Below are positions 1 to 64,000 of a stretch of 64,000 nt of DNA, piece after piece (the first letter of the stretch is position 1; every line of letters starts with the position of its first letter). The stretch is taken from assembly GCF_006716345.1 (NCBI RefSeq), contig NZ_VFOX01000001.1, forward strand, positions 1,240,001 through 1,304,000, in the 5' to 3' direction. The translations under genes were made by a program, and so were the position numbers. The notes below the pieces were generated by a model. The model did not search any database. It saw only the letters and a list, made by a program, of their open reading frames with translations, and had not been told where the DNA came from. Source of the stretch: Microbacterium saperdae. GTDB taxonomy: Bacteria; Actinomycetota; Actinomycetes; Actinomycetales; Microbacteriaceae.

Positions 1-265
1 CCTCGACCAGCGCGCTGCTCTTCTCCATGCGCAGGACGACGTTGGCTTTGCGGGAGAGCCAGACGTGCTGGTCGGGAGTGACCCCGGGGAGAGCGGAGCG
101 GAAGAGCGTGAATCCGGGGCGCTGGATGTCGATGCCCACGGCGTGCCCGGCGCGGCGTGCCGTCTCGGTGATGCGGGTGCCGAGGAGCCACGCCTGTTCG
201 AGGTCGAATGCCTCGAATACGAGCTCCTCTTCCTGGCGGGTCAATGTGTCGATCAGTTCAGTCAT
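1..265 (-). CDS. UPF0303 / haem-degrading-fold protein (3' part cut by window edge)
   Basis: The reading frame starts at ATG 265 and runs off the left edge, giving 88 residues. The peptide begins MTELIDTLTRQEEELVFEAF and continues with a block around GHAVGIDIQRPG and LSRKANVVLRMEKSS, which I recognise as the UPF0303 family (Haem_degrading fold, related to GlcG/HbpS). The biochemical role of this family is not settled; members usually accompany sugar or small-molecule catabolic genes. It lies 29 bases downstream of the Gfo/Idh/MocA gene on the same strand, so the two are probably cotranscribed. An earlier ATG at 273 is followed at once by a stop, which fixes the start at 265. The C-terminus is not visible. 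Confidence 0.75.
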   Translation of the reverse strand, partial: MTELIDTLTRQEEELVFEAFDLEQAWLLGTRITETARRAGHAVGIDIQRPGFTLFRSALPGVTPDQHVWLSRKANVVLRMEKSSALVE

Positions 266-294
266 GCGTTCATTCCCTTCGTCGTGTGTGAGGG

Positions 295-1329
295 TCAGCG
301 CCGCGCGAGCTGTGCGCGGGCCTCGTCGATGGTGGCGAGGATCGAGATGGTCTCCTCGTGTGTGTGGACCGGGGACTCGACGCGTCCTTCGCCGACGAAG
401 CGAGCCAGCGCATTGGCCTCCCAGGCCAGTCCGTCGAACCACTGGAGTCCGGTCGGATCGGCCCAGGTGATCGGGGTGGAGAGGTAGTCGGCTCCGACGA
501 TGCTGAAGGTGGTCGGGTTGTAGAACGGGCCGTCCAGTACGATGCTGGCCTCGGACCCTGCGATCACACCCGTCATCGGCGTGCGGGCGACGATCGACGA
601 GTGCAGGGTGGACTGCGCGCCGCCCTCGTGCGTGAGGACGAGGGTGGAGAACGCGTCGACCCGGGTGTCGGTCATCCTTCCGGACGCCAGGACCTCGGTG
701 GGGGCGCCGAGAACCATCGACGAGAACTGCACGGGGTAGATGCCGAGATCGAGCAGTGCGCCACCACCGAGCTCGGGGCGGAACAACCGGTGTTCCGGTC
801 CGGCCGCGATGGACTGGCCGTGGTCGGCGAGAACCGCCGAGATATCGCCGAGGACGCGGTCCGCCAGTAGCTGCTGAATCACCGAGGTCTGGGGAAGGTA
901 GCGCGTCCACATCCCCTCCATGACGAGCGTTCCCGCCGACCGGGCAGCATCCGTCAGCTGGCGGGCCTCCGCCGCGCTCACGACGATCGGCTTCTCGATC
1001 AGCACGTGCTTGCCTGCCGCGATCGCGGCGAGTCCGACCCGAAGGTGATCGCTCGGCGGGGTGGCGACGTAGATGACGTCGACCTCCGGGTCGTTCACGA
1101 GGGCGTCCAGGGATGTGTGGACGCGATCGATGCCGTGAGCGGCCGCGAACTCGCCTCCTCGCTCGGACGAACGGGAAGAGACCGCGACCAGACGCTGAGA
1201 AGTGTGCGCCCGGAGAGCCTTCGCGAACTCTCCCGCGATCCATCCGGGCCCCACGATGCCCCATCTGAGCGAGGGCTCACCGGCGTCTGCGCGGTACAGC
1301 GTGGGTGTGGGGAAATGTTCTGGGAGCAT
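295..1329 (-). CDS. Gfo/Idh/MocA family NAD(P)-dependent oxidoreductase
   Basis: 344 residues, the usual length for this family of sugar and polyol dehydrogenases. The N-terminal Rossmann fold is clear (GIVGPGWIAG at about residues 24-33), followed by the family hallmark EKP (HVLIEKPIV) and a C-terminal GFO/IDH/MOCA_C domain beginning near the LADHGQSI block. I chose ATG 1329 rather than an upstream in-frame codon because a GGAAAG ribosome site lies just before it and the upstream extension has no family similarity. The gene diverges from an MFS sugar-type transporter across a region holding a LacI-type operator, so it most likely oxidises the sugar or sugar acid that the transporter imports. 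The exact substrate cannot be read from the sequence. Confidence 0.85.
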   Translation of the reverse strand: MLPEHFPTPTLYRADAGEPSLRWGIVGPGWIAGEFAKALRAHTSQRLVAVSSRSSERGGEFAAAHGIDRVHTSLDALVNDPEVDVIYVATPPSDHLRVGLAAIAAGKHVLIEKPIVVSAAEARQLTDAARSAGTLVMEGMWTRYLPQTSVIQQLLADRVLGDISAVLADHGQSIAAGPEHRLFRPELGGGALLDLGIYPVQFSSMVLGAPTEVLASGRMTDTRVDAFSTLVLTHEGGAQSTLHSSIVARTPMTGVIAGSEASIVLDGPFYNPTTFSIVGADYLSTPITWADPTGLQWFDGLAWEANALARFVGEGRVESPVHTHEETISILATIDEARAQLARR

Positions 1330-1365
1330 GCGCTTTCCGTTTCGACATCGTTGTGGACTTTCCAC

Positions 1366-1414
1366 TTAGCACGAGATAAAGTAGCGGACATCACTCAGAT
1401 TAGCACGTGCTAAT
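1366..1414. promoter_or_regulatory. LacI-type operator pair between divergent genes
   Basis: A perfect 16-base palindrome, ATTAGCACGTGCTAAT, lies at 1399-1414. A second copy, TTAGCACGAGATAA at 1366-1379, matches 12 of 14 bases of its core. The centres are about 34 bases apart, roughly three helical turns, so one dimer pair or looped tetramer could bind the same face. The sites sit between the divergent Gfo/Idh/MocA and MFS genes; the LacI gene at 2838-3836 is the obvious candidate regulator. Binding is inferred, not shown. Confidence 0.75.
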
Positions 1415-1466
1415 CCGTCGTCAACAAAGGTGTTCGGAGCGATACACAGACTCAAGGAGGCGTCGC

Positions 1467-2732
1467 ATGACTACGGAATTGCCCGCACATCCGTACACGA
1501 CGGAAACCCCGGTGAAGCGGGGCAGCGGCCTGTATTTCACGGCGTTGGGGCTTGCCCAGTTCGGAATCTTCATCGCGATCCTCGCGCCGGTGATGATCAG
1601 CATGCAGCTGAAGGCGCAGGAGATAAATCCGGGCGACGCGGCTTCCGTCGTCGGAACCGTGCTTCCCTTCGGTGCGCTCGGCGCGCTGATCGGAAACCCG
1701 GTGTTCGGTGCACTGAGCGATGCCACCCGTACACGATGGGGTCGCCGCAAGCCGTGGTTGCTCGCGGGAATCCTCGGCCTGCTGGCCGGACTCGCGTGGC
1801 TCGTGGTCAGTAACAGTGTTCTCGAGCTGACCCTCGCCTGGCTGGTGTGCCAGCTCGCATCCAACGCGGCATCCGCAGCACTCATCGCGAGCTTCGCCGA
1901 CAACGTCCCCGAGAATCAGCGCGGTCGCGGATCGAGCATCTTCGCCCTCGCGCAGAACGTGTCGATCCTCGCCGGCATCTACGGCGCCGTTCTCCTCGCC
2001 GACAACCTGCCCCTGCTGTTCCTGCTCCCGGGTGTGATCGGCGTGGTACTCGTCGCCATCTACGTCTTCGTGACTCCGGACCGTCTTCCCGACGTCGAGC
2101 CGAGGAAGTTCTCGTTCACTCGGATCCTCAGCACGTTCTGGACCAATCCGATCAAGTTCCCGGACTTCGGCCTTGCCTGGTGGTCGCGATTCCTGATCAT
2201 CTTCGCGTCGATGCTGTTCACCACCTATCGCTTCCTCTACATGCAGGACCATCTCGGTCTGGAAGCGGATGTCGCGCTGTCCGCTGTGGCGAACGGGGTC
2301 CTGTTCTACACGATCGCGTTGATGGTCGCCGGTGTCGTCTCCGGCTGGCTCTCCGATCGCCTGGGCCGTCGCAAGATCTTCGTCTTCAGCTCCACGCTGC
2401 TCTTCGGCGTCGGGCTCGTTCTTCTCGCCTTCGCGGGAGACATCGCCGCGTTCTACATCGCCGAAGTGGTGATGGGTCTCGCCTACGGGGTCTACACGGC
2501 CGTCGACACCGCGCTGGTCGTCGATGTGCTCCCGGACCCGGACAAGCCCGGCAAGGACCTGGGCGTCATCAACATCGCGAACTCGCTGCCGCAGTCGCTC
2601 GCGCCGGCTCTCGGTCTGCTGCTTCTCAGCATCGGCGGTGGCACCGGGAACTATGTGGCGCTGCTCTGGGGTGCCGGCGTCATCGCGGTGATCGGAGCCC
2701 TCGTCGTGCTGCCGATCCGCGGCGTCCGGTAG
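1467..2732 (+). CDS. MFS transporter, SLC45/GPH-like sugar transporter
   Basis: 421 residues with about 12 hydrophobic segments. The loop after the second membrane segment carries TRTRWGRRKPWLL, a signature of the SLC45-like branch of sugar/proton symporters, and a related loop (SDRLGRRKI) occurs in the second half. ATG 1467 is preceded by a strong AAGGAGG site; the in-frame codons further upstream overlap the operator. It is probably the importer for the substrate of the divergent dehydrogenase. The MFS protein at 18527-19753 is of the same branch (TSTRWGRRRPWLL), although its neighbourhood is different. Confidence 0.85.
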   Translation: MTTELPAHPYTTETPVKRGSGLYFTALGLAQFGIFIAILAPVMISMQLKAQEINPGDAASVVGTVLPFGALGALIGNPVFGALSDATRTRWGRRKPWLLAGILGLLAGLAWLVVSNSVLELTLAWLVCQLASNAASAALIASFADNVPENQRGRGSSIFALAQNVSILAGIYGAVLLADNLPLLFLLPGVIGVVLVAIYVFVTPDRLPDVEPRKFSFTRILSTFWTNPIKFPDFGLAWWSRFLIIFASMLFTTYRFLYMQDHLGLEADVALSAVANGVLFYTIALMVAGVVSGWLSDRLGRRKIFVFSSTLLFGVGLVLLAFAGDIAAFYIAEVVMGLAYGVYTAVDTALVVDVLPDPDKPGKDLGVINIANSLPQSLAPALGLLLLSIGGGTGNYVALLWGAGVIAVIGALVVLPIRGVR

Positions 2733-2756
2733 GCGCGCACCACCGACCGAGAGGTG

Positions 2757-2785
2757 CCCGCCGACTCCGTCGAGGAGTCGGCGGG
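2757..2785 (+). terminator. Strong hairpin between convergent MFS and LacI genes
   Basis: A perfect 12-base-pair stem (2757-2768 with 2774-2785) with a five-base loop GTCGA sits 25 bases after the MFS stop. The stem is very GC-rich. No clear T-tract follows, as is common in actinobacterial terminators. It may serve the convergent LacI gene as well. Confidence 0.7.
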
Positions 2786-2837
2786 AACCTTCGCTGTGCG
2801 GTCGCGCCCGGCCGAGCGGATGTGCTCGGGCCTCGAT

Positions 2838-3836
2838 CTAGCGAGCGGGAGTCGGGCCCGTCGTCTCGCGAACGACCAGGGTTGCGGGCGTGGCGATGCT
2901 CGACGGAGGTCGTTGAAAGTCTTCGAGTCGCTGCAGGATGGCCGACAGCGTCGCATCTGCGGTCGCGTCGACGTCCTGATGGACGGTCGTGAGCTGGTTG
3001 TAGGAGAGTGAGGCGACGTAGCTGTCGTCGAAACCGACGACGGAGATGCTACCCGGGACGGAGACCCCAGCGCGCGCGAAGACGGACAGGGCCCCCACGG
3101 CACTGAGGTCTCCTGCGCAGATCAACGCCGTTGGGCGTCGATCTCGGCGCAGAATCTCACGAGCGGCCGCGGCGCCGTCCTCCTCGGAGAATGCGCCGGA
3201 AATCACCTCGCTCTGCCCGGCCAGCCCGAACTTCTGCATCGCGCGCTGGTAGGAGAGCGCGCGATCGTGTCCGACTTTGCCGGCCTGCCCGCCGACGTAC
3301 ACAATATCGCGGTGGCCGAGAGAGACCAGATGTTCGACGACCAGTCGAAGTCCCTCGTCCTCGTCGATGTGCACATTGTCACTGGTGCCCGTGTCGTTCC
3401 ATTCGCCGAGCAGGACCGTCGGAATCCGTGTGCTGGCGTCGAGGAATTCACCCGAGAAGGACTCGAGGTTGAAGGCGACGAGTGCCTCGACCCGCTCTTC
3501 GATGAGCTGAGCCACGACGTCATCCGTGGACCGATCGGGGGTCGTGGGGCCGAGGGCGATTCCGTATCCGAGCTCGGCGGCTTTCCGGAACAGCCTCTCG
3601 ACGACGCGTACCTGGAACGGGCTGCCCATCCAGAAGATGGCGCCGATGAGTTTCGTGCGGTTGCGGCGGAGTAACCGTGCAGAGGCGTTCGGGCGGTAAC
3701 CGAGTTCACGCGCCGCCGCCAGGATGCGCTCCCGTGACTGCTGCGACGGACCCGGCTTGTCTCTCATCACCATCGAGACCAGCGCGCGGGAGACACCTGC
3801 GCGCTCTGCCACATCGCTCATCGTCGGATGGGTCAT
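2838..3836 (-). CDS. LacI-family transcriptional regulator
   Basis: 332 residues. The N-terminal LacI helix-turn-helix reads MSDVAERAGVSRALVSMVMR, followed by the hinge helix (NASARLLRRNRTKLIG) and a periplasmic-binding-protein-like effector domain with the usual GFDDS motif near residue 270. I start at ATG 3836, from which the HTH begins within a few residues, rather than 13 codons upstream. It stands convergent to the MFS gene and close to the Gfo/Idh/MocA divergon, so it probably represses that locus through the ATTAGCACGTGCTAAT boxes and responds to the imported sugar. It is transcribed divergently from the truncated TetR gene at 3941. Confidence 0.9.
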   Translation of the reverse strand: MTHPTMSDVAERAGVSRALVSMVMRDKPGPSQQSRERILAAARELGYRPNASARLLRRNRTKLIGAIFWMGSPFQVRVVERLFRKAAELGYGIALGPTTPDRSTDDVVAQLIEERVEALVAFNLESFSGEFLDASTRIPTVLLGEWNDTGTSDNVHIDEDEGLRLVVEHLVSLGHRDIVYVGGQAGKVGHDRALSYQRAMQKFGLAGQSEVISGAFSEEDGAAAAREILRRDRRPTALICAGDLSAVGALSVFARAGVSVPGSISVVGFDDSYVASLSYNQLTTVHQDVDATADATLSAILQRLEDFQRPPSSIATPATLVVRETTGPTPAR

Positions 3837-3940
3837 CGAGTGGCTCTCGCCTGGCGCTGCGTTTTCCGAAACCACATCAGCAGTCTTGCATGTCGGCGGG
3901 CTGTCCTGTGTGCCGGCGCCGGGTTCGCTACGCTCGGATC

Positions 3941-4375
3941 ATGGGATGGCGGGGCGGTTACGCCAAGGGGGTGCTGCGTCGCGAGTCGATTCTCGAAGCG
4001 ACGACGGTGGAACTCGCTTCACAGCCCTTCGAGCGCAGGTCTCTTCGTTCGATCGGCAAGGCGATCGGCGTGGAACCCGCGCACATCGTCTACTACTTCG
4101 GCTCGAGAGATGGGCTGTTCGAAGCCATGATCCAACGCTGGGACGATGACACCCAGGAGGCTGCCGCATTCGATGCCGACCCGTCGCGGCCGCTGGACTT
4201 CTTCGTGTTGCACGTGCGGCTCAACGCGCTCGTTCCCGGACTCGTGCAGCTCTACCTCAGCCTCTTGTCGGACGCGACCGTCGATCACCATCCGTCGCAT
4301 GCGTTCATAACTGACTTGGCTGGATTTGGGGCAGTCGCAGGTGCTCTGGGAGCAGTAGTGGGCGTTGACGGATAG
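3941..4375 (+). pseudogene. TetR-family regulator truncated at a recombination junction
   Basis: The first about 120 residues are a normal TetR protein: HTH with SIGKAIGVEPAHIVYYFGSRDGLFEAMI, then the start of the ligand domain (FVLHVRLNALVPGLVQLYLSLLSDAT). After the HHPSHAF stretch (about 4305) the frame continues into unrelated low-complexity sequence (AGFGAVAGALGAVVGVDG) and stops at residue 144. TetR proteins usually have about 190-210 residues, and the position would normally continue into the dimerisation helices. The break coincides with the left end of a block holding an unrelated two-component/ABC system. I infer that an insertion or rearrangement removed the 3' end. Ligand control is almost certainly lost. 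Confidence 0.75.
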
Positions 4376-4418
4376 GGCCGTTGGAGGCGGCGATTCTAGG
4401 ATGGGGAGGGTGGAGGTC

Positions 4419-5585
4419 GTGAACGAAGGCTCAGGAGGGCGTGGGAAGCTGCGCGCCGGTTCTGCTGGTTCTTCACGGCTTCGGACGTGACTGGTCGCCC
4501 TGGGAACGCTGTTCTTTTCGCTGACTGGCTTCGCGGGGATGTGGCCTAGCGTCGCAGTCTCGGCCGACCTGCGCCCTTGGCAGATTGTTCTTGGAGCGGT
4601 CGCGGTGCTCGGCGCGGTGCTGAGTAGGCGGTTTCCCCTCGTCGGCGTGTTCCTGGCTGGAATCGCAACGGCGGTCGGATGGTCGTTCGGTGTGACGGTC
4701 GATCCGTTCCTCTTGGTAAGCGTTGGCGTACTCACTTTCGCCGAGCGACGCGGGTCGCGGCGGTTCCCCTGGTGGCTGCTTATCGCGTGGGCGGGGCTCA
4801 TGGTGACCGCGCTCATCTTGGGGAGCCATCCCGAGGCTGCGGGGTTCGAGGACCGGATGCGGGGCGTTCTGCTGAGCGCTATCGTTCTGGCTGCTGCTTG
4901 GGTGCTCGGTGTGCGCACGCGTCAAGCTCGATTGGAGGCCGCTGCTCGTGCTCGCACGGATGAGCGGCTACGTCTGGCGCGCGATGTTCACGACGCGCTT
5001 TCGCATTCCCTTGGAGCGATCGGTGTCCAAGCAGGAGTGGCAGCGCACGTCACTGCGCTCAGTGAGCCTGAGTTGCGGGCTACCTTGCAGGAGGTGGAGT
5101 CGCAGGCGCGCAGTTCGTTGCTCGAGTTGAAGTTGTTGCTATACAGCGAACGATCCACCCGATCTGAGTCAGGCACCGTGTCACTTCCTTTGACATGTCT
5201 TCTTCGCGACACTGCGCGCACGGCGGAGCGTTCCGGCCTGGAAGTCGAACTGGACAGCATGGAGAGCGTTGACGCGCTGCCTGCTGTTGTTCGTACGACG
5301 GTGCATCGAATCGTTCAAGAAGCGGTCACGAACGCGATCCGGCATGCTAAAGCATCGAGGCTCCGCATCTCGGCGACGGTGCGGGATGCAACGGTCGAGG
5401 TGATCGTCAGCGACGACGGTATCGGTGTACCGGACGGCGTACATGAGGGTCATGGCCTGGCCGGGATGCGGGAACGGGTGGCGCTGGTGGGTGGAGAGCT
5501 CAGCGTCGAATCAGCGCCGACGGGCCTCACGGTGACCGCTCGCCTGCCGGTGTCAGCCGCGGACGAGAACGAAGTGCGGGCGTGA
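4419..5585 (+). CDS. Sensor histidine kinase (NarL/DesK type) with an in-frame stop near the N-terminus
   Basis: The continuous frame from ATG 4539 gives 348 residues: several membrane segments, then HisKA_3 with the phosphoacceptor in ARDVHDALSHSLG, then HATPase_c (QEAVTNAIRHA, VSDDGIGVPDG, GHGLAGMRERV). ATG 4539 has no ribosome site and would start inside a hydrophobic run. In the same frame a GTG at 4419 follows a GGGGAGGG site but meets a TGA at 4488-4490. The flanking residues (SSRLRT, stop, LVALGTLFFSLTGFAG) read like the usual start of the first membrane helix with one Trp codon turned into TGA. So the gene may be disabled, or may reinitiate at 4539. It is coupled by a GTGA overlap to the response regulator. 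Confidence 0.8.
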
Positions 5586-6247
5586 GCGCGATCCGGGTGC
5601 TGATCGCCGACGATGAGGCTGTGATTCGTTCTTCGCTGCGGCTCTTGGTCGAGCACGAGCCTGGCATGTCGGTGATCGGAGAGGCCGCTGATGGCGAAGA
5701 GGCTATCGATCTGGCGCGCGAGCATCGGCCTGATGTGGTGCTCATGGACGTGCAGATGCCACGCATGAGCGGGCTCGAAGCGACTCGCTCGCTGTGCTCG
5801 GAAGCGGCAGGGCCCAGGGTGATCGTGTTGACCATGTTCGACCTGGATGAGTATGTGTTCGAGGCGTTGCGTGCGGGCGCGTCCGGGTTCCTGCTCAAGA
5901 ACAGCCCGCCGAGCGAGGTACTGCGCGCGATCCGCGTCGCCCACGCCGGGGAGGCGCTGCTCGCCCCGGAGGTAACACGACGCCTGATCGACCGCTTCGC
6001 CGGTCCCTCACGCGATCACACTGCCGACTCCGGCGTGAGTCGCCTCACAGAGCGGGAACGAGAGACCCTGCAACTGGTCGGGCGAGGCTTGTCGAACGCG
6101 GAGATCGCTGCTGCGTTGTTCGTCACCCAGACCACGGTGCGCACCTATGTCAGTCGTATCCTCTCGAAGCTCGGTGCGCGGGATAGGGCGCAGCTCGTCG
6201 TGGTGGCGTATGAGTCGGGGCTGGTCGGCACACTGTCTTCGGGCTGA
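5582..6247 (+). CDS. Response regulator, NarL/LuxR family
   Basis: 221 residues. The receiver domain has the acidic pair (IADDE), the phospho-acceptor Asp56 in VVLMDVQMP, and the conserved Thr and Lys (VLTMFD, FLLKN). The C-terminal LuxR helix-turn-helix starts at LTERERETLQLVGRGLSNAE. The GTG start overlaps the kinase stop by four bases, so the partners are translated together. The ABC-2 exporter genes begin about 60 bases downstream, and regulators of this type commonly control adjacent exporters for peptide antibiotics or membrane stress; that target is inference. Confidence 0.92.
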   Translation: MSAIRVLIADDEAVIRSSLRLLVEHEPGMSVIGEAADGEEAIDLAREHRPDVVLMDVQMPRMSGLEATRSLCSEAAGPRVIVLTMFDLDEYVFEALRAGASGFLLKNSPPSEVLRAIRVAHAGEALLAPEVTRRLIDRFAGPSRDHTADSGVSRLTERERETLQLVGRGLSNAEIAAALFVTQTTVRTYVSRILSKLGARDRAQLVVVAYESGLVGTLSSG

Positions 6248-6310
6248 GCACCTGGGATTGTCAACTCTCGCAGACTGACGCGGCGCGCGGTTCTCGGTTG
6301 GCTGGAAGAC

Positions 6311-7066
6311 ATGATCGAAGTCAGCCATCTCGTCAAGCGTCACGGCTCGCGCGCAGTCGTCGACGATGTCAGTTTCACCGCCACGACGGGCCGCGTCACC
6401 GGGTTTCTCGGGCCGAACGGCGCAGGCAAGTCGAGCACGCTGCGTATCCTTCTCGGCCTCGACCGGGCCGCCTCCGGAACCGCCTTGATCGGCGGGAAAC
6501 CCTACCGTTCCCTGAACCGGCCACTGCTCCAAGTGGGGGCGATGCTCGACGGCCCCGGCGCGAACAAGGGACGGACGGCCAGAGCGCACCTGCGCTGGGT
6601 GGCACAGTCGAACGCGATCCCGTCCGTGCGGGTGGACGAGGTGCTGGCTCTGACCGGGTTGCAGGACGCAGCGAGGAAACGAATCGGCGGGTTCTCGCTG
6701 GGGATGGGACAGCGGCTCGGAATCGCAACCGCACTGCTCGGTGACCCGGACATTCTGGTGCTTGATGAGCCGACGAACGGCCTCGACCCTGACGGCATCC
6801 GGTGGATGCGCCGTTTTCTGCGCTCGCTCGCCTATGCGGGTAAGGCGGTGCTCGTGTCAAGTCATCTGATGAGTGAGATGGAAGACACCGCTGACGATTT
6901 CGTGGTGATCGCCCAAGGCAGAGTCGTCGCCTCCGGCACCAGAGCCGAGGTCAAGTGCGTGCACGCGAGCCTAGAAGACGCGTTCTTCGCGCTCACCGAT
7001 GAACACACGGAGTATCGCGCCGCGACCGACTACCCCGACAGCAGTGACGGTGAGGGGCAGCGATGA
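6311..7066 (+). CDS. ABC-2 exporter ATP-binding subunit (short C-terminal region)
   Basis: 251 residues. Walker A GPNGAGKS is at residues 34-41, the signature is FSLGMGQRLG, Walker B is ILVLDEPTNGLD, and the H-loop lies in VSSHLMSEM. The closing family motif ASLEDAFFALT follows directly after SGTRAEVKCV. In related exporters of about 300 residues a further domain of some 50-60 residues separates these two blocks, so this copy looks internally shortened in frame (deletion near 6950). The catalytic core is intact. The stop overlaps the next permease start (ATGA). Together with the two permeases it should form an efflux pump of the type linked to lantibiotic or bacitracin resistance; substrate unknown. 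Confidence 0.88.
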   Translation: MIEVSHLVKRHGSRAVVDDVSFTATTGRVTGFLGPNGAGKSSTLRILLGLDRAASGTALIGGKPYRSLNRPLLQVGAMLDGPGANKGRTARAHLRWVAQSNAIPSVRVDEVLALTGLQDAARKRIGGFSLGMGQRLGIATALLGDPDILVLDEPTNGLDPDGIRWMRRFLRSLAYAGKAVLVSSHLMSEMEDTADDFVVIAQGRVVASGTRAEVKCVHASLEDAFFALTDEHTEYRAATDYPDSSDGEGQR

Positions 7067-7818
7067 TCGCGCTGATCCGCTCGGAAACAACGAAGCTGCT
7101 GACCACGAAGGCTACTTGGATTCTCGCGTTGGTCACCGTGCTCGGCACACTGCCAATGGCGTGGACGAACTCCGCGTCCTCCGCTGATCTTCCCGCCGAC
7201 AGCGAGCTGCTGTTTTCCTTAGTACCCATCCCACCCGAGTACCAGGGGTTCGAGATGGCCGGGTTCGGGTATGTGCTGATCGTCGCCCTGGCCGCGCTCT
7301 GGTCTGGCAGCGAGTACGGGAGCGGCAAACAGATTCGCACCACCCTGCTTGCTACACCGAAACGCCTGCGCGTCTTCGTCGTGAAAGCCGTGCTACTGGC
7401 CCTCGTCGTCGCTCTCATTGCCCTAGTCACCATGACCGGCACCATCATCATCACTCACGCCGCAGCCAATACCGGGATCGACCCGTGGGCCTTGACGCCC
7501 GCGATCTGGGCGAACCTCGGCGGCGTCACCCTCGCCTGGACACTGACCGCGCTGATCGCCTTCGCGGTCGGCACCATCGCCCGCACTGCGATCCTGCCGC
7601 TCATCCTGATCGTGCCGCTCGTGATCGGCGTCGGCGACTTCCTCGCAGGCTTCTGGCCGGGCGCGAAGTTCCTTCCGACAACCGCGGGCGCGGCGATGTT
7701 CAACGATCCGGCCTCCGGCACCTTCCTTGATCCCGCAATGGGTGCGCTCGTGCAAGCAGGATGGGCCATCGTTCTCCTGGTGGCTGCGGGCGTCGCCTTC
7801 ACGCGCCGAGACTTGTAG
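7063..7818 (+). CDS. ABC-2 type transporter permease 1
   Basis: 251 residues with six hydrophobic segments and a short cytoplasmic N-terminus (MIALIRSETTKLLTTKATW), the standard layout of ABC-2 membrane subunits. The loop GSEYGSGKQIRTTLLATPKR after the second membrane segment is the characteristic coupling region. It is translationally coupled to the ATPase by an ATGA overlap. Its partner at 7828 has a matching loop (GTEYLDGQLRTTLIATPQR), so the pump is probably a heterodimer of two related permeases. Confidence 0.85.
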   Translation: MIALIRSETTKLLTTKATWILALVTVLGTLPMAWTNSASSADLPADSELLFSLVPIPPEYQGFEMAGFGYVLIVALAALWSGSEYGSGKQIRTTLLATPKRLRVFVVKAVLLALVVALIALVTMTGTIIITHAAANTGIDPWALTPAIWANLGGVTLAWTLTALIAFAVGTIARTAILPLILIVPLVIGVGDFLAGFWPGAKFLPTTAGAAMFNDPASGTFLDPAMGALVQAGWAIVLLVAAGVAFTRRDL

Positions 7819-7827
7819 GAGATGCAA

Positions 7828-8583
7828 ATGACCCGTATCGGCTTTCGTCATACTCTGCGTGCGGAGTTCACCAAGACGCTGACGCTCCGCAGCATCCAAG
7901 GAACCCTTGCCGCAGCGCTCGTCGTGCCCGCAGCGCTCGCTCTCGCATCCGGTCTCGCCTTCGACCCCGCCCGTGGGGCGCAGTTCCCCCTCGAATCGCA
8001 CGGCTTCGAGACCGCAGGGTTCGGGCAACCACTGGTGATCCTGCTCGCTGCCCTCATCACCGGTACCGAATACCTCGACGGACAACTCCGCACCACCTTG
8101 ATCGCCACCCCGCAACGAGGGCGAGTGCTCGCCGCAAAACTTCTCATCGTGGCCGGCCTCGGCGCAGCGATCGGCTGGGTCGCTATCGGAGCCTCCGTGC
8201 TCATCAAACACGCGGCGCTCGGAGCGCACGGCCTCCCGCTCGATCAGTTCACGGCCGGGATGGGCTGGAACCTCGTCGGCGTCGGAATCAACTACGCCCT
8301 GATCGCGCTCATCGCCGCAGGCATCAACATCATCGCCCGCACCTTCATCGTGACCCTCGTCGTGCTCGTTCCCCTCGTCCTCGGCATCACCATCTCTCTC
8401 GTTGGCGTGACCCCACTTCTGAAGTACCTCCCCGACCTCGCCGGTATCCAGCTCCTCATGCCCTACCCAGGCGTCGGCGTACTCGAACCACTACCCGGAG
8501 GCATCGTCATGACACTGTGGGCGGTCGTACTCATCGGAGTCGCCTGGGGGTTCTTCCGCACCCGCGACACCCCAACCAGTTAG
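7828..8583 (+). CDS. ABC-2 type transporter permease 2
   Basis: 251 residues, six hydrophobic segments, with the coupling motif GTEYLDGQLRTTLIATPQR. The upstream ATG at 7822 lies immediately against the GGAG ribosome site, whereas ATG 7828 is spaced six bases from it, so 7828 is the better start. The gene follows permease 1 after nine bases and ends the kinase-regulator-exporter unit. The unit as a whole has no visible relation to its neighbours on either side and sits between a truncated TetR gene and IS fragments, consistent with acquisition by transfer. Confidence 0.85.
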   Translation: MTRIGFRHTLRAEFTKTLTLRSIQGTLAAALVVPAALALASGLAFDPARGAQFPLESHGFETAGFGQPLVILLAALITGTEYLDGQLRTTLIATPQRGRVLAAKLLIVAGLGAAIGWVAIGASVLIKHAALGAHGLPLDQFTAGMGWNLVGVGINYALIALIAAGINIIARTFIVTLVVLVPLVLGITISLVGVTPLLKYLPDLAGIQLLMPYPGVGVLEPLPGGIVMTLWAVVLIGVAWGFFRTRDTPTS

Positions 8584-8895
8584 CCCGTCGCGGTTAAGTC
8601 CGAGGACTCCTCCTACGCGCAAACACCACCGGCGCCGCACCCCTCAATAGCTATCGCACCGGATGAGCTATCCGACGCCCTGCTGACGCGCGCCTCGATT
8701 TGGGTTCCGTTGACGCACCTCCCTTCTGCGAGGCGTCACCGTGGACGAACACACCTCACCCGCTACCAACATCGCTGCGGGAACGACTGGCTCAACCAGC
8801 AGCAGTTTCGAGAGCCCAGAAGGTCTACGTGCCCTGCTCACCCGCCTGCACGAGTCCGGCCGTGACCCCGTTCGGTGGGCACTCTCTAATGGAGG
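8584..8895. other. 312-base stretch without a supported gene
   Basis: Between the exporter and the IS3 remnant I see no gene I can support. A GTG-started frame of 71 codons (from 8741) runs through into the IS3 sequence in the wrong frame and matches nothing I know. No clear hairpin terminator is visible. Confidence 0.4.
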
Positions 8896-9245
8896 ATGTT
8901 CAGTGTGGGAAACCAGCGCAAGGCATACACGCCTGAGTACAAAGACGAGGCTGTGAGGCTGGCGATTAGCACCGGCCGGCCGGTCGCGACGGTGGCACGG
9001 GAGCTCGGCATTGTTGAGCAGACGCTCGGCAACTGGGTCAAGGCTTACAAGGTCCAGCACGAGGCCGACGCGGGGGCGTTGTCCGAGACGGAGCGATCGA
9101 TGGCCACTCACGTCGGGTGATCGGCTGGGCTATCGATGACCACATGCGCACCGATCTCGTCGAGGACGCCCTGCAGATGGCGATCACGCTCCGCGGGACG
9201 CTGCCAGAGAATGTCGTGTTTCACACCGATAGAGGGACCCAAGGC
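8896..9245 (+). mobile_element. Internally deleted IS3-family element (OrfA N-terminus joined to OrfB core)
   Basis: The frame from 8896 (GTG 8905 is an alternative behind GGAGG) encodes a typical IS3 OrfA start, NQRKAYTPEYKDEAVRLAI with the HTH GRPVATVARELGIVEQTLGNW. It breaks after GALSETER. From about 9100 another frame gives an OrfB integrase-core segment (HSRRVIGWAIDDHMRTDLVE, then VVFHTDRGTQ), which includes the second catalytic Asp region. Everything between, including the rest of OrfA and the first half of OrfB, is missing, and the element is cut again by an IS30 end. It cannot transpose by itself. Confidence 0.8.
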
Positions 9246-9530
9246 GATTTCAACTGGTCGTCGCAACACCTCGTTCAGGAGGTGTCAGATGGTTCGTCGT
9301 CAGCAGGCCGCGGACAGGGCGATTCGGCCGATGCTCCGCTCGCCGGGGCATCCGAAGTTCCAGAAGCCCGTCGAGGCGGCGTTTTGGGGCGAGATCGCGA
9401 AGGGTCTGCTTGCGGGGGAAGCGGCAGGGGGTGTCGGCGTGGCGCCCGCGGTCGGCGCGAGATGGTTCCGACACGCTGGCGGCATGGCGCCGTTCGAAAT
9501 CACCCAGCAGCCATCGGGTCGCTACCGCGC
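9246..9530 (+). mobile_element. Left end of an IS30-family element (truncated transposase)
   Basis: An IS30-like terminal sequence (TTCAACTGGTCGTCGCAACA, about 9249-9268) is followed by a ribosome site AGGAGGTG and ATG 9289. The product starts MVRRQQAADRAI and has the N-terminal block of actinobacterial IS30 transposases: FWGEIAKGLLAGEAAGGVGV, then RWFRHAGGMAPF and SGRY. The similarity stops near 9526, where the frame runs into the antisense of the next gene and ends at 9621. The DDE catalytic domain and right end are absent, so this is a relic. Confidence 0.75.
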
Positions 9531-10017
9531 CGGAGGCCAGCACGTGTTCGATGAGTCGCAGATGGTTGAGATGCTTGCGGCGCGCACCAAAGGGCGGCGG
9601 CGGAATGATGTATGCGGGTGAGTAGATGCGCTCGCCCCGCGACAACGCCTGCTCCAACATGCTGTCGATGACAGGCACGTCGAAGGACTCCGTTGACACG
9701 CTGCCAACTGCCTGTTCGATCAGGTTCCAGGTCTCGGGCTTGTTGAAGAAGCGGAATAGCAACGTCCTCAACAGCACGTCTTCGGCGCTCTGCGGCCCGT
9801 CATATTGGGTGCGGATGAGCTCCTGCGACACACGATCGGCCGCGCGATACGCGTTCGTGAAGCGGTGCGCGCTGAGGATTTCGTCCTCCGACCATGGGCC
9901 ACGCATTCCGGCAAGTCGTCGATGGTAGATCCGCTGTCGCTCCGCGGCTACGTGCCAGTAGCTCCTCAGCACCGGGCTAGCTATGAGAGTGCGCGATCCC
10001 ACTCGTATGGACCTCAT
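9526..10017 (-). pseudogene. 5-hmdU DNA kinase-like protein (HMUDK helical domain), 3' end replaced by an IS30 fragment
   Basis: ATG 10017 follows a perfect AGGAGGT site. The first about 160 residues resemble the HMUDK_hel family (nucleotide kinase-like proteins tied to phage thymine hypermodification, also present in bacteria): LRSYWHVAAERQRIYHRRL, then HRFTNAYRAADRVSQ, TLLFRFFNKPETWNLIE and ERIYSPAYI. After about 9526 the frame only reads the antisense of the IS30 relic and continues to 9250 by chance. The family assignment is from memory of its motifs and is moderately sure. The start overlaps the upstream small gene (ATGA), so this was the last gene of a tight three-gene operon. Confidence 0.55.
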
Positions 10018-10202
10018 GGCACCTCCTCTGTGTTGCCGCGCTCGACTGTGGGCAAGAGTGGCATGCGCCGGCTTATCTCGGGTTCCCACACGACGGGAGC
10101 CAGGCCGTGGCGCAATCGTACGTCGCGTATCCCGGCCCAGCGCGCAGGGGTGCCGTGTGTCCCCCATAGATCAGGGTGGACACCATCAGACCGCGCTGTC
10201 AC
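10014..10202 (-). CDS. Small protein of unknown function between two coupled genes
   Basis: A GTG at 10202 overlaps the stop of the upstream membrane gene (GTGA), and the stop at 10014 overlaps the HMUDK-like start (ATGA). The 62-residue product (start VTARSDGVHPDLWGTHGTPA, later RLRHGLAPVVWEPEISRRMP) matches no family I can name. The double overlap argues that it is a real gene rather than a chance frame; composition gives no membrane or DNA-binding hint. A longer frame upstream exists but would run through the membrane gene. Confidence 0.4.
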   Translation of the reverse strand: MTARSDGVHPDLWGTHGTPARWAGIRDVRLRHGLAPVVWEPEISRRMPLLPTVERGNTEEVP

Positions 10203-10593
10203 GTCGCCGCGACGAGCAGAGCTGTCGCGAGTCCGGCGGTCATCAGGATGAGGCCCGCAACGGTGACAGCGCGAAAGACCCACGAGTACTTTGCCATTCG
10301 CCGCCAGCCGTGCGCCGTATCGGTATAGAGCACGTATCGGCAAGCATCGCCTGAAGCTCGCGAAGTGGGCGCTCGGCCAACTTCACGAGTGTTCTGTTCC
10401 GTTCTTTGAGAAGAAGAAACGCTATCGATGCGATAGCTCCGACTCCTGCGAGGGCGGCGGCGATCCAGTAGCTCTTCAGTCCGACGAAAGTGCCATAACC
10501 TGCGGTAAGCAGCGCAAATAGGACGAAGTACATGTTCATCGTCCTGATGCGCTGATCGGCATGCAGGGCGAACCAACTCCACGCATGGTCCAT
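10199..10593 (-). pseudogene. Three-helix membrane protein, frameshifted
   Basis: ATG 10593 (behind GGAGCAGCC) opens a product with WSWFALHADQR, two membrane helices (MYFVLFALLTAGYGTFVG; WIAAALAGVGAIASIAFLLL) and a cytoplasmic helix (LVKLAERPLRELQAMLADT). From about 10330 the meaningful sequence continues in another frame: YTDTAHGWRRMAKYSWVF, then a third helix (AVTVAGLILMTAGLATALLV), stopping at 10199. The two parts together form one sensible protein of about 130 residues, so I read a one-base indel near 10328-10340. I do not know the family by name; similar small membrane proteins with the xFxLHAxQR motif occur in accessory regions. It is the first gene of the HMUDK-like operon. Confidence 0.55.
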
Positions 10594-10797
10594 GGCTGCT
10601 CCGAACGGGTCCGATGGGGCCATTTTGGTGGAGCATGTGCCTACGCTACTTCGTGCGTGCGCTGTCGACCAGGCAGGCTTGGTCCGCGTAGCGGTCTGCG
10701 CCGTCCAAATGCGTCGCGGGGTCGGGTGTGCTGCCGTCGTCATCGGTCCTCCTGAAAACTCAGTGATCGGTCTGACCTAGACTGGCGCACTCCAGGG

Positions 10798-10816
10798 TAT
10801 GATTGCGTATACGCAA
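10798..10816 (+). promoter_or_regulatory. Promoter -10 and perfect palindromic operator of the toxin-antitoxin operon
   Basis: TATGAT at 10798-10803 is a good -10. It runs straight into the perfect 14-base palindrome TTGCGTATACGCAA at 10803-10816, which covers the expected start of transcription. The downstream gene begins with a helix-turn-helix domain, so autorepression by the antitoxin is the natural reading. AGGAGGT at 10821-10827 serves the GTG at 10834. Confidence 0.7.
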
Positions 10817-10833
10817 ACGAAGGAGGTGAAGCT

Positions 10834-11745
10834 GTGGACGCGGCAACGATGGTGAAGCGCGTGCGCGCGCTCAGCGGCGTCACCCGCAAGGAGCTCGCCC
10901 AGCTCGCTGGCCTTTCGCCCTCAACGATCGGGCGGATCGAACAGGGCGCACTGGACCCGACGTGGGGGACGCTCTCGCGCATCCTTGAGTCAACCGGATA
11001 CCGCATCAACGGGGACACCGTGGTCTCGGCCGGCGACCAGACGGCGATCACCGCCGCCCGCCCCGTGCTGGAATCATTGCTCACCCCTGCTGCCACGGCG
11101 ATGGCGGACGCTCTTGCTCCCGCGAGAGCGATTATGAACGCGGCTGCACGCGATATCAGTCGCTCGCTTGCGGACGAGATGGCAGCAGCCACCCGGGTCG
11201 CGCTCGCGCCCACGATGGAGATGTTCCAGCAGGCTGCCAGCTCTGTCGTCAACCAGTGGCTTGGCCGGTGGGCTCGCGCGGGGTGGCTGTCGGATCGAAC
11301 GGACGCCGACGACGCGGTGAGTGTCGCGGTCGCTGCGGGCAACGCCTGCAAGATCGCCCGCCGTAACGTCGCCCGCCGTCATGTCGTCGCTCCCAACGGA
11401 TGGCGCACGCTTGCGCGCCGGTTGGACGAGGAAGGCATCGACTACGCCGTCTCCGGACTCATTGCCGCCCGTCCGGATCGGGCGACCGCGACAGCGGTAA
11501 GCCCGGTGATCTACGTCGACGACCCATTCCTGGCGGTCACCAGGCTCGGCCTGGAGGAGACCGTGCCAGGGCGTGGTGTCCTACTGATCGCTCCCGGCGA
11601 TGACGAGCTCACGCGCGTTGAAATCGATGGAGGCATCCGGTTCGTCTCACGCGCGCAGGGCGTGCTCGACGCATTCGCAGGCTCCGGTCGGGAGCCCGAC
11701 AAGGCCGAGGACACGCTCCGCTCACTGCTGGCGGTCTCCGCATGA
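10834..11745 (+). CDS. Antitoxin-like regulator: HTH_XRE plus AbiEi-type C-terminal domain
   Basis: 303 residues from GTG 10834 (AGGAGGT six bases upstream). Residues 1-60 are a XRE helix-turn-helix (RKELAQLAGLSPSTIGRIEQGALDP). A long Ala-rich helical linker follows (about 75-170). The C-terminal part (GWRTLARRLDEEGIDYAVSG, then PVIYVDDPF, PGRGVLLIAPGDD and RFVSRAQGVLDAF) resembles the C-terminal domain of AbiEi antitoxins. The next gene overlaps by four bases and encodes a nucleotidyltransferase, so the pair looks like a type IV (AbiE-like) toxin-antitoxin or phage-defence module in which the first protein represses and neutralises. The XRE domain replaces the usual winged helix of AbiEi. 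Confidence 0.75.
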   Translation: MDAATMVKRVRALSGVTRKELAQLAGLSPSTIGRIEQGALDPTWGTLSRILESTGYRINGDTVVSAGDQTAITAARPVLESLLTPAATAMADALAPARAIMNAAARDISRSLADEMAAATRVALAPTMEMFQQAASSVVNQWLGRWARAGWLSDRTDADDAVSVAVAAGNACKIARRNVARRHVVAPNGWRTLARRLDEEGIDYAVSGLIAARPDRATATAVSPVIYVDDPFLAVTRLGLEETVPGRGVLLIAPGDDELTRVEIDGGIRFVSRAQGVLDAFAGSGREPDKAEDTLRSLLAVSA

Positions 11746-12608
11746 CCGGCGACTTCGACGACCTCGAGATCGAGATCATCACCTCGCGGCGAGCCCTCAT
11801 CGACGTTATCACCGGTCTCGCCGACCAGCGTGAAGCACTCACCGTGCTCGGCGGCCACGCGGTCGTCGAAGTCACCCAGGGCATCCTGGCGCTCCCTCCG
11901 GACGACACAACCCGCGACGGCGACCTCGGCGTCACCCCGAAGCTGCCCAGCGACGCCCCGAACCTCAGCGCCCGGATGACCGAGCTCGGCTTCGAAGCCG
12001 CGCGTCCTGAGCGCCCCGGCGTATGGTCACCGATCTCGCAGCGCGACCGCGACATCCACGACCGCGACAGCGTCGACCTCATCGCCCCGATGTCGCTCGC
12101 CCGCGGCGACCTCACCACGAACCGCAGCATCCGCGCCGCCCGCATCGGCGCCCACGGCAAGCACGCCGTCTCCGCGACACACGGCACCGAGCTCAGCATC
12201 CTCGACCGCCAGTGGCGTACGCTCCGCTCGTTCGACGGCGGGCCGACCGTCGACGCCTACGTCGCCGGCGCCTCCGCGCTGCTGTGCGCGAAGGCGTACA
12301 AAATCCACGACCGGCTCGATCCCACCGAGCTGCGCCGCAACGCCGACCGGCTGCGCCCGAAGGACTTCGCCGACCTCTACCGCCTCCTCCTCGTCATCAC
12401 ACCCGAGGACGCGGCGGGCGTCTTCGCCCAAGGGACCGCGGACCCGAAGATCAGCGACGCCGTCGCGCTCGGCAACGACTATCTCATCGAAATCCTCACC
12501 GACGCCTCGACTGTCGCCAGCATGGTCGCCGACGCCTGGGGCGACACCTCCCGCGAGGCCGAGTTCCACGCACACGTCGACAACTGGCGCCGACGCTTCG
12601 CTGCTTGA
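11742..12608 (+). CDS. Nucleotidyltransferase toxin-like protein (AbiEii-type)
   Basis: 288 residues, start ATG 11742 overlapping the antitoxin stop (ATGA). A nucleotidyltransferase-like core is visible: a GG motif in LTVLGGHAVVEV (about residues 35-46) followed by the acidic metal-binding pair in TRDGDLGVT (about 60-68). Downstream helices contain AYVAGASALLCAKAYKIHDR and LRPKDFADLYRLLLV, the Lys/Asp helix seen in AbiEii-like proteins. Such enzymes transfer nucleotides to RNA or protein and are toxic when unrestrained. Assignment to the AbiEii group rests on motif order and operon position; the exact target is unknown. Confidence 0.7.
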   Translation: MTGDFDDLEIEIITSRRALIDVITGLADQREALTVLGGHAVVEVTQGILALPPDDTTRDGDLGVTPKLPSDAPNLSARMTELGFEAARPERPGVWSPISQRDRDIHDRDSVDLIAPMSLARGDLTTNRSIRAARIGAHGKHAVSATHGTELSILDRQWRTLRSFDGGPTVDAYVAGASALLCAKAYKIHDRLDPTELRRNADRLRPKDFADLYRLLLVITPEDAAGVFAQGTADPKISDAVALGNDYLIEILTDASTVASMVADAWGDTSREAEFHAHVDNWRRRFAA

Positions 12609-12874
12609 GGGATCGTGCGGATCGCCTCCTCGTGGTCGGCCCCTGCGTCGTGTCGCGGGGCCACTGTCGGCTCCGGGAAGAGGGCCGGCCCGGCGGCCGC
12701 GCCGTAGCGCCCAGGTCCCGGCCGGGTCGGCCTAGGCGCCGAAGCTGCCGCGCACCTCACTTGGGAGAAGACGCACTAACGGATGCTTCCATAAACCCCG
12801 CATGAACCCTTGGCGCAGGCGCGAACGACTACCAAGAGCCGGGACCTGGCCGGGACCTGATGCATGCAATCCAT
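12609..12874. other. Stretch without a supported gene downstream of the toxin gene
   Basis: I see no credible coding region here. Frames on both strands are GC-driven and end without domain similarity. It leads into a tandem repeat and the tRNA-Pro fragment, so it probably belongs to the edge of a mobile element. Confidence 0.4.
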
Positions 12875-12924
12875 GCAATTCCTGACGTGAAATGGTGTCG
12901 CAATTCCTGACGTGAAATGGTGTC
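12875..12924. repeat. Perfect tandem duplication of a 25-base unit
   Basis: Two exact copies, 12875-12899 and 12900-12924, each start GCAATTCCTGACG and end AATGGTGTC. There is no spacer and no third copy. In reverse complement the unit starts GACACCATTTCACGTCAGG, which resembles an insertion-sequence end; a doubled IS end left after an excision is one explanation. Confidence 0.8.
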
Positions 12925-12977
12925 GTCTGAGGGGCACCGTGGCCCGAAAAATCAATGAACTGGGCTGAACCGTCTAC

Positions 12978-13021
12978 CTGGGGGTCAGGGGGTCGCAGGT
13001 TCACATCCTGTCGTCCCGACA
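12978..13021 (+). pseudogene. 3' half of tRNA-Pro(GGG), probable attachment-site remnant
   Basis: CTGGGGGTCAGG reads as the anticodon loop and 3' stem of a proline tRNA (anticodon GGG), followed by the variable region, the T arm GCAGGTTCACATCCTGT and an acceptor 3' strand ending TCGTCCCGACA. The 5' half (D arm and acceptor 5' strand) is absent: the bases before CTGGGGG do not pair. The T loop reads TTCACAT where functional tRNAs have A at position 58. Integrative elements often integrate at tRNA 3' ends and leave exactly such a copy, so I read this as an att remnant. Confidence 0.7.
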
Positions 13022-13125
13022 GAAAAGCCCAGGTGAAAGCGTTTTTCTCGCCTCGGCTTCGTCGTTTACGTTCGAGGGTTTATGGGGACCTTCGAGGACT
13101 GAGATGCATGCCGTGTTGATTCGGG

Positions 13126-13675
13126 CTAGACGTGTGGCCGCGCGGCCCGGAGGGTGTCGATGAGGGGTGTGGTTGCCCGGCTGATCCGGGATGCTGGGCG
13201 AGGTCGCCGGCAGCGATCGCGGTGTCGATCTCGGTGATGAGGGTGATGATCCCCTCAGGGACGCCGGCAGTGCGGAGGATCTCCGCGTGCTGATCAGCGG
13301 TGGTGTTCTGCACACTAATATCCCTGCCGAGCACTTCGGTGAGCACGGTGCCCAATTCTTGTTGTGTCCACGCGTCGTCGCCGCAGAGCTCGTAGATCGT
13401 GGCCGGGTCCTCGGTGGTGAGGACGACGGCGGCTGCGGCGGCGTAGTCGGCGCGGGACGCGCTGGCCACACGCCCGTTACCGGCGTTGGTCAGCAGTGTT
13501 CCGGTCTGGCAACAGCGTCCAGGGTCGGTAGGTAGTTCTCGCTGTACCAGCCGTTGCGCAGGATCGAGTAGTTCAGGCCGGAGGCGACCAGGTGAGCCTC
13601 GGTCTGCACATGTTCCGGGGCAACCGGGTGTAACGGTGGTGTCGGCGCCGAGCGTGTTCTCGTCACGACCACCAA
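13126..13675 (-). pseudogene. NmrA-type NAD(P)H:quinone oxidoreductase, broken by frameshifts
   Basis: Three frames on the minus strand make one recognisable protein: APEHVQTEAHLVASGLNYSI with NGWYSENYLPTLDAVA (13675 to about 13500), then ASRADYAAAAAVVLTTEDPA with AWTQQELGTVLTEVLGRDI and VPEGIITLITEIDTAI (about 13469-13200), then the C-terminal end ATTPLIDTLRAARPHV with the stop at 13126. The order is that of SDR/NmrA quinone reductases of about 285 residues. The N-terminal Rossmann half is missing and at least two indels separate the pieces. Confidence 0.75.
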
Positions 13676-14169
13676 GGGGTGGAAGCCGGCCGTATTAGGG
13701 TTCGGAAACCCGACCGCGATCGATTACGGAACGCGAGTCATACAAGTGCTGAAGGGGGCGAGCGGTTGATATGAGCCTTCCGAACCTGCCGATCAGTGGT
13801 CAGGTGTGTTCGAAACGGACACGGGGAATACAGCGAATAGCGCGTGGAATCTCTGAGCCGGGCGGCCGCGAGCCGATTGCCGATCAACCGCCTGATTGAG
13901 CCTCAACTGTCTGGGCGTCAACGAGAGACTATCCGCCAGCGTCCCACGTCAGAAAGCGACGGCGCCTTGTATGGTGCCACGCACAGCTGAGCCTTGTGTG
14001 TAGCTCGGTCCTATCTGAGTGAAACCGGGGACTGTTCGAGCAACCTGCTCCCAATGAGGCAACGAAGCCCTCGATCGCGATGGTTGGGATCTGATAGGGC
14101 TCATACCAGTTGCTGGTGTGCTCGTGTTCGTGACCGGCTTCGCGCCAGGACAACCCTACGGAGCCGCCG
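13676..14169. other. About 490 bases without a supported gene
   Basis: No frame here shows a domain, a ribosome site and a sensible start together. The base composition is slightly more AT-rich than its neighbours around 13740-13900. It lies between two pseudogenes and is probably decayed DNA. Confidence 0.4.
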
Positions 14170-14670
14170 TCATAGATCGTTAAGGTAGTCGCCGGGTTTC
14201 TCGGGCGGGAGGTAGCGCCCGTGCAGCGTTGTCCGGGTCTGGCAGAAGTTCACGTCCTCGAGGGGACCGTACGGGGAGCTCCCGGAAAGCCACCATCGGG
14301 CCGCCATGGTTGCTTGGTGGGCGATGCCAGTTATCTCGTGTCGGGGCTCAACGCGCGGTCGTCCCGTGCGGGGTCGTGCAGCGCCTGCCAGCACGGCACG
14401 CTCGGCGGTGCCGGCCGCGGCCGCCATATCGTCGTAGAGCTGCTGCAGCGCTTCCTCCCGCGGCGTGCCCCGTCGAGGCGTGAACGATATGCCACTTCGA
14501 GTTGTCGCTCCTTCATCCAGAGGGTGTCCGCGCCAGTGCGAAGCGGTGCCCCAAACGCGTCGTTGCGGAACACCAGGTGGGGCGCGACCGGAATCGCGGG
14601 GATCACGAGCGCGACAGCCCGCGTGTCCGTCGGCGATGGGATGGCGAAGGCCTGGACGCCGAAGAGTTGA
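14170..14670 (-). pseudogene. Frameshifted remnant, possibly of an AlbA_2-type DNA-binding protein
   Basis: Read on the minus strand, one frame gives AFAIPSPTDTRAVALVIPAI and HLVFRNDAFGAPLRTG with ADTLWMKERQLEVAYRSRL, and a second frame continues as GTPREEALQQLYDDMAAAAG to the stop at 14170 (PGDYLNDL). The first block resembles the end of AlbA_2 (Schlafen-like) domains, where a returned ligand strand is followed by an R-x-G-x-x-T-x-W-M helix. That assignment is weak. No start codon or promoter is visible and the N-terminal portion is lost near the TetR gene. Confidence 0.35.
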
Positions 14671-14708
14671 GCCGCGCAAGCCGCCGCCTCTGGAGCGCCG
14701 TCTCGTGG

Positions 14709-15296
14709 CTAGGGGGCAGGGGAGCTCGTGAGGGTGTGGGGTGGGTGCGTGAGTGCGATGAGGTCCGCTTCGAGCGTGGCGCGATCGTGGTCGGTGAGGA
14801 CGGCGCCCCACAGGGGGGCACTGTTGCTGCCGTCAGTCGCTGCTATGACGATCCGAACGATCACGGGATCGAGCCCATCGGCCATGAGCGCAGCACGCCA
14901 GGTCGCAGCGTCGCGTTGAGCGAGCTCTTCCAGTCCGCCCTCCAAGGCGAGGTGCATCGTCAGAGACAGATACGCGTGGAGCCCGGTGGGGTCGTCCGCG
15001 TGCGAGAAGCCGACCCGGAGATACGCTCGGGCCAGATGCCCGGGGGAGTCTTCGGGCTCGGCGGTAGCAGTCTGTTCGACTTCCGCTCGGAATCGGCGCA
15101 TGAGCTCGGTGGCAACGCCTTTCAGAAGTGCTTCCTTGTTCGGGAAGTGATACAGCAGGCCGCCCTTGGATACTCCGGCGGCGTCCGCGATCTCCGTGAC
15201 AGGGATTGCGGTGCCATGTGTGCTGATCAGGGTGGCGGCGGCGTCGAGGATCTGTTGTCTGGTGTCTTCTGCGCTGCGTCCCGCGATGCGTGCCAT
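14709..15296 (-). CDS. TetR-family repressor of the adjacent DHA2 efflux pump
   Basis: 195 residues. The HTH is TEIADAAGVSKGGLLYHFPNKEALL, typical of TetR, and the C-terminal ligand domain is of normal length. Two ATGs are adjacent (15299 and 15296); the second is spaced five bases from AGGAGGG and is preferred. The gene follows the MFS gene by 13 bases on the same strand, so both are cotranscribed from the promoter upstream of 16848. The palindrome AAACCGT-N9-ACAGTTT at 16860-16882 is the probable operator. Such TetR/DHA2 pairs give inducible drug efflux. Confidence 0.88.
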   Translation of the reverse strand: MARIAGRSAEDTRQQILDAAATLISTHGTAIPVTEIADAAGVSKGGLLYHFPNKEALLKGVATELMRRFRAEVEQTATAEPEDSPGHLARAYLRVGFSHADDPTGLHAYLSLTMHLALEGGLEELAQRDAATWRAALMADGLDPVIVRIVIAATDGSNSAPLWGAVLTDHDRATLEADLIALTHPPHTLTSSPAP

Positions 15297-15309
15297 CATG
15301 CCCTCCTCC

Positions 15310-16842
15310 TCATGTTTCCTCGGTCGTGATAGGTGAGTTCAGTGGTCGCCCGGTGGGGCGGTCTTTGATGTTCGGGATGAGATTGAACGCTGCGACCGCG
15401 GCGAGCACCATGACGCCGCCGGCGATGAGGGTCGTTGATTGCATAGCCGATACGAACGAGTGCTGCGCGGCCTCCCATGCGGCTGTCCCGGCATCGAGCA
15501 CGGTCGCCGCGGAGGCGAGGGAGTCTTCGGCGTGCGTTGCTGCCTCCGGAGCGACGCCGTCCGGCAGATCAAGACCTCCCCGGTAGAACACCGTGATGAG
15601 AGAACCAAGGATCGCGATACCCAGAGCGACGCCGAGCTCGTAGGCGGTCTCCGAGATCGAGGCAGCAGCTCCCGCTTTCGCGGGTTTCACGGCGGAGACG
15701 ACCGCGTCCACGCTGAGGGTCTCCGCGATCCCGATCCCCAATCCCAGCGGGACGATCGCCAGCAACACCCACAGGAGGTTCTCGCTGCTCTCCAGCACCG
15801 CGATGAGCCCGAGACCTGCAGCTGCGGTGAGGAGGGCGACGCCGATCGCACGGCCGCGTCCGAGTCGGGTGAGGAGGAACCCGACGGCCGCGACCGCGGA
15901 CATCGCTGCGGCGGCGGCCGGGAGTTGCGCGAGGCCGGCTTGCAGCGGGGTGAGTCCTCGGGCGAGTTGCAGGTACTGGGAGAAGAAGAACAGCACTCCG
16001 CTGAGGGCGAACACCGAGATGAAGTTCACCGACACCGCGCCGCTGAACGCCGGGTTGCGGAACAGGTCCACGTCGATCATCGGCTGGGCACTGCGTCGCT
16101 GACGGCGAACGAACAACACGCCGCCGAGCATCGAGGTCACGATCGCGACCATGCCGCTTACTCCGAAGGTCCCGCCGGTGATCTGTTTGATCGTGTACAC
16201 GAACGGCACGATCGCGAGCATCGACAACGCGCTGGAGAGCAAGTCGAACGTGCCCGGGTTCGGGTTCCGCGACTCCGGAAGAATCCAGATGCCGACGGCG
16301 AGCACCATGATCATCACCGGGATGTTGATCAGGAATACCGACCCCCACCAGAACTGCTCCAGCAGGGCTCCGCCGACCAATGGCCCGAGCGCGATACCGC
16401 TGGCGGACGCTGAAGACCAGATCGCGATCGCCCGGGTGCGCTCCACCTGGTCGGTGAAGATGTTCCGGATCAGGGACAGCGTCGAGGGCATGATCGTCGC
16501 GCCCGCCACGCCCAGTAGCAGCCGGGCGGCGATGAGGACTTCCGGAGTGGGCGCGAAGGCTGCGATCGCGGAAGCGATTCCGAACGCGGATGCGCCGATC
16601 AGGAGCAGCTTCTTCCTCCCGATTCGATCGGCGAGGTTCCCCATCGTCACCAGCAGACCCGCCAAGGCCAGCGAGTAGATGTCACCGATCCACAGCACCT
16701 GAGTCGCTGACGGCGACAGCTCCGCCGTTAGCGACGGCACGGCCAAGTAGAGCACCGTGCCATCGATCGCCAGCAGGAGCACCGCCCCCACCAGCACGGC
16801 CAATGCTCCCCACCGTCGTGCCGGACTCATCATCATGCTCAT
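15310..16842 (-). CDS. DHA2-family (EmrB/QacA-like) drug efflux MFS transporter
   Basis: 510 residues from ATG 16842; a GTG at 16848 would add two. About 14 hydrophobic segments, with the DHA2 motif A loop NLADRIGRKKLLLIG and the antiporter motif GPLVGGALLEQFWWGSVFLINIPV in helix 5. The first helix carries LAIDGTVLYLAVPSL, the usual D-x-T motif of multidrug antiporters. AGGGAT lies upstream. It is cotranscribed with the TetR gene and should export cationic or hydrophobic drugs by proton antiport. It sits inside the accessory region beside pseudogenes but is itself intact. Confidence 0.9.
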   Translation of the reverse strand: MSMMMSPARRWGALAVLVGAVLLLAIDGTVLYLAVPSLTAELSPSATQVLWIGDIYSLALAGLLVTMGNLADRIGRKKLLLIGASAFGIASAIAAFAPTPEVLIAARLLLGVAGATIMPSTLSLIRNIFTDQVERTRAIAIWSSASASGIALGPLVGGALLEQFWWGSVFLINIPVMIMVLAVGIWILPESRNPNPGTFDLLSSALSMLAIVPFVYTIKQITGGTFGVSGMVAIVTSMLGGVLFVRRQRRSAQPMIDVDLFRNPAFSGAVSVNFISVFALSGVLFFFSQYLQLARGLTPLQAGLAQLPAAAAAMSAVAAVGFLLTRLGRGRAIGVALLTAAAGLGLIAVLESSENLLWVLLAIVPLGLGIGIAETLSVDAVVSAVKPAKAGAAASISETAYELGVALGIAILGSLITVFYRGGLDLPDGVAPEAATHAEDSLASAATVLDAGTAAWEAAQHSFVSAMQSTTLIAGGVMVLAAVAAFNLIPNIKDRPTGRPLNSPITTEET

Positions 16843-16859
16843 TCGCACATCCCTAAACT

Positions 16860-16882
16860 AAACCGTCGCACCGGTACAGTTT
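16860..16882 (-). promoter_or_regulatory. Candidate TetR operator upstream of the DHA2 pump
   Basis: AAACCGT (16860-16866) and ACAGTTT (16876-16882) form an inverted repeat with one mismatch around a nine-base centre, placed just upstream of the MFS start. The layout fits a TetR dimer site of about 23 bases. Confidence 0.6.
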
Positions 16883-16964
16883 ATGTCGATCGACCTGAAC
16901 GTCACCTGATCGAGAAGGGATGCGCACTCGGATGATGAGTCGCTCGTGATGCGCGAAAGTGGGA

Positions 16965-17000
16965 CAGCGGCCTGGAGGCCATAGGGACCCCAGGCCGCTG
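16965..17000. repeat. 11-base-pair inverted repeat
   Basis: CAGCGGCCTGG at 16965-16975 is exactly complementary to 16990-17000, with a 14-base loop. It stands alone between the efflux operon promoter and a ClbS/DfsB fragment. It could be a terminator left from a lost gene or an element end. Confidence 0.6.
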
Positions 17001-17134
17001 CTCCGTATGCGGCGCTGAAATGTCAGCGCCCCGTTTCGAATACATCCGACACACCACCGAGACCCCGCCTGAAGAGGCCGCCAACGGATAGTGACGGGGC
17101 GCGTTAGCGGTCGCAAAGACGATACGAGGGACGA

Positions 17135-17422
17135 ATGGCTGTGCCGGTCAGTAAGGATGAGCATCTGGTGGCGATCGAGAAGAAATTCGCCCAACTCAGC
17201 GAAGACCTTGACAGGATCCCCGAAGAAACCCTGAGGGAATTCGTCTTGGATGGTCACGTCACGGACACGATGATGAGCCCCTCGTACCTGGTGGCGCACT
17301 TGATCGGCTGGAATCGACAGATCCTCACCAGCTTCGCCAGGATCGCATTCGGCATCCACCCATCGCGCCCCGCGTGCTTCCTAAGCGATGGGAGGATGTC
17401 CTCGCCGCATGCTTCGCGGTGA
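17135..17422 (+). pseudogene. ClbS/DfsB-family (DUF1706) protein fragment
   Basis: The first about 65 residues (MAVPVSKDEHLVAIEKKFAQ, LDRIPEETLREFVLDGHV, SPSYLVAHLIGWNRQILT) match the N-terminal half of the ClbS/DfsB four-helix family of about 170 residues. After TSFARI the similarity stops and the frame ends 25 residues later in unrelated sequence, so the 3' half has been lost at a junction near 17330. ClbS proteins protect against colibactin-type genotoxins, but most family members are uncharacterised. The remnant is probably inactive. Confidence 0.6.
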
Positions 17423-17529
17423 GGACGCCGCGTAGATGATTGGGGAGGAGGTCACGGACACGCTGCAATTCATCGAGGACTCACTGGCCTATCGGCTGCC
17501 ATGGGGCTGGAAGCGGTCCAGGTCCGAGC

Positions 17530-17960
17530 GACGGCCAACGACGCCCGCCGCACCGACCGAGCTTCCCGCCGCACCCGCCCCCGCGCTTGCCCCGGCTCCG
17601 CCCCTGCACCGGCACCGGCTCCGCCGGTTACGGCGGGCGTTGCGGTCCCGGCCGTTGCCGCCGGGGCGCCGGAGGGTGGCGACGTCGGTCCGCTGCATCC
17701 GCCACTACCGCCGCCGGTGGGCTTTCCGCTGGTGTCACCGCCGCCATCGACACTGTCGCCCTTCAGCGATGCGGGAACCGGGACGGGCCGGTTCAGTGCC
17801 GACTTCGCCTCCTGCTCGCTGCTCATCGAGTGATACATGTCGAAGCCGACGAAGGACAGGAACTTGTAGGTGATGCACGGGGCGAACGCGGCGGTGAGCA
17901 TCAGCACGACCCCAGTGATCGGGTCCGAGATGGAGGCACGGTCCGCCTCGATTGGTGCGG
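17530..17960 (-). pseudogene. TrbL-like conjugation membrane protein fragment (integrative element remnant)
   Basis: The minus strand reads DPITGVVLMLTAAFAPCITY with KFLSFVGFDMYHSMSSEQEA and then KSALNRPVPVPASLKGD followed by a long Gly/Ser/Ala-rich tail. This is the last membrane segment and low-complexity tail of the large TrbL/VirB6-like protein of actinobacterial conjugative integrative elements. The preceding several hundred residues are absent and the Gly/Ala tail changes frame. It shows that an ICE once occupied this region. Confidence 0.6.
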
Positions 17961-18004
17961 ACACCTGGCCGATGTCGACTCCACCGGATCCGCGCGTTCT
18001 GCTC

Positions 18005-18169
18005 TCAGCACGCCGCCTGACCGGCACCGTAGTTCCGGTCAGGCGGCGTGCCGGCGTCAAGGAGGAAGTTCACCCAGGCGACCTCGGCCCCGGCGAGCGA
18101 CGCTGCGCCGAGGGAGACGAACAGGCGATCAAATCCGTGCGGAGGTCCTAGGTGGCCCCCAGGGGTCAC
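18005..18169 (-). CDS. Possible small protein coupled to the upstream gene
   Basis: A GTG at 18169 overlaps the stop of the 18166-18483 gene (GTGA) and opens 54 codons. The product includes FDRLFVSLGAASLAGAEVAW, a hydrophobic stretch, and ends RNYGAGQAAC. I know no family for it. Its last third is the perfect hairpin described at 18009-18050, which weakens the case for coding. It is reported because of the overlap and sensible amino-acid content. Confidence 0.25.
   Translation of the reverse strand: MTPGGHLGPPHGFDRLFVSLGAASLAGAEVAWVNFLLDAGTPPDRNYGAGQAAC
18009..18050. repeat. Perfect 16-base-pair hairpin
   Basis: CACGCCGCCTGACCGG at 18009-18024 pairs exactly with 18035-18050 around a ten-base loop. 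On the minus strand it lies inside the 3' end of a 54-codon frame (18005-18169) that overlaps the upstream gene stop by GTGA. It may be the terminator of the 19753-18166 transcript or an element end at the border with the TrbL fragment. Confidence 0.7.
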
Positions 18170-18483
18170 GAGGTCGTGTGCGTGCGACGTTCTCCCCGGA
18201 GTTCGCCGCTGGGCATCAGCATGCCGGCCTTTGCAGTCCCCTGGAGTTCGTCGCCGTCAAAGGTGACGGTGAAGTCGAGGTGAACCGGGAGAGGTTTCGT
18301 GACGTCGGCTCCCCAGCGTGCCGATAGCGCCGTTCCGTCCTGAGGCAGGGTCGTCACTTCCGTGAGCGGGACGGTCTCGCCGCTCGCAGTCGACGTGGGG
18401 TCGCCGTCGAAGGAGAAAACGATCGCGATGGGGCCGAGAGGGGTCTGCAGCGTGGCGTCCCAGACGCCGGTGAGAGTGGACAT
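18166..18483 (-). CDS. Small conserved hypothetical protein, beta-rich
   Basis: 105 residues from ATG 18483. The sequence is a run of alternating strands (VWDATLQTPLGPIAIVFSFD, LSARWGADVTKP, LDFTVTFDGDELQGTAKAGM, SGELRGERR) resembling a half beta-barrel, the lipocalin-like pattern seen in small proteins placed beside transporters or dehydrogenases. I cannot name a family. It follows the MFS gene 18527-19753 by 43 bases on the same strand and is probably in its transcript, under the TTGGCCAA promoter at 19799-19835, which would make it part of the F420-island regulon. Confidence 0.6.
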   Translation of the reverse strand: MSTLTGVWDATLQTPLGPIAIVFSFDGDPTSTASGETVPLTEVTTLPQDGTALSARWGADVTKPLPVHLDFTVTFDGDELQGTAKAGMLMPSGELRGERRTHTTS

Positions 18484-18526
18484 TGATCTCCTTGTGTCAG
18501 TGTTTTCGTGCAGGGAGGGGATAGTT

Positions 18527-19753
18527 TTAGCGGACGCCGCGTATCAGCCACGCGACGGCTCCACTGATCAGGACGAGCACACCGGCGATGAGGAACATCG
18601 CTGCGTAGCCGGAGAGGCTGATCAACAGTGCCGCTGCGACCGGGCCGATCGCGATCGCGATCATCGTCGCGACATTGATGATGCTCAGATCGCGTGCGCG
18701 GCGCTGTTCGTCGGGCAGCAGGCGGATGGTCATCGCCATGCTCACGGCCTCGTAGGCGCCGAAGCCGATGCCTGTGAGGGCAGCGAGTACGAGTACCCCC
18801 GTCCAGCTCGCCGTCAGCGCACCGAGGAGCGTTCCGCAGGCGAATGCAGCGGTCGCGCCGATGATGTAGATCTTGAACCGTTGCGTGCGGTCGGCGAGTG
18901 ATCCTGTTAGGAGAGCCGCGACGATCACTGCTGGTCCATATAGCGCCGTCAGAATGAGCACCCCTTCATCGGTGCTGCTGTCTGGGTAGAGCTCTTCAAA
19001 GCGCACGACGTCCTGAAGATAGAAGAAGAGGTAAGTGATCGCGATGTTCTGTCCGAGCGCGAACAGGAACCGATGCACCCAGGCGAGTGCAAGATCCCGG
19101 TCGTTCGGGAGGAGTTCCCGCCATGCCGTGGAGCGGACTTGCTTCTGATCAGGGCGGGCAGTGTCCTGCCTCACGGTGAAGATGAAGAAGATCTGCGAGA
19201 GGACGATCAGACCTGCCAGAAGCGAATACGCCCGGTCGGGGGAACCCGCGAGCGTCTGCGCCAGTGTTCCGACAACCGGGGCGCAGGCCCAAGAGATCCC
19301 GAGACATGCTGACGCCGTACCGCTGCGATGGGCGGGAACCATGTCGGGGATCGTCGCCGTCAGTGGTGCCATTAGCATGTTCGCCCCCACTTGCAGCACG
19401 GTCCACCACAGGGTCAATTCGGCGACGGATCCTGCGTGTCCCGCAAGAATGGCAGCGGGTGCGATCACCAACACTCCGCCGAGAAGCCAAGGACGACGTC
19501 GCCCCCAGCGAGTGGACGTCATATCGCTCAACCAGCCGACGAGGGGATTGGTGGCGATGCCGATGAAGCCGCCGATGCCGGTGATGATCGCGAGGGAAAC
19601 CACCCGGTTGTCGGGGTCGAGCACCGCGACCTGCGCGGGGAGGGTGGTGAGCACGGGGCCGAGAATGATCGCCCACAGCGCAGTGCTCGCCGCTGTCAGC
19701 GCCGGGTAATAGGCGCGGCTGACAAGACGGGGTGTTGCGTTTGCTGTCGCCAT
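18527..19753 (-). CDS. MFS transporter at the edge of the F420 catabolic island
   Basis: 408 residues with about 12 membrane segments and the loop SDMTSTRWGRRRPWLLGG of the SLC45/GPH-like branch, also found in the MFS at 1467. ATG 19753 has GAGGAGAGG upstream. The promoter shares its layout (TTGACA-N17-TTTTAA, TTGGCCAA abutting the -10) with the divergent LLM operon, so it is induced with the island. It probably imports the island substrate or exports a product. The peptide-type ABC importer at 37402 belongs to the same regulon, so the island has two transport routes. Confidence 0.85.
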   Translation of the reverse strand: MATANATPRLVSRAYYPALTAASTALWAIILGPVLTTLPAQVAVLDPDNRVVSLAIITGIGGFIGIATNPLVGWLSDMTSTRWGRRRPWLLGGVLVIAPAAILAGHAGSVAELTLWWTVLQVGANMLMAPLTATIPDMVPAHRSGTASACLGISWACAPVVGTLAQTLAGSPDRAYSLLAGLIVLSQIFFIFTVRQDTARPDQKQVRSTAWRELLPNDRDLALAWVHRFLFALGQNIAITYLFFYLQDVVRFEELYPDSSTDEGVLILTALYGPAVIVAALLTGSLADRTQRFKIYIIGATAAFACGTLLGALTASWTGVLVLAALTGIGFGAYEAVSMAMTIRLLPDEQRRARDLSIINVATMIAIAIGPVAAALLISLSGYAAMFLIAGVLVLISGAVAWLIRGVR

Positions 19754-19798
19754 TGCCTCTCCTCAATCGTAACCACGATCCGACACATGAATGGTCGG

Positions 19799-19835
19799 TT
19801 GGCCAATTAAAATGTGCTGACAGGTGATGTGTCAA
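19799..19835 (-). promoter_or_regulatory. Promoter and TTGGCCAA operator of the MFS gene
   Basis: Read on the minus strand: -35 TTGACA (19835-19830), a 17-base spacer, -10 TTTTAA (19812-19807), then the palindrome TTGGCCAA (19806-19799) directly adjacent. The same order occurs at the promoters at 19911 and 36679. Confidence 0.8.
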
Positions 19836-19910
19836 GTTGTGCCCTGTCGGACCCGTAGATGACGAAACTCTGCGGGAATGGCGGGAGCGGTAAGTGGGCG
19901 TGGAAAGATG

Positions 19911-19945
19911 TTGACAATCACCGGATCACTCTTTATATTGGCCAA
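19911..19945 (+). promoter_or_regulatory. Promoter and TTGGCCAA operator of the plus-strand F420 operon
   Basis: TTGACA at 19911-19916, 17-base spacer, TATATT at 19934-19939, and TTGGCCAA at 19938-19945 overlapping the end of the -10. A protein on this box would block RNA polymerase directly. The box is shared with two other island promoters, with a variant at a fourth. Confidence 0.85.
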
Positions 19946-19986
19946 AGGGCCGGAATAAGTCGGCTCCTGCACTTCGGGATGGTGAC

Positions 19987-20892
19987 ATGCGCATCAGCGT
20001 CAGCTTCAGCGGCTTCGGACCGATCGAGACCACGCTTCGCACTGCGCGCGCTGCCGAGGCCGCCGGCCTCGACGGCGTGTGGTACTGCGAGCACGTGGGT
20101 TTCCGGGATGCGGTCGTCCCTGCATCGGTGATGCTCGACCGCCATCCCGATCTCGATGTGGGGCTCGTTGGGCCCGCGCCGGTGAGCCGGCACCCAGCGG
20201 TCCTGGCGATGGAGCTCGCCGACCTCAGCGAACTCGGACCCGGGCGCGTGCGCGCCCAGCTGGGCCTCGGCGACGCGCGGCTAGTCGGCAGGATCGGAGG
20301 CGTGAGCGGATCGCTCGCGCACGTGCGGGAGTATGTCGAGGCCACGCGCATGGCGCTTGCCGGCGAACCTCTGACAGGGAAGTGGGCGGGGCACGTGTTC
20401 GACGGCTACCAGACTCTGGCGCGTCCCGAACCCCCGGCACTGGACGTCATGGCGATCCGGCCGAAGATGCTGGAGTTATCTGCGCGCGTCGCCGACGGCG
20501 TTTCGCTGTCGACAGGAGCATCGGTGGAGTACTTGTCGGCCTCTGTCCAGAGGATCGAGCAGATCCTTGAAGAGTGCGGACGGGAACGCGGGAGCTTCCG
20601 TGTCACCGCGCAGGCCTTCGGCACCCTTGCCGACACTCAGAAGGATGCCGAGGATCGGCTACGTCCTACCCTCGGCATCTTTTCGCCGGACATTCTCGGT
20701 ATCCTCGCACCGAACTGCGCACCGGCAGAAGATGTCGCACGGATGGCCATCGCGACCACGCCGGAGAGGCTCGCCGAGCGCCTCGCGGAGTATCGGGACG
20801 CCGGTGTCGATGAGATCGCGCTCGATCTCTCCGCCCCGGACGATGAGATCGAAGACATCATGCGCGTTTTCGCCACGGCCCGAACCGTGTGA
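19987..20892 (+). CDS. LLM-class (F420/flavin) oxidoreductase A
   Basis: 301 residues, single-domain TIM barrel of the luciferase-like monooxygenase family. Recognisable parts are the N-terminal strand MRISVSFSG, GLDGVWYCEHVG, the ligand strand GLVGPAPVSRHPAVLAME, the loop GRVRAQLGLGD and the C-terminal DEIALDLS. It is paralogous to the LLM protein at 35699-36643, and each heads one of two facing operons. Because the operon also encodes F420-dependent G6P dehydrogenase and F420 biosynthesis, I infer that it uses F420H2 rather than FMNH2. The order of domains suggests a reductase or desaturase like MER. The substrate is unknown. Confidence 0.85.
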   Translation: MRISVSFSGFGPIETTLRTARAAEAAGLDGVWYCEHVGFRDAVVPASVMLDRHPDLDVGLVGPAPVSRHPAVLAMELADLSELGPGRVRAQLGLGDARLVGRIGGVSGSLAHVREYVEATRMALAGEPLTGKWAGHVFDGYQTLARPEPPALDVMAIRPKMLELSARVADGVSLSTGASVEYLSASVQRIEQILEECGRERGSFRVTAQAFGTLADTQKDAEDRLRPTLGIFSPDILGILAPNCAPAEDVARMAIATTPERLAERLAEYRDAGVDEIALDLSAPDDEIEDIMRVFATARTV

Positions 20893-20929
20893 TGCCTACT
20901 AGGCGAGAACTGGAAACGACGGAGGTCCG

Positions 20930-21787
20930 ATGACATACTCGATCGTTGCGCGCGATGCCGAGACCGGTGAGATGGGCGTCGCCGTCGCATCTCACGCCTT
21001 TGCCGTGGGGAGCGCGGTCGCGTTCGGGGTCGCCGGCGTCGGCGCCGTCGCGACACAGGGCTCCCCCCTCGTCGGCGACGCGGAACGGCTGCTCGATGCC
21101 CTCGCCCGGGGAGAGCGCGCCGAAGACGCGCTCTCCGAACTCGTCTCGAGCAACGGCGGATCCCCGCTCCAACAGACCGCCGTGGTCGGCATGCACGGCG
21201 CTGCGGCCGCGCACACCGGAGCCTTCTGCGTGCGGTTCGCGGGACACAGCGTTGTCGACGAGGTCGCATGTCAGGGCAACCTCCTGGCGACGGACGGCGT
21301 CTGGGAGCGTATGCAGGAGGCGTACACCCACGCACGAGCTCCCTGGGAGGAGCGTCTTCTTAGTGCGCTCCGGGCCGCGCTCGCGGTCGGCGGCGACCTC
21401 CGGGGGCAACAGTCGGCAGCGCTCCTGATCGTCGGCCCGCACCGCGGCTCGCGACCTCGCATCGATCTGAGGGTCGACGACCACGCGGATCCCCTTGCGG
21501 AGATCCAGCGCCTGCTCGACCTCGACAGGGCCGATGCCCTGCTCAGGGCGGGGATCCGTGCGGTGACGGGTGGGGGCCGGGATGATGTCGTCGCCGCGCG
21601 CGATGCGTTGAACGCCGCTCAGGAGATCTTCGGACCCGAGAACCAGGAACCTACTTTCTGGGCAGGGGTCGTAGCCGAATCCTTGGGAGAGGGAAACGAC
21701 CATTATCCTGCCGACCCGTCCTGGCAGGAGCTCAGACTTCGTCTGCTGCAGAGGCACATTCCGGGCGGCGAAAAGGAGAACGCATGA
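20930..21787 (+). CDS. DUF1028-family Ntn-hydrolase
   Basis: 285 residues from ATG 20930 (GGAGG upstream). The start MTYSIVARDAETGEMGVAVA is diagnostic of DUF1028: removal of Met exposes Thr2, the expected N-terminal nucleophile of Ntn-hydrolases. Further blocks are GAVATQGSPL, QTAVVGMHGAAAAHTG, ACQGNLLATDGVWERM and the C-terminal helical region GGGRDDVVAARDALNAAQEI. Members hydrolyse amide-type bonds, but the substrates are mostly unassigned. It lies between the LLM and an amidinotransferase-fold hydrolase, with ATGA overlap to the latter, so it most likely cleaves an amide of the island substrate. Confidence 0.85.
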   Translation: MTYSIVARDAETGEMGVAVASHAFAVGSAVAFGVAGVGAVATQGSPLVGDAERLLDALARGERAEDALSELVSSNGGSPLQQTAVVGMHGAAAAHTGAFCVRFAGHSVVDEVACQGNLLATDGVWERMQEAYTHARAPWEERLLSALRAALAVGGDLRGQQSAALLIVGPHRGSRPRIDLRVDDHADPLAEIQRLLDLDRADALLRAGIRAVTGGGRDDVVAARDALNAAQEIFGPENQEPTFWAGVVAESLGEGNDHYPADPSWQELRLRLLQRHIPGGEKENA

Positions 21788-22674
21788 TCCAGATATCCAA
21801 TCCTTCTGACATTGCCCCTCTTCGCGAGGTCATCGTCGGCCCGTACAAAACGTTCACCTGGTGGGATCTGGTCTGGGGGTCGCTTCGCTACCCCGACGTG
21901 GCCAGCATCAGGTACGCCCGCAACAACACCGTCGCGGTGCCGAGGCATGAAATCGCCCGGCCACAGCACGAAGGATTCGTGCGGATGCTCGAAGAGCACG
22001 GCGTGCGGGTGCGCACTCTCGACAGCCTCGCCGACGTCTCCATCCAGCTTTACCCGCGCGACCTCGCTTTCGCCGTCGACGACGTCCTCTTCCTCGCGCG
22101 CTCCCGTGACCCGATTCGCCGGAAAGAGCAGCGGGCCCTCCGGCCCTACCTCGACGATATCTCTCGTGTCGAGACGTTGGCAGGCGGGCGGATCGAGGGC
22201 GGCGACGTCATCGTCACTGACGATGTTGTCCTCGTCGGCCTCAGCGAGGCCACCGATCTGACCGGCATCAGTGCTTTGCGCGAGGGGTTCGATCGCGCCG
22301 GGATCAGCCGTGAGATCCTGCCGATCGAGTTCTCGGGTCGAGGAGTCGTCCACCTGGACACCAAGTTCACGATGGTCGGCGCCCAACTCGGCTACATCCA
22401 CTCGGCATCCCTCACCCCGTATTCGCGTGCACAGCTGGCCGAGAGATTTGAGCTCATCGAGGCCGATGACACGGAGGCCCGCGGTCTCATGGTCAACACC
22501 GTCGCCCTCGCTCCTGACCGCATAGTCATCGATCACCGGGCCCGTCGTCTCGCCGAGGCGCTTCGCCTTCGCGGCATCGAACCGATCCGGCACGACTTCT
22601 CAGAGGTCACCAGGTTCCCGGGCGGTTTCCGCTGCGCGACGCTGCCGCTGAGGCGCGGCGAGAAAGAGGTATGA
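21784..22674 (+). CDS. Amidinotransferase-fold hydrolase (DDAH/arginine deiminase-like)
   Basis: 296 residues, start overlapping the previous stop (ATGA). The guanidine-modifying superfamily is seen from [10 protein letters not shown] (substrate carboxylates), [14 protein letters not shown], the catalytic His in [11 protein letters not shown], and the catalytic Cys284 in FRCATLPL near the C-terminus. Family members hydrolyse C-N bonds of guanidino or amidino groups (arginine, methylarginines) to ureido products and amines. The island encodes a second member (CtlX-like, 30051-30980), so the substrate or an intermediate probably carries a guanidine or amidine. The exact substrate is unknown. 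Confidence 0.85.
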
Positions 22675-22675
22675 G

Positions 22676-23704
22676 ATGTCCCTGACCATCGGGTACAAGG
22701 CCAGCGCCGAGCAGTTCGGTCCGCGGGAGTTGGTGGAACTCGGCGTCCTCGCAGAGCGACATGGCTTCGAGTCGGCCTTCGTCAGCGACCACTTCCAGCC
22801 ATGGCGTCACACGGGCGGACACGCACCTTTCTCTCTCGCGTGGCTCGCCGCGGTGGGGGAGCGGACCTCATCCATCGTGCTCGGCACCAGCGTGCTCACG
22901 CCGAGTTTCCGCTACAACCCCGCCGTTCTCGCCCAAGCGTTCGCCACACTCGGATCCTTGTATCCCGGTCGGATCGTCGCCGGTCTCGGGTCGGGCGAAG
23001 CGCTAAACGAGATCGCGACAGGAGCCCTCGACGACGCCGCGCCCTGGCCGGCTTTCGCGCAGCGTCTGGGCCGGCTGCGCGAGGCCGTGCGGCTCATGCG
23101 GCAGTTGTGGAGCGAGGAGCGGGTGAGCTTCTCGGGAGAGTACTTCCGCACGCGAGACGCATCGATCTACGACCGCCCCGACCGCCCCGTCCCGGTCTAC
23201 ATCGCGGCGGGCGGACCTGTCGTGGCACGGTACGCGGGTCGCGAAGCGGACGGACTCATCTGCACATCGGGGAAGGGCATGTCGTTGTACACGGAACGTC
23301 TCCTCCCGGCGCTCGACGAGGGAGCAGATGCCGCGGACCGTCCGGCGGCGTCGGTCGACCGCATGATCGAGATCAAGCTTTCGTACGAGACGGATCCGGT
23401 GCGGGCACGGGAGAACACCAGGTTCTGGGCGCCTCTGTCCTTGTCGGCCGAGCAGAAGCACACGATCTCCGACCCCGTCGAGATGGAGCGTGCGGCGGAC
23501 GCGCTGCCGATCGACCAGATCACCGCCCGATGGATCGTCGGCGATGATCCCGAGCGGATCGTGGACCAGGTACGCCCTTACGTCGACGCGGGATTCACTC
23601 ATCTGGTCTTCCACGCGCCCGGTGCAGAACAGCGACGGTTCCTGACGCTCTTCGAGCGTGATCTAGCGCCACGGATACGCGCGCTGTCACCTGTGGAGCG
23701 CTGA
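22676..23704 (+). CDS. fgd: F420-dependent glucose-6-phosphate dehydrogenase
   Basis: 342 residues. It aligns almost end to end with mycobacterial FGD1: [75 protein letters not shown] and [15 protein letters not shown]. The catalytic residues of FGD1 are conserved as His39, Trp43 and Glu108. The reaction oxidises glucose-6-phosphate to 6-phosphogluconolactone and reduces F420 to F420H2. It starts one base after the previous stop. Its presence inside the operon means the island carries its own F420H2 supply for the two LLM enzymes. Confidence 0.95.
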
Positions 23705-23796
23705 GCTGTGCTGCCTTCGCGACGGCCGTCGGCCTCGGTCGGCCCTGGGCACCGGCGACGCGGATCAGCGCGGAGCCTGAGAAGGAGGGGCCGGCG

Positions 23797-24576
23797 ATGC
23801 TGACCGTCTTCGCCCTCGAGGGAATCCGCGAGATAGAACCCGGAGACGACCTTGTCGAGACCATCCTCGGCACCGGTATCCGGCTCGAGAACGGCGACAT
23901 CCTCGTCGTCACCTCGAAGATCGTCTCCAAGGCGGAAGGCCGGTACGTGCGGGCCACCGACCGCGAGGAGGCGATCACAGCCGAGACGGTCCGTACGGTT
24001 GCCTCCCGAACGTCCCACGGCCACACGACACGCATCGTCGAGAACCGTCTGGGTATCGTCTCCGCCGCAGCCGGGGTCGACGCGAGCAACACGCCCGAGG
24101 GCTGGGTGCTGCTGCTGCCCGTCGATCCGGACGCGAGTGCGCGAGACCTCGCCGCAAGGCTGCGCGATGCCACAGGCGCCCAGGTCGGCGTGATCGTCAG
24201 TGATACCCTCGGCCGCCCCTGGAGGCAGGGACAGGCGGACGTCGCCATCGGTGGGGGAGGCGTGCGGATGATCCTCGATCTGCGCGGCACCGTTGACGCC
24301 GGAGGCAAGCCTCTCACGGTTACGGCAGTATGCGTGGCGGACGAGCTCGCGGCGACCGCTGACCTCGTCAAGGGCAAAACCGACGGAAAGCCCGTCGCAG
24401 TAGTCCGCGGTCGTGGCGACCTCGTGGGAGGACTGGATCTTCCTGGTGCGGCGGGCGTGGTTCGGCGACGCGAGGCAGACATGTTCTGGCTGGGCACCGC
24501 CGAGGCGCTGGAGCAAGGGTACCGGGAAGGGTACTCGGCGGGCGCGCAGGCAGTTTCCCAGAGGCCGCGACCATGA
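23797..24576 (+). CDS. cofE: Coenzyme F420:L-glutamate ligase (CofE / FbiB N-terminal domain)
   Basis: 259 residues from ATG 23797 behind AAGGAGG. CofE motifs are complete: [55 protein letters not shown] and [18 protein letters not shown]. The enzyme adds glutamates to F420-0 with GTP. Mycobacterial FbiB has a second, FMN-binding domain of about 190 residues that matures dehydro-F420; that domain is absent here, and I see no separate copy in the window. The 92-base gap upstream (23705-23796) shows no strong promoter. Confidence 0.92.
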
Positions 24577-24619
24577 GCCCATCTTCTGTTCGTTCGTCGC
24601 GCCGCACCGGGGCCGCCTG

Positions 24620-26896
24620 ATGTACGTCTCCGCGGAGGCGACCCAAGTCGAGAGGCTTCTCGGCGCTCGAGGCGACGCCCTCGACGATCTTCTCGACCAC
24701 GCATCGAGCCTGCGGGACGAGGGGCTGAATAGGATCGGCCGCCCGAAGACCATCACCTATTCGAGGAAGGCCTTCATCCCGCTAACTACCCTCTGCCGTG
24801 ACCGCTGCCACTACTGCACCTTCGTGGACACCCCCTCGCAACTGCGTCGCAAAGGACAGCGCCTCTACATGTCGGAGGAGCAGGTGCTCACCGTCGCACG
24901 ACGTGGCGCGGCCCTCGGCTGCAAGGAAGCGCTACTCACACTGGGGGATCGGCCGGAGAGCCGGTGGCCGCAGGCCAGGGAATGGCTCGACGAGCATGGA
25001 TTCGCGTCCACGCTCGACTATGTCGGAGCGATGGCCCGCCTGATACGGGAGGAGACGGGCCTGCTACCGCATCTCAACCCCGGCGTGATGAGCCACGACG
25101 AGATGGTCACACTTCGACCGACGGCCCCGTCGATGGGAATGATGCTCGAGACGACGTCGCGCGCCCTCTTCACGGAGCCCGGCCGAGCGCACTACGGCTC
25201 GCCGGACAAGGATCCGGCAGTCCGCCTCCGGGTCATCGAAGACGCGGGTCGAGCGCGGATCCCGTTCACCACTGGTGTACTGATCGGGATCGGCGAGTCT
25301 CTGGCGGACCGTGCGGAGTCCCTGCTGAGGCTTCGTGATCTGCACGAACGATACGGTCACATCCAGGAGGTGATCGTTCAGAACTTCCGTGCCAAGTCGC
25401 ACACCGTCATGCAGTCGGTGCCCGACGCGCACAGACGGGACTACCTCGCGGCCGTCGCGGTCGCGAGAATCGTTTTCGGGCCCGACATGCGCATCCAAGT
25501 CCCTCCGAACCTGTCTGACCCCACGGAGTTCGAGTCGCTGATCCGGGCCGGCATCGATGATTGGGGCGGCGTGTCACCGCTGACGGCGGACCACGTGAAT
25601 CCCGAACGGCCGTGGCCGCAGATCGATGACCTCGCCGCGTTGACCGCCGGTGCCGGTTTCCGGCTGCGGGAGAGGCTCACCGTGCATCCCTCATATCTGC
25701 GGGAGCCCACCGCCTGGATCGACGACGCCCTCGTGCCTGCGGTCCTTACACTGGCCGATCCGCTGACCATGCTCGCCAGCGAGCGAGAGCCGTCGTCACC
25801 GATGCGCGGGCACGGGGAGAACGAGCGCGGGAGTCGCGTGCGTCGGAGCGGACAGAGCATCGTCGACCGTGCCAGCGCTGATCCGGAGAATGTCGACGAT
25901 GCGGAGTGGGCGCACCTTCTGCATCTCACCGGGGATGGGCTCGAACGACTTGCCGTCGTGGCGGACGAGGTACGCCGTTTCACCGTCGGCGAGTCGATCG
26001 GCCTCGTCGCGAACCGCAACGTGACCTCGACATACTGGAGCGCCCGTCCGATGCCGGGCAGGTTCACCATCGCCGGGTTGGCCGCGATCGTCGACGACGC
26101 CGCAGAAACCGGCGCGACGGAGATCTGTCTCCAAGGGCAGATCCCGAGGGAGGAACCAGACGACGGATACCTGCAGCTCGCGCGCATCGTCAAAGCGACG
26201 TCCCCCGACCTCCACCTGCACGCCTTCCGGCCCGGCGACATCTGCGACCATGCGGACCGCATGGGCGTGACCATCGACGACGCGGTGAGAGACCTCCGGG
26301 AAGCGGGCGTCGACACGATCCCCGGAACCGGCGTGAAGATCCTCTCGGAGAGAGTGCGCGCGCGCAGCGGACCGGAAGATATCCCCGTCGACCGGTGGAT
26401 CGACGTCATCATCGCGGCGCACCGTGCCGGGCTGCGTTCTTCGTCGGTCATTCACTACGGCCACGCAGAGTCGGCGGATGAACGGGTGGCGCACCTCCGG
26501 AAGATCATCGAGATCCAGCGCCTGACGGGCGGATTCACCGAGATGGTGCCGATGCCCCATCCGCACGGGGTGCCCTTGGTCTCAGGGCGATCACCAGAAG
26601 ATGAGCATCGAGCCATGTTCGCGGTGGCCAGGCTGATGCTCTCCTCAACCGTTCCGCACATTCAAGTGCCGTGGACGCGGCTGAACGACCGACACATCCT
26701 GGCCGTGCTCCGCTCCGGCGGAGACGACCTCGGTGGCACCCTCTTCGACGGGCGCATCCTCCCCGCCATCGGTGCGGAACACGGCCGGGAGATGCGGCCC
26801 TCCCGTGCCCGTGGCATCACCGCAAGTCTCTTCCGCCCCCTGCGGCAACGCACCACCGACTATAAGGATGTCCCTGCGGAACGGCGGATCCTATGA
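24620..26896 (+). CDS. fbiC: FO synthase (FbiC) with a degenerate CofH half
   Basis: 758 residues from ATG 24620, 43 bases after cofE. The N-terminal CofG half (about 1-390) is normal: the radical-SAM cluster CRDRCHYC, then LGDRPESRWP, HLNPGVMSHDE and GIGESLADRAESLL. The C-terminal half (about 430-758) aligns with CofH through VADEVRRFTVGE, LVANRNV, GATEICLQGQI, DTIPGTGVKILS, GLRSSSVIHYGH and GGTLFDG. The place where CofH has its CxxxCxxC cluster motif, just after NRN, reads VTSTYWSARPMPG and has no cysteine at all (about 26013-26050). FO synthesis needs both halves, so this protein should do only the CofG step unless another CofH exists. Its stop overlaps the BVMO start. Confidence 0.9.
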   Translation: MYVSAEATQVERLLGARGDALDDLLDHASSLRDEGLNRIGRPKTITYSRKAFIPLTTLCRDRCHYCTFVDTPSQLRRKGQRLYMSEEQVLTVARRGAALGCKEALLTLGDRPESRWPQAREWLDEHGFASTLDYVGAMARLIREETGLLPHLNPGVMSHDEMVTLRPTAPSMGMMLETTSRALFTEPGRAHYGSPDKDPAVRLRVIEDAGRARIPFTTGVLIGIGESLADRAESLLRLRDLHERYGHIQEVIVQNFRAKSHTVMQSVPDAHRRDYLAAVAVARIVFGPDMRIQVPPNLSDPTEFESLIRAGIDDWGGVSPLTADHVNPERPWPQIDDLAALTAGAGFRLRERLTVHPSYLREPTAWIDDALVPAVLTLADPLTMLASEREPSSPMRGHGENERGSRVRRSGQSIVDRASADPENVDDAEWAHLLHLTGDGLERLAVVADEVRRFTVGESIGLVANRNVTSTYWSARPMPGRFTIAGLAAIVDDAAETGATEICLQGQIPREEPDDGYLQLARIVKATSPDLHLHAFRPGDICDHADRMGVTIDDAVRDLREAGVDTIPGTGVKILSERVRARSGPEDIPVDRWIDVIIAAHRAGLRSSSVIHYGHAESADERVAHLRKIIEIQRLTGGFTEMVPMPHPHGVPLVSGRSPEDEHRAMFAVARLMLSSTVPHIQVPWTRLNDRHILAVLRSGGDDLGGTLFDGRILPAIGAEHGREMRPSRARGITASLFRPLRQRTTDYKDVPAERRIL

Positions 26897-28368
26897 CTGT
26901 CGTCGACGTCGATGTGCTCGTGGTCGGCGCGGGCTTTTCCGGGATAGCGGCGGCGATGATGCTGAAGCAGACGGGGCTGTCCTTCCAGATCCTCGAACGG
27001 GCATCCACCTTGGGAGGAACGTGGAGGGACAACGTTTATCCCGGGGTAGCCTGCGACGTCCCGTCGCACCTCTACAGCCTCGCCACCCATCCCGATCCCC
27101 GGTGGTCCCGTCTCTTCGCGCCCGGGGCTGAGATCCGAGAGTACCTCGAGCGCGTCGCCAGTGCAGAGGGGATAGACGCGCGCATGAGATTCGACTCTCC
27201 CGTCCGCCGCGCATCCTGGACGGGAAGTCAGTGGCTGGTCGAGGTCGGAGGAACGAATCCGCGTACCCTCTCCTCCCAGTCGATCGTGCTGGCGTGCGGT
27301 CGGCTGACCGAACCACAGTTTCCGCGGATACCGGGGCTCGGTGGCTTCCCGGGGCCGACGATGCACACCGCTCGCTGGTCGCCGGACACGGAACTGCGCA
27401 ACCGTCGCGTCGCGCTCGTCGGAACCGGCGCCAGCGCGGTGCAGCTCCTGCCGGAGCTGGTGGCCGAGGGCGCGACCGTGACGCTGTTTCAGCGCACGCC
27501 CCCCTGGGTGCTCCCGAAGGGGGACCGGGCGATCACGCCGGAAGAGAGGGAGAGGATGTCCTCCGTCCCCGGTGCGCTGGAGGAAGTCAGGAAGCAGCTG
27601 TTCGATGAGGGCGAGGCCCGATACGCGTCCAGGTCCGGGGAACGGCAGGCGACGAAGGCGGCGCGGGAGGCGGCACGATCCCACCTCAGGTCCCAGGTCG
27701 CCGATCCGGGGCTGCGGGAAAGCCTGATGCCTCGCTATCCGTTCGGCTGCAAACGGGTTCTTCTGTCCGACGACTTCTATCCGGCTCTCGCCTCCCCGGC
27801 CGTCACCCTCGAGCCCAGTGCGCTGGCCGCGATCAGGGGTGAGGAGCTCGTCGCGGCGAGCGGGAGCATCCATCGCGCCGATCTGCTCGTGTTCGCGACC
27901 GGCTTCGAGACGATCCATCAACCGTACGCGGATATCGTCGAGGGAGAGGACGGGTACACGCTGGCTGAGCATTGGTCGTCGGGGATGGCATCGGTGGGGT
28001 CCACCCTGGTCGCGCGCTTCCCGGATCTTTACATCCTCAACGGGCCGAACGCCGCACTCGGACACAACTCCTCGCTTCTGATGATCGAAGAGCAATGCCG
28101 CCTCATCGAGCGCTGCGTGAGGGATCGTCGTCGGCCCGTCCGGGTGAGCACGCACGCGCAGGCTTCCTACACCGAGGGCATCATCCGCAGAAGCCGGGGC
28201 ACGCCCTGGGTGTCGGGTGGATGCACAAACTGGTACGTCGACGAGCGCAACGGGCGACTGAGCCTGCTCTGGCCTGGCACGGTTGGTGACTTCCGCGAGG
28301 AGATCGACAGGATCTTTCCGATCGGTGCTGACGGGCGGGTACTGGCCGAGGCGGAGGCTGCACGATGA
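26893..28368 (+). CDS. Baeyer-Villiger-type / flavin-containing monooxygenase
   Basis: 491 residues, ATGA overlap with fbiC. Two Rossmann motifs (VVGAGFSGIAA at the N-terminus for FAD, LVGTGASAVQ for NADPH) flank the BVMO fingerprint in FPGPTMHTARWSPD. Other family blocks are LGGTWRDNVYPGVACDVPSH and LNGPNAALGHNS. It uses NADPH and oxygen to insert an oxygen beside a carbonyl or to oxygenate a heteroatom. It is embedded between F420 genes, which shows that the operon serves catabolism and not only cofactor supply. A ketone made upstream would yield an ester for the alpha/beta-hydrolase domain encoded at 33211-35214; that is inference. Confidence 0.9.
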   Translation: MTVVDVDVLVVGAGFSGIAAAMMLKQTGLSFQILERASTLGGTWRDNVYPGVACDVPSHLYSLATHPDPRWSRLFAPGAEIREYLERVASAEGIDARMRFDSPVRRASWTGSQWLVEVGGTNPRTLSSQSIVLACGRLTEPQFPRIPGLGGFPGPTMHTARWSPDTELRNRRVALVGTGASAVQLLPELVAEGATVTLFQRTPPWVLPKGDRAITPEERERMSSVPGALEEVRKQLFDEGEARYASRSGERQATKAAREAARSHLRSQVADPGLRESLMPRYPFGCKRVLLSDDFYPALASPAVTLEPSALAAIRGEELVAASGSIHRADLLVFATGFETIHQPYADIVEGEDGYTLAEHWSSGMASVGSTLVARFPDLYILNGPNAALGHNSSLLMIEEQCRLIERCVRDRRRPVRVSTHAQASYTEGIIRRSRGTPWVSGGCTNWYVDERNGRLSLLWPGTVGDFREEIDRIFPIGADGRVLAEAEAAR

Positions 28369-29009
28369 GCGTGGTCGCTCCGGCGTGGACGATCATCATC
28401 CCGCTCAAGGACTTCCGTGTTGCGAAGTCCCGACTCCTTGGTGTCGGTCGTCCGAGACTGGCACGCGCCATGGCGGCGGACACGCTCAGAGCCGTGGCTG
28501 CCTGCCGGTCGGTGGAGGAGATCGTCGTGGTCGCTTCGAACGTCGAGAGCGTGAGTCCGCTGCTTCCCCGTAAGGCACGGGTGGTCGCTGAAGGTGCACC
28601 CGGAGGCGTCAACAAGGCGATCGCGATCGGTCGGTCCTCGACGAGTCGCCGGCGACGTCGCGCGGCGCTGGTCGGTGACCTTCCTTTCCTGACCCCCGAG
28701 GATCTCGCCGAGGCGCTCGTACAGGCTGCGGAGTGCCGAGCCGGGGTCGTGCCGGACAAAGAGGGCACGGGCACGACCATGGTCACCTGGAATGCGGAGG
28801 TCGAGATCATGACCCACTTCGGTCGAGGTTCCTTTCACAGACACACCGATGCGGGATACGCGCCGCTGTTGCTCCGAAACACGTCCGGCGTTCGATGGGA
28901 TGTCGATGTTCGCGAAGACCTTGCGCCGGCGCTTCCTGCTGAAGGGACGGAGACCCTTCGGGTGATCGCGTCGTTGGCGCGACGGGTCGACGTGAAGGAG
29001 TGGCGATGA
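28365..29009 (+). CDS. cofC: Phospholactate/phosphoenolpyruvate guanylyltransferase (CofC/FbiD)
   Basis: 214 residues with ATGA overlap to the monooxygenase. The nucleotidyltransferase start IIIPLKDFRVAKSRLLGVGR and the motif VGDLPFLTPEDL are diagnostic of CofC/FbiD; PDKEGTGTTMV and FHRHTDAGYAP complete the active site. It charges 2-phospholactate or PEP with GMP for the CofD step. In actinobacteria the PEP-using form (FbiD) is usual; specificity cannot be read here. A run of Arg codons (TSRRRRRAAL) in the middle is unusual but does not touch a motif. Confidence 0.92.
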   Translation: MSVVAPAWTIIIPLKDFRVAKSRLLGVGRPRLARAMAADTLRAVAACRSVEEIVVVASNVESVSPLLPRKARVVAEGAPGGVNKAIAIGRSSTSRRRRRAALVGDLPFLTPEDLAEALVQAAECRAGVVPDKEGTGTTMVTWNAEVEIMTHFGRGSFHRHTDAGYAPLLLRNTSGVRWDVDVREDLAPALPAEGTETLRVIASLARRVDVKEWR

Positions 29010-30004
29010 ACGCCCGCACGCCTCGCATCACCGTGCTCGCCGGCGGGGTCGGCGGCTCTCGTTTTCTCGTGGGGATGCGCGAGACGGTGCGCCGTCGCGG
29101 GATCGACCGCGCCCAGGACCATCTCGTTGCGATCGTGAACACGGGAGACGACCTCTGGTTGTCGGGGATCAGGCTCCAGCCCGATATCGATTCCATCCTG
29201 TACGCGCTGGCCGGGGTGAACGACGCGGAGCGTGGATGGGGACGCCGTGAGGAGACGGAACGGGTCGCTCGGGAGCTTCGAAGCTGGGGAGCCGGGTGGC
29301 CGTGGTTCACGCTGGGAGACCTCGATCTCGGAACGCACATCGCCCGCACGGGATGGCTCCGCGACGGTCTGACGCCCACGCAGGTGGTGGAGCTCCTGGG
29401 TCGTCGATGGGATCTCGGGGTTCGCATGCTCCCGATGACCGACACGGAGGTCGATACGCTCGTCACCGTGCGAGACGGCGACGATGTGCGCCAGCTGCAC
29501 TTTCAAGAGTGGTGGACGAGGCATCGAGCGGCGCTGACCCCCCTACGTTTCGATAACCCCGGTATCGACAGCGCCCTTCCCGCGCCGGGGGTGACCGAGG
29601 CGATCCTCGACGCAGACGTCGTCGTCCTGGCCCCGTCGAACCCGGTCGTCTCGATCGGTCCGATCCTTGCCGTCCCGGGGATGCGCACCGCGCTCCAGTC
29701 CACGAAGGCGCGGGTCGTGGGTGTGTCTCCCATCATCGACGGCGCCGTGGTCAGGGGCATGGCGGACATCTGCCTGGAGGCCCTCGGCGTCGCCACGAGT
29801 GCAGATACGGTGGCGGCCCTGTACGGTGCGCGAGAGCGTGGCGGGCTCCTCGACGCCTGGCTCGTGGCCGAGGAGGATCGAGCGCTCGTCCCCGCCATCC
29901 GTGAGATCGGCATTCGTGCTCTCGTCGCGCCCCTGTGGATGCACGGCGGCACGGCGTCCGCGGATGTCGCGGAAGCCGCGCTCGGCGCAAGCGGGTTCGA
30001 ATAG
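29006..30004 (+). CDS. cofD: 2-phospholactate (PEP) transferase CofD/FbiA
   Basis: 332 residues from ATG 29006 (ATGA overlap with cofC; an in-frame GTG at 29000 is less likely). Motifs are VLAGGVGGSRFLVGM at the N-terminus, VNTGDDLWLSGIRLQPDIDS, FTLGDLDLGTHIART and PSNPVVSIGPILAVPGM. It transfers the activated three-carbon phosphate to FO to make (dehydro)F420-0. It closes the operon. The next gene is convergent after 46 bases with no strong hairpin between them. Confidence 0.94.
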   Translation: MNARTPRITVLAGGVGGSRFLVGMRETVRRRGIDRAQDHLVAIVNTGDDLWLSGIRLQPDIDSILYALAGVNDAERGWGRREETERVARELRSWGAGWPWFTLGDLDLGTHIARTGWLRDGLTPTQVVELLGRRWDLGVRMLPMTDTEVDTLVTVRDGDDVRQLHFQEWWTRHRAALTPLRFDNPGIDSALPAPGVTEAILDADVVVLAPSNPVVSIGPILAVPGMRTALQSTKARVVGVSPIIDGAVVRGMADICLEALGVATSADTVAALYGARERGGLLDAWLVAEEDRALVPAIREIGIRALVAPLWMHGGTASADVAEAALGASGFE

Positions 30005-30050
30005 GAAGGAGAGGGGGAGATCGCCTGCGCCGGAGTGCACCACGTTCGCG

Positions 30051-30980
30051 TCAGGACACGGCGGGCAGCGCATCCCGGCGCCCGAGGCGGATCTCGGCGA
30101 GCATGCAGCGGACGGAACCTCCGGCGCGCTCGATCGTCGGTATGTCCAATCGAACTAGCTTCGCCCCCTTCTCCAGCGCGCGTCGCTGATCGCGCGTCAA
30201 TGCAGTATGCGCTCGTGTAGACATCGCGATGATCGGGCCGGAAGGGGCATCCAATTCCAGGATGTTGGCGGCGAAGTCGCCGATCTGCGCGACGTCGAGG
30301 TCGATGACCGTGCGTTCCTGCGTCTCGAGGGCTTCTCGCAGCCGCCCGCGCTCGTCATGGTGGGGGAGGAGCTCGGGACACAGGACCGCGAAGCTCTCGC
30401 CGATGCTCAGCAGGACATTGGTGTGGTACACCGGCAATCCCTCCGAATCGGCCGTATCGAAGCGATGTGGCCGATACCCGAGGAGGTCGCACACCTGCTC
30501 GAACAGCCCGTCGTCGGTGCGCTGCGAGCGGGCCATGAACGCGATACGGGTGGAGTGATCGAAGACGATCGCCCCGGTGCCCTCCAACGCGCGGCCTTCA
30601 TCTTCAGCGGCGGTCAAGTCGACGAGTTCAGAGACCTCGAACTCGTGGCGAAGATGCTCGATGACGTCCGCACGGCGCTCGCTCCTCCGATTGGGCGCAT
30701 GCATGGGGTACAGGACGAGCTTTCCGTCCGCATGGGTCGAGAACCAGTTGTTGGGGAACACCGCGTCCGGACGATCGACGCGATCATCGTCGAAGAGCTC
30801 GACCTCGACACCGTGTCGGCGAAGGACGAAGGCGGCCTGATCGACCTCGTCGCGCGCTCGCCGAGAGACCTCTGAGGCGGTGACGTCGTCGGCGCTTTGG
30901 AAAGCGTTGTCGCTCAGAGTTTGAGGATTGACATGAAAATGGTGCGGTCGGATCATCACGACCGTGCGTGCCCCTCCCAT
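30051..30980 (-). CDS. CtlX-like amidinotransferase-fold hydrolase
   Basis: 309 residues from ATG 30980; longer in-frame starts are TTG 30998 or internal ATG 30956. The guanidine-modifying fold is shown by IRPHHFHVNPQT, RPDAVFPNNWFSTH, ALEGTGAIVFDHS, the catalytic His region LPVYHTNVLLSI, and the Cys in GGSVRCMLAEI near the C-terminus. These blocks are those of CtlX, a citrulline/arginine-related hydrolase. It ends the minus operon and starts about one base after the ornithine cyclodeaminase stop. Together with that enzyme it suggests processing of an arginine/citrulline-like intermediate. Actual substrate uncertain. Confidence 0.85.
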   Translation of the reverse strand: MGGARTVVMIRPHHFHVNPQTLSDNAFQSADDVTASEVSRRARDEVDQAAFVLRRHGVEVELFDDDRVDRPDAVFPNNWFSTHADGKLVLYPMHAPNRRSERRADVIEHLRHEFEVSELVDLTAAEDEGRALEGTGAIVFDHSTRIAFMARSQRTDDGLFEQVCDLLGYRPHRFDTADSEGLPVYHTNVLLSIGESFAVLCPELLPHHDERGRLREALETQERTVIDLDVAQIGDFAANILELDAPSGPIIAMSTRAHTALTRDQRRALEKGAKLVRLDIPTIERAGGSVRCMLAEIRLGRRDALPAVS

Positions 30981-30981
30981 C

Positions 30982-32010
30982 TCAACCAATGGGGGCAAGG
31001 GGACCGACGAGGCCGAACAGGTCTTTGGGATCGTCCGGGGCCACGATCAGATCGATCGGCGTCGTATACCCGGTTCCGGCGACCTGGTCGCGGACGAACC
31101 GGAGCGCGGAGAAGTCCTCGATGGCGAAGCCGACGGAGTCGAAAGTCGTGACCTCGTCCCGGCCGACGCGACCCGGTTCCGTCCCCGTCAGCACCCGCCA
31201 CAGTTCTGTGACAGGGAAGCTCTCTGGCATCTGCTGGATTTCGCCTTCGATGCGCGTCTGCGGCGGATACTCCACGAACACCCTGCCGAGGGAGAGGATG
31301 GCAGGATCGAGTTCGGTCTTGCCCGGGCAATCGCCCCCGAGGGCGTTGATGTGGGTGCCCGGATCGATGTCCGACGCGGAGAGCACCACTGCGCGGGTCT
31401 TGTCCGCTGTGCATACCGTCACGATGTCGGCGCCGCGTGCGGCATGGCCGGCAGAAGACGCGACCGTCACCTCGAAGCCGAGGGGGAGCAGGTTGCGCGA
31501 GAGCTTGACCACGGCGTCAGGGTCGGTGTCGAACACGCGGACGCTCTCAATACCGAGCATCTCCCGGAACGCGATGGCCTGGAACTCCGACTGACTGCCG
31601 GCCCCCACCAACGCCATCACGGCGGAGTCGGGGCGAGCGAGTGCGCGGGCCGCCAACGCCGACGTCGCCGCCGTGCGCAATGCCGTGAGCAGGGTCATCT
31701 CAGCGACGAAGGTCGGATACCCGTTGTGTACATCGGCGAGGACGCCGAACGCGGTGACGGTCTGGAACCCGCGGGCCGGATTCTCCGGATGACCGTTGAC
31801 GTACTTGAACGCGTACTCTTCCCCGTCGCTCGTCGGCATCAGCTCGATCACGCCGAACGGCGTATGGCTCGCCACTCGAGGAACCTTGTCGAAGCGCTCC
31901 CAACGTCGAAAATCGTCATCGAGATACTCGACCATGCCGCGTATGATCGTGCCCACCCCGGCATCCCGGACCCACCGCGTCATGGACCGCACATCGATCA
32001 GGCTTGTCAT
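30982..32010 (-). CDS. Ornithine cyclodeaminase / mu-crystallin family protein
   Basis: 342 residues from ATG 32010, preceded by GAGGAGGA. NAD-binding and substrate motifs include KYVNGHPENPARGFQT (substrate lysine region), the Rossmann part VMALVGAGSQSEFQAIAF, VRVFDTDPDAVVK, ADIVTVCTADKTRAV and GTHINALGGDCPGKTELD. The family includes ornithine cyclodeaminase (ornithine to proline plus ammonia), lysine cyclodeaminase and imine reductases, so the name is a family label. In this setting a role in closing or reducing a cyclic imine or amino-acid piece released by the hydrolases is plausible. Confidence 0.85.
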   Translation of the reverse strand: MTSLIDVRSMTRWVRDAGVGTIIRGMVEYLDDDFRRWERFDKVPRVASHTPFGVIELMPTSDGEEYAFKYVNGHPENPARGFQTVTAFGVLADVHNGYPTFVAEMTLLTALRTAATSALAARALARPDSAVMALVGAGSQSEFQAIAFREMLGIESVRVFDTDPDAVVKLSRNLLPLGFEVTVASSAGHAARGADIVTVCTADKTRAVVLSASDIDPGTHINALGGDCPGKTELDPAILSLGRVFVEYPPQTRIEGEIQQMPESFPVTELWRVLTGTEPGRVGRDEVTTFDSVGFAIEDFSALRFVRDQVAGTGYTTPIDLIVAPDDPKDLFGLVGPLAPIG

Positions 32011-32080
32011 TGCTTCCTCCTCGGGTTCAGTGTCTGAGGCACCCGCCTGTGGTGGCGGCGTACACGGGATATCCGGTCGC

Positions 32081-33214
32081 TCAGGACAGCAGCCGGGACG
32101 CGAAGGACGCATGCATCGCTGCACCGACCGCGAGACAGTCGTCGTCGAGGCGGAACTGCGAGGTATGCACCGGCGAGGCCTCCGGCGAGCCGGCTCCGAT
32201 GAACAAGAGCGCGGACGGCACGCGATCGGCGATGAGGGCGAAGTCCTCCGACGAGGTCAACGGCTCCGGCATCTGAAGGAACCGACCCTCCGTGATCTGG
32301 TCGGCGACGGCGGCCGCGTCGGCGAACACCACGGCATCGTTCACGAGGACGGGGGCGTATGGTCCGGACCAGTTCACGTCGACTCCCGCCGTCGTGGTGA
32401 CGACTCGCTCGAGCGCCGCACGGCCTGCCTCTTCGCCCGTGGTGGAATGCGCCCGGATGGTCCCTCTGATCACCGCGGAGTCGGAGATGACGTTGCTTGC
32501 CGAGCCGGTCGTGAGCAGGGTCACGGAGAGGACGAAGCCAGAGCTCTCCGGCTGCTCGTCGACATCGGCGAGCTCGAGCGCCAGTCGTGCGGCGCCGAGC
32601 AGCGGAGTTTCCCGCGTCCCGGCCGTGGAACCGTGGCCCCCGGCACCGCGGACGACCAGTTCGAACGGCGTGCTCGACGCCATCTGCGTACCCGGTCGCC
32701 CCGCAAGGCATCCCACGGGGAGTTGCGGTGCCACATGCAGCGCGAACGCCGCGTCGATGCCGTCACAGATTCCGGCGTCGACCATCAGAGCCGCACCACC
32801 ATGCCCTTCTTCTCCCGGCTGGAAGACCAGGCGTACCGTCCCTTGCAGAGTGTCGCGTTTCTCGCACAGAATGTGTGCAGCCCCCAGAAGCATGGCGGTG
32901 TGCGCATCGTGCCCGCAGGCATGCATCACGCCAGGGGCGTCCGCAAAGCAATCCGCACCCGGAGCCTCGTCCAGCGGGAGCGCGTCCATGTCTGCCCTGA
33001 GGAGCACCGTCGGACCGTCGCCGCCGGAGATGACGGCCGTGACGAAGAGATCGTCGTCGGTGCTGATGATGTCGACCCCGATATCCTCCAGCACCTCGCG
33101 GACGTAGCGGCGGGTGCGGGGCAAATCGAGACCGATCTCCGCGCGCCGATGGAGCTCCTGACGCCAATGGCGCATCGATGCGGTGAGGCGGTCCGAGATA
33201 TCCCGAGGCTTCAT
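32081..33214 (-). CDS. M20-family amidohydrolase (hippurate/IAA-amino acid hydrolase-like)
   Basis: 377 residues, ATGA overlap with the upstream fusion gene. Metal-binding motifs are typical of peptidase M20D: LRADMDALPL, MHACGHDAHTAML, VFQPGEEGHGGA, the dimerisation-domain entry GAGGHGS, and the C-terminal SSEDFA. These enzymes cleave N-acyl amino acids. It follows a gene that encodes a different M20 subtype, so the operon has two distinct amide hydrolases. A 70-base gap separates it from the cyclodeaminase gene. Confidence 0.9.
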   Translation of the reverse strand: MKPRDISDRLTASMRHWRQELHRRAEIGLDLPRTRRYVREVLEDIGVDIISTDDDLFVTAVISGGDGPTVLLRADMDALPLDEAPGADCFADAPGVMHACGHDAHTAMLLGAAHILCEKRDTLQGTVRLVFQPGEEGHGGAALMVDAGICDGIDAAFALHVAPQLPVGCLAGRPGTQMASSTPFELVVRGAGGHGSTAGTRETPLLGAARLALELADVDEQPESSGFVLSVTLLTTGSASNVISDSAVIRGTIRAHSTTGEEAGRAALERVVTTTAGVDVNWSGPYAPVLVNDAVVFADAAAVADQITEGRFLQMPEPLTSSEDFALIADRVPSALLFIGAGSPEASPVHTSQFRLDDDCLAVGAAMHASFASRLLS

Positions 33215-35214
33215 TGATGCGCTCGCAGCACGCGGTCTGTGAGAGTGGCGAGTGCGCGCACTCCGCCGGCCAGGAGGTCGTCGTCTGTGTGCTCGTTCGC
33301 GGCGTGACTGACCCCGCCGCGGCTGGGAACGAACAGCATGACGGTCGGCACGCCGGCGGCGGAGATCTCGCAGGCATCATGAAGCGGCCCACTGACAAGG
33401 GCGTCGTGTTCTCCGGTGATCGCTGAGGCGACGGTGGAGGCTTCCCCGACGAGGTCGGACGAGAAGCGCACCGGCGGTGTGGTCCACACCGGTGTCTGTT
33501 CGCACTCGACCTCCTCCTCCTCGCTGATGCGGTGGAACTCCTCAGAGATCTCCGACCACAGCGCCTCCAGCTCTCCCGCGTCCTGATGGCGCACGTCGAG
33601 CATGAGCGTCACCTGCGCGGCGATCGCGGTGGGGGTGGGGGGCGTGGCGGAGAGCACTCCGCAGGTGATCAGACCGTTGCGCGACAGTGCCGCCGTCCGG
33701 GCGGCGACCAGGGCGCGCGAGGCAACCATGACCGGATCGTGGCGCAGGTCCATCGGAGTGCCTCCGGCATGCCCCGGCGTGCCGGTCAGAACCAGTCGAT
33801 GCCGTTGCACGCCGAGGGAACCGGTGACAGCGGCGAGATCCTGCCCGGTCTTCTCGAGAACGGGCCCCTGCTCGATGTGAAGCTCGAGGTAAGCCGCCAC
33901 GTCGTCGAGGTCCGCCGTCGCGAGGTGGATGCGTGTCAGGTCGACGCCGTTCTCCTTCAGCACGTCCTCACTGCGGCGACCGTCGGAGTCGACGAGTCGC
34001 CGGAGCGCATCCACGTCGAGGGCGCCCGTGAAGGCCGCAGACCCATAAAGGCTCCGCCCGAAGCGCGCGCCTTCTTCATCGGCCCAGTCGGTCAGGCGCA
34101 CGGTCAGAGGCGGGGTGCCCTGAGCAGCAAGAGTGCGCAAGACTTCGAGGCCCGCCATTACTCCGAACGCACCGTCGAGATTGCCGCCGTCGGGCACCGA
34201 GTCGAGGTGGCTTCCGATCATCAGCGTGCGAGACGAGGTGCCCGGCAGCTCGGCGTGGTGGTTTCCCGCTTCGTCCGTCCAGTGACGGACCCCGGGAATC
34301 TCGTCGAGCAGAGTCGAGAAGAGTGCGCGAGCATCGCGCCAGCGGGCGCTCCAGCACAGTCGCTGCGCCCCGCGATCGTCCTGTGTCAGGCGTCGCAGCG
34401 ACTCGAGGTCCGCGATGGTCCGTTCGGGACGCACCGGCGTGCTCCAGAAGCCCGTCAGCACGGACGCGATGCGGTCGGCATCCTCGAGGTGCGGGAGGTG
34501 TCCGAGGCCGGCCATCGTGAGGGGCACGCTGCCTGCCGCTTCGGCGAGGCTCGCTACCGCTTCGGGCGGACACGTCAGATCTTCGCGGCCACCCAGGACG
34601 AGGAGAGGGTGGGGAGTGGCCGAGGCGAACGAGTCCAACGGGGTGCAGAACGCCATCTCGAGAATCCCTGTGGCAGTCTCGACGTCATTGCTCGACGCAC
34701 GTTCGATGGCTTGTCTCACCAGATCGGCCGGCGCATCAGGACGGTAGGAGACGTGGGGGATGACCTCGTTGAAGAATGCGCGGGGGCCGACGGCGCGGAG
34801 CGCGGCTGCGGCCTCTTCGAAACGAGCCCGGTTGCCACCGAGGGACGTTCCCACGGTGGTCACCGTGCTGACCCTGTCGGGGTGCGCCGCCGCGTAGGCG
34901 AGAGCCACGCCGCCGCCGAAGGACGACCCGACGACGTGAGCGCGGTCGATGCCGCACGCCGTCAGAAGCGCCTGAACGGACTGCACGCACACGTCAATCG
35001 AAAGCGGGCGCACCTCATGAGACCCCCCGTGCCCGGGAAGGTCGATGGCGAGAACGGAATGGTCTTCGAGACGCTCGGATAGCGCCAGCCATTCCGCAGC
35101 CTCGCCGTTCGCTCCGTGCACGAGCACGACGTGTGACGAGCCTTCGGGCCCGAGACGCCGCCACCCGGTGACCGTGCCGTTCGCCGTCGCCGCTGATACC
35201 GGGGTCGCGTTCAC
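33211..35214 (-). CDS. Fusion of an alpha/beta-hydrolase and an M20 carbamoylase/allantoate amidohydrolase-like domain
   Basis: 667 residues from GTG 35214. Residues about 1-265 are an alpha/beta-hydrolase: oxyanion strand VVLVHGANGEAAEW, nucleophile elbow VVGSSFGGGVAL, acid in GGREDLTCP and the catalytic His in GLGHLPHLEDADR. Residues about 275-667 are an M20 hydrolase of the N-carbamoyl-amino acid/allantoate group: IGSHLDSVPDGGNLDGAFG, WADEEGARFGRSLYGS, LELHIEQGPVLE, GTPGHAGGTPM, GPLHDACEI and HAANEHTDDDL. Both active sites look complete and there is no stop or frameshift between them. I know these as separate proteins, so the fusion is notable; it suggests ester/lactone opening followed by amide or carbamoyl hydrolysis on one intermediate. 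Confidence 0.88.
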   Translation of the reverse strand: MNATPVSAATANGTVTGWRRLGPEGSSHVVLVHGANGEAAEWLALSERLEDHSVLAIDLPGHGGSHEVRPLSIDVCVQSVQALLTACGIDRAHVVGSSFGGGVALAYAAAHPDRVSTVTTVGTSLGGNRARFEEAAAALRAVGPRAFFNEVIPHVSYRPDAPADLVRQAIERASSNDVETATGILEMAFCTPLDSFASATPHPLLVLGGREDLTCPPEAVASLAEAAGSVPLTMAGLGHLPHLEDADRIASVLTGFWSTPVRPERTIADLESLRRLTQDDRGAQRLCWSARWRDARALFSTLLDEIPGVRHWTDEAGNHHAELPGTSSRTLMIGSHLDSVPDGGNLDGAFGVMAGLEVLRTLAAQGTPPLTVRLTDWADEEGARFGRSLYGSAAFTGALDVDALRRLVDSDGRRSEDVLKENGVDLTRIHLATADLDDVAAYLELHIEQGPVLEKTGQDLAAVTGSLGVQRHRLVLTGTPGHAGGTPMDLRHDPVMVASRALVAARTAALSRNGLITCGVLSATPPTPTAIAAQVTLMLDVRHQDAGELEALWSEISEEFHRISEEEEVECEQTPVWTTPPVRFSSDLVGEASTVASAITGEHDALVSGPLHDACEISAAGVPTVMLFVPSRGGVSHAANEHTDDDLLAGGVRALATLTDRVLRAHQ

Positions 35215-35215
35215 G

Positions 35216-35671
35216 TCAGCGCCCGCCCAGCAGGCCGGGGAGGTGGGGCGACCCGTGGTAGTGGATCATCTTCCACTCCCCGTCATCGCGCCGATACACC
35301 TCCGTGCATCGGAACTTTCGGTCGAGGTCTCCTCCAGCCTCTGCCCCGGCACCGTCTCCGAAGTCCACTTTGAGCAACGCATGGCAATGCACGACCGCAA
35401 GGTCTCCGCTGATCAGGTAATCGTCGCCCCATGCCTCGGAGACGGCGCGGGGGGACCCCGCTTGGGCCATCATTTCCCGCAGGCGCAACCACAGCAGGAT
35501 GATCTCCGACTGTCCGTAGAAGTCAGCGCCGACCGTGTTCCACATCACGAAGTCGGGGTGTACGTGGGCTCGCAGCCAATCCACGTCCGCGGTCTCGTTG
35601 GCCACGACCCAGCCGTTATGGAGCGCTTTGAGGTCGGCGAGCTCGCGCTCGAAGTTGTCGGTGATGGACAT
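35216..35671 (-). CDS. SnoaL/ketosteroid isomerase-like protein (NTF2 fold)
   Basis: 151 residues. The helix-strand pattern LADLKALHNGWVVANETADVD, VHPDFVMWNTVGADFYG and FRCTEVYRRDDGEWKMIHYH is that of the SnoaL_3/DUF4440 cone fold. Such proteins act as isomerases, cyclases, hydrolases or small-molecule binders; no catalytic assignment is possible. It sits between the LLM gene (27 bases) and the fusion hydrolase gene (one base) and so should act on an intermediate between them. Confidence 0.8.
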   Translation of the reverse strand: MSITDNFERELADLKALHNGWVVANETADVDWLRAHVHPDFVMWNTVGADFYGQSEIILLWLRLREMMAQAGSPRAVSEAWGDDYLISGDLAVVHCHALLKVDFGDGAGAEAGGDLDRKFRCTEVYRRDDGEWKMIHYHGSPHLPGLLGGR

Positions 35672-35698
35672 CGTCTTCTTCCTAACTGTTTGGGTGAC

Positions 35699-36643
35699 TC
35701 AAAGGACGGTGGTGCGGCTGTCGCGCGAGGCGGTCAGGCTGCCGAGAGCGGCAGCGAGCAGCCCGGGGGCGTGGTGGATGTCGAGCGCAACCTCATCCAC
35801 GCCGGCATCGGCGTACTCCGAGAGGCGGGCGCCGAGATCCTCCGGCGTCCCCGCGATACTCATCCGCTCGGCATCGCGGCGCGGATCCAGTCCCGGGGCG
35901 AGGATCGCGAGCACCGCGGGGGAGAAGCGCGCGAGACGGGAAGCCGCGTTCTCGACGGCGCCGGCGAGCGTCTTGTCGACGCTGCCGATCGCCTGCGCGT
36001 TGATTCGGAAAGTGTCACGGGGGCGACCGATCTCCTTCAGAATCTTCTCGATCTTGCTGACGGCATGCTTGATGTAGTCGATCGAGGCCCCGGTCGACAG
36101 AGACACGCCATCGCCGGTCCGCGCGGCGAGCTCGAGCATTCGCGGACGGATCGCCATGATGTCCAGTGGGACCGAGGACGGTTCGCGGAGCTGGAAATCC
36201 TCGAATAGGTGTCCGGCCCAGACACCCGACATGCGCTGACCCGAAAGGGTGCCTCGCACGGATTCGACGTACTCTCGGACCAGTGCGACCGAATTGCTGC
36301 CCCCGCCGATGCGTTGCATGAGCGCGGTTCCGCCCAGACCGAGCTGCGCCCGTAGTCGCCCCGGAGCGATCTCGGCAAGGCTGGCGAACTCCATCGCGAG
36401 AACTGCGCCGTGTCTGCTCACCGGCGCGGGGCCGACGATGCCCACGTCCAGACCCGGATACCGATCGAGAAGCAGCGCGGTCGGTACCACTGCGTCGTGC
36501 CAACCTACATGCTCGCAGTACCACAACCCATCTAGCCCGGCGGTGTGAGCCGCCTCCGCGATCTCCATGCTCTCGCGCAGCGGAGCTATGCCACTGAAGC
36601 TAAGCGAAAGACGGAGGCGTCTGCGCGACGAGTTATCGGCCAT
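35699..36643 (-). CDS. LLM-class (F420/flavin) oxidoreductase B
   Basis: 314 residues from ATG 36643. It is paralogous to the LLM protein at 19987: LRLSLSFSG, GLDGLWYCEHVGWHDAVVP, VGIVGPAPVSRHGAVLAME, GRLRAQLGLGG, AIRPRMLELAARTGDGVSLS and DEVALDIH. Differences are spread over the chain, so this is an old duplication. The ATG lies 7-8 bases after the -10 hexamer (36651-36656), so the transcript is probably leaderless, and the TTGGCCAA box lies directly before the start codon. An upstream in-frame start at 36679 would lie in the -35. Likely an F420H2-dependent reductase or oxidase. Confidence 0.85.
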   Translation of the reverse strand: MADNSSRRRLRLSLSFSGIAPLRESMEIAEAAHTAGLDGLWYCEHVGWHDAVVPTALLLDRYPGLDVGIVGPAPVSRHGAVLAMEFASLAEIAPGRLRAQLGLGGTALMQRIGGGSNSVALVREYVESVRGTLSGQRMSGVWAGHLFEDFQLREPSSVPLDIMAIRPRMLELAARTGDGVSLSTGASIDYIKHAVSKIEKILKEIGRPRDTFRINAQAIGSVDKTLAGAVENAASRLARFSPAVLAILAPGLDPRRDAERMSIAGTPEDLGARLSEYADAGVDEVALDIHHAPGLLAAALGSLTASRDSRTTVL

Positions 36644-36679
36644 TTGGCCAAAATAACCGATCGCCAACGTCACGGTCAA
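36644..36679 (-). promoter_or_regulatory. Promoter and TTGGCCAA operator of LLM B, shared with the divergent TetR gene
   Basis: On the minus strand: -35 TTGACC (36679-36674), 17-base spacer, -10 TTATTT (36656-36651), TTGGCCAA (36651-36644). The TetR gene starts 58 bases away on the other strand, so the same box could give autoregulation. Confidence 0.8.
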
Positions 36680-36708
36680 GTGCGACCCGTCGAGATAGGG
36701 TCAGGGGT

Positions 36709-37326
36709 ATGCCGAAGATCGTTGATCATGCTGCGCGCAGACTCGAGCTAGCCGACGCGTGCTTGCGTGTCGTATCCAGAAGCGGCCTGGCCGGGGCGAC
36801 GACGCGTGAGATCGCCAGGGAGGCGGGCGTGTCGCACGGCATCATCGCCCACTACTTCTCGGGCAAGGATGAGATCCTCCACGCCGCACTGCAGCGGTCA
36901 CTCGATCTGTTGACCGTGAGGGTCGACGACACGGTGGCGACCCTCGTGGGGGCACGGGCTTTGCGTGCCGCGCTCGTGCAGGCGATCCCCAGTGACCCCT
37001 CTTCGCTCACTGGGGAGCAAATCGAGCTGGCATTCTGGGGACAGGCGCTGACCGATCCCCGCCTCGCGGCTGAGCGGTGGCAGTCCTATGTGCGATGGCG
37101 CCGGCTGCTGATGCCGCTTGTGCTGGAGGCCCGCCGCCTCGGAGAGATGCCGGAGAACGTCGATCCCAGCGTTGTCGTGGAGGCGCTGATCGCTCTCGTC
37201 GACGGTCTCGGCGCCCAGGCGGCTCTGTATCCGGAGCGGGTCGCGGTGGGTGACCAGCGTGCAGCTCTGGATGCGGTTCTCCGTGCCTTCGGCATCGTGA
37301 TCGAAGAGCCGGGTTTCTCTGCATGA
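36709..37326 (+). CDS. TetR-family regulator, probable master repressor of the F420 island
   Basis: 205 residues. HTH: ATTREIAREAGVSHGIIAHYFSGKDEIL; the C-terminal domain has the pattern of TetR_C/BetI-like proteins (VPSDPSSLTGEQIELAFWGQ region, ALIDGL-like end at LIALVDGLGAQAALYPERV). The gene lies between the minus LLM operon and the plus ABC/beta-oxidation operon, next to TTGGCCAA boxes on both sides. Because all island promoters have that box at or near the -10, I infer that this protein represses them all and is released by the substrate or an acyl-CoA. Confidence 0.85.
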   Translation: MPKIVDHAARRLELADACLRVVSRSGLAGATTREIAREAGVSHGIIAHYFSGKDEILHAALQRSLDLLTVRVDDTVATLVGARALRAALVQAIPSDPSSLTGEQIELAFWGQALTDPRLAAERWQSYVRWRRLLMPLVLEARRLGEMPENVDPSVVVEALIALVDGLGAQAALYPERVAVGDQRAALDAVLRAFGIVIEEPGFSA

Positions 37327-37331
37327 AAAGC

Positions 37332-37375
37332 TTGACAAACAGCGTGTGATCACTCATCCTCTGTTCATTGGCCAT
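37332..37375 (+). promoter_or_regulatory. Candidate promoter with TTGGCCAT box for the ABC/beta-oxidation operon
   Basis: TTGACA at 37332-37337 is a good -35; the -10 (CATCCT at 37355-37360) is poor. TTGGCCAT at 37368-37375 matches seven of eight bases of the island box but sits eight bases further from the -10 than in the other three promoters. Confidence 0.55.
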
Positions 37376-37401
37376 CTGTCCGATGAAGAAACCAGGATGT
37401 C

Positions 37402-38364
37402 GTGCATTCACCAGGCTTTTCCGGATTCGTCGTCCGCCGAATCCTCGCATCTGCTGCGACGTTGCTCGTGGTCGCGCTCATCGTGTTCCTGCTTATCAGG
37501 AGCATTCCCGGTGACCCGACCATCACGATCCTCGGGCTGGACTCCTCGCAGGACGAGCGGGACAGGCTGCGCGACAGACTGGGGTTGAACGCCCCGCTGT
37601 GGTCGCAGTTCACCCACTGGCTCCTCCAGATCCTGCAGGGCGACCTCGGGTATTCGTACCGCGAAGGCAGTGACATCGCTTCGATTGTCCTTCCCGCCTT
37701 TCGGGCCACGCTGTCGCTGACGCTGGCAGCGACCGTCCTGGCGGTCGCCATCGCGCTCGTGTTCGGGCTCTTAGGCACCCATGAAGTGCGCATCGTCCGG
37801 CGCGTCTCGGATGCTGTGGAGGCGTTCCTCCTCTCAGCGCCACAGTATTCGGTTGCCCTGCTCCTGCTGATCGTGTTCACGGTCCTGGTTCCCGTCTTCC
37901 CCTCCGGTGGCATCTGGAACAGCTCGGATCCCTCGCCGGCATCTGTGGCATCCCATCTCTTCCTCCCCGCCCTCGCCCTCGCTCTCGCGACCGGAGCGCA
38001 ACTCGGCCGCTCTCTGAAGACCTCCGTCGACGCGATCCATTCGACAGAACTGGTTCCTTCTCTCCGGATGCGTGGATTGTCGCCCGCCCGGGTGGCGGGA
38101 CACGTGTTCCACAACGCGCTTCCCCCGGTCGTGACTTTGCTCGGATTCCAGATGGGATGGATGCTCGGCGGCGCGATCTTCGTGGAGACCATCTTCTCGA
38201 TCCCCGGTCTCGGCTCCCTCGTGGTCCAAGCGGTCGGGGCCCGTGACTACGACCTGGTCCAGGTCACAGCCTTCGTCATTGCTGCCGCCTTCATCCTCCT
38301 TTTGCTCATCGTCGATGTCGTCGTCGCGCTCATCGACCCCCGAATCCGAGTAGGACGACTATGA
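37402..38364 (+). CDS. ABC importer permease, DppB/OppB type
   Basis: 320 residues from GTG 37402 (AGGA five bases upstream). Six membrane segments; the family motif LIRSIPGDPTITILG and the EAA-like loop RMRGLSPARVAGHVFHNALPP mark the first permease of peptide/nickel-type importers. The start of a five-gene importer with coupled junctions (ATGA at 38361). By context it brings the island substrate, probably peptide-like or cationic, into the cell. Confidence 0.9.
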   Translation: MHSPGFSGFVVRRILASAATLLVVALIVFLLIRSIPGDPTITILGLDSSQDERDRLRDRLGLNAPLWSQFTHWLLQILQGDLGYSYREGSDIASIVLPAFRATLSLTLAATVLAVAIALVFGLLGTHEVRIVRRVSDAVEAFLLSAPQYSVALLLLIVFTVLVPVFPSGGIWNSSDPSPASVASHLFLPALALALATGAQLGRSLKTSVDAIHSTELVPSLRMRGLSPARVAGHVFHNALPPVVTLLGFQMGWMLGGAIFVETIFSIPGLGSLVVQAVGARDYDLVQVTAFVIAAAFILLLLIVDVVVALIDPRIRVGRL

Positions 38365-39254
38365 CCGTTCACGCAGGAATAGCGCCCCGCACCGAGCGGA
38401 TCCGCGCTCACGTCCCCGGGAAATCCCGAAGGCTCTGGACACGAATACCGCTCCGCTCCCGGGTTGCGGGCACCGTCATCGTGCTGCTGATCCTCGTCAC
38501 CGGCGCCTTCGCGCTCGTTCCGATAGGCGACCCCCTCGCCGGTAACCTCGCCGAACGTCTCCTCCCGATCGGAACCGATGGCCATCCCCTCGGAACCGAC
38601 GGTCAAGGCCGTGACCTGCTCATCCGTCTGGTCCATGGCACGGCGCTGTCCTTGTTCATCGGCATCGCCCCCATCATCGTCGCGTCAGTCATGGGAGTGG
38701 TCCTCGGGTTGGCCGCCGGTCTCGGACCTCGGTGGGTGAACCAACTCATCATGCGGTTCAGTGATGTCATGTTCGCGTTCCCGGGGATCCTCTTCTCGCT
38801 GCTGGTCGCCGTCACTCTCGGCGTCGGCGTCGGCACGTTGATCCTCGCGCTTACGGTCATCTGGATTGCGCCGATCGTGCGCATCGCCGAGACGGAGGTG
38901 CTCCGGGTGCGAGGGTTCGACTTCGTGGCCGCGGCGCGGGTGAGTGGCGCGGGAAACCTCAGGATCGCGGCGCAGCAGGTTCTGCCGTTGGTGCTACCAG
39001 CCGTACTCGCCTACGCGACGTCCCTGGTCGGAGCGAACATCGCGATCGGCGGAGGCCTCGGGTTCATCGGGCTCGGGGTGCCGATTCCGACCCCCGAACT
39101 CGGTGCGATCCTCCAGGAGCTCCAGGTCACGGTGTTCACGGACCCGACGCTCGCGCTGCTCCCGGTGGCGGTCATCCTGTCGCTCGCGGTGCTCTTCCCG
39201 GTGGTAGGCGACGGGCTGAGAGAGGCCCTGGACGTGAGGGGGGACAACGCATGA
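38361..39254 (+). CDS. ABC importer permease, DppC/OppC type
   Basis: 297 residues. The N-terminal region PLRSRVAGTVIVLLILVTGA is followed by HPLGTDGQGRDLLIRLVHGT, the hallmark of DppC proteins, and the EAA loop VRGFDFVAAARVSGAGNLRI. It overlaps both neighbours by four bases. It forms the transmembrane pore with the preceding permease. Confidence 0.92.
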   Translation: MTVHAGIAPRTERIRAHVPGKSRRLWTRIPLRSRVAGTVIVLLILVTGAFALVPIGDPLAGNLAERLLPIGTDGHPLGTDGQGRDLLIRLVHGTALSLFIGIAPIIVASVMGVVLGLAAGLGPRWVNQLIMRFSDVMFAFPGILFSLLVAVTLGVGVGTLILALTVIWIAPIVRIAETEVLRVRGFDFVAAARVSGAGNLRIAAQQVLPLVLPAVLAYATSLVGANIAIGGGLGFIGLGVPIPTPELGAILQELQVTVFTDPTLALLPVAVILSLAVLFPVVGDGLREALDVRGDNA

Positions 39255-40162
39255 CCGGCCTCCTCACAGTGAGAGACCTTACTGTCTCCTTCGGAGAGTT
39301 CACCGCGGTCTCGGACGTGTCGCTCGTGCTGCATGCCGGACAGATCACGGTGCTGCTCGGCGAATCGGGAAGCGGTAAGACTGTGCTCTCGCGTACGATC
39401 GCTGGGATCGGTCCGACCCGCTCGCGGCAGAGCGGAGAGATCAGATTCGACGAGGTCGACGTCATCGGCGCCCCTGAGAGAACACTGCGTCGACTACGTG
39501 GGAGTCAGATCGGGTTCGTCGCTCAGGACCCATCGACGTCGCTCGACCCCGTGCGCCGGATCGGCTCTCAGCTCGGGGAGGTGCTGCGAGTCCACGGCGT
39601 GACGTCCACGCGGAGAGAGACGACGGCGCGCGTGCGTGAGCTGCTGCACCTGGTCGAACTTCACGATGAGGTACGTGTCTTGCATTCCTATCCACATGAG
39701 CTGAGCGGTGGCATGCGTCAGAGGGTGGCGATCGCCCTCGCGCTGGCAGCGGGTCCGCGTCTGCTCGTCGCCGATGAGCCGTCGAGCGCGCTGGATGCGT
39801 CCGTCGGCGTCCGCATCGTCGATCTCATCGACGACCTCCGTGTCCGATTCGACACCTCCGTTCTCTTCGTCACCCACGATGTGCGAATCGCCGCCCGGAT
39901 CGCGAATCGTCCGATCGATCGTGTCGCCGTGATGCTTCACGGACGACTTCTCGAGTACGGGCAGGCGGAGGCAGTGCTCCTTCGACCCGCCCATCCGTAC
40001 ACGCGCGCACTGCTGGGGGCTGAGCCTCGCCCGGGAGTTCCCCGCGGCGAGCTCGCTGTCGTCCCGGACTCGATGCGGGACCGAACGGATTGGCCTCCTC
40101 TTCGGGAGTGTGAGCCAGGACACCTCGTCGCGATCGGCGTCGGGGAGGAGGAAAGGCTATGA
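39251..40162 (+). CDS. ABC importer ATPase, DppD type
   Basis: 303 residues. Walker A GESGSGKTV, signature ELSGGMRQRVAIALA, Walker B LLVADEPSSALD, H-loop LFVTHDVR, and a C-terminal extension (HPYTRALLGAEPRPG) typical of peptide importers. It lacks the usual C-terminal iron-sulfur cysteines but retains the ECEPGH remnant. Coupled to the second ATPase by an ATGA overlap. Confidence 0.92.
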   Translation: MTGLLTVRDLTVSFGEFTAVSDVSLVLHAGQITVLLGESGSGKTVLSRTIAGIGPTRSRQSGEIRFDEVDVIGAPERTLRRLRGSQIGFVAQDPSTSLDPVRRIGSQLGEVLRVHGVTSTRRETTARVRELLHLVELHDEVRVLHSYPHELSGGMRQRVAIALALAAGPRLLVADEPSSALDASVGVRIVDLIDDLRVRFDTSVLFVTHDVRIAARIANRPIDRVAVMLHGRLLEYGQAEAVLLRPAHPYTRALLGAEPRPGVPRGELAVVPDSMRDRTDWPPLRECEPGHLVAIGVGEEERL

Positions 40163-40929
40163 ACGAGCGACTTCTTCGTGTCGATGGCGTGTCCAAGAGG
40201 TTCGGCAACCACCAGGCGCTGTCCGACGTCTCCTTCTCCCTGGATCCCGGTGCGACACTCGGGGTGGTAGGCGAGTCCGGGTCCGGAAAGTCGACTCTCG
40301 GGAGAATCGTCCTGGGACTGATCTCTCCGACCTCAGGTCTGGTGAGTCTCGATCATGCGTCCTTCGCTGACCGTAACAGGTCGCAGCGCCGTGCGTTTCG
40401 GCGAGCCGTGCAGCTCATTCCCCAGGATCCGCGCAACGCCCTCAACCCGACGATGACGATCGAGCAGAACTTGTTCTTCCATCTGCGGGCTCAGGGCGCG
40501 CCTCGATCGTCCTGGCGCGAGCGGGCATTGGAGTCCCTGGATCTCGTGGGGCTTCCCGCGGCCGCTTTGGCCGTGTACCCGCATGAGATCTCGGGAGGAC
40601 AGGCGCAGCGCGTTGCCATAGCCCGCGCGATCTCGAACGACCCTCGACTCATCGTCTGCGACGAGGCCGTTTCTGCGCTGGACAAGTCGGTTCAGGCGCA
40701 GGTGCTGAACACGCTGTCGGCCATGCAGGCGAGCAAGACGGTCGCGATGCTCTTCATCAGCCACGACCTGGCTGTCGTCGAGCACATGAGCGACGAGGTC
40801 CTGGTCCTCAAAGACGGCGTCGTCGTCGAATCAGGGAGGGTCGCGGACGTGATGCGAAGTCCACAAGACGCCTACACACGTGACCTGATCGCCGCCAGCA
40901 CCAAATCACACGCACCACAGGAACTGTGA
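40159..40929 (+). CDS. ABC importer ATPase, DppF type
   Basis: 256 residues. Walker A GESGSGKST, Q-loop LIPQDPRNALNP, signature EISGGQAQRVAIARA, Walker B LIVCDEAVSALD and H-loop FISHDL. Slightly shorter than usual (DppF proteins often reach about 320) because the C-terminal extension is minimal. It pairs with the DppD-type ATPase. Confidence 0.92.
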   Translation: MNERLLRVDGVSKRFGNHQALSDVSFSLDPGATLGVVGESGSGKSTLGRIVLGLISPTSGLVSLDHASFADRNRSQRRAFRRAVQLIPQDPRNALNPTMTIEQNLFFHLRAQGAPRSSWRERALESLDLVGLPAAALAVYPHEISGGQAQRVAIARAISNDPRLIVCDEAVSALDKSVQAQVLNTLSAMQASKTVAMLFISHDLAVVEHMSDEVLVLKDGVVVESGRVADVMRSPQDAYTRDLIAASTKSHAPQEL

Positions 40930-40940
40930 AAGGAACCCAC

Positions 40941-42524
40941 ATGAACGGCACACGTAAACGAACGGTCGTTGCCGCGCTCGGCATCATCTTGTCCGCGTCG
41001 CTCTTCGCAGGCTGCGCCACGGGAGCCACCGAACAAGACGGAGACGCGGAGCAGACGCTCGTCATCGGTTCGCAGATGGCGACGATCTCCAACCTCGACA
41101 CCACTCGCGCCACCAGCGGCGGCTACGAGAACCAGAGGCTCATCGCCCACATGATGTACGAAGGTCTGACCAAGCGCGACGTCTCGGATCCCGACGTCCC
41201 TGCGGGAGTGGCGCCGGCGCTGGCGGAGTCCTGGACCGTGGCTGACGACGGGCTCACCTACACCTTCTTCCTTCGCGAGCAGGTGACGTTCCACGACGGA
41301 ACACCCTGGGATGCCGACGCGGCGGTGTACAACTTCGATCGTTATCTCAACGAGGACAACCCGAACTACGATCCCGCGCTTCTGTCCTGGTTCGATCCTG
41401 GTGCCTACATCGAGTCGGTGGAGAAAGTCGATGACATGACCATAGCGCTGCACCTTCACACCCCATACGCTTATCTGCTCGAGGATCTGTACAGCGTCTA
41501 CTTCGGCAGTCCTGCGGTGCTCGAGAAGTCCGGCGGCAAGGGGATGGCGGAGAATCCGACCGGGACAGGGCCGTTCAAGTTCGAGGAGCAGAGCAGCCCG
41601 ACGGAGATCTCCTTCGTCAAGAACGACGACTGGTGGGGCGAGGGGCCGAAGCTCGATCGAATCATCGTGAAGCTGATTCCCGATCCGTCCGCCCGAACGG
41701 CGGCGCTGCGAAGCGGGACGGTGGACTGGATCGAGGGCGCTCAGCCCGACGACCTTGCGAGTCTGAAAGACGCTGGGTTCACCGTCACCTCCAAGGAGTT
41801 CGATTGGGAGTGGTCGTGGCAGCTCTTCGTCGATCGCCCACCGTTCGACGATGTGCGAGTGCGGGAGGCGCTGAACTTCGCGATCGACCGTGAGACGATC
41901 GCGACCACGCTGCTCGCCGGCACCGCAGTGCCTGCCCAGCAGATCCTGTCGAGTGCGAGCCGCTTCTATGACTCGGCCAACGACACGTACGAGTACGACC
42001 CGGAGAAGGCAAGGAAGTTGCTTGATGACGCAGGATATGCGGACGGCCTCGACATCACCGTCGGCTATGTCAGCGCGGGCTCTGGCGCGATGCAGCCCAA
42101 GGCGATGAACGAGGCGATCCAGGCACAGCTGGCCGAGGTCGGAATCAATGTCACGCTGCAGCCGCTCGACTTCGGTGCGTTCTACGGAGCGCTCGCAGGA
42201 AAGGACGTCGACTGGAATGCGGCGAACGGCGCGCTCAACCTCGAGCGACCCGGAACGTGGGGCTGGCTGTTCCTCTGCGGCCAGAGCTGGTACGGGTACT
42301 GCAACCCGGAGGTGGATACCCTGCTGCAGCAGGCGGCGAGCACTCCGGACGATGACGCGCGGACTGCAAAGGTGACCGAGGCGACGGCCCTCCTCACAGA
42401 GGACGCCGCGTGGCTCTCTGTCGTAGGCGACACGGCACCGAGGGCGATGGCCTCGTCGGTGAAGGGCTTCGAGCAGCCGATGAGCTGGGCGCTCGACTTC
42501 GCCGGAGTCTACATAGAGGAGTGA
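40941..42524 (+). CDS. Substrate-binding lipoprotein, SBP_bac_5 family
   Basis: 527 residues from ATG 40941 (AAGGA upstream; the GTG at 40926 is in the overlap only). A lipoprotein signal with lipobox LFAGC ends at Cys23 or so; mature protein then shows LAESWTVADDGLTYTFFLRE, VTFHDGTPWDADAAVYNFDR, NPTGTGPFKFEEQ and VREALNFAIDRETIA, all SBP_bac_5 hallmarks. These proteins bind oligopeptides, nickel or other cationic and peptidic ligands. It delivers the island substrate to the coupled ABC importer. Confidence 0.93.
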   Translation: MNGTRKRTVVAALGIILSASLFAGCATGATEQDGDAEQTLVIGSQMATISNLDTTRATSGGYENQRLIAHMMYEGLTKRDVSDPDVPAGVAPALAESWTVADDGLTYTFFLREQVTFHDGTPWDADAAVYNFDRYLNEDNPNYDPALLSWFDPGAYIESVEKVDDMTIALHLHTPYAYLLEDLYSVYFGSPAVLEKSGGKGMAENPTGTGPFKFEEQSSPTEISFVKNDDWWGEGPKLDRIIVKLIPDPSARTAALRSGTVDWIEGAQPDDLASLKDAGFTVTSKEFDWEWSWQLFVDRPPFDDVRVREALNFAIDRETIATTLLAGTAVPAQQILSSASRFYDSANDTYEYDPEKARKLLDDAGYADGLDITVGYVSAGSGAMQPKAMNEAIQAQLAEVGINVTLQPLDFGAFYGALAGKDVDWNAANGALNLERPGTWGWLFLCGQSWYGYCNPEVDTLLQQAASTPDDDARTAKVTEATALLTEDAAWLSVVGDTAPRAMASSVKGFEQPMSWALDFAGVYIEE

Positions 42525-42620
42525 CCCGCTCGGGCTCTTCGCTCTCGGGTGGCACATCCACGGCCGAGAGCGAAGAGCTCGGCGAGCACCAGGACTTCTT
42601 CATCAAGAGAAAGAGTATGT

Positions 42621-43877
42621 GTGAACCCTCCTCCACCTGCCCCGCAGCCTTCGATTGGTGCACTCTCCGGGGTCGTCGTCGCTGACTTCAGCCGTGTGCT
42701 CGCCGGGCCATACTGCACCATGCTGCTGGCGGACATGGGGGCCACCGTGGTCAAGGTGGAGTCTCCGCGCGGTGACGACACGCGCCGGTGGATGCCTCCG
42801 GACAGAGGAGGAGAAGCCTCCTACTATCTTTCGGTGAACCGTAACAAGTTCTCGGTCGTCCTGGACCTCACTGATCCTGCTGACAGGCAAGCCGCCATAC
42901 AACTGGCCGATCGCGCGGACATTCTCATCGAGAACTTCCGTCCGGGAAGCATGGACAAATACGGACTCGGTTACGAAGCCCTCAGACGGACTCGTCCTGA
43001 CCTGGTATACGCATCCGTCACAGGCTTTGGTGCGGCGGGAGGCGCAGCGCTTGGGGGATACGACCTGCTGGCACAGGCGCTCTCCGGGTTCATGAGCGTC
43101 ACGGGGCCGGAGGACGGAGATCCTCATCGCGCCGGCGTCGCGGTGTTCGACGTCATCACCGGTCTGCATGCCGCGATAGGAGTGCTCGCAGCACTGCGCC
43201 ACCGGGACCTGACCGGGCAGGGGCAGCGAATCGAGGTGAACCTGCTGTCCTCGGCTCTTTCGGGGATGGTCAACCAGACCGCCGCGTGGGTCACTGCCGG
43301 GGTGGAGCCGGGACGCACCGGCAACGAGCATCCGAGCCTCTACCCCTATGAGCCGATGCAGACAGGGGACGGCGCATTGGTCCTGGCGGTTGGCAACGAC
43401 GCTCAGTTCGTCAAGCTCTGCGATGTCCTCTGTCTTCATGACGCGGCTCGTGACCCTCGATATGCCACCGTTCGAGATCGTAACCAGCACCGTGTGGCCC
43501 TCCGTGCGGCCATCACAGAGCGCCTGGCGGCTCGAACCGCACACGAGTGGTTCGACATCTTGTCTGTGGAGGGGATTCCCTGCGCGCCGATACTCTCGAT
43601 CGCGGAAGGCATCGCCTTCGCGGAACGGCTCGGTCTCGATCCCGTGGCGTGGACGGGACAGGGACCGCGGAGGATGCCGACTGTGCGTCATCCCATTGAT
43701 TTCAGCGCTACCCCCGCCACACACCTCACCTCACCGCCTGAGCTGGGGCAGGATGACGCCCGGGTGCGAGCGTGGCTCCGCGAGGGAGGAGATCTCCGTT
43801 CGCCAGACGGGGCGGCAGTCATCTCACCGATCGTCACGGAACCCACGGAGGGGCACGATGAATCATCTGGCAGCTGA
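42621..43877 (+). CDS. Family III CoA-transferase (CaiB/BaiF)
   Basis: 418 residues from GTG 42621. The start IGALSGVVVADFSRVLAGPY with CTMLLADMGATVVKVESPRG, NRNKFSVVLDL, ENFRPGSMDKYGLGYEAL and the active Asp in GGYDLLAQALSGFMSV are diagnostic. These enzymes move CoA between carboxylic acids. It opens the degradation part of the operon and probably activates the acid released from the substrate using an acyl-CoA donor. The following acyl-CoA dehydrogenase starts inside its last codons. Confidence 0.92.
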   Translation: MNPPPPAPQPSIGALSGVVVADFSRVLAGPYCTMLLADMGATVVKVESPRGDDTRRWMPPDRGGEASYYLSVNRNKFSVVLDLTDPADRQAAIQLADRADILIENFRPGSMDKYGLGYEALRRTRPDLVYASVTGFGAAGGAALGGYDLLAQALSGFMSVTGPEDGDPHRAGVAVFDVITGLHAAIGVLAALRHRDLTGQGQRIEVNLLSSALSGMVNQTAAWVTAGVEPGRTGNEHPSLYPYEPMQTGDGALVLAVGNDAQFVKLCDVLCLHDAARDPRYATVRDRNQHRVALRAAITERLAARTAHEWFDILSVEGIPCAPILSIAEGIAFAERLGLDPVAWTGQGPRRMPTVRHPIDFSATPATHLTSPPELGQDDARVRAWLREGGDLRSPDGAAVISPIVTEPTEGHDESSGS

Positions 43878-45054
43878 TCGTTACCGGAGCTATTACCTGT
43901 TGGACGACACATTGGGGGCGCAGGAGCGGGACGTAGCCTCCCGCGTCCGAGCTTTCGTCGATCGCGACCTTCTGCCCGTCATCAACGAGTACTGGGAGCG
44001 GGCCGAGTTCCCTCACCAGCTCGTCCCCCTGCTCGCCGATCTGGATGTTGCAGGCGGTGCGATCGAGGGATACGGATGTCCGAGGCTCACACGGCTCGGT
44101 GTAGGAATCGTCGCGCGGGAGCTCAGCCGCGGCGATGGCTCGATGAACACCTTCCTCGCCGTCCACTCGGGGCTGACCATGGGATCCATCAGCATGCTCG
44201 GTGATGAGGAGCAGAAGAGCCGATGGCTGCCGGATATGGCCCGTCTTCGCAAGATCGGAGCCTTCGCTCTCACGGAGCCGGAGCACGGCTCGGACTCCGT
44301 GGCGCTGGAGACCAGTGCTCGTCGCGAAGGTGACTTCTATATCCTCAACGGGCGGAAGCGCTGGATCGGCAACGCGAGTTTCGCTGACATCGTTGTCATC
44401 TGGGCGCGCGACGAGGACGACGGCCATGTGAAGGGATTCGTCCTTGAGAAGCACGACGACGGTACCTTCCCGAGCGGCTATGAGACCACGGTAATCACCG
44501 GCAAGATAGGCAAAAGAGCGGTGCTCCAGCCCGATGTCGTCCTGAAAGACCTGCGTATCCCCGTCGGGAATCGTCTCGCGCACGCAGAAACGTTCCGCGA
44601 CGTGTCACGAGTGCTTGCGACGACGCGCAGCGGCGCGGCCTGGGAGGCGCTGGGACATGCGACTGCCGCCTATGAGATCGCCCTCGCCTATGCGGGGGAG
44701 CGCTCACAGTTCGGGCGTCCGATCGCCTCGTTCCAACTCGTCCAGCACCGGCTCGCGAACATGCTGTCCGAGCTCACCGCAATGGAGCTGATCTGCTTCC
44801 GGCTGGCCGACCTCTCCGGTCGAGGTCAGATGACCAGTGCCATGGCGTCGCTCGCCAAGATGCACACGGCACAGAAAGGACGGTGGATCTGCTCGACAGC
44901 TCGCGACATCCTGGGCGGCAATGGACTTCTCCTCGAGAACCATGTCGCTCGCCATCTGACCGACATGGAGGTCGTCCACACCTATGAGGGAACCGACAGC
45001 ATCCAGGCGCTCATCGTCGGGCGCGACATCACCGGCGTCTCGGCGTTCGCATAG
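43858..45054 (+). CDS. Acyl-CoA dehydrogenase (glutaryl-CoA dehydrogenase-like) 1
   Basis: 398 residues from ATG 43858, behind GGAGGGG and overlapping the CoA-transferase by 20 bases. Family blocks: AFALTEPEHGSDSVALET, ILNGRKRWIGNASFADIVV, ERSQFGRPIASFQLVQHRLA, DILGGNGLLLENHVARHL, and the C-terminal VVHTYEGTDSIQALIVGRDI, with the catalytic Glu in the TYEGTxxI motif. It resembles the glutaryl-CoA dehydrogenase branch. FAD-dependent alpha,beta-desaturation of an acyl-CoA is the expected reaction. Confidence 0.92.
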   Translation: MNHLAADRYRSYYLLDDTLGAQERDVASRVRAFVDRDLLPVINEYWERAEFPHQLVPLLADLDVAGGAIEGYGCPRLTRLGVGIVARELSRGDGSMNTFLAVHSGLTMGSISMLGDEEQKSRWLPDMARLRKIGAFALTEPEHGSDSVALETSARREGDFYILNGRKRWIGNASFADIVVIWARDEDDGHVKGFVLEKHDDGTFPSGYETTVITGKIGKRAVLQPDVVLKDLRIPVGNRLAHAETFRDVSRVLATTRSGAAWEALGHATAAYEIALAYAGERSQFGRPIASFQLVQHRLANMLSELTAMELICFRLADLSGRGQMTSAMASLAKMHTAQKGRWICSTARDILGGNGLLLENHVARHLTDMEVVHTYEGTDSIQALIVGRDITGVSAFA

Positions 45055-45069
45055 ATCGGAGCGATAGTC

Positions 45070-45870
45070 ATGGAATCCAGTGGGGTGAAGCCGTCGCGGA
45101 GGTTCGGCAGCCAGATCGCTGTGGTCACCGGTGCAGCCGGGGGCATCGGTCATGCGACGGCGTTGAGACTCGCTCGTGAGGGGGCGACGTCCGTGATCAT
45201 CGACCTCGACGCACAGCGCACCGAGGCTGCGGTGGCAGCGATCGGTGCGGACCTCGAGGTCGCGGACTCCGGCGGAGGGGCGTTCGGGATCGCTTGCGAT
45301 GTGTCAGACAGCAGCGCCGTCGAACACACGTTCGCCGAGATCGTCGCCCGTTTCGGCGGGATAGACGTCCTCGTGAACAACGCCGGGATCACACGAGACA
45401 ACCTGCTGTTCAAGCTGGAGCGACCCGACTGGGACGCGGTGATGACGACGAACCTGACAAGCGTCTACCTCTGCTGTCGCGCAGCACAGAGTTCGATGGT
45501 CGACCGCGGTCGAGGGCGTATCGTCAACGTCAGCTCGCGCTCGGCTTTGGGCAACCGCGGGCAGGCCAACTATGCGGCCGCGAAGGCAGGCGTGCAAGGG
45601 CTGACGGCGACCCTGGCCATCGAGCTCGGCCCCTTCGGGATCACCGTGAACGCGGTCGCGCCCGGCTATATCGCGACGGGAATGACCGCGTCCACTGCCC
45701 GCCGAGTGGGTTTGTCGGCCGAGGAGCATATGGCGATCGCTGCCGAACGCACGCCGTTGCGTCGCGTCGGGGTTCCCGACGACATCGCCTCGGTCATCGT
45801 CTTCTTCGCGAGTGACGATGCCGGCTATGTGTCCGGTCAGACCCTTTACGTCAACGGGGGAGCTCGCTGA
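45070..45870 (+). CDS. Short-chain dehydrogenase (FabG-like)
   Basis: 266 residues. NAD(P) motif TGAAGGIGHATA, NNAG in VLVNNAGITRDNLLF, catalytic Ser in NVSSRSALG, YxxxK in ANYAAAKAG, and the C-terminal GYVSGQTLYVNGGAR. In this operon it most likely oxidises the 3-hydroxyacyl-CoA to 3-ketoacyl-CoA before the thiolase. It touches the thiolase start (TGATG). Confidence 0.93.
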   Translation: MESSGVKPSRRFGSQIAVVTGAAGGIGHATALRLAREGATSVIIDLDAQRTEAAVAAIGADLEVADSGGGAFGIACDVSDSSAVEHTFAEIVARFGGIDVLVNNAGITRDNLLFKLERPDWDAVMTTNLTSVYLCCRAAQSSMVDRGRGRIVNVSSRSALGNRGQANYAAAKAGVQGLTATLAIELGPFGITVNAVAPGYIATGMTASTARRVGLSAEEHMAIAAERTPLRRVGVPDDIASVIVFFASDDAGYVSGQTLYVNGGAR

Positions 45871-47045
45871 TGGTGGCGTTTCTGGTGGGTGGCGTGCGCA
45901 CACCCGTCGGGCGATACGGCGGGGTGTTGTCGGGCGTGCGGACGGACGACCTTGCGGCCGTGGTCCTCGCTGAGGTCGTCCGCCGGGCGGGACTCGATGC
46001 GGCGCATGTCGATGAGGTCATCCTCGGCTGCACGAATCAGGCGGGGGAGGATAACCGGAACGTTGCACGGATGGCTGTGCTCCTCGCGGGCTATCCCGTC
46101 GATGTGCCCGCCATCACGGTGAATCGTCTGTGTGCGTCTGGCCTGTCGGCGATAATCTCTGCCGCGCAGATGGTGGAATGCGGGGCGGCCGACATCGTCG
46201 TCGCGGGCGGGGTCGAGTCGATGTCGCGTGCGCCGTGGGTCCTGGCGAAGCCGGAGAAGCCGTTCTCCAAGCCGGGAGAGATCGCGGAGACCTCGATCGG
46301 ATCACGGTTCGTCAATCCTCGTCATCAGCCCGAGTCGACGATGTCGATGCCGGAGACGGCCGAGGCCGTCGCCCGGCTCGATGGCATAACCAGAGAGGAT
46401 GCGGATTCGTTCGCTCTGCTTTCGCACCGTCGAGCAGTTACCGCGATCGACGAGGGACGACTGGATGCCGAGATCGTTCCGGTGCAGACTCCGACCTGTG
46501 TCGTCACTCGTGACGAAGGTCCGCGGCGAGACACCAGCATGGAGAGACTCGGATCACTCCGCCCCGTCGTCTCTGCCGATGGGGTGGTCACCGCGGGCAA
46601 CGCGAGCTCTCTCAACGACGGCGCATCGGCGATTCTGGTGGTCAGCGAACGGGCGATCCGGCGCTTCGGCCTTCAGCCGCGCGCCCGCGTCGTTGCCGGG
46701 GCCGCAGCCGGAGTCGAGCCCCGCTTCATGGGACTGGGGCCCGTCCCGGCGACCGAGAAGGTGCTGCACCGGAGCGGATGGTCCATGGGCGGCATTGACG
46801 CCGTCGAGCTGAACGAAGCCTTCGCGACACAGTCCCTCGCCTGCCTTCGCAGGCTGGCCATCGACCCAGGCATCGTGAACACGGATGGCGGCGCGATCGC
46901 CTTGGGGCATCCTCTCGGGTCTTCCGGGGCGCGGATCACCATCACCCTTCTGGGGCGGATGGAGCGCGCTGATGCCCGGCGCGGCCTTGCCACACTCTGT
47001 GTCGGCGTCGGACAGGGCGTCGCCCTCCTCGTTGAGGCGCCATGA
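45870..47045 (+). CDS. Thiolase (acetyl-CoA acetyltransferase family)
   Basis: 391 residues. The acyl-carrying Cys is in VNRLCASGLSAI, followed by GGVESMSRAPWV, the His-containing NEAFA and GHPLGSSGAR, and the last motif LCVGVGQGVALLVE. It cleaves a 3-ketoacyl-CoA into acetyl-CoA and a shortened acyl-CoA. It overlaps the MaoC gene by four bases. Confidence 0.95.
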   Translation: MVAFLVGGVRTPVGRYGGVLSGVRTDDLAAVVLAEVVRRAGLDAAHVDEVILGCTNQAGEDNRNVARMAVLLAGYPVDVPAITVNRLCASGLSAIISAAQMVECGAADIVVAGGVESMSRAPWVLAKPEKPFSKPGEIAETSIGSRFVNPRHQPESTMSMPETAEAVARLDGITREDADSFALLSHRRAVTAIDEGRLDAEIVPVQTPTCVVTRDEGPRRDTSMERLGSLRPVVSADGVVTAGNASSLNDGASAILVVSERAIRRFGLQPRARVVAGAAAGVEPRFMGLGPVPATEKVLHRSGWSMGGIDAVELNEAFATQSLACLRRLAIDPGIVNTDGGAIALGHPLGSSGARITITLLGRMERADARRGLATLCVGVGQGVALLVEAP

Positions 47046-47515
47046 GCGTGCGCATGATCGACGGAGTCCGCGAGCTGCGCACCCTCGTGGGAAGCGAACT
47101 CGGCGTCAGCCCTTGGCTGGAGGTAGCTCAGGATCGGGTGGACGCGTTCGCGGACATCACCGAGGACCGGCAGTGGATCCACGTCGACCCTGAAATGGCA
47201 GCGGACGGGCCGTTCGGGGGGACGGTGGCGCACGGTTACCTGACCCTCGCGCTGCTCCCCACGCTCGCTGCGAGAACCTATCGTGTCGACGACATCTCCG
47301 CCGTGGTGAACTATGGGCTCGAGAGAGTGCGCTTCCCCAGGCCGATCCGTGTGGGAGAGCACATCCGCGATCGAATCACTCTGGCCTCGATGGGCGAGTT
47401 CCGGGCGGGTGCGCGTCTCGTGATCGACCACTACGTGGAAGTGCGCGGTTCGACTTCACCAGCTTGCGTGGCACAGACCGTGTCCCTTTTGGCATCTGCG
47501 GGCGGAGACTCATGA
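47042..47515 (+). CDS. MaoC-like enoyl-CoA hydratase
   Basis: 157 residues of the single hot-dog fold, with the hydratase motif QDRVDAFADITEDRQWIHVDPEMA (Asp/His pair) and the nearby GGTVAHGYLTLALLP. It hydrates enoyl-CoA to the 3-hydroxyacyl-CoA, the step between the acyl-CoA dehydrogenases and the SDR. ATGA overlap with both neighbours. Confidence 0.92.
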   Translation: MSVRMIDGVRELRTLVGSELGVSPWLEVAQDRVDAFADITEDRQWIHVDPEMAADGPFGGTVAHGYLTLALLPTLAARTYRVDDISAVVNYGLERVRFPRPIRVGEHIRDRITLASMGEFRAGARLVIDHYVEVRGSTSPACVAQTVSLLASAGGDS

Positions 47516-48669
47516 CAACCACCATCGATACGCTCCTCGACCTGGAGAGCCGGTTGACCCCGGCCGAGATCATGTGGCGCGAGGTCGCGCGCACTCTCGT
47601 GGACGAGCACATCCGTCCTGTCATCGACGACGATTTCGAAGCGCAACGCTTTCGCCCGGAGATTCTCCGTGCTCTCGGCCGCACGGGTTTGCTCTCGCTC
47701 CCGATCGCTTCGAGGGATGACGGCGAGACAGTTGGATACGGTCTTGCCTGCATGGAACTCGAAGCCGGAGACTCGTCCTATCGCACGCTCCTCTCGGTGC
47801 AGAGCTCCCTCGCCATGACGTCGATCGACTCGTACGGCAGCGAGGAGCAGAAGGACAGGTGGCTGCCGGCGATGGCCGCGGGGGAGGCGCTGGGGTGCTT
47901 CGCGTTGACCGAACCTCACAGCGGCAGCGATCCGGGAGGGATGACGACTTCCGCGACGAGACGGGGGGACGACTGGGTGCTCTCGGGCGCCAAGCGCTGG
48001 ATCGGATTGGCGAACCACGCGGACGTGGCGGTGGTGTGGGCGCGGGCGGAGGACGGCGTTCGGGGTTTCCTGGTCGACACCGCGAGCCGGGGTTTCAGTG
48101 CCGTCCCGATCGGCGGGAAGCTGTCGTTGCGAGCGTCGGTGCAGTGCGACGTGACCTTCGACGACGTCGTCGTTCCGTCTTCGGCGGCACTTCCCGGCGC
48201 CGAGGGCCTGGGAACCGCACTGGCCTGCCTCGTGAATGCGCGGTACGGGATCGCGTGGGGGGTGATGGGGGCCGCCCGGAGCAGCTTCGAGTCCGCTCTC
48301 GACCTCTCGCGGCGGAGACGGGCGTTCGGTGAGCCGCTCGCGCGCAGGCAGCTGGTCCAGGCGAAGCTAGCAGACATGTTCACCGACTATCAGCGCGGTG
48401 TCCTGGTGGCTCTGCACCTCGGGCGGCTCAAGGCCGAGAAGAGACTCAGCGCAGCGCAGGTCAGCACCGGAAAGCTCGGCAACGTCCGTCTCGCGCAGCG
48501 AATCGTGCGGACCGCGCGCGGCGTCTTGGGAGGGGACGGAGTGACCTCTGCCTTCCCCGTCATGCGACACATGGCCAATCTCGAGGCCGTCTCCACCTAC
48601 GAGGGCACGGAGGAGATTCATCAGTTGATCATCGGGCGCACGTTGACGGCCGAGAACGCGATCCGGTAG
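47512..48669 (+). CDS. Acyl-CoA dehydrogenase (glutaryl-CoA dehydrogenase-like) 2
   Basis: 385 residues from ATG 47512 (overlap with MaoC). Motifs ALTEPHSGSDPGGMTTSATR, LSGAKRWIGLANHADVAVVW, RRAFGEPLARRQLVQAKLAD, GVLGGDGVTSAFPVMRH and the end AVSTYEGTEEIHQLIIGRTL. It is only distantly similar to the first acyl-CoA dehydrogenase, so the two probably act on different chain lengths or branches. It ends the island: 37402-48669 is one coupled unit, and the next supported gene is on the other strand. Confidence 0.92.
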   Translation: MTTTIDTLLDLESRLTPAEIMWREVARTLVDEHIRPVIDDDFEAQRFRPEILRALGRTGLLSLPIASRDDGETVGYGLACMELEAGDSSYRTLLSVQSSLAMTSIDSYGSEEQKDRWLPAMAAGEALGCFALTEPHSGSDPGGMTTSATRRGDDWVLSGAKRWIGLANHADVAVVWARAEDGVRGFLVDTASRGFSAVPIGGKLSLRASVQCDVTFDDVVVPSSAALPGAEGLGTALACLVNARYGIAWGVMGAARSSFESALDLSRRRRAFGEPLARRQLVQAKLADMFTDYQRGVLVALHLGRLKAEKRLSAAQVSTGKLGNVRLAQRIVRTARGVLGGDGVTSAFPVMRHMANLEAVSTYEGTEEIHQLIIGRTLTAENAIR

Positions 48670-48965
48670 CCGCTTGTCGCCGACGGACCCCCGGCGAGCG
48701 TGGATACGACGACCGCCACCGCGGTGCACCAGCGCGATCGTCAGTTCCACGCACGGGGGTGGCAACGACGACGGAGACGAGCCCACTGAAGCACCGTCGT
48801 GGTCTGCGCTGTTCGCTGGTCAGGGGGCAGCTCTGTCCCCGGCACGAGCGCTGAGAGTACGTTGGCTAGCGTGGACACGTGGATCTGTGGGTGGGGCTCT
48901 CATCTGTGTCCGGCGTGGGGCTCGAGGGTGCGGTTGGAAGTGAGAGCGCCGCTCTGCCGCGTCCC
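48670..48965. other. 296 bases between the beta-oxidation operon and the MFS gene
   Basis: No gene is supported. A short GC-rich inverted repeat (TCGCCG ... CGGCGA, just after 48676) might terminate the operon, but it is weak. This convergent gap is the probable right border of the F420 island. Confidence 0.4.
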
Positions 48966-50135
48966 TCACCCTCGGCTGGTGCCGTGGTGCTGTGTCGGTC
49001 GAGTGATGGCCAGGCTGGTGATGAGCGCGAGGACTGCGAGTGTGAGCGCGACCCAGGGTGTCTGGGCCACGCCAGTCGTCTCGACGAGCATTCCACCAGC
49101 CCAGGATGCCAGCGCAATCCCGCCGTTGAATGCTGCGATGTTCAGGCCGCTGGCAGCTTTTTCCGCGCCCGGGCCTCGACTGCTTGCCAGTGCGACAGCA
49201 TGTGTCTGCACGGGCGGAGAGATAAGGAACGCGAACACGCCCCACACCGCGATGACGATGGCGATGCCGACCGAACTGGAGGAGGTCAGGAGCAGGCTGA
49301 GAAAAGCCACGATCAGCCCGGCTAGTGCGATGCGGATGACGCGGACGGTGCCGATGCGGTCGGCGAGTGCACCGCCGGCAAGGTTCCCGATGACCGTGGC
49401 GCCGCCGAAGAGGAACAGTGCCAGAGCCACTCCTGTGGTGGTGTAACCGGCAGGCCCGGTCAGGAGGGGTTCGAGGTAGGTGAACACCGCGAAGGTTGCG
49501 CCGAAACCGAGGCCGGTGACGAGGTAGGTCATGGCGACAGGACGGTCCTTTAGCAAGGCCAGTTGCTCGCGCAGGCTCACTGATTCTCCGGTTCGAGTGG
49601 AAGGGATGAGCAGCGCGATGGCGAGCGCTGCGATTCCGCCGAGCGCGGCGACGATGACGAAGGTGGTGCGCCAGCCGACGGCGTTGCCGATGATGGTGCC
49701 CAGGGGAACCCCGATGACCATTGCGACGGTCAGACCGAGGAACATCAAGGATATGGCTCTGGCTGCTTTGTCTTTTGGGACGATCGCTGCGGCTGCTGGT
49801 GCGCCCAGGGCGAAGACAGTGCCGTGGGCGGCGCCCGCGAGGACGCGGCCGATCAGGAGTCCGGTGAATCCTCCGGCGGTGGCGACGAGCACGTTCCCGG
49901 CGGCGAAGGCGATCATGAGCGCGACCAGCGCCCATCGAGAGTCGTAGCGGCTGAGCCAGCTCGTCAGCAGCGGGGAAAGTGCTGTGATCGCGAGCGCATA
50001 GAAGGTCACCAGCAGACCAGCGGTGCCGATGCTCACGTCGGTCTCTGCGGCGATGGTGGGCAGCAGGCCGACGAGGACGAACTCGCTGATACCGATCGCG
50101 AACGCCGCGACGGTGAGGGAGAGCAGCCTGATCAC
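48966..50135 (-). CDS. DHA1-family MFS efflux transporter
   Basis: 389 residues, GTG start at 50135 overlapping the isochorismatase stop. Twelve membrane segments with the start AAFAIGISEFVLVGLLPTIA, the AraJ/Cmx-like pattern, and the loop SWLSRYDSRWALVALM. Likely an exporter of small molecules or drugs. It ends the minus-strand unit headed by the GlcG/HbpS-like gene, next to an IclR regulator. Confidence 0.85.
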   Translation of the reverse strand: MIRLLSLTVAAFAIGISEFVLVGLLPTIAAETDVSIGTAGLLVTFYALAITALSPLLTSWLSRYDSRWALVALMIAFAAGNVLVATAGGFTGLLIGRVLAGAAHGTVFALGAPAAAAIVPKDKAARAISLMFLGLTVAMVIGVPLGTIIGNAVGWRTTFVIVAALGGIAALAIALLIPSTRTGESVSLREQLALLKDRPVAMTYLVTGLGFGATFAVFTYLEPLLTGPAGYTTTGVALALFLFGGATVIGNLAGGALADRIGTVRVIRIALAGLIVAFLSLLLTSSSSVGIAIVIAVWGVFAFLISPPVQTHAVALASSRGPGAEKAASGLNIAAFNGGIALASWAGGMLVETTGVAQTPWVALTLAVLALITSLAITRPTQHHGTSRG

Positions 50136-50767
50136 CGTGCTTCTTCCTTCAAGTCGCCCTGATCGAGCGCGGCGAGGACGGCGTTCGTCTCGATGACGGG
50201 GGCGATGTCGGCGAACCCGTAGAGCAGGTCCGCAGCATGCGCGTCAGCGGTGGTCGATGCGGTCGCGTCACTGACGACAAGGGGCGTGTAGCCGAGGTCG
50301 GCGGCATCACGAGCGGTCGTTCCCACGGCATGATTGGTGTGTACCCCGGTAAGCACCAGGTGCGTTTTTCCGGCGCACCGAAGGATAGTGTCGAGCGCTG
50401 TATCGTGGAACGCGCTCATCCGGCTGCGCTCCACCCGCAGGTCACCGGTAACGGGTTCGGCGCCTGTGACCGGCGCCGCACCGTAGGTGTCTCGTTCGAC
50501 GGTGCGATGGGTGGTGATCGCCTCGAACAGAGGGATGTTGGTGCCGGCTCCGCCAGTTTCGGGATCGACGACGAAGTGGACGTGGATGACCGGAACGCCG
50601 GTCTGTCTCGCCGCATCGGCGATCCGTGCTGCGTTGGCGACGACACCAACCTCACGGGCATGCACAAGCGCGGCCGTGCCACCCGATGCACCGTCGTCGG
50701 CCACGTTGTCATTCTGCAGGCCGATGACCAGCACCGCGGTGCGGGCAGGATCAAGAGTGAAGCTCAT
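50132..50767 (-). CDS. Isochorismatase-family cysteine hydrolase
   Basis: 211 residues from ATG 50767. The family start RTAVLVIGLQNDNVADDGA holds the catalytic Asp, and the Cys/cis-peptide region appears as LVLTGVHTNHAVGTTARDA. Here the usual catalytic Cys of the TGVxTNxC motif is replaced by His/Ala (TGVHTNHAV), which raises doubt about nicotinamidase-type catalysis. Members also include hydrolases of biuret, ureidoacrylate and others. It is cotranscribed with the MFS exporter and the GlcG-like gene. Confidence 0.8.
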   Translation of the reverse strand: MSFTLDPARTAVLVIGLQNDNVADDGASGGTAALVHAREVGVVANAARIADAARQTGVPVIHVHFVVDPETGGAGTNIPLFEAITTHRTVERDTYGAAPVTGAEPVTGDLRVERSRMSAFHDTALDTILRCAGKTHLVLTGVHTNHAVGTTARDAADLGYTPLVVSDATASTTADAHAADLLYGFADIAPVIETNAVLAALDQGDLKEEAR

Positions 50768-50793
50768 GAGGTCTCCTTCCGTGCGAGGGCGGC

Positions 50794-51186
50794 TCAGAAG
50801 GCGGCGGCACCGACGCGGGCAAGATCTTCGTCGGCTTCGAGGGTGGCTCCGGCCACCCCGATACCACCGACGACCTGGCCACCGTCGCGAAGGACGACGC
50901 TCCCGCCGAAGCTGATCAGTCCGCCGTTGGTGTGTTCGATCGAGTAGGTCGGCTCGCCCGGACGGGCGATCTCGGCGAAGTCGATGCCGTCCATCCCGAA
51001 CAGCGCAGCGGTACGCGCTTTCTTCTGTGCCACGTCCACCGGTCCGATGAGCGCTGCGTCGGTGCGGGCGAACCCCACCAGCACCCCCGCGGCGTCGACG
51101 ACGGCGACCGCGACACCGAAGCCCGCCTGCTCGGCCTTCGCGACCACCGTGTCGATGGCGGCCTGAGTCCGCATTCGCTGAGACAT
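50794..51186 (-). CDS. GlcG/HbpS-like haem-binding-fold protein (DUF336)
   Basis: 130 residues from ATG 51186, which follows GGAGGA; an upstream in-frame ATG at 51261 has no ribosome site. Motifs: AEQAGFGVAVAVVDAAGVLV, DVAQKKARTAALFG and GVAGATLEADEDLARVG. DUF336 proteins are usually found with alcohol or aromatic catabolism and some bind haem. Role here unknown. First gene of the three-gene minus unit, divergent from IclR. Confidence 0.85.
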   Translation of the reverse strand: MSQRMRTQAAIDTVVAKAEQAGFGVAVAVVDAAGVLVGFARTDAALIGPVDVAQKKARTAALFGMDGIDFAEIARPGEPTYSIEHTNGGLISFGGSVVLRDGGQVVGGIGVAGATLEADEDLARVGAAAF

Positions 51187-51295
51187 GATTCCTCCATGTG
51201 GAACTATGAGCGAGAAGTTCGCTAGAGATTTGGTGTACATGAAAACTGTAACGTAGATCACGACAGTACGCGAACTGCATCCCGGCTTGAGGTGA

Positions 51296-51324
51296 TATAA
51301 TTCAGCATTATGGAATGCTCAATT
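51296..51324 (+). promoter_or_regulatory. Promoter and operator of the iclR gene, covering the start codon
   Basis: A consensus TATAAT at 51296-51301 puts transcription start at or next to the ATG (51310). A palindrome spans it: AATTCAGCATT at 51299-51309 and AATGCTCAATT at 51314-51324, with one mismatch and a four-base centre. The -35 is poor (AACTGC), so activation or tight autorepression is possible. Confidence 0.7.
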
Positions 51325-52029
51325 CGCGGACCGGTTCGCGTCATTCAGTCAGTGCAACGTGCGTTCGGGCTGGTCGAACGGCTCGCTGCCGCCCCAGAGG
51401 GGCTGAGGCTGAGTGAGCTCGCCGACGGTGCGGACTTGAACCGCAGCACGGCGCACAACCTGCTCGCTTCCCTCGACGCGATCGGCTGGGTCGAGCAGCC
51501 TTCCAAGGGCGGTCCCTACCGGCTCACCGGCAGAATGGGTCAGTTGATGTGGCGACGGATCGAGGCCGAGGAGGTTCTCCGTGCTCGAGTACACCCGATT
51601 CTGGAGTCGCTGTCCGCGCAGACCGGAGAGACCGCCTACCTGGCATTCGCCTCCGGTGAGCAATACCTGTGCGCGGACGCCGTGGAGTCCTCAGAACCCC
51701 TTCACCTGACGGTGAAGATCGGGGAGCGAGAGCCCCTGCTCGGCACCGCGATCGGGCATGCGCTCCTCGCCGCAGACGCCGCCCTGGCTGAGCGCATGGC
51801 ATCTGCTGACTCTACGGGCTGGGCCGAGTCTGCCCCGGCAGTCGCGGATGCCGCAGCCCAGGGGTTTGCCGTCGATGAAGATGCATTCCATCCCGGGGTG
51901 TCCTGCGTCGCCGTCGTGGTGGGCTTTGGTGCGGCCATCGGAGTCGCCGGGCCCAGCAGCCGCCTTTCCGGCCCCCGATTGGCCGATATCGCCCGCCAGA
52001 TGCTTCACCGAAGTCGGGATCTCGACTGA
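51310..52029 (+). CDS. IclR-family regulator
   Basis: 239 residues from ATG 51310. The winged helix reads VIQSVQRAFGLVERL with LSELADGADLNRSTAHNLLASL, and the effector domain has TGETAYLAFASGEQ and LGTAIGHALLA. The start codon lies at the expected transcript start, so the message should be leaderless. It is divergent from the GlcG/isochorismatase/MFS unit (about 120 bases between), which it probably controls. Confidence 0.9.
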   Translation: MECSIRGPVRVIQSVQRAFGLVERLAAAPEGLRLSELADGADLNRSTAHNLLASLDAIGWVEQPSKGGPYRLTGRMGQLMWRRIEAEEVLRARVHPILESLSAQTGETAYLAFASGEQYLCADAVESSEPLHLTVKIGEREPLLGTAIGHALLAADAALAERMASADSTGWAESAPAVADAAAQGFAVDEDAFHPGVSCVAVVVGFGAAIGVAGPSSRLSGPRLADIARQMLHRSRDLD

Positions 52030-52124
52030 CGCACGATCGTCGGACTCAGGGGAGGTACTCAAGGGGCGTCACGCGACGGTTTCCTTGGTCTCACTGAGCC
52101 GGGGTTGCAGTGCGTTGCCGGCCG

Positions 52125-53129
52125 TCAAGCGATCGGATTCCGGGGGGCGGTGGTTCGGCCCAGGCGAAGCCTGTACTCGGGGGGCACGGGAGTGCTGTGG
52201 GTCACGATGCATTCGACGGCGAGCCTGCCGAGCTCCGCCAGCGGCAACTCGATCGATGTCAGGTCGAAGACCCGGCCGGTGTCGGTGCCACCGATGCCGG
52301 CGATGGCGATGTCCTCGGGGATGCGGAGACCCGCCTGCCAGATGGCGGCGAGTGCGCCGATGGCCGTCTCATCGTTGGTGCAGATGATCGCGTCCGGTCG
52401 CGTGGCGCTTGCAAGGAGTCGTTCGGTGGCTGCGCGACCGCTTATCTGGCTCATGCCATCGAGGCCTGCAACGCGCGGGAGCCGATCCTGGTTGTACATC
52501 GCTCGCCGGTAGCCGCTGATTCGCATCTCCGCGGCGACCAGCCCCGGCAGGCCGCCCACGAAGGCGATCTGGCGGTTGCCGAGATCAAGCAGATGTGTCG
52601 TCAAGTCGTAGGAGCTCGCCTCATTGTCGATGACGATCTCGGTCGCTGCGAACCCTCGTGGTGCGAGGCTGATCACGTCCGTGCCATCTCGCATGGCGTG
52701 ATTCACCTCACGCGCGAGCTCGGCGGTGCCGGGTGCGCCGTCGATATCGCTTCCGCAGAAGACGATGCCAGCCGCCCCGTGCTCACGCAAGACCTGGAAC
52801 CGGCTGCGCTCCTGGTAGGGGTCGCGGTTCGCGTTGGCGAGCACGGTGACATAGCCGGCGGCGGCGGCGGCGACCTCGATTCCCCGAGTCATCTCGGCGA
52901 AGTACGGATCGAGCACATCGCTGGCGATGACGCCGATCAGGCGACTGCGGCCGTTCTTCAGTGCTCGAGCGGCAGCGCTGCGTCGATAGCCGGCCGTCTC
53001 CGCGGCGGTCGTCACGGCGGCGCGAGTGGCATCGGACACCGGATGATCCCGATCGGTGTCATTGAGCACCCGCGAAGCAGTGGTGACGGACACACCCGCC
53101 AAACGCGCTACCTCACGCAAGGTCGCCAC
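52125..53129 (-). CDS. LacI-family repressor of the downstream sugar operon
   Basis: 334 residues from GTG 53129 (GGAGG six bases before). HTH LREVARLAGVSVTTASRVLN, hinge YRRSAAARALKNGRSRLIG, and the sugar-binding domain with VLDPYFAEMTRGIE and IAIAGIGGTD. Divergent from the FAD oxidoreductase gene. The AAACGTT operators between them suggest a CcpA/GalR-like recognition sequence. The inducer is probably the sugar or polyol handled by the operon. Confidence 0.92.
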   Translation of the reverse strand: MATLREVARLAGVSVTTASRVLNDTDRDHPVSDATRAAVTTAAETAGYRRSAAARALKNGRSRLIGVIASDVLDPYFAEMTRGIEVAAAAAGYVTVLANANRDPYQERSRFQVLREHGAAGIVFCGSDIDGAPGTAELAREVNHAMRDGTDVISLAPRGFAATEIVIDNEASSYDLTTHLLDLGNRQIAFVGGLPGLVAAEMRISGYRRAMYNQDRLPRVAGLDGMSQISGRAATERLLASATRPDAIICTNDETAIGALAAIWQAGLRIPEDIAIAGIGGTDTGRVFDLTSIELPLAELGRLAVECIVTHSTPVPPEYRLRLGRTTAPRNPIA

Positions 53130-53178
53130 TGTCTGCCTCCGCTCTTCATGCTGGAGCCAGCGTATGTCAATGAAGGGG

Positions 53179-53224
53179 TTGACATCCGCCGACTCGCGCG
53201 GATATGTTGTGGGAAACGTTACCC
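53179..53224 (+). promoter_or_regulatory. Promoter and first LacI operator of the sugar operon
   Basis: TTGACA (53179-53184), 18-base spacer, TATGTT (53203-53208), then GGGAAACGTTACCC at 53211-53224, a near-palindrome around AACGTT, at the expected transcription start. Confidence 0.75.
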
Positions 53225-53253
53225 GTTCTGATTTAGGTCAGGACGTGGAGAAC

Positions 53254-53268
53254 GGAAAACGTTACCCC
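53254..53268 (+). promoter_or_regulatory. Second LacI operator
   Basis: GGAAAACGTTACCCC repeats the core of the first operator 43-44 bases downstream (about four turns) and ends 16 bases before the ATG of the FAD gene. Paired binding or looping is likely. Confidence 0.7.
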
Positions 53269-53284
53269 TCAAAGGAGAGATCAT

Positions 53285-54634
53285 ATGAACGATGCAACGG
53301 AAACGTACGATCTCATCGTCGTCGGCGCAGGAGCGGCCGGACTCGCGACTGCCAATCGGGCAATTGACCTCGGTGCGCGCGTTCTCGTCCTCGAGAAGGC
53401 GGGCCAGCCCGGCGGATCCGCTGCCCTGTCGGCGGGCATCCTCTGGACCGCGCCCGACCTCGACACGCTCCACCGCATCCAGCCCGACGCCGATCCCGTC
53501 CTCGGCCCGCTCGTCGTCGAAAGCTACCAGCAGGCGGTCGACGACGTTCGAGCCGCGGGTGTGACCGTCAGTGAACCCTGGCACGACCATCTGGAGTGGG
53601 GCACCGCACGCAAGATCGACATCGCGGCGCTGTTCGAGGTCTGGTCGCAGAAGGTCGAGTCATCGGGCTCCCTCCGGACCGGTGTCAGCGGTGTAGAGCT
53701 CGTGCGCAACGGCGACGCCGTCGTCGGCGTGCGGTACCGGCACGATGACGCTCAGCGCGAGGCCCACGCCGGCGGTGTGGTGCTCGCCACTGGCGGCTTC
53801 CAGGGAGACGCCCAGCTGAAGCAGACCTTCATCGGCAACGGCGCAGACGACATCGCCGTGCGCAGCAACCCGAACTCGGTCGGCGACGGTCTGCGCCTAG
53901 GGCTCGAGGCGGGAGCGGCGACGAGCCGTCACCTCTCCGGGTTTTACGGGCACACGCTTCCGAGTCCGCTCGCGGTCGATGCGAGCGTCTTCCTGCGACT
54001 GACGCTCTACTTCTCCGCCTACGGAATCATCGTCAACAGGCAAGGACGCAGATTCACCGACGAATCGCTCGGTGACGAGGTGTCGAACCAATTCCTCGTG
54101 CGTCAGCCCGGTCATCGCGGCGTGCTGATCTGGGACGACGAGGTGCAGCAGCAGCGCGCCCTCGCCGTGCCCTACCCCAGTGGTATGGCGCTTGATCGTC
54201 ACGCAGCGGCGACCAAGCACGGAGCCCGGACGGCCGAGGCTGACACCCTCGAAGAATTGGTCGAGATCGTGTCGAGCTGGAGCGTGGACGCCGCGGGGCT
54301 GACCAGCACGCTCGATGCCTACCGGCGTGCCTCGACAGGCGAGTCTGTCGCCCTTGACGCTCCTCTTCCGCACCGTCCCTCGCCGCTGAGCACGCCGCCT
54401 TTCCGTGCGGTGGAGATACAGCCGTGCATCACGATCCCCTTCGGAGGACTGCGCGTCGACGGCGATAGCCGTGTGCTCGATCATGACGGTGCTCCGGTGT
54501 CCGGGCTGTACGCGGCCGGTGCTGACGCGGGCGGTGCGCAGGATCTCCGCTACATCGGCGGTATCGTGTTCGGCTTGGTCTTCGGACGCCGCGCGGCCGA
54601 CCATGCGCTCGCCTCGGTGCTGACGAGGGCATGA
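53285..54634 (+). CDS. FAD-dependent oxidoreductase (fumarate reductase/ketosteroid dehydrogenase fold)
   Basis: 449 residues. N-terminal FAD motif LIVVGAGAAGLATANRAIDL, then GGSAALSAGILW, LATGGFQGDAQLK, and the C-terminal GLYAAGADAGGAQDLRYIGG which closes the FAD site. This fold catalyses dehydrogenations of sugars, steroids and dicarboxylates. As first gene of a carbohydrate operon it may oxidise a sugar or polyol carbon. Coupled to the alcohol dehydrogenase by ATGA. Confidence 0.88.
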   Translation: MNDATETYDLIVVGAGAAGLATANRAIDLGARVLVLEKAGQPGGSAALSAGILWTAPDLDTLHRIQPDADPVLGPLVVESYQQAVDDVRAAGVTVSEPWHDHLEWGTARKIDIAALFEVWSQKVESSGSLRTGVSGVELVRNGDAVVGVRYRHDDAQREAHAGGVVLATGGFQGDAQLKQTFIGNGADDIAVRSNPNSVGDGLRLGLEAGAATSRHLSGFYGHTLPSPLAVDASVFLRLTLYFSAYGIIVNRQGRRFTDESLGDEVSNQFLVRQPGHRGVLIWDDEVQQQRALAVPYPSGMALDRHAAATKHGARTAEADTLEELVEIVSSWSVDAAGLTSTLDAYRRASTGESVALDAPLPHRPSPLSTPPFRAVEIQPCITIPFGGLRVDGDSRVLDHDGAPVSGLYAAGADAGGAQDLRYIGGIVFGLVFGRRAADHALASVLTRA

Positions 54635-55650
54635 TGCTCACCGAGCCCGCGATCCGCTGGGTCGGGCCGCGCCGAGTCGTCGCGGACGATCCCGCCGCGG
54701 ACCGCGGCGTGACCCTCGCCCCTGGGCGCGTTCGCATCGAGGTCACTAGTGCCGGCCTCTGCGGCACCGACCTGTCGGTGTGGAACGGCACGAATGAGCG
54801 CGCCGAACCCGGCACGGTGCTCGGCCACGAGTTTGGAGGACGCATCATCGCCTTCGGTGACGGCGTCGACTCTATGCAGATCGGCGACCTTGTGGCGGTC
54901 GACCCCAACCTCTCATGCGGACGCTGTCAGCGGTGTCTCGACGGCCGTCGTGCTCTGTGCATCCAGCGTCGTCTTCTGGGTGTGGATGTCGATGGCGGTC
55001 TGCAACAGACGATCGATGTCGACGCCGCGCAGCTCATACCCGTCCCGGGCGCCGACCCGCGGGCGCTCGGTCTCGTCGAACCGCTCGCGGTCGGCATCCA
55101 CGCCGTCGACCGGGCCGGCATCGCCGAGGGCGCGCGAGTGGGCGTCATCGGTGGAGGTCCGATCGGCATGGCCGCGGCCGTCGAGGCACATCTACGGGGT
55201 GCGGTCTGCAGCGTCCTTGAAGCCGATCCGGCGCGCCGGCGGGCGATAGTCGATGTCGGCATCGCCGACTCCGTCGAGAATCCCTGGGAGAACCGGTCGC
55301 TCGATGTGGTCATCGACTCAGTGGCGCGAGAGGCGACCGTCAGGATCGCCCTCGACGCCGTCCGCGACGGCGGATCGGTGTGTCTCGTCGGTCTCTCGCA
55401 CGACGCCCACCTGCCTGGGCCGGAATCGCTCGTTCGCCGGGAGATCACCCTCACCGGGTCCTTCTGCTATCGGACGGCCGACCTGCGGCGGGCGGCCGAG
55501 ATCGTCGCCGACCGTGGCGTCGGCGTCATCCCGGTCGAGCTCGTGGACGGGTTGGACGCCGTGCCGCAGCTGCTCGAATCCCTCGCCGCCGGCCGGATCG
55601 GCCGCGGCAAATCGATCGTCATTCCGCGCATCACCGCGGACATCCCCTGA
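54631..55650 (+). CDS. Zinc-dependent alcohol dehydrogenase (MDR family)
   Basis: 339 residues. Catalytic zinc ligands: LCGTDLSVW (Cys) and GHEFGGRII (His-Glu); structural zinc cysteines in LSCGRCQRCLDGRRALC. NAD motif VGVIGGGPIGMAAAV. It looks like a sorbitol/threonine dehydrogenase-type enzyme and would interconvert a secondary hydroxyl and ketone in the sugar pathway. Confidence 0.92.
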   Translation: MMLTEPAIRWVGPRRVVADDPAADRGVTLAPGRVRIEVTSAGLCGTDLSVWNGTNERAEPGTVLGHEFGGRIIAFGDGVDSMQIGDLVAVDPNLSCGRCQRCLDGRRALCIQRRLLGVDVDGGLQQTIDVDAAQLIPVPGADPRALGLVEPLAVGIHAVDRAGIAEGARVGVIGGGPIGMAAAVEAHLRGAVCSVLEADPARRRAIVDVGIADSVENPWENRSLDVVIDSVAREATVRIALDAVRDGGSVCLVGLSHDAHLPGPESLVRREITLTGSFCYRTADLRRAAEIVADRGVGVIPVELVDGLDAVPQLLESLAAGRIGRGKSIVIPRITADIP

Positions 55651-55692
55651 TCCGCACGGCCCAACCCTGACTCTGCAACGAAGGAGATCTCA

Positions 55693-57084
55693 GTGAATCA
55701 GTCCACAAGCGCTGTCGATCAGCGCAAGAACAGCCCCACCCGTGCGGCCATCGCCGCGATGGCCGGAGGCACGCTCGAGTACTACGACAACTACATCTAC
55801 GCTCTGGCCGCCGCGCTCGTCTTCGGGCAGGTGTTCTTCCCCGGCGACGATCCCGGTCTGAGCACCGTGCTAGCGCTGGCCACGTTCGCCGTGTCGTACG
55901 TGGCCCGGCCACTCGGCGCCGTCCTGCTCGGCCACTTCGGCGATCGGATCGGTCGCAAGAAGGTGCTTGTTTTCATTCTCGTGCTCATGGGCACCTGCAC
56001 CTTCGTCGTTGGGCTGCTGCCTGGCTATGCGCAGATCGGCGCCTGGGCGCCAATCCTGCTGGTGACCCTGCGCCTGCTCCAGGGCATCTCGGTGGGCGGG
56101 GAGACCGCCGCCGCAACCGTGCTCACGATCGAGATCGCGCCGGCGCGGCGTCGGGCGTTCTTCACCAGCTGGGCACCCAATGGCATCGTCGGCGGATTCG
56201 TGCTCGCGACGCTCATCTTCATCCCGATCTCCGCGCTGCCGGAGGAGGCCCTGCTGAGCTGGGGGTGGCGGCTGCCCTTCCTGCTGAGCGCAATCGTCAC
56301 GGTGGCGGGCTTCGTCATACGCGCGACGCTTGACGAGCCCGAGGCATTCATCGAGGCCAAGGAGGACAACGCGCTCGTGAAGGTACCAGTGCTGGAGGTC
56401 TTTCGGTCGCACTGGGCATCCATCCTGCGCGTCGTCTTCTGCTCGCTGGCCTTCGCGATCGATACGGTAATCAAGGTGTTCGCACTCGCCTTCGCGACGA
56501 GGGAGTATGGCCTCGCCGAAAGCACCATGCTCTGGGTGCTGATCGTGAGCCACGTGGGCGCGCTCGTGACGCAGCCGATTCTCGCGATGCTCGCCGACCG
56601 CATCGGCCGCCGGCCGGTGTTCATCGCAGGCAACCTCGCATGCGCGGCGATGCTGTTCGCCTACTTCGGCGCGATCCAGGCGCAGAACGTTCCCTTGCTC
56701 TTCGTCACCGGATTCCTGTCAGTGGCTGGCGCTTATGCGGCCATCAATGCGGTATACCCGTCGATGTTCGCCGAGATGTTCAACCTCAAGGTTCGCCAGA
56801 CCGGCATGGCTCTGGGCCAGCAGATCGGCCTGATCGCCGCCGGCTTCGCGCCGAGCGTGTACCTGGCCCTGACCGCGGGCGATCCGAAGAACTGGCTGCC
56901 GGTCGCGATCATCTCCGCGGTGATCGCCGGCATTGCCGCCCTCACCGCGCTCCTGTCGAAGGAGACCGCGTTCGTGCCGCTCGACGACCTGGGGTCGCCC
57001 ATCACACGCAGCCACACGATCGCCGGCGGAGAACACATCGCATCGTCTGCCGAGTCGTCCACCACGATCGGGGTGCAGTCGTGA
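55693..57084 (+). CDS. MFS transporter, metabolite:H+ symporter (MHS) family
   Basis: 463 residues with twelve membrane segments. Start LEYYDNYIYALAAALVFGQV and motif GHFGDRIGRKKVLVFILVL with LRLLQGISVGGETAAATVL are typical of MHS symporters (shikimate, proline, ketoglutarate, sugars acids). Preceded by AAGGAGA. It is the uptake system of the operon; its GTGA overlap ties it to the Gfo/Idh/MocA gene. Confidence 0.92.
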   Translation: MNQSTSAVDQRKNSPTRAAIAAMAGGTLEYYDNYIYALAAALVFGQVFFPGDDPGLSTVLALATFAVSYVARPLGAVLLGHFGDRIGRKKVLVFILVLMGTCTFVVGLLPGYAQIGAWAPILLVTLRLLQGISVGGETAAATVLTIEIAPARRRAFFTSWAPNGIVGGFVLATLIFIPISALPEEALLSWGWRLPFLLSAIVTVAGFVIRATLDEPEAFIEAKEDNALVKVPVLEVFRSHWASILRVVFCSLAFAIDTVIKVFALAFATREYGLAESTMLWVLIVSHVGALVTQPILAMLADRIGRRPVFIAGNLACAAMLFAYFGAIQAQNVPLLFVTGFLSVAGAYAAINAVYPSMFAEMFNLKVRQTGMALGQQIGLIAAGFAPSVYLALTAGDPKNWLPVAIISAVIAGIAALTALLSKETAFVPLDDLGSPITRSHTIAGGEHIASSAESSTTIGVQS

Positions 57085-58202
57085 GCGCACCCATTCGCAT
57101 CGGCATCGTCGGCTGTGGCAACATCGCCGACAACCATGTGGCCGCGTATCGGGCGGCCGACGGCGCAGAGGTCGTCGCGGTCTGCGACGTCGACCGAGCC
57201 CGAGCACAAGCGTTCGCCGACCAACGAGGCATCCCCTCGGCGACCGGATCCGTGGCCGAGCTTCTCGTTCTCGATCTCGACGCCATCAGCGTCTGCACAC
57301 CGCACCCCACCCACGAGGAGGTCGTCGTCGCAGCCGCGCAGGCCGGCGTGCACGTGCTCTGCGAGAAGCCGATCTCGACGAGCGCGGCCGCGGCCGAGCG
57401 AATGATCGAGGCGACCGCCGCGGCCGGGGTCACGTTCGGCGTCGTGTTCCAACGTCGGTTTTGGCCCGGAGCCCAGCGGCTGCACCGCGCGATCGTCGAC
57501 GGCACGCTCGGCACTCCGATGCTGGGACACTGCCGGGTGCTGCTGCACCGCGGGAAGGAATACTATGACTCCGCGCCCTGGCGCGGCACCTGGGACGCCG
57601 ACGGCGGCGGCGTGCTCATGACCCAGGCCATCCACTACATCGATCTGCTGCAGTGGTTCATGGGTGAGCCCGTCGAGGTGTACGGCCGCGCTGGCTCCTT
57701 CACACTGGCTGACTCGATCGAAGTCGAGGACACGGCTGCTGCCGTGATCACTTTCGCCTCGGGTGCGATCGCCACCCTCTCGGCGACAGTGGCCGCGACG
57801 CCCAACCTCGGCAGTGAGCTCACCATCACCGGGAGTACGGGCGCGACCATTAGCATCGGGGAGTACCCCGAAGGATCGGACGCGGATGTCGAGATCTGGG
57901 CAGTTCCGGGCGACGAACAGGCGGTTTCGACCCTCGCATCCGGTGGCTTCCGTCCCGACAAGTCGGTGGCCGAGGTGAATGCATCACTGCAGCACCTCCA
58001 CCGCCGTCAGATCGAGGACTTCGTCGCTGCCATCCGTGAGGGCCGCGAGCCTGCCGTGACGGGTGCGCAGGCGCTGCGCTCGCTGCAGATTGTTGAAGCG
58101 GTCTATGTCTCCGCTCGCAGCGGTGAACCGGTTCGGCTGGCCCATCGCGGCGAAGCGCGTATCTTCACCCATCTTCCCGTTCCTTCGGAGGTCTCCGCAT
58201 GA
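57081..58202 (+). CDS. Gfo/Idh/MocA family dehydrogenase
   Basis: 373 residues from GTG 57081 (GTGA with the MFS stop). Rossmann motif IGIVGCGNIADNHVAAY, EKP hallmark HVLCEKPIST, and the substrate motif WDADGGGVLMTQAIHYIDLL. Its gene is followed by a TIM-barrel isomerase and a DUF993 gene, an order typical of pathways for keto- or anhydro-sugars. It is not closely similar to the protein at 295-1329. Confidence 0.92.
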   Translation: MSAPIRIGIVGCGNIADNHVAAYRAADGAEVVAVCDVDRARAQAFADQRGIPSATGSVAELLVLDLDAISVCTPHPTHEEVVVAAAQAGVHVLCEKPISTSAAAAERMIEATAAAGVTFGVVFQRRFWPGAQRLHRAIVDGTLGTPMLGHCRVLLHRGKEYYDSAPWRGTWDADGGGVLMTQAIHYIDLLQWFMGEPVEVYGRAGSFTLADSIEVEDTAAAVITFASGAIATLSATVAATPNLGSELTITGSTGATISIGEYPEGSDADVEIWAVPGDEQAVSTLASGGFRPDKSVAEVNASLQHLHRRQIEDFVAAIREGREPAVTGAQALRSLQIVEAVYVSARSGEPVRLAHRGEARIFTHLPVPSEVSA

Positions 58203-59053
58203 TCCCGCTCCTCAGTATCAACCAGGCGACCACCCGCCCGTATGCGCTCACGGACACAGCCCGCGCGTCGTCCGCCGCGGGCGTCCGTCACCTCGGGCTC
58301 TGGCTGGAGCCTGTGGCAGAGCTCGGTGCCGCTGAGACGGTGCGCCTGCTCGACGAGACGGGCATCCGGGCGACCTCCATGTCGCGAACCGGTTTCGTGG
58401 CAGACAAGTCGGGTGCCGCGTTGCACTCGGCGCTCGACGATGTGCGGCGGGCGATCGAGCTGTCCGCCGCCGTGGGCGCGCCGACGTTGTCGTTCATCGC
58501 CGGCGGTCTCGCCCCGGGGGACCGCGACCTGCGCGCCGGGGCGGGACGCGTGCGCGATGCGCTCGAGGTGCTCGCGCCGGAGGCGCGCGCGGCGGGTGTG
58601 CGGCTGCAGCTCGAGCCCCTGCACCCGTTGTTCGCGACCTCCCGCAGCGTCGTCACCACCGTGCGCCAGGCTCTCGGGATCATCGAAGGGCTGCCGGTCG
58701 AGAGCGTCGGCATCCTCGTCGACGCCTACGCGACGTTCTGGGATGCTGACCTGCACGACGCCCTGCTCGCCGCGGGAGAGCGCATAGCGGGTTACCAGGT
58801 GAATGACTTCGTCCTCCCACTGCCTGCGGAGGACCACATGCTGGGCAGGTTGCTCCCGGGCGAGGGGGGCATCGACCTCGATGCCATCACGGCCAGCGTG
58901 ATCCAGGCCGGATATACAGATCCCATCGAGGTCGAGGTGTTCCATGAGCAGCTCTGGGCGCTGCCGCTCGAGACGATCATCGAGCGGACCGTGCGGACCT
59001 TCACCACAGCGGTCGTCGCCCCGATCACGGCGCGGACCGAGGTTCCCGTATGA
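58199..59053 (+). CDS. Sugar phosphate isomerase/epimerase (TIM barrel, AP endonuclease 2 family)
   Basis: 284 residues. Metal-binding acids lie in LQLEPLHPLF, VGILVDAYATFWD and GYQVNDFVLP, with the last strand DPIEVEVFHEQLWAL. The family includes xylose isomerase-like epimerases and 3-keto-glycoside-processing enzymes. ATGA overlaps on both sides. Confidence 0.9.
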   Translation: MIPLLSINQATTRPYALTDTARASSAAGVRHLGLWLEPVAELGAAETVRLLDETGIRATSMSRTGFVADKSGAALHSALDDVRRAIELSAAVGAPTLSFIAGGLAPGDRDLRAGAGRVRDALEVLAPEARAAGVRLQLEPLHPLFATSRSVVTTVRQALGIIEGLPVESVGILVDAYATFWDADLHDALLAAGERIAGYQVNDFVLPLPAEDHMLGRLLPGEGGIDLDAITASVIQAGYTDPIEVEVFHEQLWALPLETIIERTVRTFTTAVVAPITARTEVPV

Positions 59054-60216
59054 GCACCGTTACCGCGATCTCCCTGCCGCGCGCCGACGGTTCCCTGCGT
59101 TCGGTGGGCCTGCGCCGGCCGGCCGAACTGTCGACGAGCAGCATGCCGGCCACATCGCGCGTGGCATTCGCAGCCGGACACGTGGTCGCCGACGCGCTCC
59201 GTTCGAGCGCGGGCAGTGGGACCTTTGTCGACTGGGACGCAACCCTCGGCATCCGCCATCGACTCTGGGATCTGGGTCTCGGCGTGGCCGAGAGCATGGA
59301 CACGGCTCAACGCGGAATGGGCATCGCACCCCGCACCGCGCTCGAACTCGGGCGGCGAACGATCGCGGAAGCGGCGGGGCGCGGGGCGAGCGTAGTGGTC
59401 GGGATCGCGACCGACACGCTGGATCCGGCGGAGCGCGACCTGTCGGCGATCGGCGACGCGTATCTCGAGCAACTGAGCGAGATCGAGGACGCGGGCGGCC
59501 GGGTCGTCCTCATGGCCAGCCGGCAGCTCGCGGCGGCGGCCACCGGGCCGGACGACTACCTGCGCGTCTACGATCGGGTGCTGCGTGCGGCGCGGCGTCC
59601 GGTCGTGCTGCACTGGCTCGGCGAGATGTTCGACCCGGCCCTCGCCGGCTACTGGGGCAGCCCCGACCTCGCTGCATCGAGCGGGACTGTGCTCGCGCTG
59701 ATCCGCGACCACGCGGAGCGCATCGATGGTCTCAAGATGTCGCTGCTCGACGAGGCGCACGAGGTCGCGTTCCGGCGACGGCTGCCGACAGGTGTGCGGC
59801 CGTACACCGGCGACGATTTCAACTATGTTCCGCTGATCGCCGGTGATGAGGAGGGGCACAGCGACGCGCTGCTGGGTGCTTTCTCGGCGATTCCGCGCTT
59901 TGCGTCGGCATCACTCGCCGCGCTCGACCGCGGAGACGTGGAAGGGTTCCGATCGATCCTCGGCCCGACGCAAGAGCTCAGCCGGCTGATCTTCGAGTCC
60001 CCGACGCAGTATTACAAAGTCGGGGTCGTCTGGCTGAGTTACCTCACCGGCTGGCAGTCGCATTTCAGGATGATCGCGGGGTTCGAGACGGGACGCAGCC
60101 TGCTGCACCTCGCGCGGGTCTTCGAGGCCGCGAACGAGATCGGGCTCTTCGTCGATCCCGATCTGGCTGCGGGGAGAGCGACCGCGTACTTCCGCGGTGT
60201 CGGCGTCGATGTGTGA
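59050..60216 (+). CDS. DUF993 family protein (aldolase-like TIM barrel)
   Basis: 388 residues. DUF993 is recognised from MPATSRVAFAAGHVVADALR, DWDATLGIRHRLWDLGLGVAESMD, RPVVLHWLGEMFDPALAGYW and GLKMSLLDEAHEVAFRRRLP; the Lys in GLKMSLLD fits a dihydrodipicolinate synthase-like barrel. The reaction is unassigned to my knowledge. It is coupled by ATGA to the isomerase, so a carbon-carbon cleavage or ring-opening of the keto-sugar is a reasonable guess. Confidence 0.85.
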   Translation: MSTVTAISLPRADGSLRSVGLRRPAELSTSSMPATSRVAFAAGHVVADALRSSAGSGTFVDWDATLGIRHRLWDLGLGVAESMDTAQRGMGIAPRTALELGRRTIAEAAGRGASVVVGIATDTLDPAERDLSAIGDAYLEQLSEIEDAGGRVVLMASRQLAAAATGPDDYLRVYDRVLRAARRPVVLHWLGEMFDPALAGYWGSPDLAASSGTVLALIRDHAERIDGLKMSLLDEAHEVAFRRRLPTGVRPYTGDDFNYVPLIAGDEEGHSDALLGAFSAIPRFASASLAALDRGDVEGFRSILGPTQELSRLIFESPTQYYKVGVVWLSYLTGWQSHFRMIAGFETGRSLLHLARVFEAANEIGLFVDPDLAAGRATAYFRGVGVDV

Positions 60217-60276
60217 GCATGCGGGGCGTCGCTGCCTGGGCGTCGGAGCCGCGTCGGGGAGCGGGCGGGCTGACTC

Positions 60277-61458
60277 ATGACCGACTCCTCCGCCCGGCCG
60301 CTGCGCGTGCTCGTGGCACCCGACAAGTTCAAGGGCTCGCTCACCGCAGTCGAGGCCGCGGAAGCGATCGCCGCGGGTGTGCTCGATGCGGCCCCCGATG
60401 CAGTGGTGCGACAAATGCCGATCGCTGACGGCGGCGAGGGCACGCTCGAAGCCTTCGCCGCGGCCGGAGCCGAGCTCGAGACCGTCGCGGTCAGTGGCCC
60501 GCTGGGTACCACGGTCGAGGCGCGCTGGGCAGTGCACGGCTCGACCGTGGTCATCGAGCTCGCCGAGGCCTCCGGACTGCGGCTCGTCACTGAACCCGGG
60601 CCGGCGCACGCCCTCACCGCCGACACGAGGGGGGTGGGCGAGCTGATGCGCATCGCCCTCGACCGGGGGTTCCGCGACATCGTCGTCGCCGTTGGCGGCA
60701 GCGCCTCGACCGATGGCGGCTTCGGCGCGATCCGCGAGCTCGGTCTGCGGGTGCGGGATTCCGCGGATGCCGACATCGCCGACGTGCGCTCGCTGTCGGA
60801 GTGCGCGACCATCGACGTCAGCGGTCTGGATGCAAGACTGGCGGACTGTCGAATCGTGATCGCCACCGACGTCGGATCTCCGCTGACCGGCAAGACCGGC
60901 GCGGCGCGCGTGTTCGCACCGCAGAAGGGCGCCGACGAGCGTGCAGTCGGCGCTCTCGAGGATCGCCTCAACGCGTGGGGCCGGGTCCTCGACGCCCATG
61001 CGGACGCCTGCGTGAGCGCGATGCCGGGCGTGGGCGCCGCAGGCGGCTTTGCGGCCGCGTTCCTGGCCGTCGGATGTGCAGAAGTGCGATCGGGAGCCGA
61101 TGAGATCGCCGCCGTCACGGGCATCGAGCGCGCCGTGCGCGAGAGTGACCTCGTCGTGATCGGCGAGGGGTCTCTCGATGAGCAGTCGCTGCTGGGCAAG
61201 GGGCCCGTGGCTCTAGCGCATCTGGCACATGCGGCCGGCTCCCGCGTCATCGCCGTCTGTGGACGCAGCACCTTGACTCGGCAGCAGCTCTCCGAAGCGC
61301 ACATCAGCGTACTGCGAACGATCGTCGAGCTGGAGCCCGATCCGAAAGCATCGTTGAGTCAGGCAGCGTCGCTGTCGCGGAAAGCAGCGGCCCGAGCGAC
61401 GATCGAAGCGAGCTGCTCCCTCGCGTCGCGCCCCGAGGGCGTGGTGCTTGATCGATGA
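60277..61458 (+). CDS. glxK: Glycerate kinase
   Basis: 393 residues. Start LRVLVAPDKFKGSLTAVEAA, then MPIADGGEGTLEAF, VAVGGSASTDGGFGAI, SPLTGKTGAARVFAPQKGA and SDLVVIGEGSLDEQSL, all type of GlxK/GarK. It phosphorylates D-glycerate, so the operon seems to end in glycerate. It follows 60 bases after the DUF993 gene. The ATG at 60277 has no strong ribosome site but fits the family start. Confidence 0.95.
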   Translation: MTDSSARPLRVLVAPDKFKGSLTAVEAAEAIAAGVLDAAPDAVVRQMPIADGGEGTLEAFAAAGAELETVAVSGPLGTTVEARWAVHGSTVVIELAEASGLRLVTEPGPAHALTADTRGVGELMRIALDRGFRDIVVAVGGSASTDGGFGAIRELGLRVRDSADADIADVRSLSECATIDVSGLDARLADCRIVIATDVGSPLTGKTGAARVFAPQKGADERAVGALEDRLNAWGRVLDAHADACVSAMPGVGAAGGFAAAFLAVGCAEVRSGADEIAAVTGIERAVRESDLVVIGEGSLDEQSLLGKGPVALAHLAHAAGSRVIAVCGRSTLTRQQLSEAHISVLRTIVELEPDPKASLSQAASLSRKAAARATIEASCSLASRPEGVVLDR

Positions 61459-61552
61459 CCGTGCGTAGCTCCGCCCCGAGAACATCAGGAAGGGGCCGCG
61501 ATTCCGTGCGATCCTTCCTTTGCGGCTGACACCCGATGAGGGCAGCTGGTCG

Positions 61553-64000
61553 CTAGTATGCGACGTTCGACACCGAAATCGAATCGACGTTCAGTGTGCC
61601 CGTCCCTGCGATCGGATCGAATCGGATCTGGGAGATCGTCCCCGTCCAGTTCGGGTTGCCGCCGACGAAGAACGCGTAGTCGGTGTACCCGTCGTCCTGA
61701 GGCACGACGAGCGCTGCGATGCTCTTCGGTCCGTCCCAGCCTGGTGACGTCGTCGTGGTCCAGTAGATCTGCGCGAAGTTGTTCGTGCCGTTGTTCTTCA
61801 TCCTGACTTTGACGAAGCCGTAGCGTGCGGCATCGATACCGAGCGATCCGGGGGAGAAGACATAGGGGTCGGGACCCGTTGCGGTGAGGGTGTTCACGCC
61901 GCCGGAGACCGATTGAGTGACGTCGTTGCCCGCAGTCCAACCTTCTGTCGACCCGACGGTGTCGAAGCTCCACGTTCGCGCCGAAGCCGGTGCGGGTCCG
62001 CGGTTCGAGACTGAGATCGAGTCGACTGAAACTGTGCCGGCTTTGTCGATCGGGTCGAATCGCAGTTGGGTGATCGTGCCTTTCCAAGCCGCGACCCTGG
62101 TCAGGTCGAAGATGTAGGTGGTGTATCCCGGGTCGGTGGCGGTGATCGTCGCCGACACGCTCTTCGCGGCCGTCCACGTCGGGTCCGTCAGCGTCGTGAA
62201 GAAGAACTCGCCGCGTGTGCTCGACGAGGAGTTCTTCATTCGCACCTTGATGTACTCGGTGGCGTCGCTGTTGATTCGGAGCCCGCCAGGCGAGAAGAGG
62301 TACGGATCGTTCCCTGTCGCATTGATGACGTTCGATCCGGCGGAAACCGACTGCGTCGCCTGGTTGCCGACCGTCCACCCCTCGGGGTTCCCTGCCGTGT
62401 CGAAGTTCCAGGAGGCACTGACATGCTCGGCGTCGGTCGGCCCGGACGTGTACGCCACGGTGGGCATCCAGCTCGTCACGTCGCCCGTGTCGGTCGCACC
62501 GGCGGCGACCTCGAAGCGGACGACATCGCCTGCGGTGACGGAGAGCCCGTCGATGTAGGTCTCGAAACCGCCGAGGTCGTTGTAGGCGACCGATTTCGAT
62601 CCGGTCGCCGGCCACACCGCTGTACCGTTGCGGGTGATCTTTGTGATCACCCCGTCACCGCTGCCGATGTCGGACTTGGCGACGCGGCCGCGGACGGAGA
62701 CCGTGCCGGTCACGGGAGCGGTCCAGGCGCGGGCGACGCTGCAGTCACTGCAGGACTTGGGTGTGGCCTCGAAACGAGACACGTTGGGCACAAGGGTCGT
62801 CGCCGAGGGCTGCCACCGCTGCGCGGTCGAGTCGAAATAGGCCAAGTCGGACCATCCCGCGCCGTTCTTGGACTGATACGACCATGCCGATGTCTGCGAT
62901 GGCCCGAAACCGGCCGACGAGTTGAAGACGCTGGCACGGCTCCCGATCGCGAGGTTGTGCGTGAAGGTGAAGCCGCTGAAGTTCGACCCCTCCTTGTACG
63001 TCAGCCCCTTCGGCTCGTGGAACAGGTTCTCGCGGATCGTGCCGGTAGGCGTCGCGTCGTTGCCGTAGCGACGGATGGAACCGTTCCCGTTCGAGACGAA
63101 GGTGTTGCCGGAGATATCGCTGTCGGTGAGGTTCGGGGTCGGACCGTGGATGGCCAGGTACGAGAGCCCCGCCCCGGCGTTGTCTGCGATGTAGTTCTCG
63201 CTCACCGCGACGCGCCTCGTCTCCGCCTCGAAGTCGATGGCCACCATATCGCTCGATGCGGTGTTGAGGACGTGGGTGAAGGAATTGTTGAAGAACCGCG
63301 CGTCGGACACGTCCGCGAGATAGATCGCGGCGGTGCCGGTCTGCGAGGCGCAGCTCGCCTCTCGGTCGAACGAGGAGTTCATCATGGTGACGTACTGCGC
63401 TCCGGTGATGCGCATTCCGTCGTCGCAGCCGGACGATGCGTAGTCGCCCTGATTGTCCTCGTGCAGAACGAGGTGGTTGAACAGCACGTTGCCGACGATC
63501 CGGATCGTCGGGTCGGTGATCTTGTCGTAGTCGTCGTTGAACCAGTCGAGGGAGATCGTGTCGAGGTTGCGTGTGCCTTCGATCCGGTCGAACGTGAGGC
63601 CGTCGAGGACGCGAGCGGTCGCGGGGTTCGATGGAGAGAACGTCTTCGAGGTGAACTCGATGCCGGCGGAGTTCCAGATCGCGTCGCCGGTGGCGGCGTT
63701 GCCACTGCCCGAGCCCTGGTGGATGCCGTGGATGTCGTGCAGGAAGAGGTCCTGGAACACCATCTCGCGATTGCCGACTGTGGAGTAGTTCACCAGAATG
63801 CCCGTGCCGGCGTGGCCGACTTCCAGGTCGGAGACCGTCCAGTAGCTCGGATCCTTCAGGATGATTCCGCGATCGGCTTCGTCACCGTTGCGGATAATCT
63901 TCGGACGCGCACCGGAGCCGTACGCGCCGAGAGTGATCCGATTGGTCGCCGTGCCCTTGCCGCTGAGCGTGAGCTGCTGGTTCCATTGCGAACCGCGCGC
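61553..64000 (-). CDS. Right-handed beta-helix surface/secreted protein with two C-terminal modules (5' end beyond window)
   Basis: At least 815 residues; the frame stays open to the right edge (the start is outside). The N-terminal visible part has repeated right-handed beta-helix turns (e.g. LTLSGKGTATNRITLGAYG, YWTVSDLEVGHAGTGILV, NVLFNHLVLHED, AQYVTMMNSSFDR, DSDISGNTFVSNGNGS). The C-terminal part has two related modules of about 130 residues (about 62030-62420 and 61560-62000), each starting with W-x-FDT-EGW and ending in DSISVSN. No catalytic motif is certain. Polysaccharide lyase, pectate-lyase-like or adhesin roles are possible. Its convergent partner is glycerate kinase (94 bases between, no clear terminator). 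Confidence 0.85.
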   Translation of the reverse strand, partial: ARGSQWNQQLTLSGKGTATNRITLGAYGSGARPKIIRNGDEADRGIILKDPSYWTVSDLEVGHAGTGILVNYSTVGNREMVFQDLFLHDIHGIHQGSGSGNAATGDAIWNSAGIEFTSKTFSPSNPATARVLDGLTFDRIEGTRNLDTISLDWFNDDYDKITDPTIRIVGNVLFNHLVLHEDNQGDYASSGCDDGMRITGAQYVTMMNSSFDREASCASQTGTAAIYLADVSDARFFNNSFTHVLNTASSDMVAIDFEAETRRVAVSENYIADNAGAGLSYLAIHGPTPNLTDSDISGNTFVSNGNGSIRRYGNDATPTGTIRENLFHEPKGLTYKEGSNFSGFTFTHNLAIGSRASVFNSSAGFGPSQTSAWSYQSKNGAGWSDLAYFDSTAQRWQPSATTLVPNVSRFEATPKSCSDCSVARAWTAPVTGTVSVRGRVAKSDIGSGDGVITKITRNGTAVWPATGSKSVAYNDLGGFETYIDGLSVTAGDVVRFEVAAGATDTGDVTSWMPTVAYTSGPTDAEHVSASWNFDTAGNPEGWTVGNQATQSVSAGSNVINATGNDPYLFSPGGLRINSDATEYIKVRMKNSSSSTRGEFFFTTLTDPTWTAAKSVSATITATDPGYTTYIFDLTRVAAWKGTITQLRFDPIDKAGTVSVDSISVSNRGPAPASARTWSFDTVGSTEGWTAGNDVTQSVSGGVNTLTATGPDPYVFSPGSLGIDAARYGFVKVRMKNNGTNNFAQIYWTTTTSPGWDGPKSIAALVVPQDDGYTDYAFFVGGNPNWTGTISQIRFDPIAGTGTLNVDSISVSNVAY

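Follow-up and report, generated by a model that had tools for sequence, protein, structure and literature searches.

In canonical FO synthesis, a 5'-deoxyadenosyl radical of CofH breaks tyrosine down to a p-hydroxybenzyl radical, this radical is added onto ribityldiaminouracil, and ring closure is the task of CofG, as outlined in passages of a published review (PMC8498797). According to this 2021 review, FO synthesis relies on two radical-SAM domains in all F420 producers studied, by a mechanism that it calls universal (PMC8498797). In the open-licence literature, to which the search was confined, no title or abstract opening among those listed dealt with a CofH lacking the cysteines or an FO synthase coupled to a monooxygenase, and excerpts from papers gave no account of F420 production by a strain with the gene pair described below. 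For F420 in a Gordonia, the sole find in such excerpts was a table entry for a deazaflavin-dependent nitroreductase.

The locus described here is like FbiC and the CofG plus CofH FO synthase (NF006687, TIGR03550, TIGR03551) in its cluster context, its intact CofG and its CofH barrel. It differs in that the CofH half has neither a CxxxCxxC motif nor the second Gly of QGG and is paired with a monooxygenase. The barrels of ThiH, NosL, MqnE and PylB are radical-SAM enzymes with a cluster, whereas the domain in the window (the whole 64,000-nucleotide stretch of Microbacterium saperdae DNA that was analysed) is without cluster ligands. Type I Baeyer-Villiger monooxygenases (BVMOs) include cyclohexanone, phenylacetone and steroid monooxygenase, and the window protein differs from these in that it adjoins F420 genes. 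At one known pathway step, the oxygen-dependent enzyme HemF replaces the radical-SAM enzyme HemN. The present locus would be alike in having an aerobic enzyme in place of a radical-SAM enzyme at one step and unlike in that the radical-SAM fold stays, without its cluster motif, joined to a putative oxygen-using enzyme.

The F420 cluster of the window

The F420 genes form a compact cluster on the + strand and were named with curated models. The genome has 2 contigs and a listed completeness of 100%. Among named homologues of the window FbiC, the nearest are from Microbacterium. The features are as follows:

22676..23704, + strand: F420-dependent glucose-6-phosphate dehydrogenase (TIGR03554, 574.4, cut-off 420)
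23797..24576, + strand: cofE, F420-0 gamma-glutamyl ligase (TIGR01916, 217.8, cut-off 180.65)
24620..26896, + strand: fbiC-like gene of 758 aa, a CofG half joined to a CofH half without the cysteines (open reading frame, motif scan, NCBIfam)
24620..25774, + strand: CofG half, residues 1-385 (TIGR03550, 482.8 bits, cut-off 213.35)
24794..24817, + strand: CRDRCHYC, intact CofG radical-SAM motif, residues 59-66 (motif scan)
25802..26893, + strand: CofH-like half, residues 395-758 (barrel fold in the model, cluster ligands lost)
26012..26110, + strand: stretch from NRN to just before GATEICLQG, in place of the CxxxCxxC loop (alignment)
26893..28368, + strand: type I Baeyer-Villiger-like flavin monooxygenase, 491 aa (relatives are cyclohexanone and phenylacetone monooxygenases; model)
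28365..29009, + strand: cofC-like guanylyltransferase (TIGR03552, 115.1, cut-off 105)
29000..30004, + strand: cofD, FO transferase (TIGR01819, 297.7, cut-off 257.45)

A CofH half without the cluster motif

The first-pass annotation had described an FbiC with a complete CofG motif, a CofH half that had lost its radical-SAM cysteines and an open frame that did not look like a simple frameshift. This description held up. The frame is open from the ATG at 24620 through 758 aa, and relatives show the same absence. CRDRCHYC at residue 59 was the sole CxxxCxxC found when another was sought across all 758 aa, and the TIGR03550 score of 482.8 agrees with an ordinary CofG half. After NRN (residues 465-467, nt 26012-26020) the CofH half reads NRNVTSTYWSARPMPGRFTIAGLAAIVDDAAETGATEICLQG, and 13 alignment columns are absent from it compared to cysteine-bearing CofH. 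Its TIGR03551 (CofH) score of 295.2 lies below the NCBIfam cut-off of 374.1; the other cysteine-free rows scored 252-316 (5/5), and the cysteine-bearing rows scored 464-535 (5/5).

The differences are not confined to the loop. G507, the second Gly of QGG, is kept in cysteine-bearing rows, and the commonest residue there in cysteine-free rows is L, at a frequency of 0.28. We take the end of the QGG strand to be GGE-like and SAM-binding. Among 171 positions that are at least 90% conserved in cysteine-bearing CofH, cysteine-free CofH keeps 68 and changes 103, so the alteration exceeds the cluster loop and there is room for a different reaction. R537, E617, G711 and P715 are among the residues specific to cysteine-free rows (40/40). 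The model of the window CofH half is predicted to keep the CofH/Mqn barrel fold, with MqnE as the nearest solved fold. Because defining features were found to be lacking, this protein should not be filed as radical-SAM CofH.

A second FbiC or CofH gave no match elsewhere in the organism's own genome (2 contigs, listed as 100% complete). Of the 10 Pfam radical-SAM matches in this genome, FbiC accounts for two, and another, of low score, falls in a protein at 19987-20892 that is luciferase-like by eye; a CofH query against its radical-SAM genes matched FbiC alone.

Cysteine-free CofH in actinobacteria

A survey of databases for proteins with the same gap, which the first-pass annotation had proposed, found the gap to be common to a large actinobacterial group and not peculiar to the window gene. 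Only the CofG motif was present in 120/120 of the best matches of the window FbiC (best 120 of 8000 scored, the first being itself), and the 119 others among these best 120 of 8000 were 58-73% identical to it and, where named, mostly Microbacterium. Any Cys between NRN and GATExCxQG was seen in just 2/120 of these best matches (best 120 of 8000); for the four rows without GATExCxQG, Cys was sought in the 35 residues after NRN. The cluster motif was likewise absent from 120/120 of the best matches listed for a free-standing CofH, that of locus L045, which is a 100% match to a Gordonia database protein; this twin is included in the count. These matches, where named, were from Gordonia, Williamsia, Nocardia, Rhodococcus and others. 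The proteins listed as P0121-P0240 were called, where named, FO synthase, FO synthase subunit 2 or 5-amino-6-(D-ribitylamino)uracil-L-tyrosine 4-hydroxyphenyl transferase. Since cysteine-free CofH carries FO synthase and CofH names, automatic annotation hides the difference.

One branch of an unrooted CofH tree (SH-aLRT 100) parts 54 cysteine-free from 44 cysteine-bearing sequences; five similar cysteine-bearing rows were omitted and 10 of the 120 free-standing database proteins were taken in. The midpoint drawn on this tree sits within the cysteine-free set. It is likely that the cysteines were lost once, in descent from an ancestor that had them; what speaks for this is their presence in the wider family, not the tree. 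For 11 nearby pairs, the dN/dS of cysteine-free cofH was 0.10-0.31. In the same pairs, CofG gave 0.06-0.20, mostly somewhat below CofH, and the monooxygenase 0.09-0.41, a range similar to that of CofH. Purifying selection acts on the cysteine-free barrel. The CofG motif was intact in all cysteine-free loci checked (39 + 39 more).

Two loci carry labels at odds with their position in both the CofH and the monooxygenase trees. The contig of L007 bears the label Acidobacteria, yet the locus falls beside Amnibacterium; L012, labelled Streptomyces sp. NP160, falls beside Quadrisphaera. These may be wrong labels (mis-binning or misnaming) or cases of gene transfer.

The adjacent flavin monooxygenase

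In the window, the start of the monooxygenase gene overlaps the stop of fbiC by ATGA. The protein is ~27% identical to solved type I BVMOs, and these were the best structural matches of its predicted model (pLDDT 90). The predicted structure has the type I BVMO fold and the catalytic Arg position, which we take to be that of PAMO Arg337. FxGxxxHxxxW was found in 44/44 paired monooxygenases and the full FxGxxxHxxxW(P/D) in 35/44, the window protein having S after W; the full motif is presumably the type I Baeyer-Villiger monooxygenase fingerprint. K287-R288 was invariant in 34/34 aligned monooxygenases. In an unrooted BVMO tree, one branch parts the 44 paired proteins from 20 other actinobacterial BVMO-like proteins, which were hand-picked among the matches listed.

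The monooxygenase gene lies downstream of cofH on the same strand in 78/78 distinct cysteine-free loci, and it was seen in the fetched stretch of 0/71 cysteine-bearing loci, three of which (L048, L059 and L187) end just downstream of cofH, with less than 2 kb shown. These loci descend from common ancestors and do not represent separate events or independent tests, so a Fisher value computed from such counts is not a probability. L003 and L115, being one locus, were counted once. In the main set, the gene was on the same strand in 43/43 cysteine-free loci (42 distinct) and was seen in the fetched stretch of 0/49 cysteine-bearing loci. Its estimated start was within ~100 nt of the cofH stop in 42, many of them overlapping; the exception was L002, at ~710 nt. 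For a Gordonia-like genus, the corresponding counts were 35/35 cysteine-free loci and 0/21 of the cysteine-bearing loci fetched. Where cofG is separate, even on the opposite strand, cofH and the monooxygenase are still together (L010-L013, L045, L075, L076 and 35 Gordonia-like loci). The gene pair was found in contigs named Salinibacterium, Aeromicrobium, Nesterenkonia, Herbiconiux, Amnibacterium and Quadrisphaera, in the organism's own Microbacterium-like genus and in the Gordonia-like genus; proteins named Williamsia, Nocardia and Rhodococcus come from a protein listing of cysteine-free CofH alone.

Beyond F420 genes, no neighbour was common to more than two of 11 chosen cysteine-free loci, and an enzyme that would form a ketone or aldehyde from tyrosine did not recur among these 11 neighbourhoods. 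A cruder neighbour screen found some families in 9-17 cysteine-free loci, and these were taken as same-genus synteny or wrong-frame ORFs. PF04075, the F420H2-quinone-reductase family, had no match in the organism's own genome, but control genomes were equally silent, which makes this absence uninformative. The adjacent flavin monooxygenase is the likely partner of cysteine-free CofH. The first-pass annotation had supposed that a partner might be encoded elsewhere on the chromosome; no such CofH was found in the genome, and the monooxygenase next door had been left unconnected.

Distribution of the two kinds of CofH among genomes

Among 34 relatives from the same genus, 18 have fbiC with the adjoining monooxygenase gene and 16 have neither; fbiC was cysteine-free in all 18 pair-bearing relatives (15 + 3). 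A draw of 394 genomes from the class was also scored for the monooxygenase, with four first-look candidates per genome. The 12 top genomes (at least 419 bits) were the 12 verified cysteine-free genomes, and every other listed score was 406 or lower. A CofH-family match was present in 269/394 genomes and part of these were fetched, so the cysteine-free genomes number at least 12.

In the Gordonia-like genus, each of 59 genomes had exactly one kind, 36 cysteine-free and 23 canonical, and all 59 were verified by sequence (56 + 3). The 49 genomes of an Aeromicrobium-like genus, which takes this name from L003, comprised 8 with the cysteine-free kind (8/8 verified), 21 with the canonical kind (assigned by score, 17 of them fetched and motif-verified), 20 with neither and none with both. 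These genus patterns are the pattern of two interchangeable solutions to one step. One of the 18 cysteine-free genomes tested, G132, also carries a canonical FbiC: its locus L135 (C3) has cysteine-free FbiC with the monooxygenase, and L039 (C8) has canonical FbiC (CYVGCRFC) without it. Since this genome holds both kinds, the exchange is not absolute.

Discussion

The explanation that we favor, with a probability of about 0.8 on the sequence evidence, is that cysteine-free CofH and a monooxygenase using O2 and NAD(P)H would together take over from radical-SAM CofH in FO synthesis, with CofG carrying out the second step. The replacement of the canonical CofH step by the gene pair is well supported by genomics. 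We infer the dependence on O2 and NAD(P)H, that on O2 from the enzyme family, and also that the product of the pair is unchanged FO. Many actinobacteria, the present one among them, appear to make F420 with a cluster-free CofH-like protein beside a flavin enzyme, which suggests a second, oxygen-dependent route for an FO step thought to have one chemistry.

The step replaced would be the first, in which the 4-hydroxybenzyl group of tyrosine is brought to C5 of 5-amino-6-ribitylaminouracil, and its replacement would involve two proteins and use oxygen. Of these proteins, the cysteine-free CofH barrel would be the binding and coupling partner, and the Baeyer-Villiger-like flavoprotein would draw on NAD(P)H and O2 for a two-electron oxidation in place of SAM cleavage. 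CofG, with its radical-SAM motif intact, would close the ring to FO, and CofC, CofD and CofE would complete F420. Lacking a cluster, the barrel should be unable to form a tyrosine-derived radical; what would have to be supplied is the two-electron oxidation, together with a 4-hydroxybenzyl group in the form of an electrophile or radical. Phenylacetone monooxygenase inserts oxygen next to the benzyl group of phenylacetone. The BVMO of the pair may oxidise a tyrosine-derived 2-oxoacid or aldehyde (e.g. 4-hydroxyphenylpyruvate), and benzyl migration would yield a 4-hydroxybenzyl ester. Loss of oxalate or formate would convert the ester to p-quinone methide. Within the CofH barrel, the nucleophilic C5 of the diaminouracil would capture this species, and the product would be the intermediate that canonical CofH forms. 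This scheme, with a BVMO-made ester and quinone methide and a cluster-less radical-SAM barrel acting as a non-radical C-C coupling enzyme at C5, is put forward tentatively. The donor is a guess, because no enzyme that would provide a ketone or aldehyde from tyrosine recurs among the 11 neighbourhoods.

Other readings of the locus were weighed. It is unlikely that CofG is bifunctional and performs both radical steps, with cysteine-free CofH binding substrate and the monooxygenase serving as an accessory that, for example, oxidises a reduced FO product. The retained barrel in the model and the intact CofG motif, both in the cysteine-free loci checked (39 + 39) and in 120/120 proteins (best 120 of 8000), would fit this division of labor, but the monooxygenase tracks cofH and not cofG, which can be separate or on the opposite strand, and it occurs at no cysteine-bearing CofH locus examined. 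Slightly less probable again is an operon that makes a modified deazaflavin such as hydroxylated FO, the monooxygenase being an obvious tailoring enzyme. The change at 103/171 canonical positions and the residues specific to cysteine-free rows (R537, E617, G711, P715) speak for such a product. However, tailoring leaves the loss of the CofH motif and the exchange with canonical FbiC unexplained. The first-pass annotation had already regarded a changed deazaflavin as remote, and it is disfavored here because the cluster has normal CofC, CofD and CofE genes and a high-scoring F420-dependent glucose-6-phosphate dehydrogenase, and because the two kinds of CofH interchange within genera.

We consider it very improbable that the CofH half is dead, with FO taken up from neighbours and the pathway decaying. 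The missing cluster motif and the lack of a second CofH in the genome could be read in this way, but the motif is equally absent in both lists of 120 best matches, dN/dS is 0.10-0.31 with 68 canonical positions kept, and the partner gene overlaps or is closely spaced. The first-pass annotation had offered either a CofG with a dead or scaffold CofH half in need of a partner, or a new function; the need for a partner or new chemistry stands, and purifying selection argues against a passive relic. A sequencing or assembly error has a negligible chance of being the cause and was rejected, as the cluster motif is likewise absent in relatives, comprising 77 other distinct loci and database proteins among the matches listed.

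Returning to the replacement of the CofH step by the gene pair, the data indicate that a widespread actinobacterial set does the first FO step another way. Cysteine-free CofH probably works like CofH, judging by its position, and together with its neighbour deserves a family of its own. Databases still name it FO synthase or CofH. If the proposal is true, it would mean a new enzymatic C-C bond formation and a new use for a cluster-less radical-SAM barrel; under the tentative quinone methide scheme, this fold would have turned to polar chemistry without leaving its step in the pathway. The replacement might also ease F420 production in aerobic hosts, and counts of fbiC would misstate how F420 is made.

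Genes around the F420 cluster

Genes of catabolic look surround the F420 cluster in the window between 15310 and 36679, transporters among them. All were named by eye except the deiminase at 21784-22674, for which a curated model was used:

19987-20892 and 35699-36679, - strand: two luciferase-like oxidoreductases
21784-22674: arginine-deiminase/dimethylargininase-like protein
30051-30998, - strand: second deiminase/DDAH-like protein
30982-32124, - strand: ornithine-cyclodeaminase-like protein
32081-33214, - strand: amidohydrolase
33211-35214, - strand: hydrolase-carbamoylase-like fusion

They may belong to a pathway that acts on a nitrogen-rich compound and depends on F420. Two other cysteine-free fbiC loci, L002 (10420-12874) and L004 (1666-5029), have amidase-, hydantoinase- and luciferase-like neighbours in common (66-75% identity, named by eye), which suggests nitrogen-heterocycle breakdown adjoining the F420 genes.
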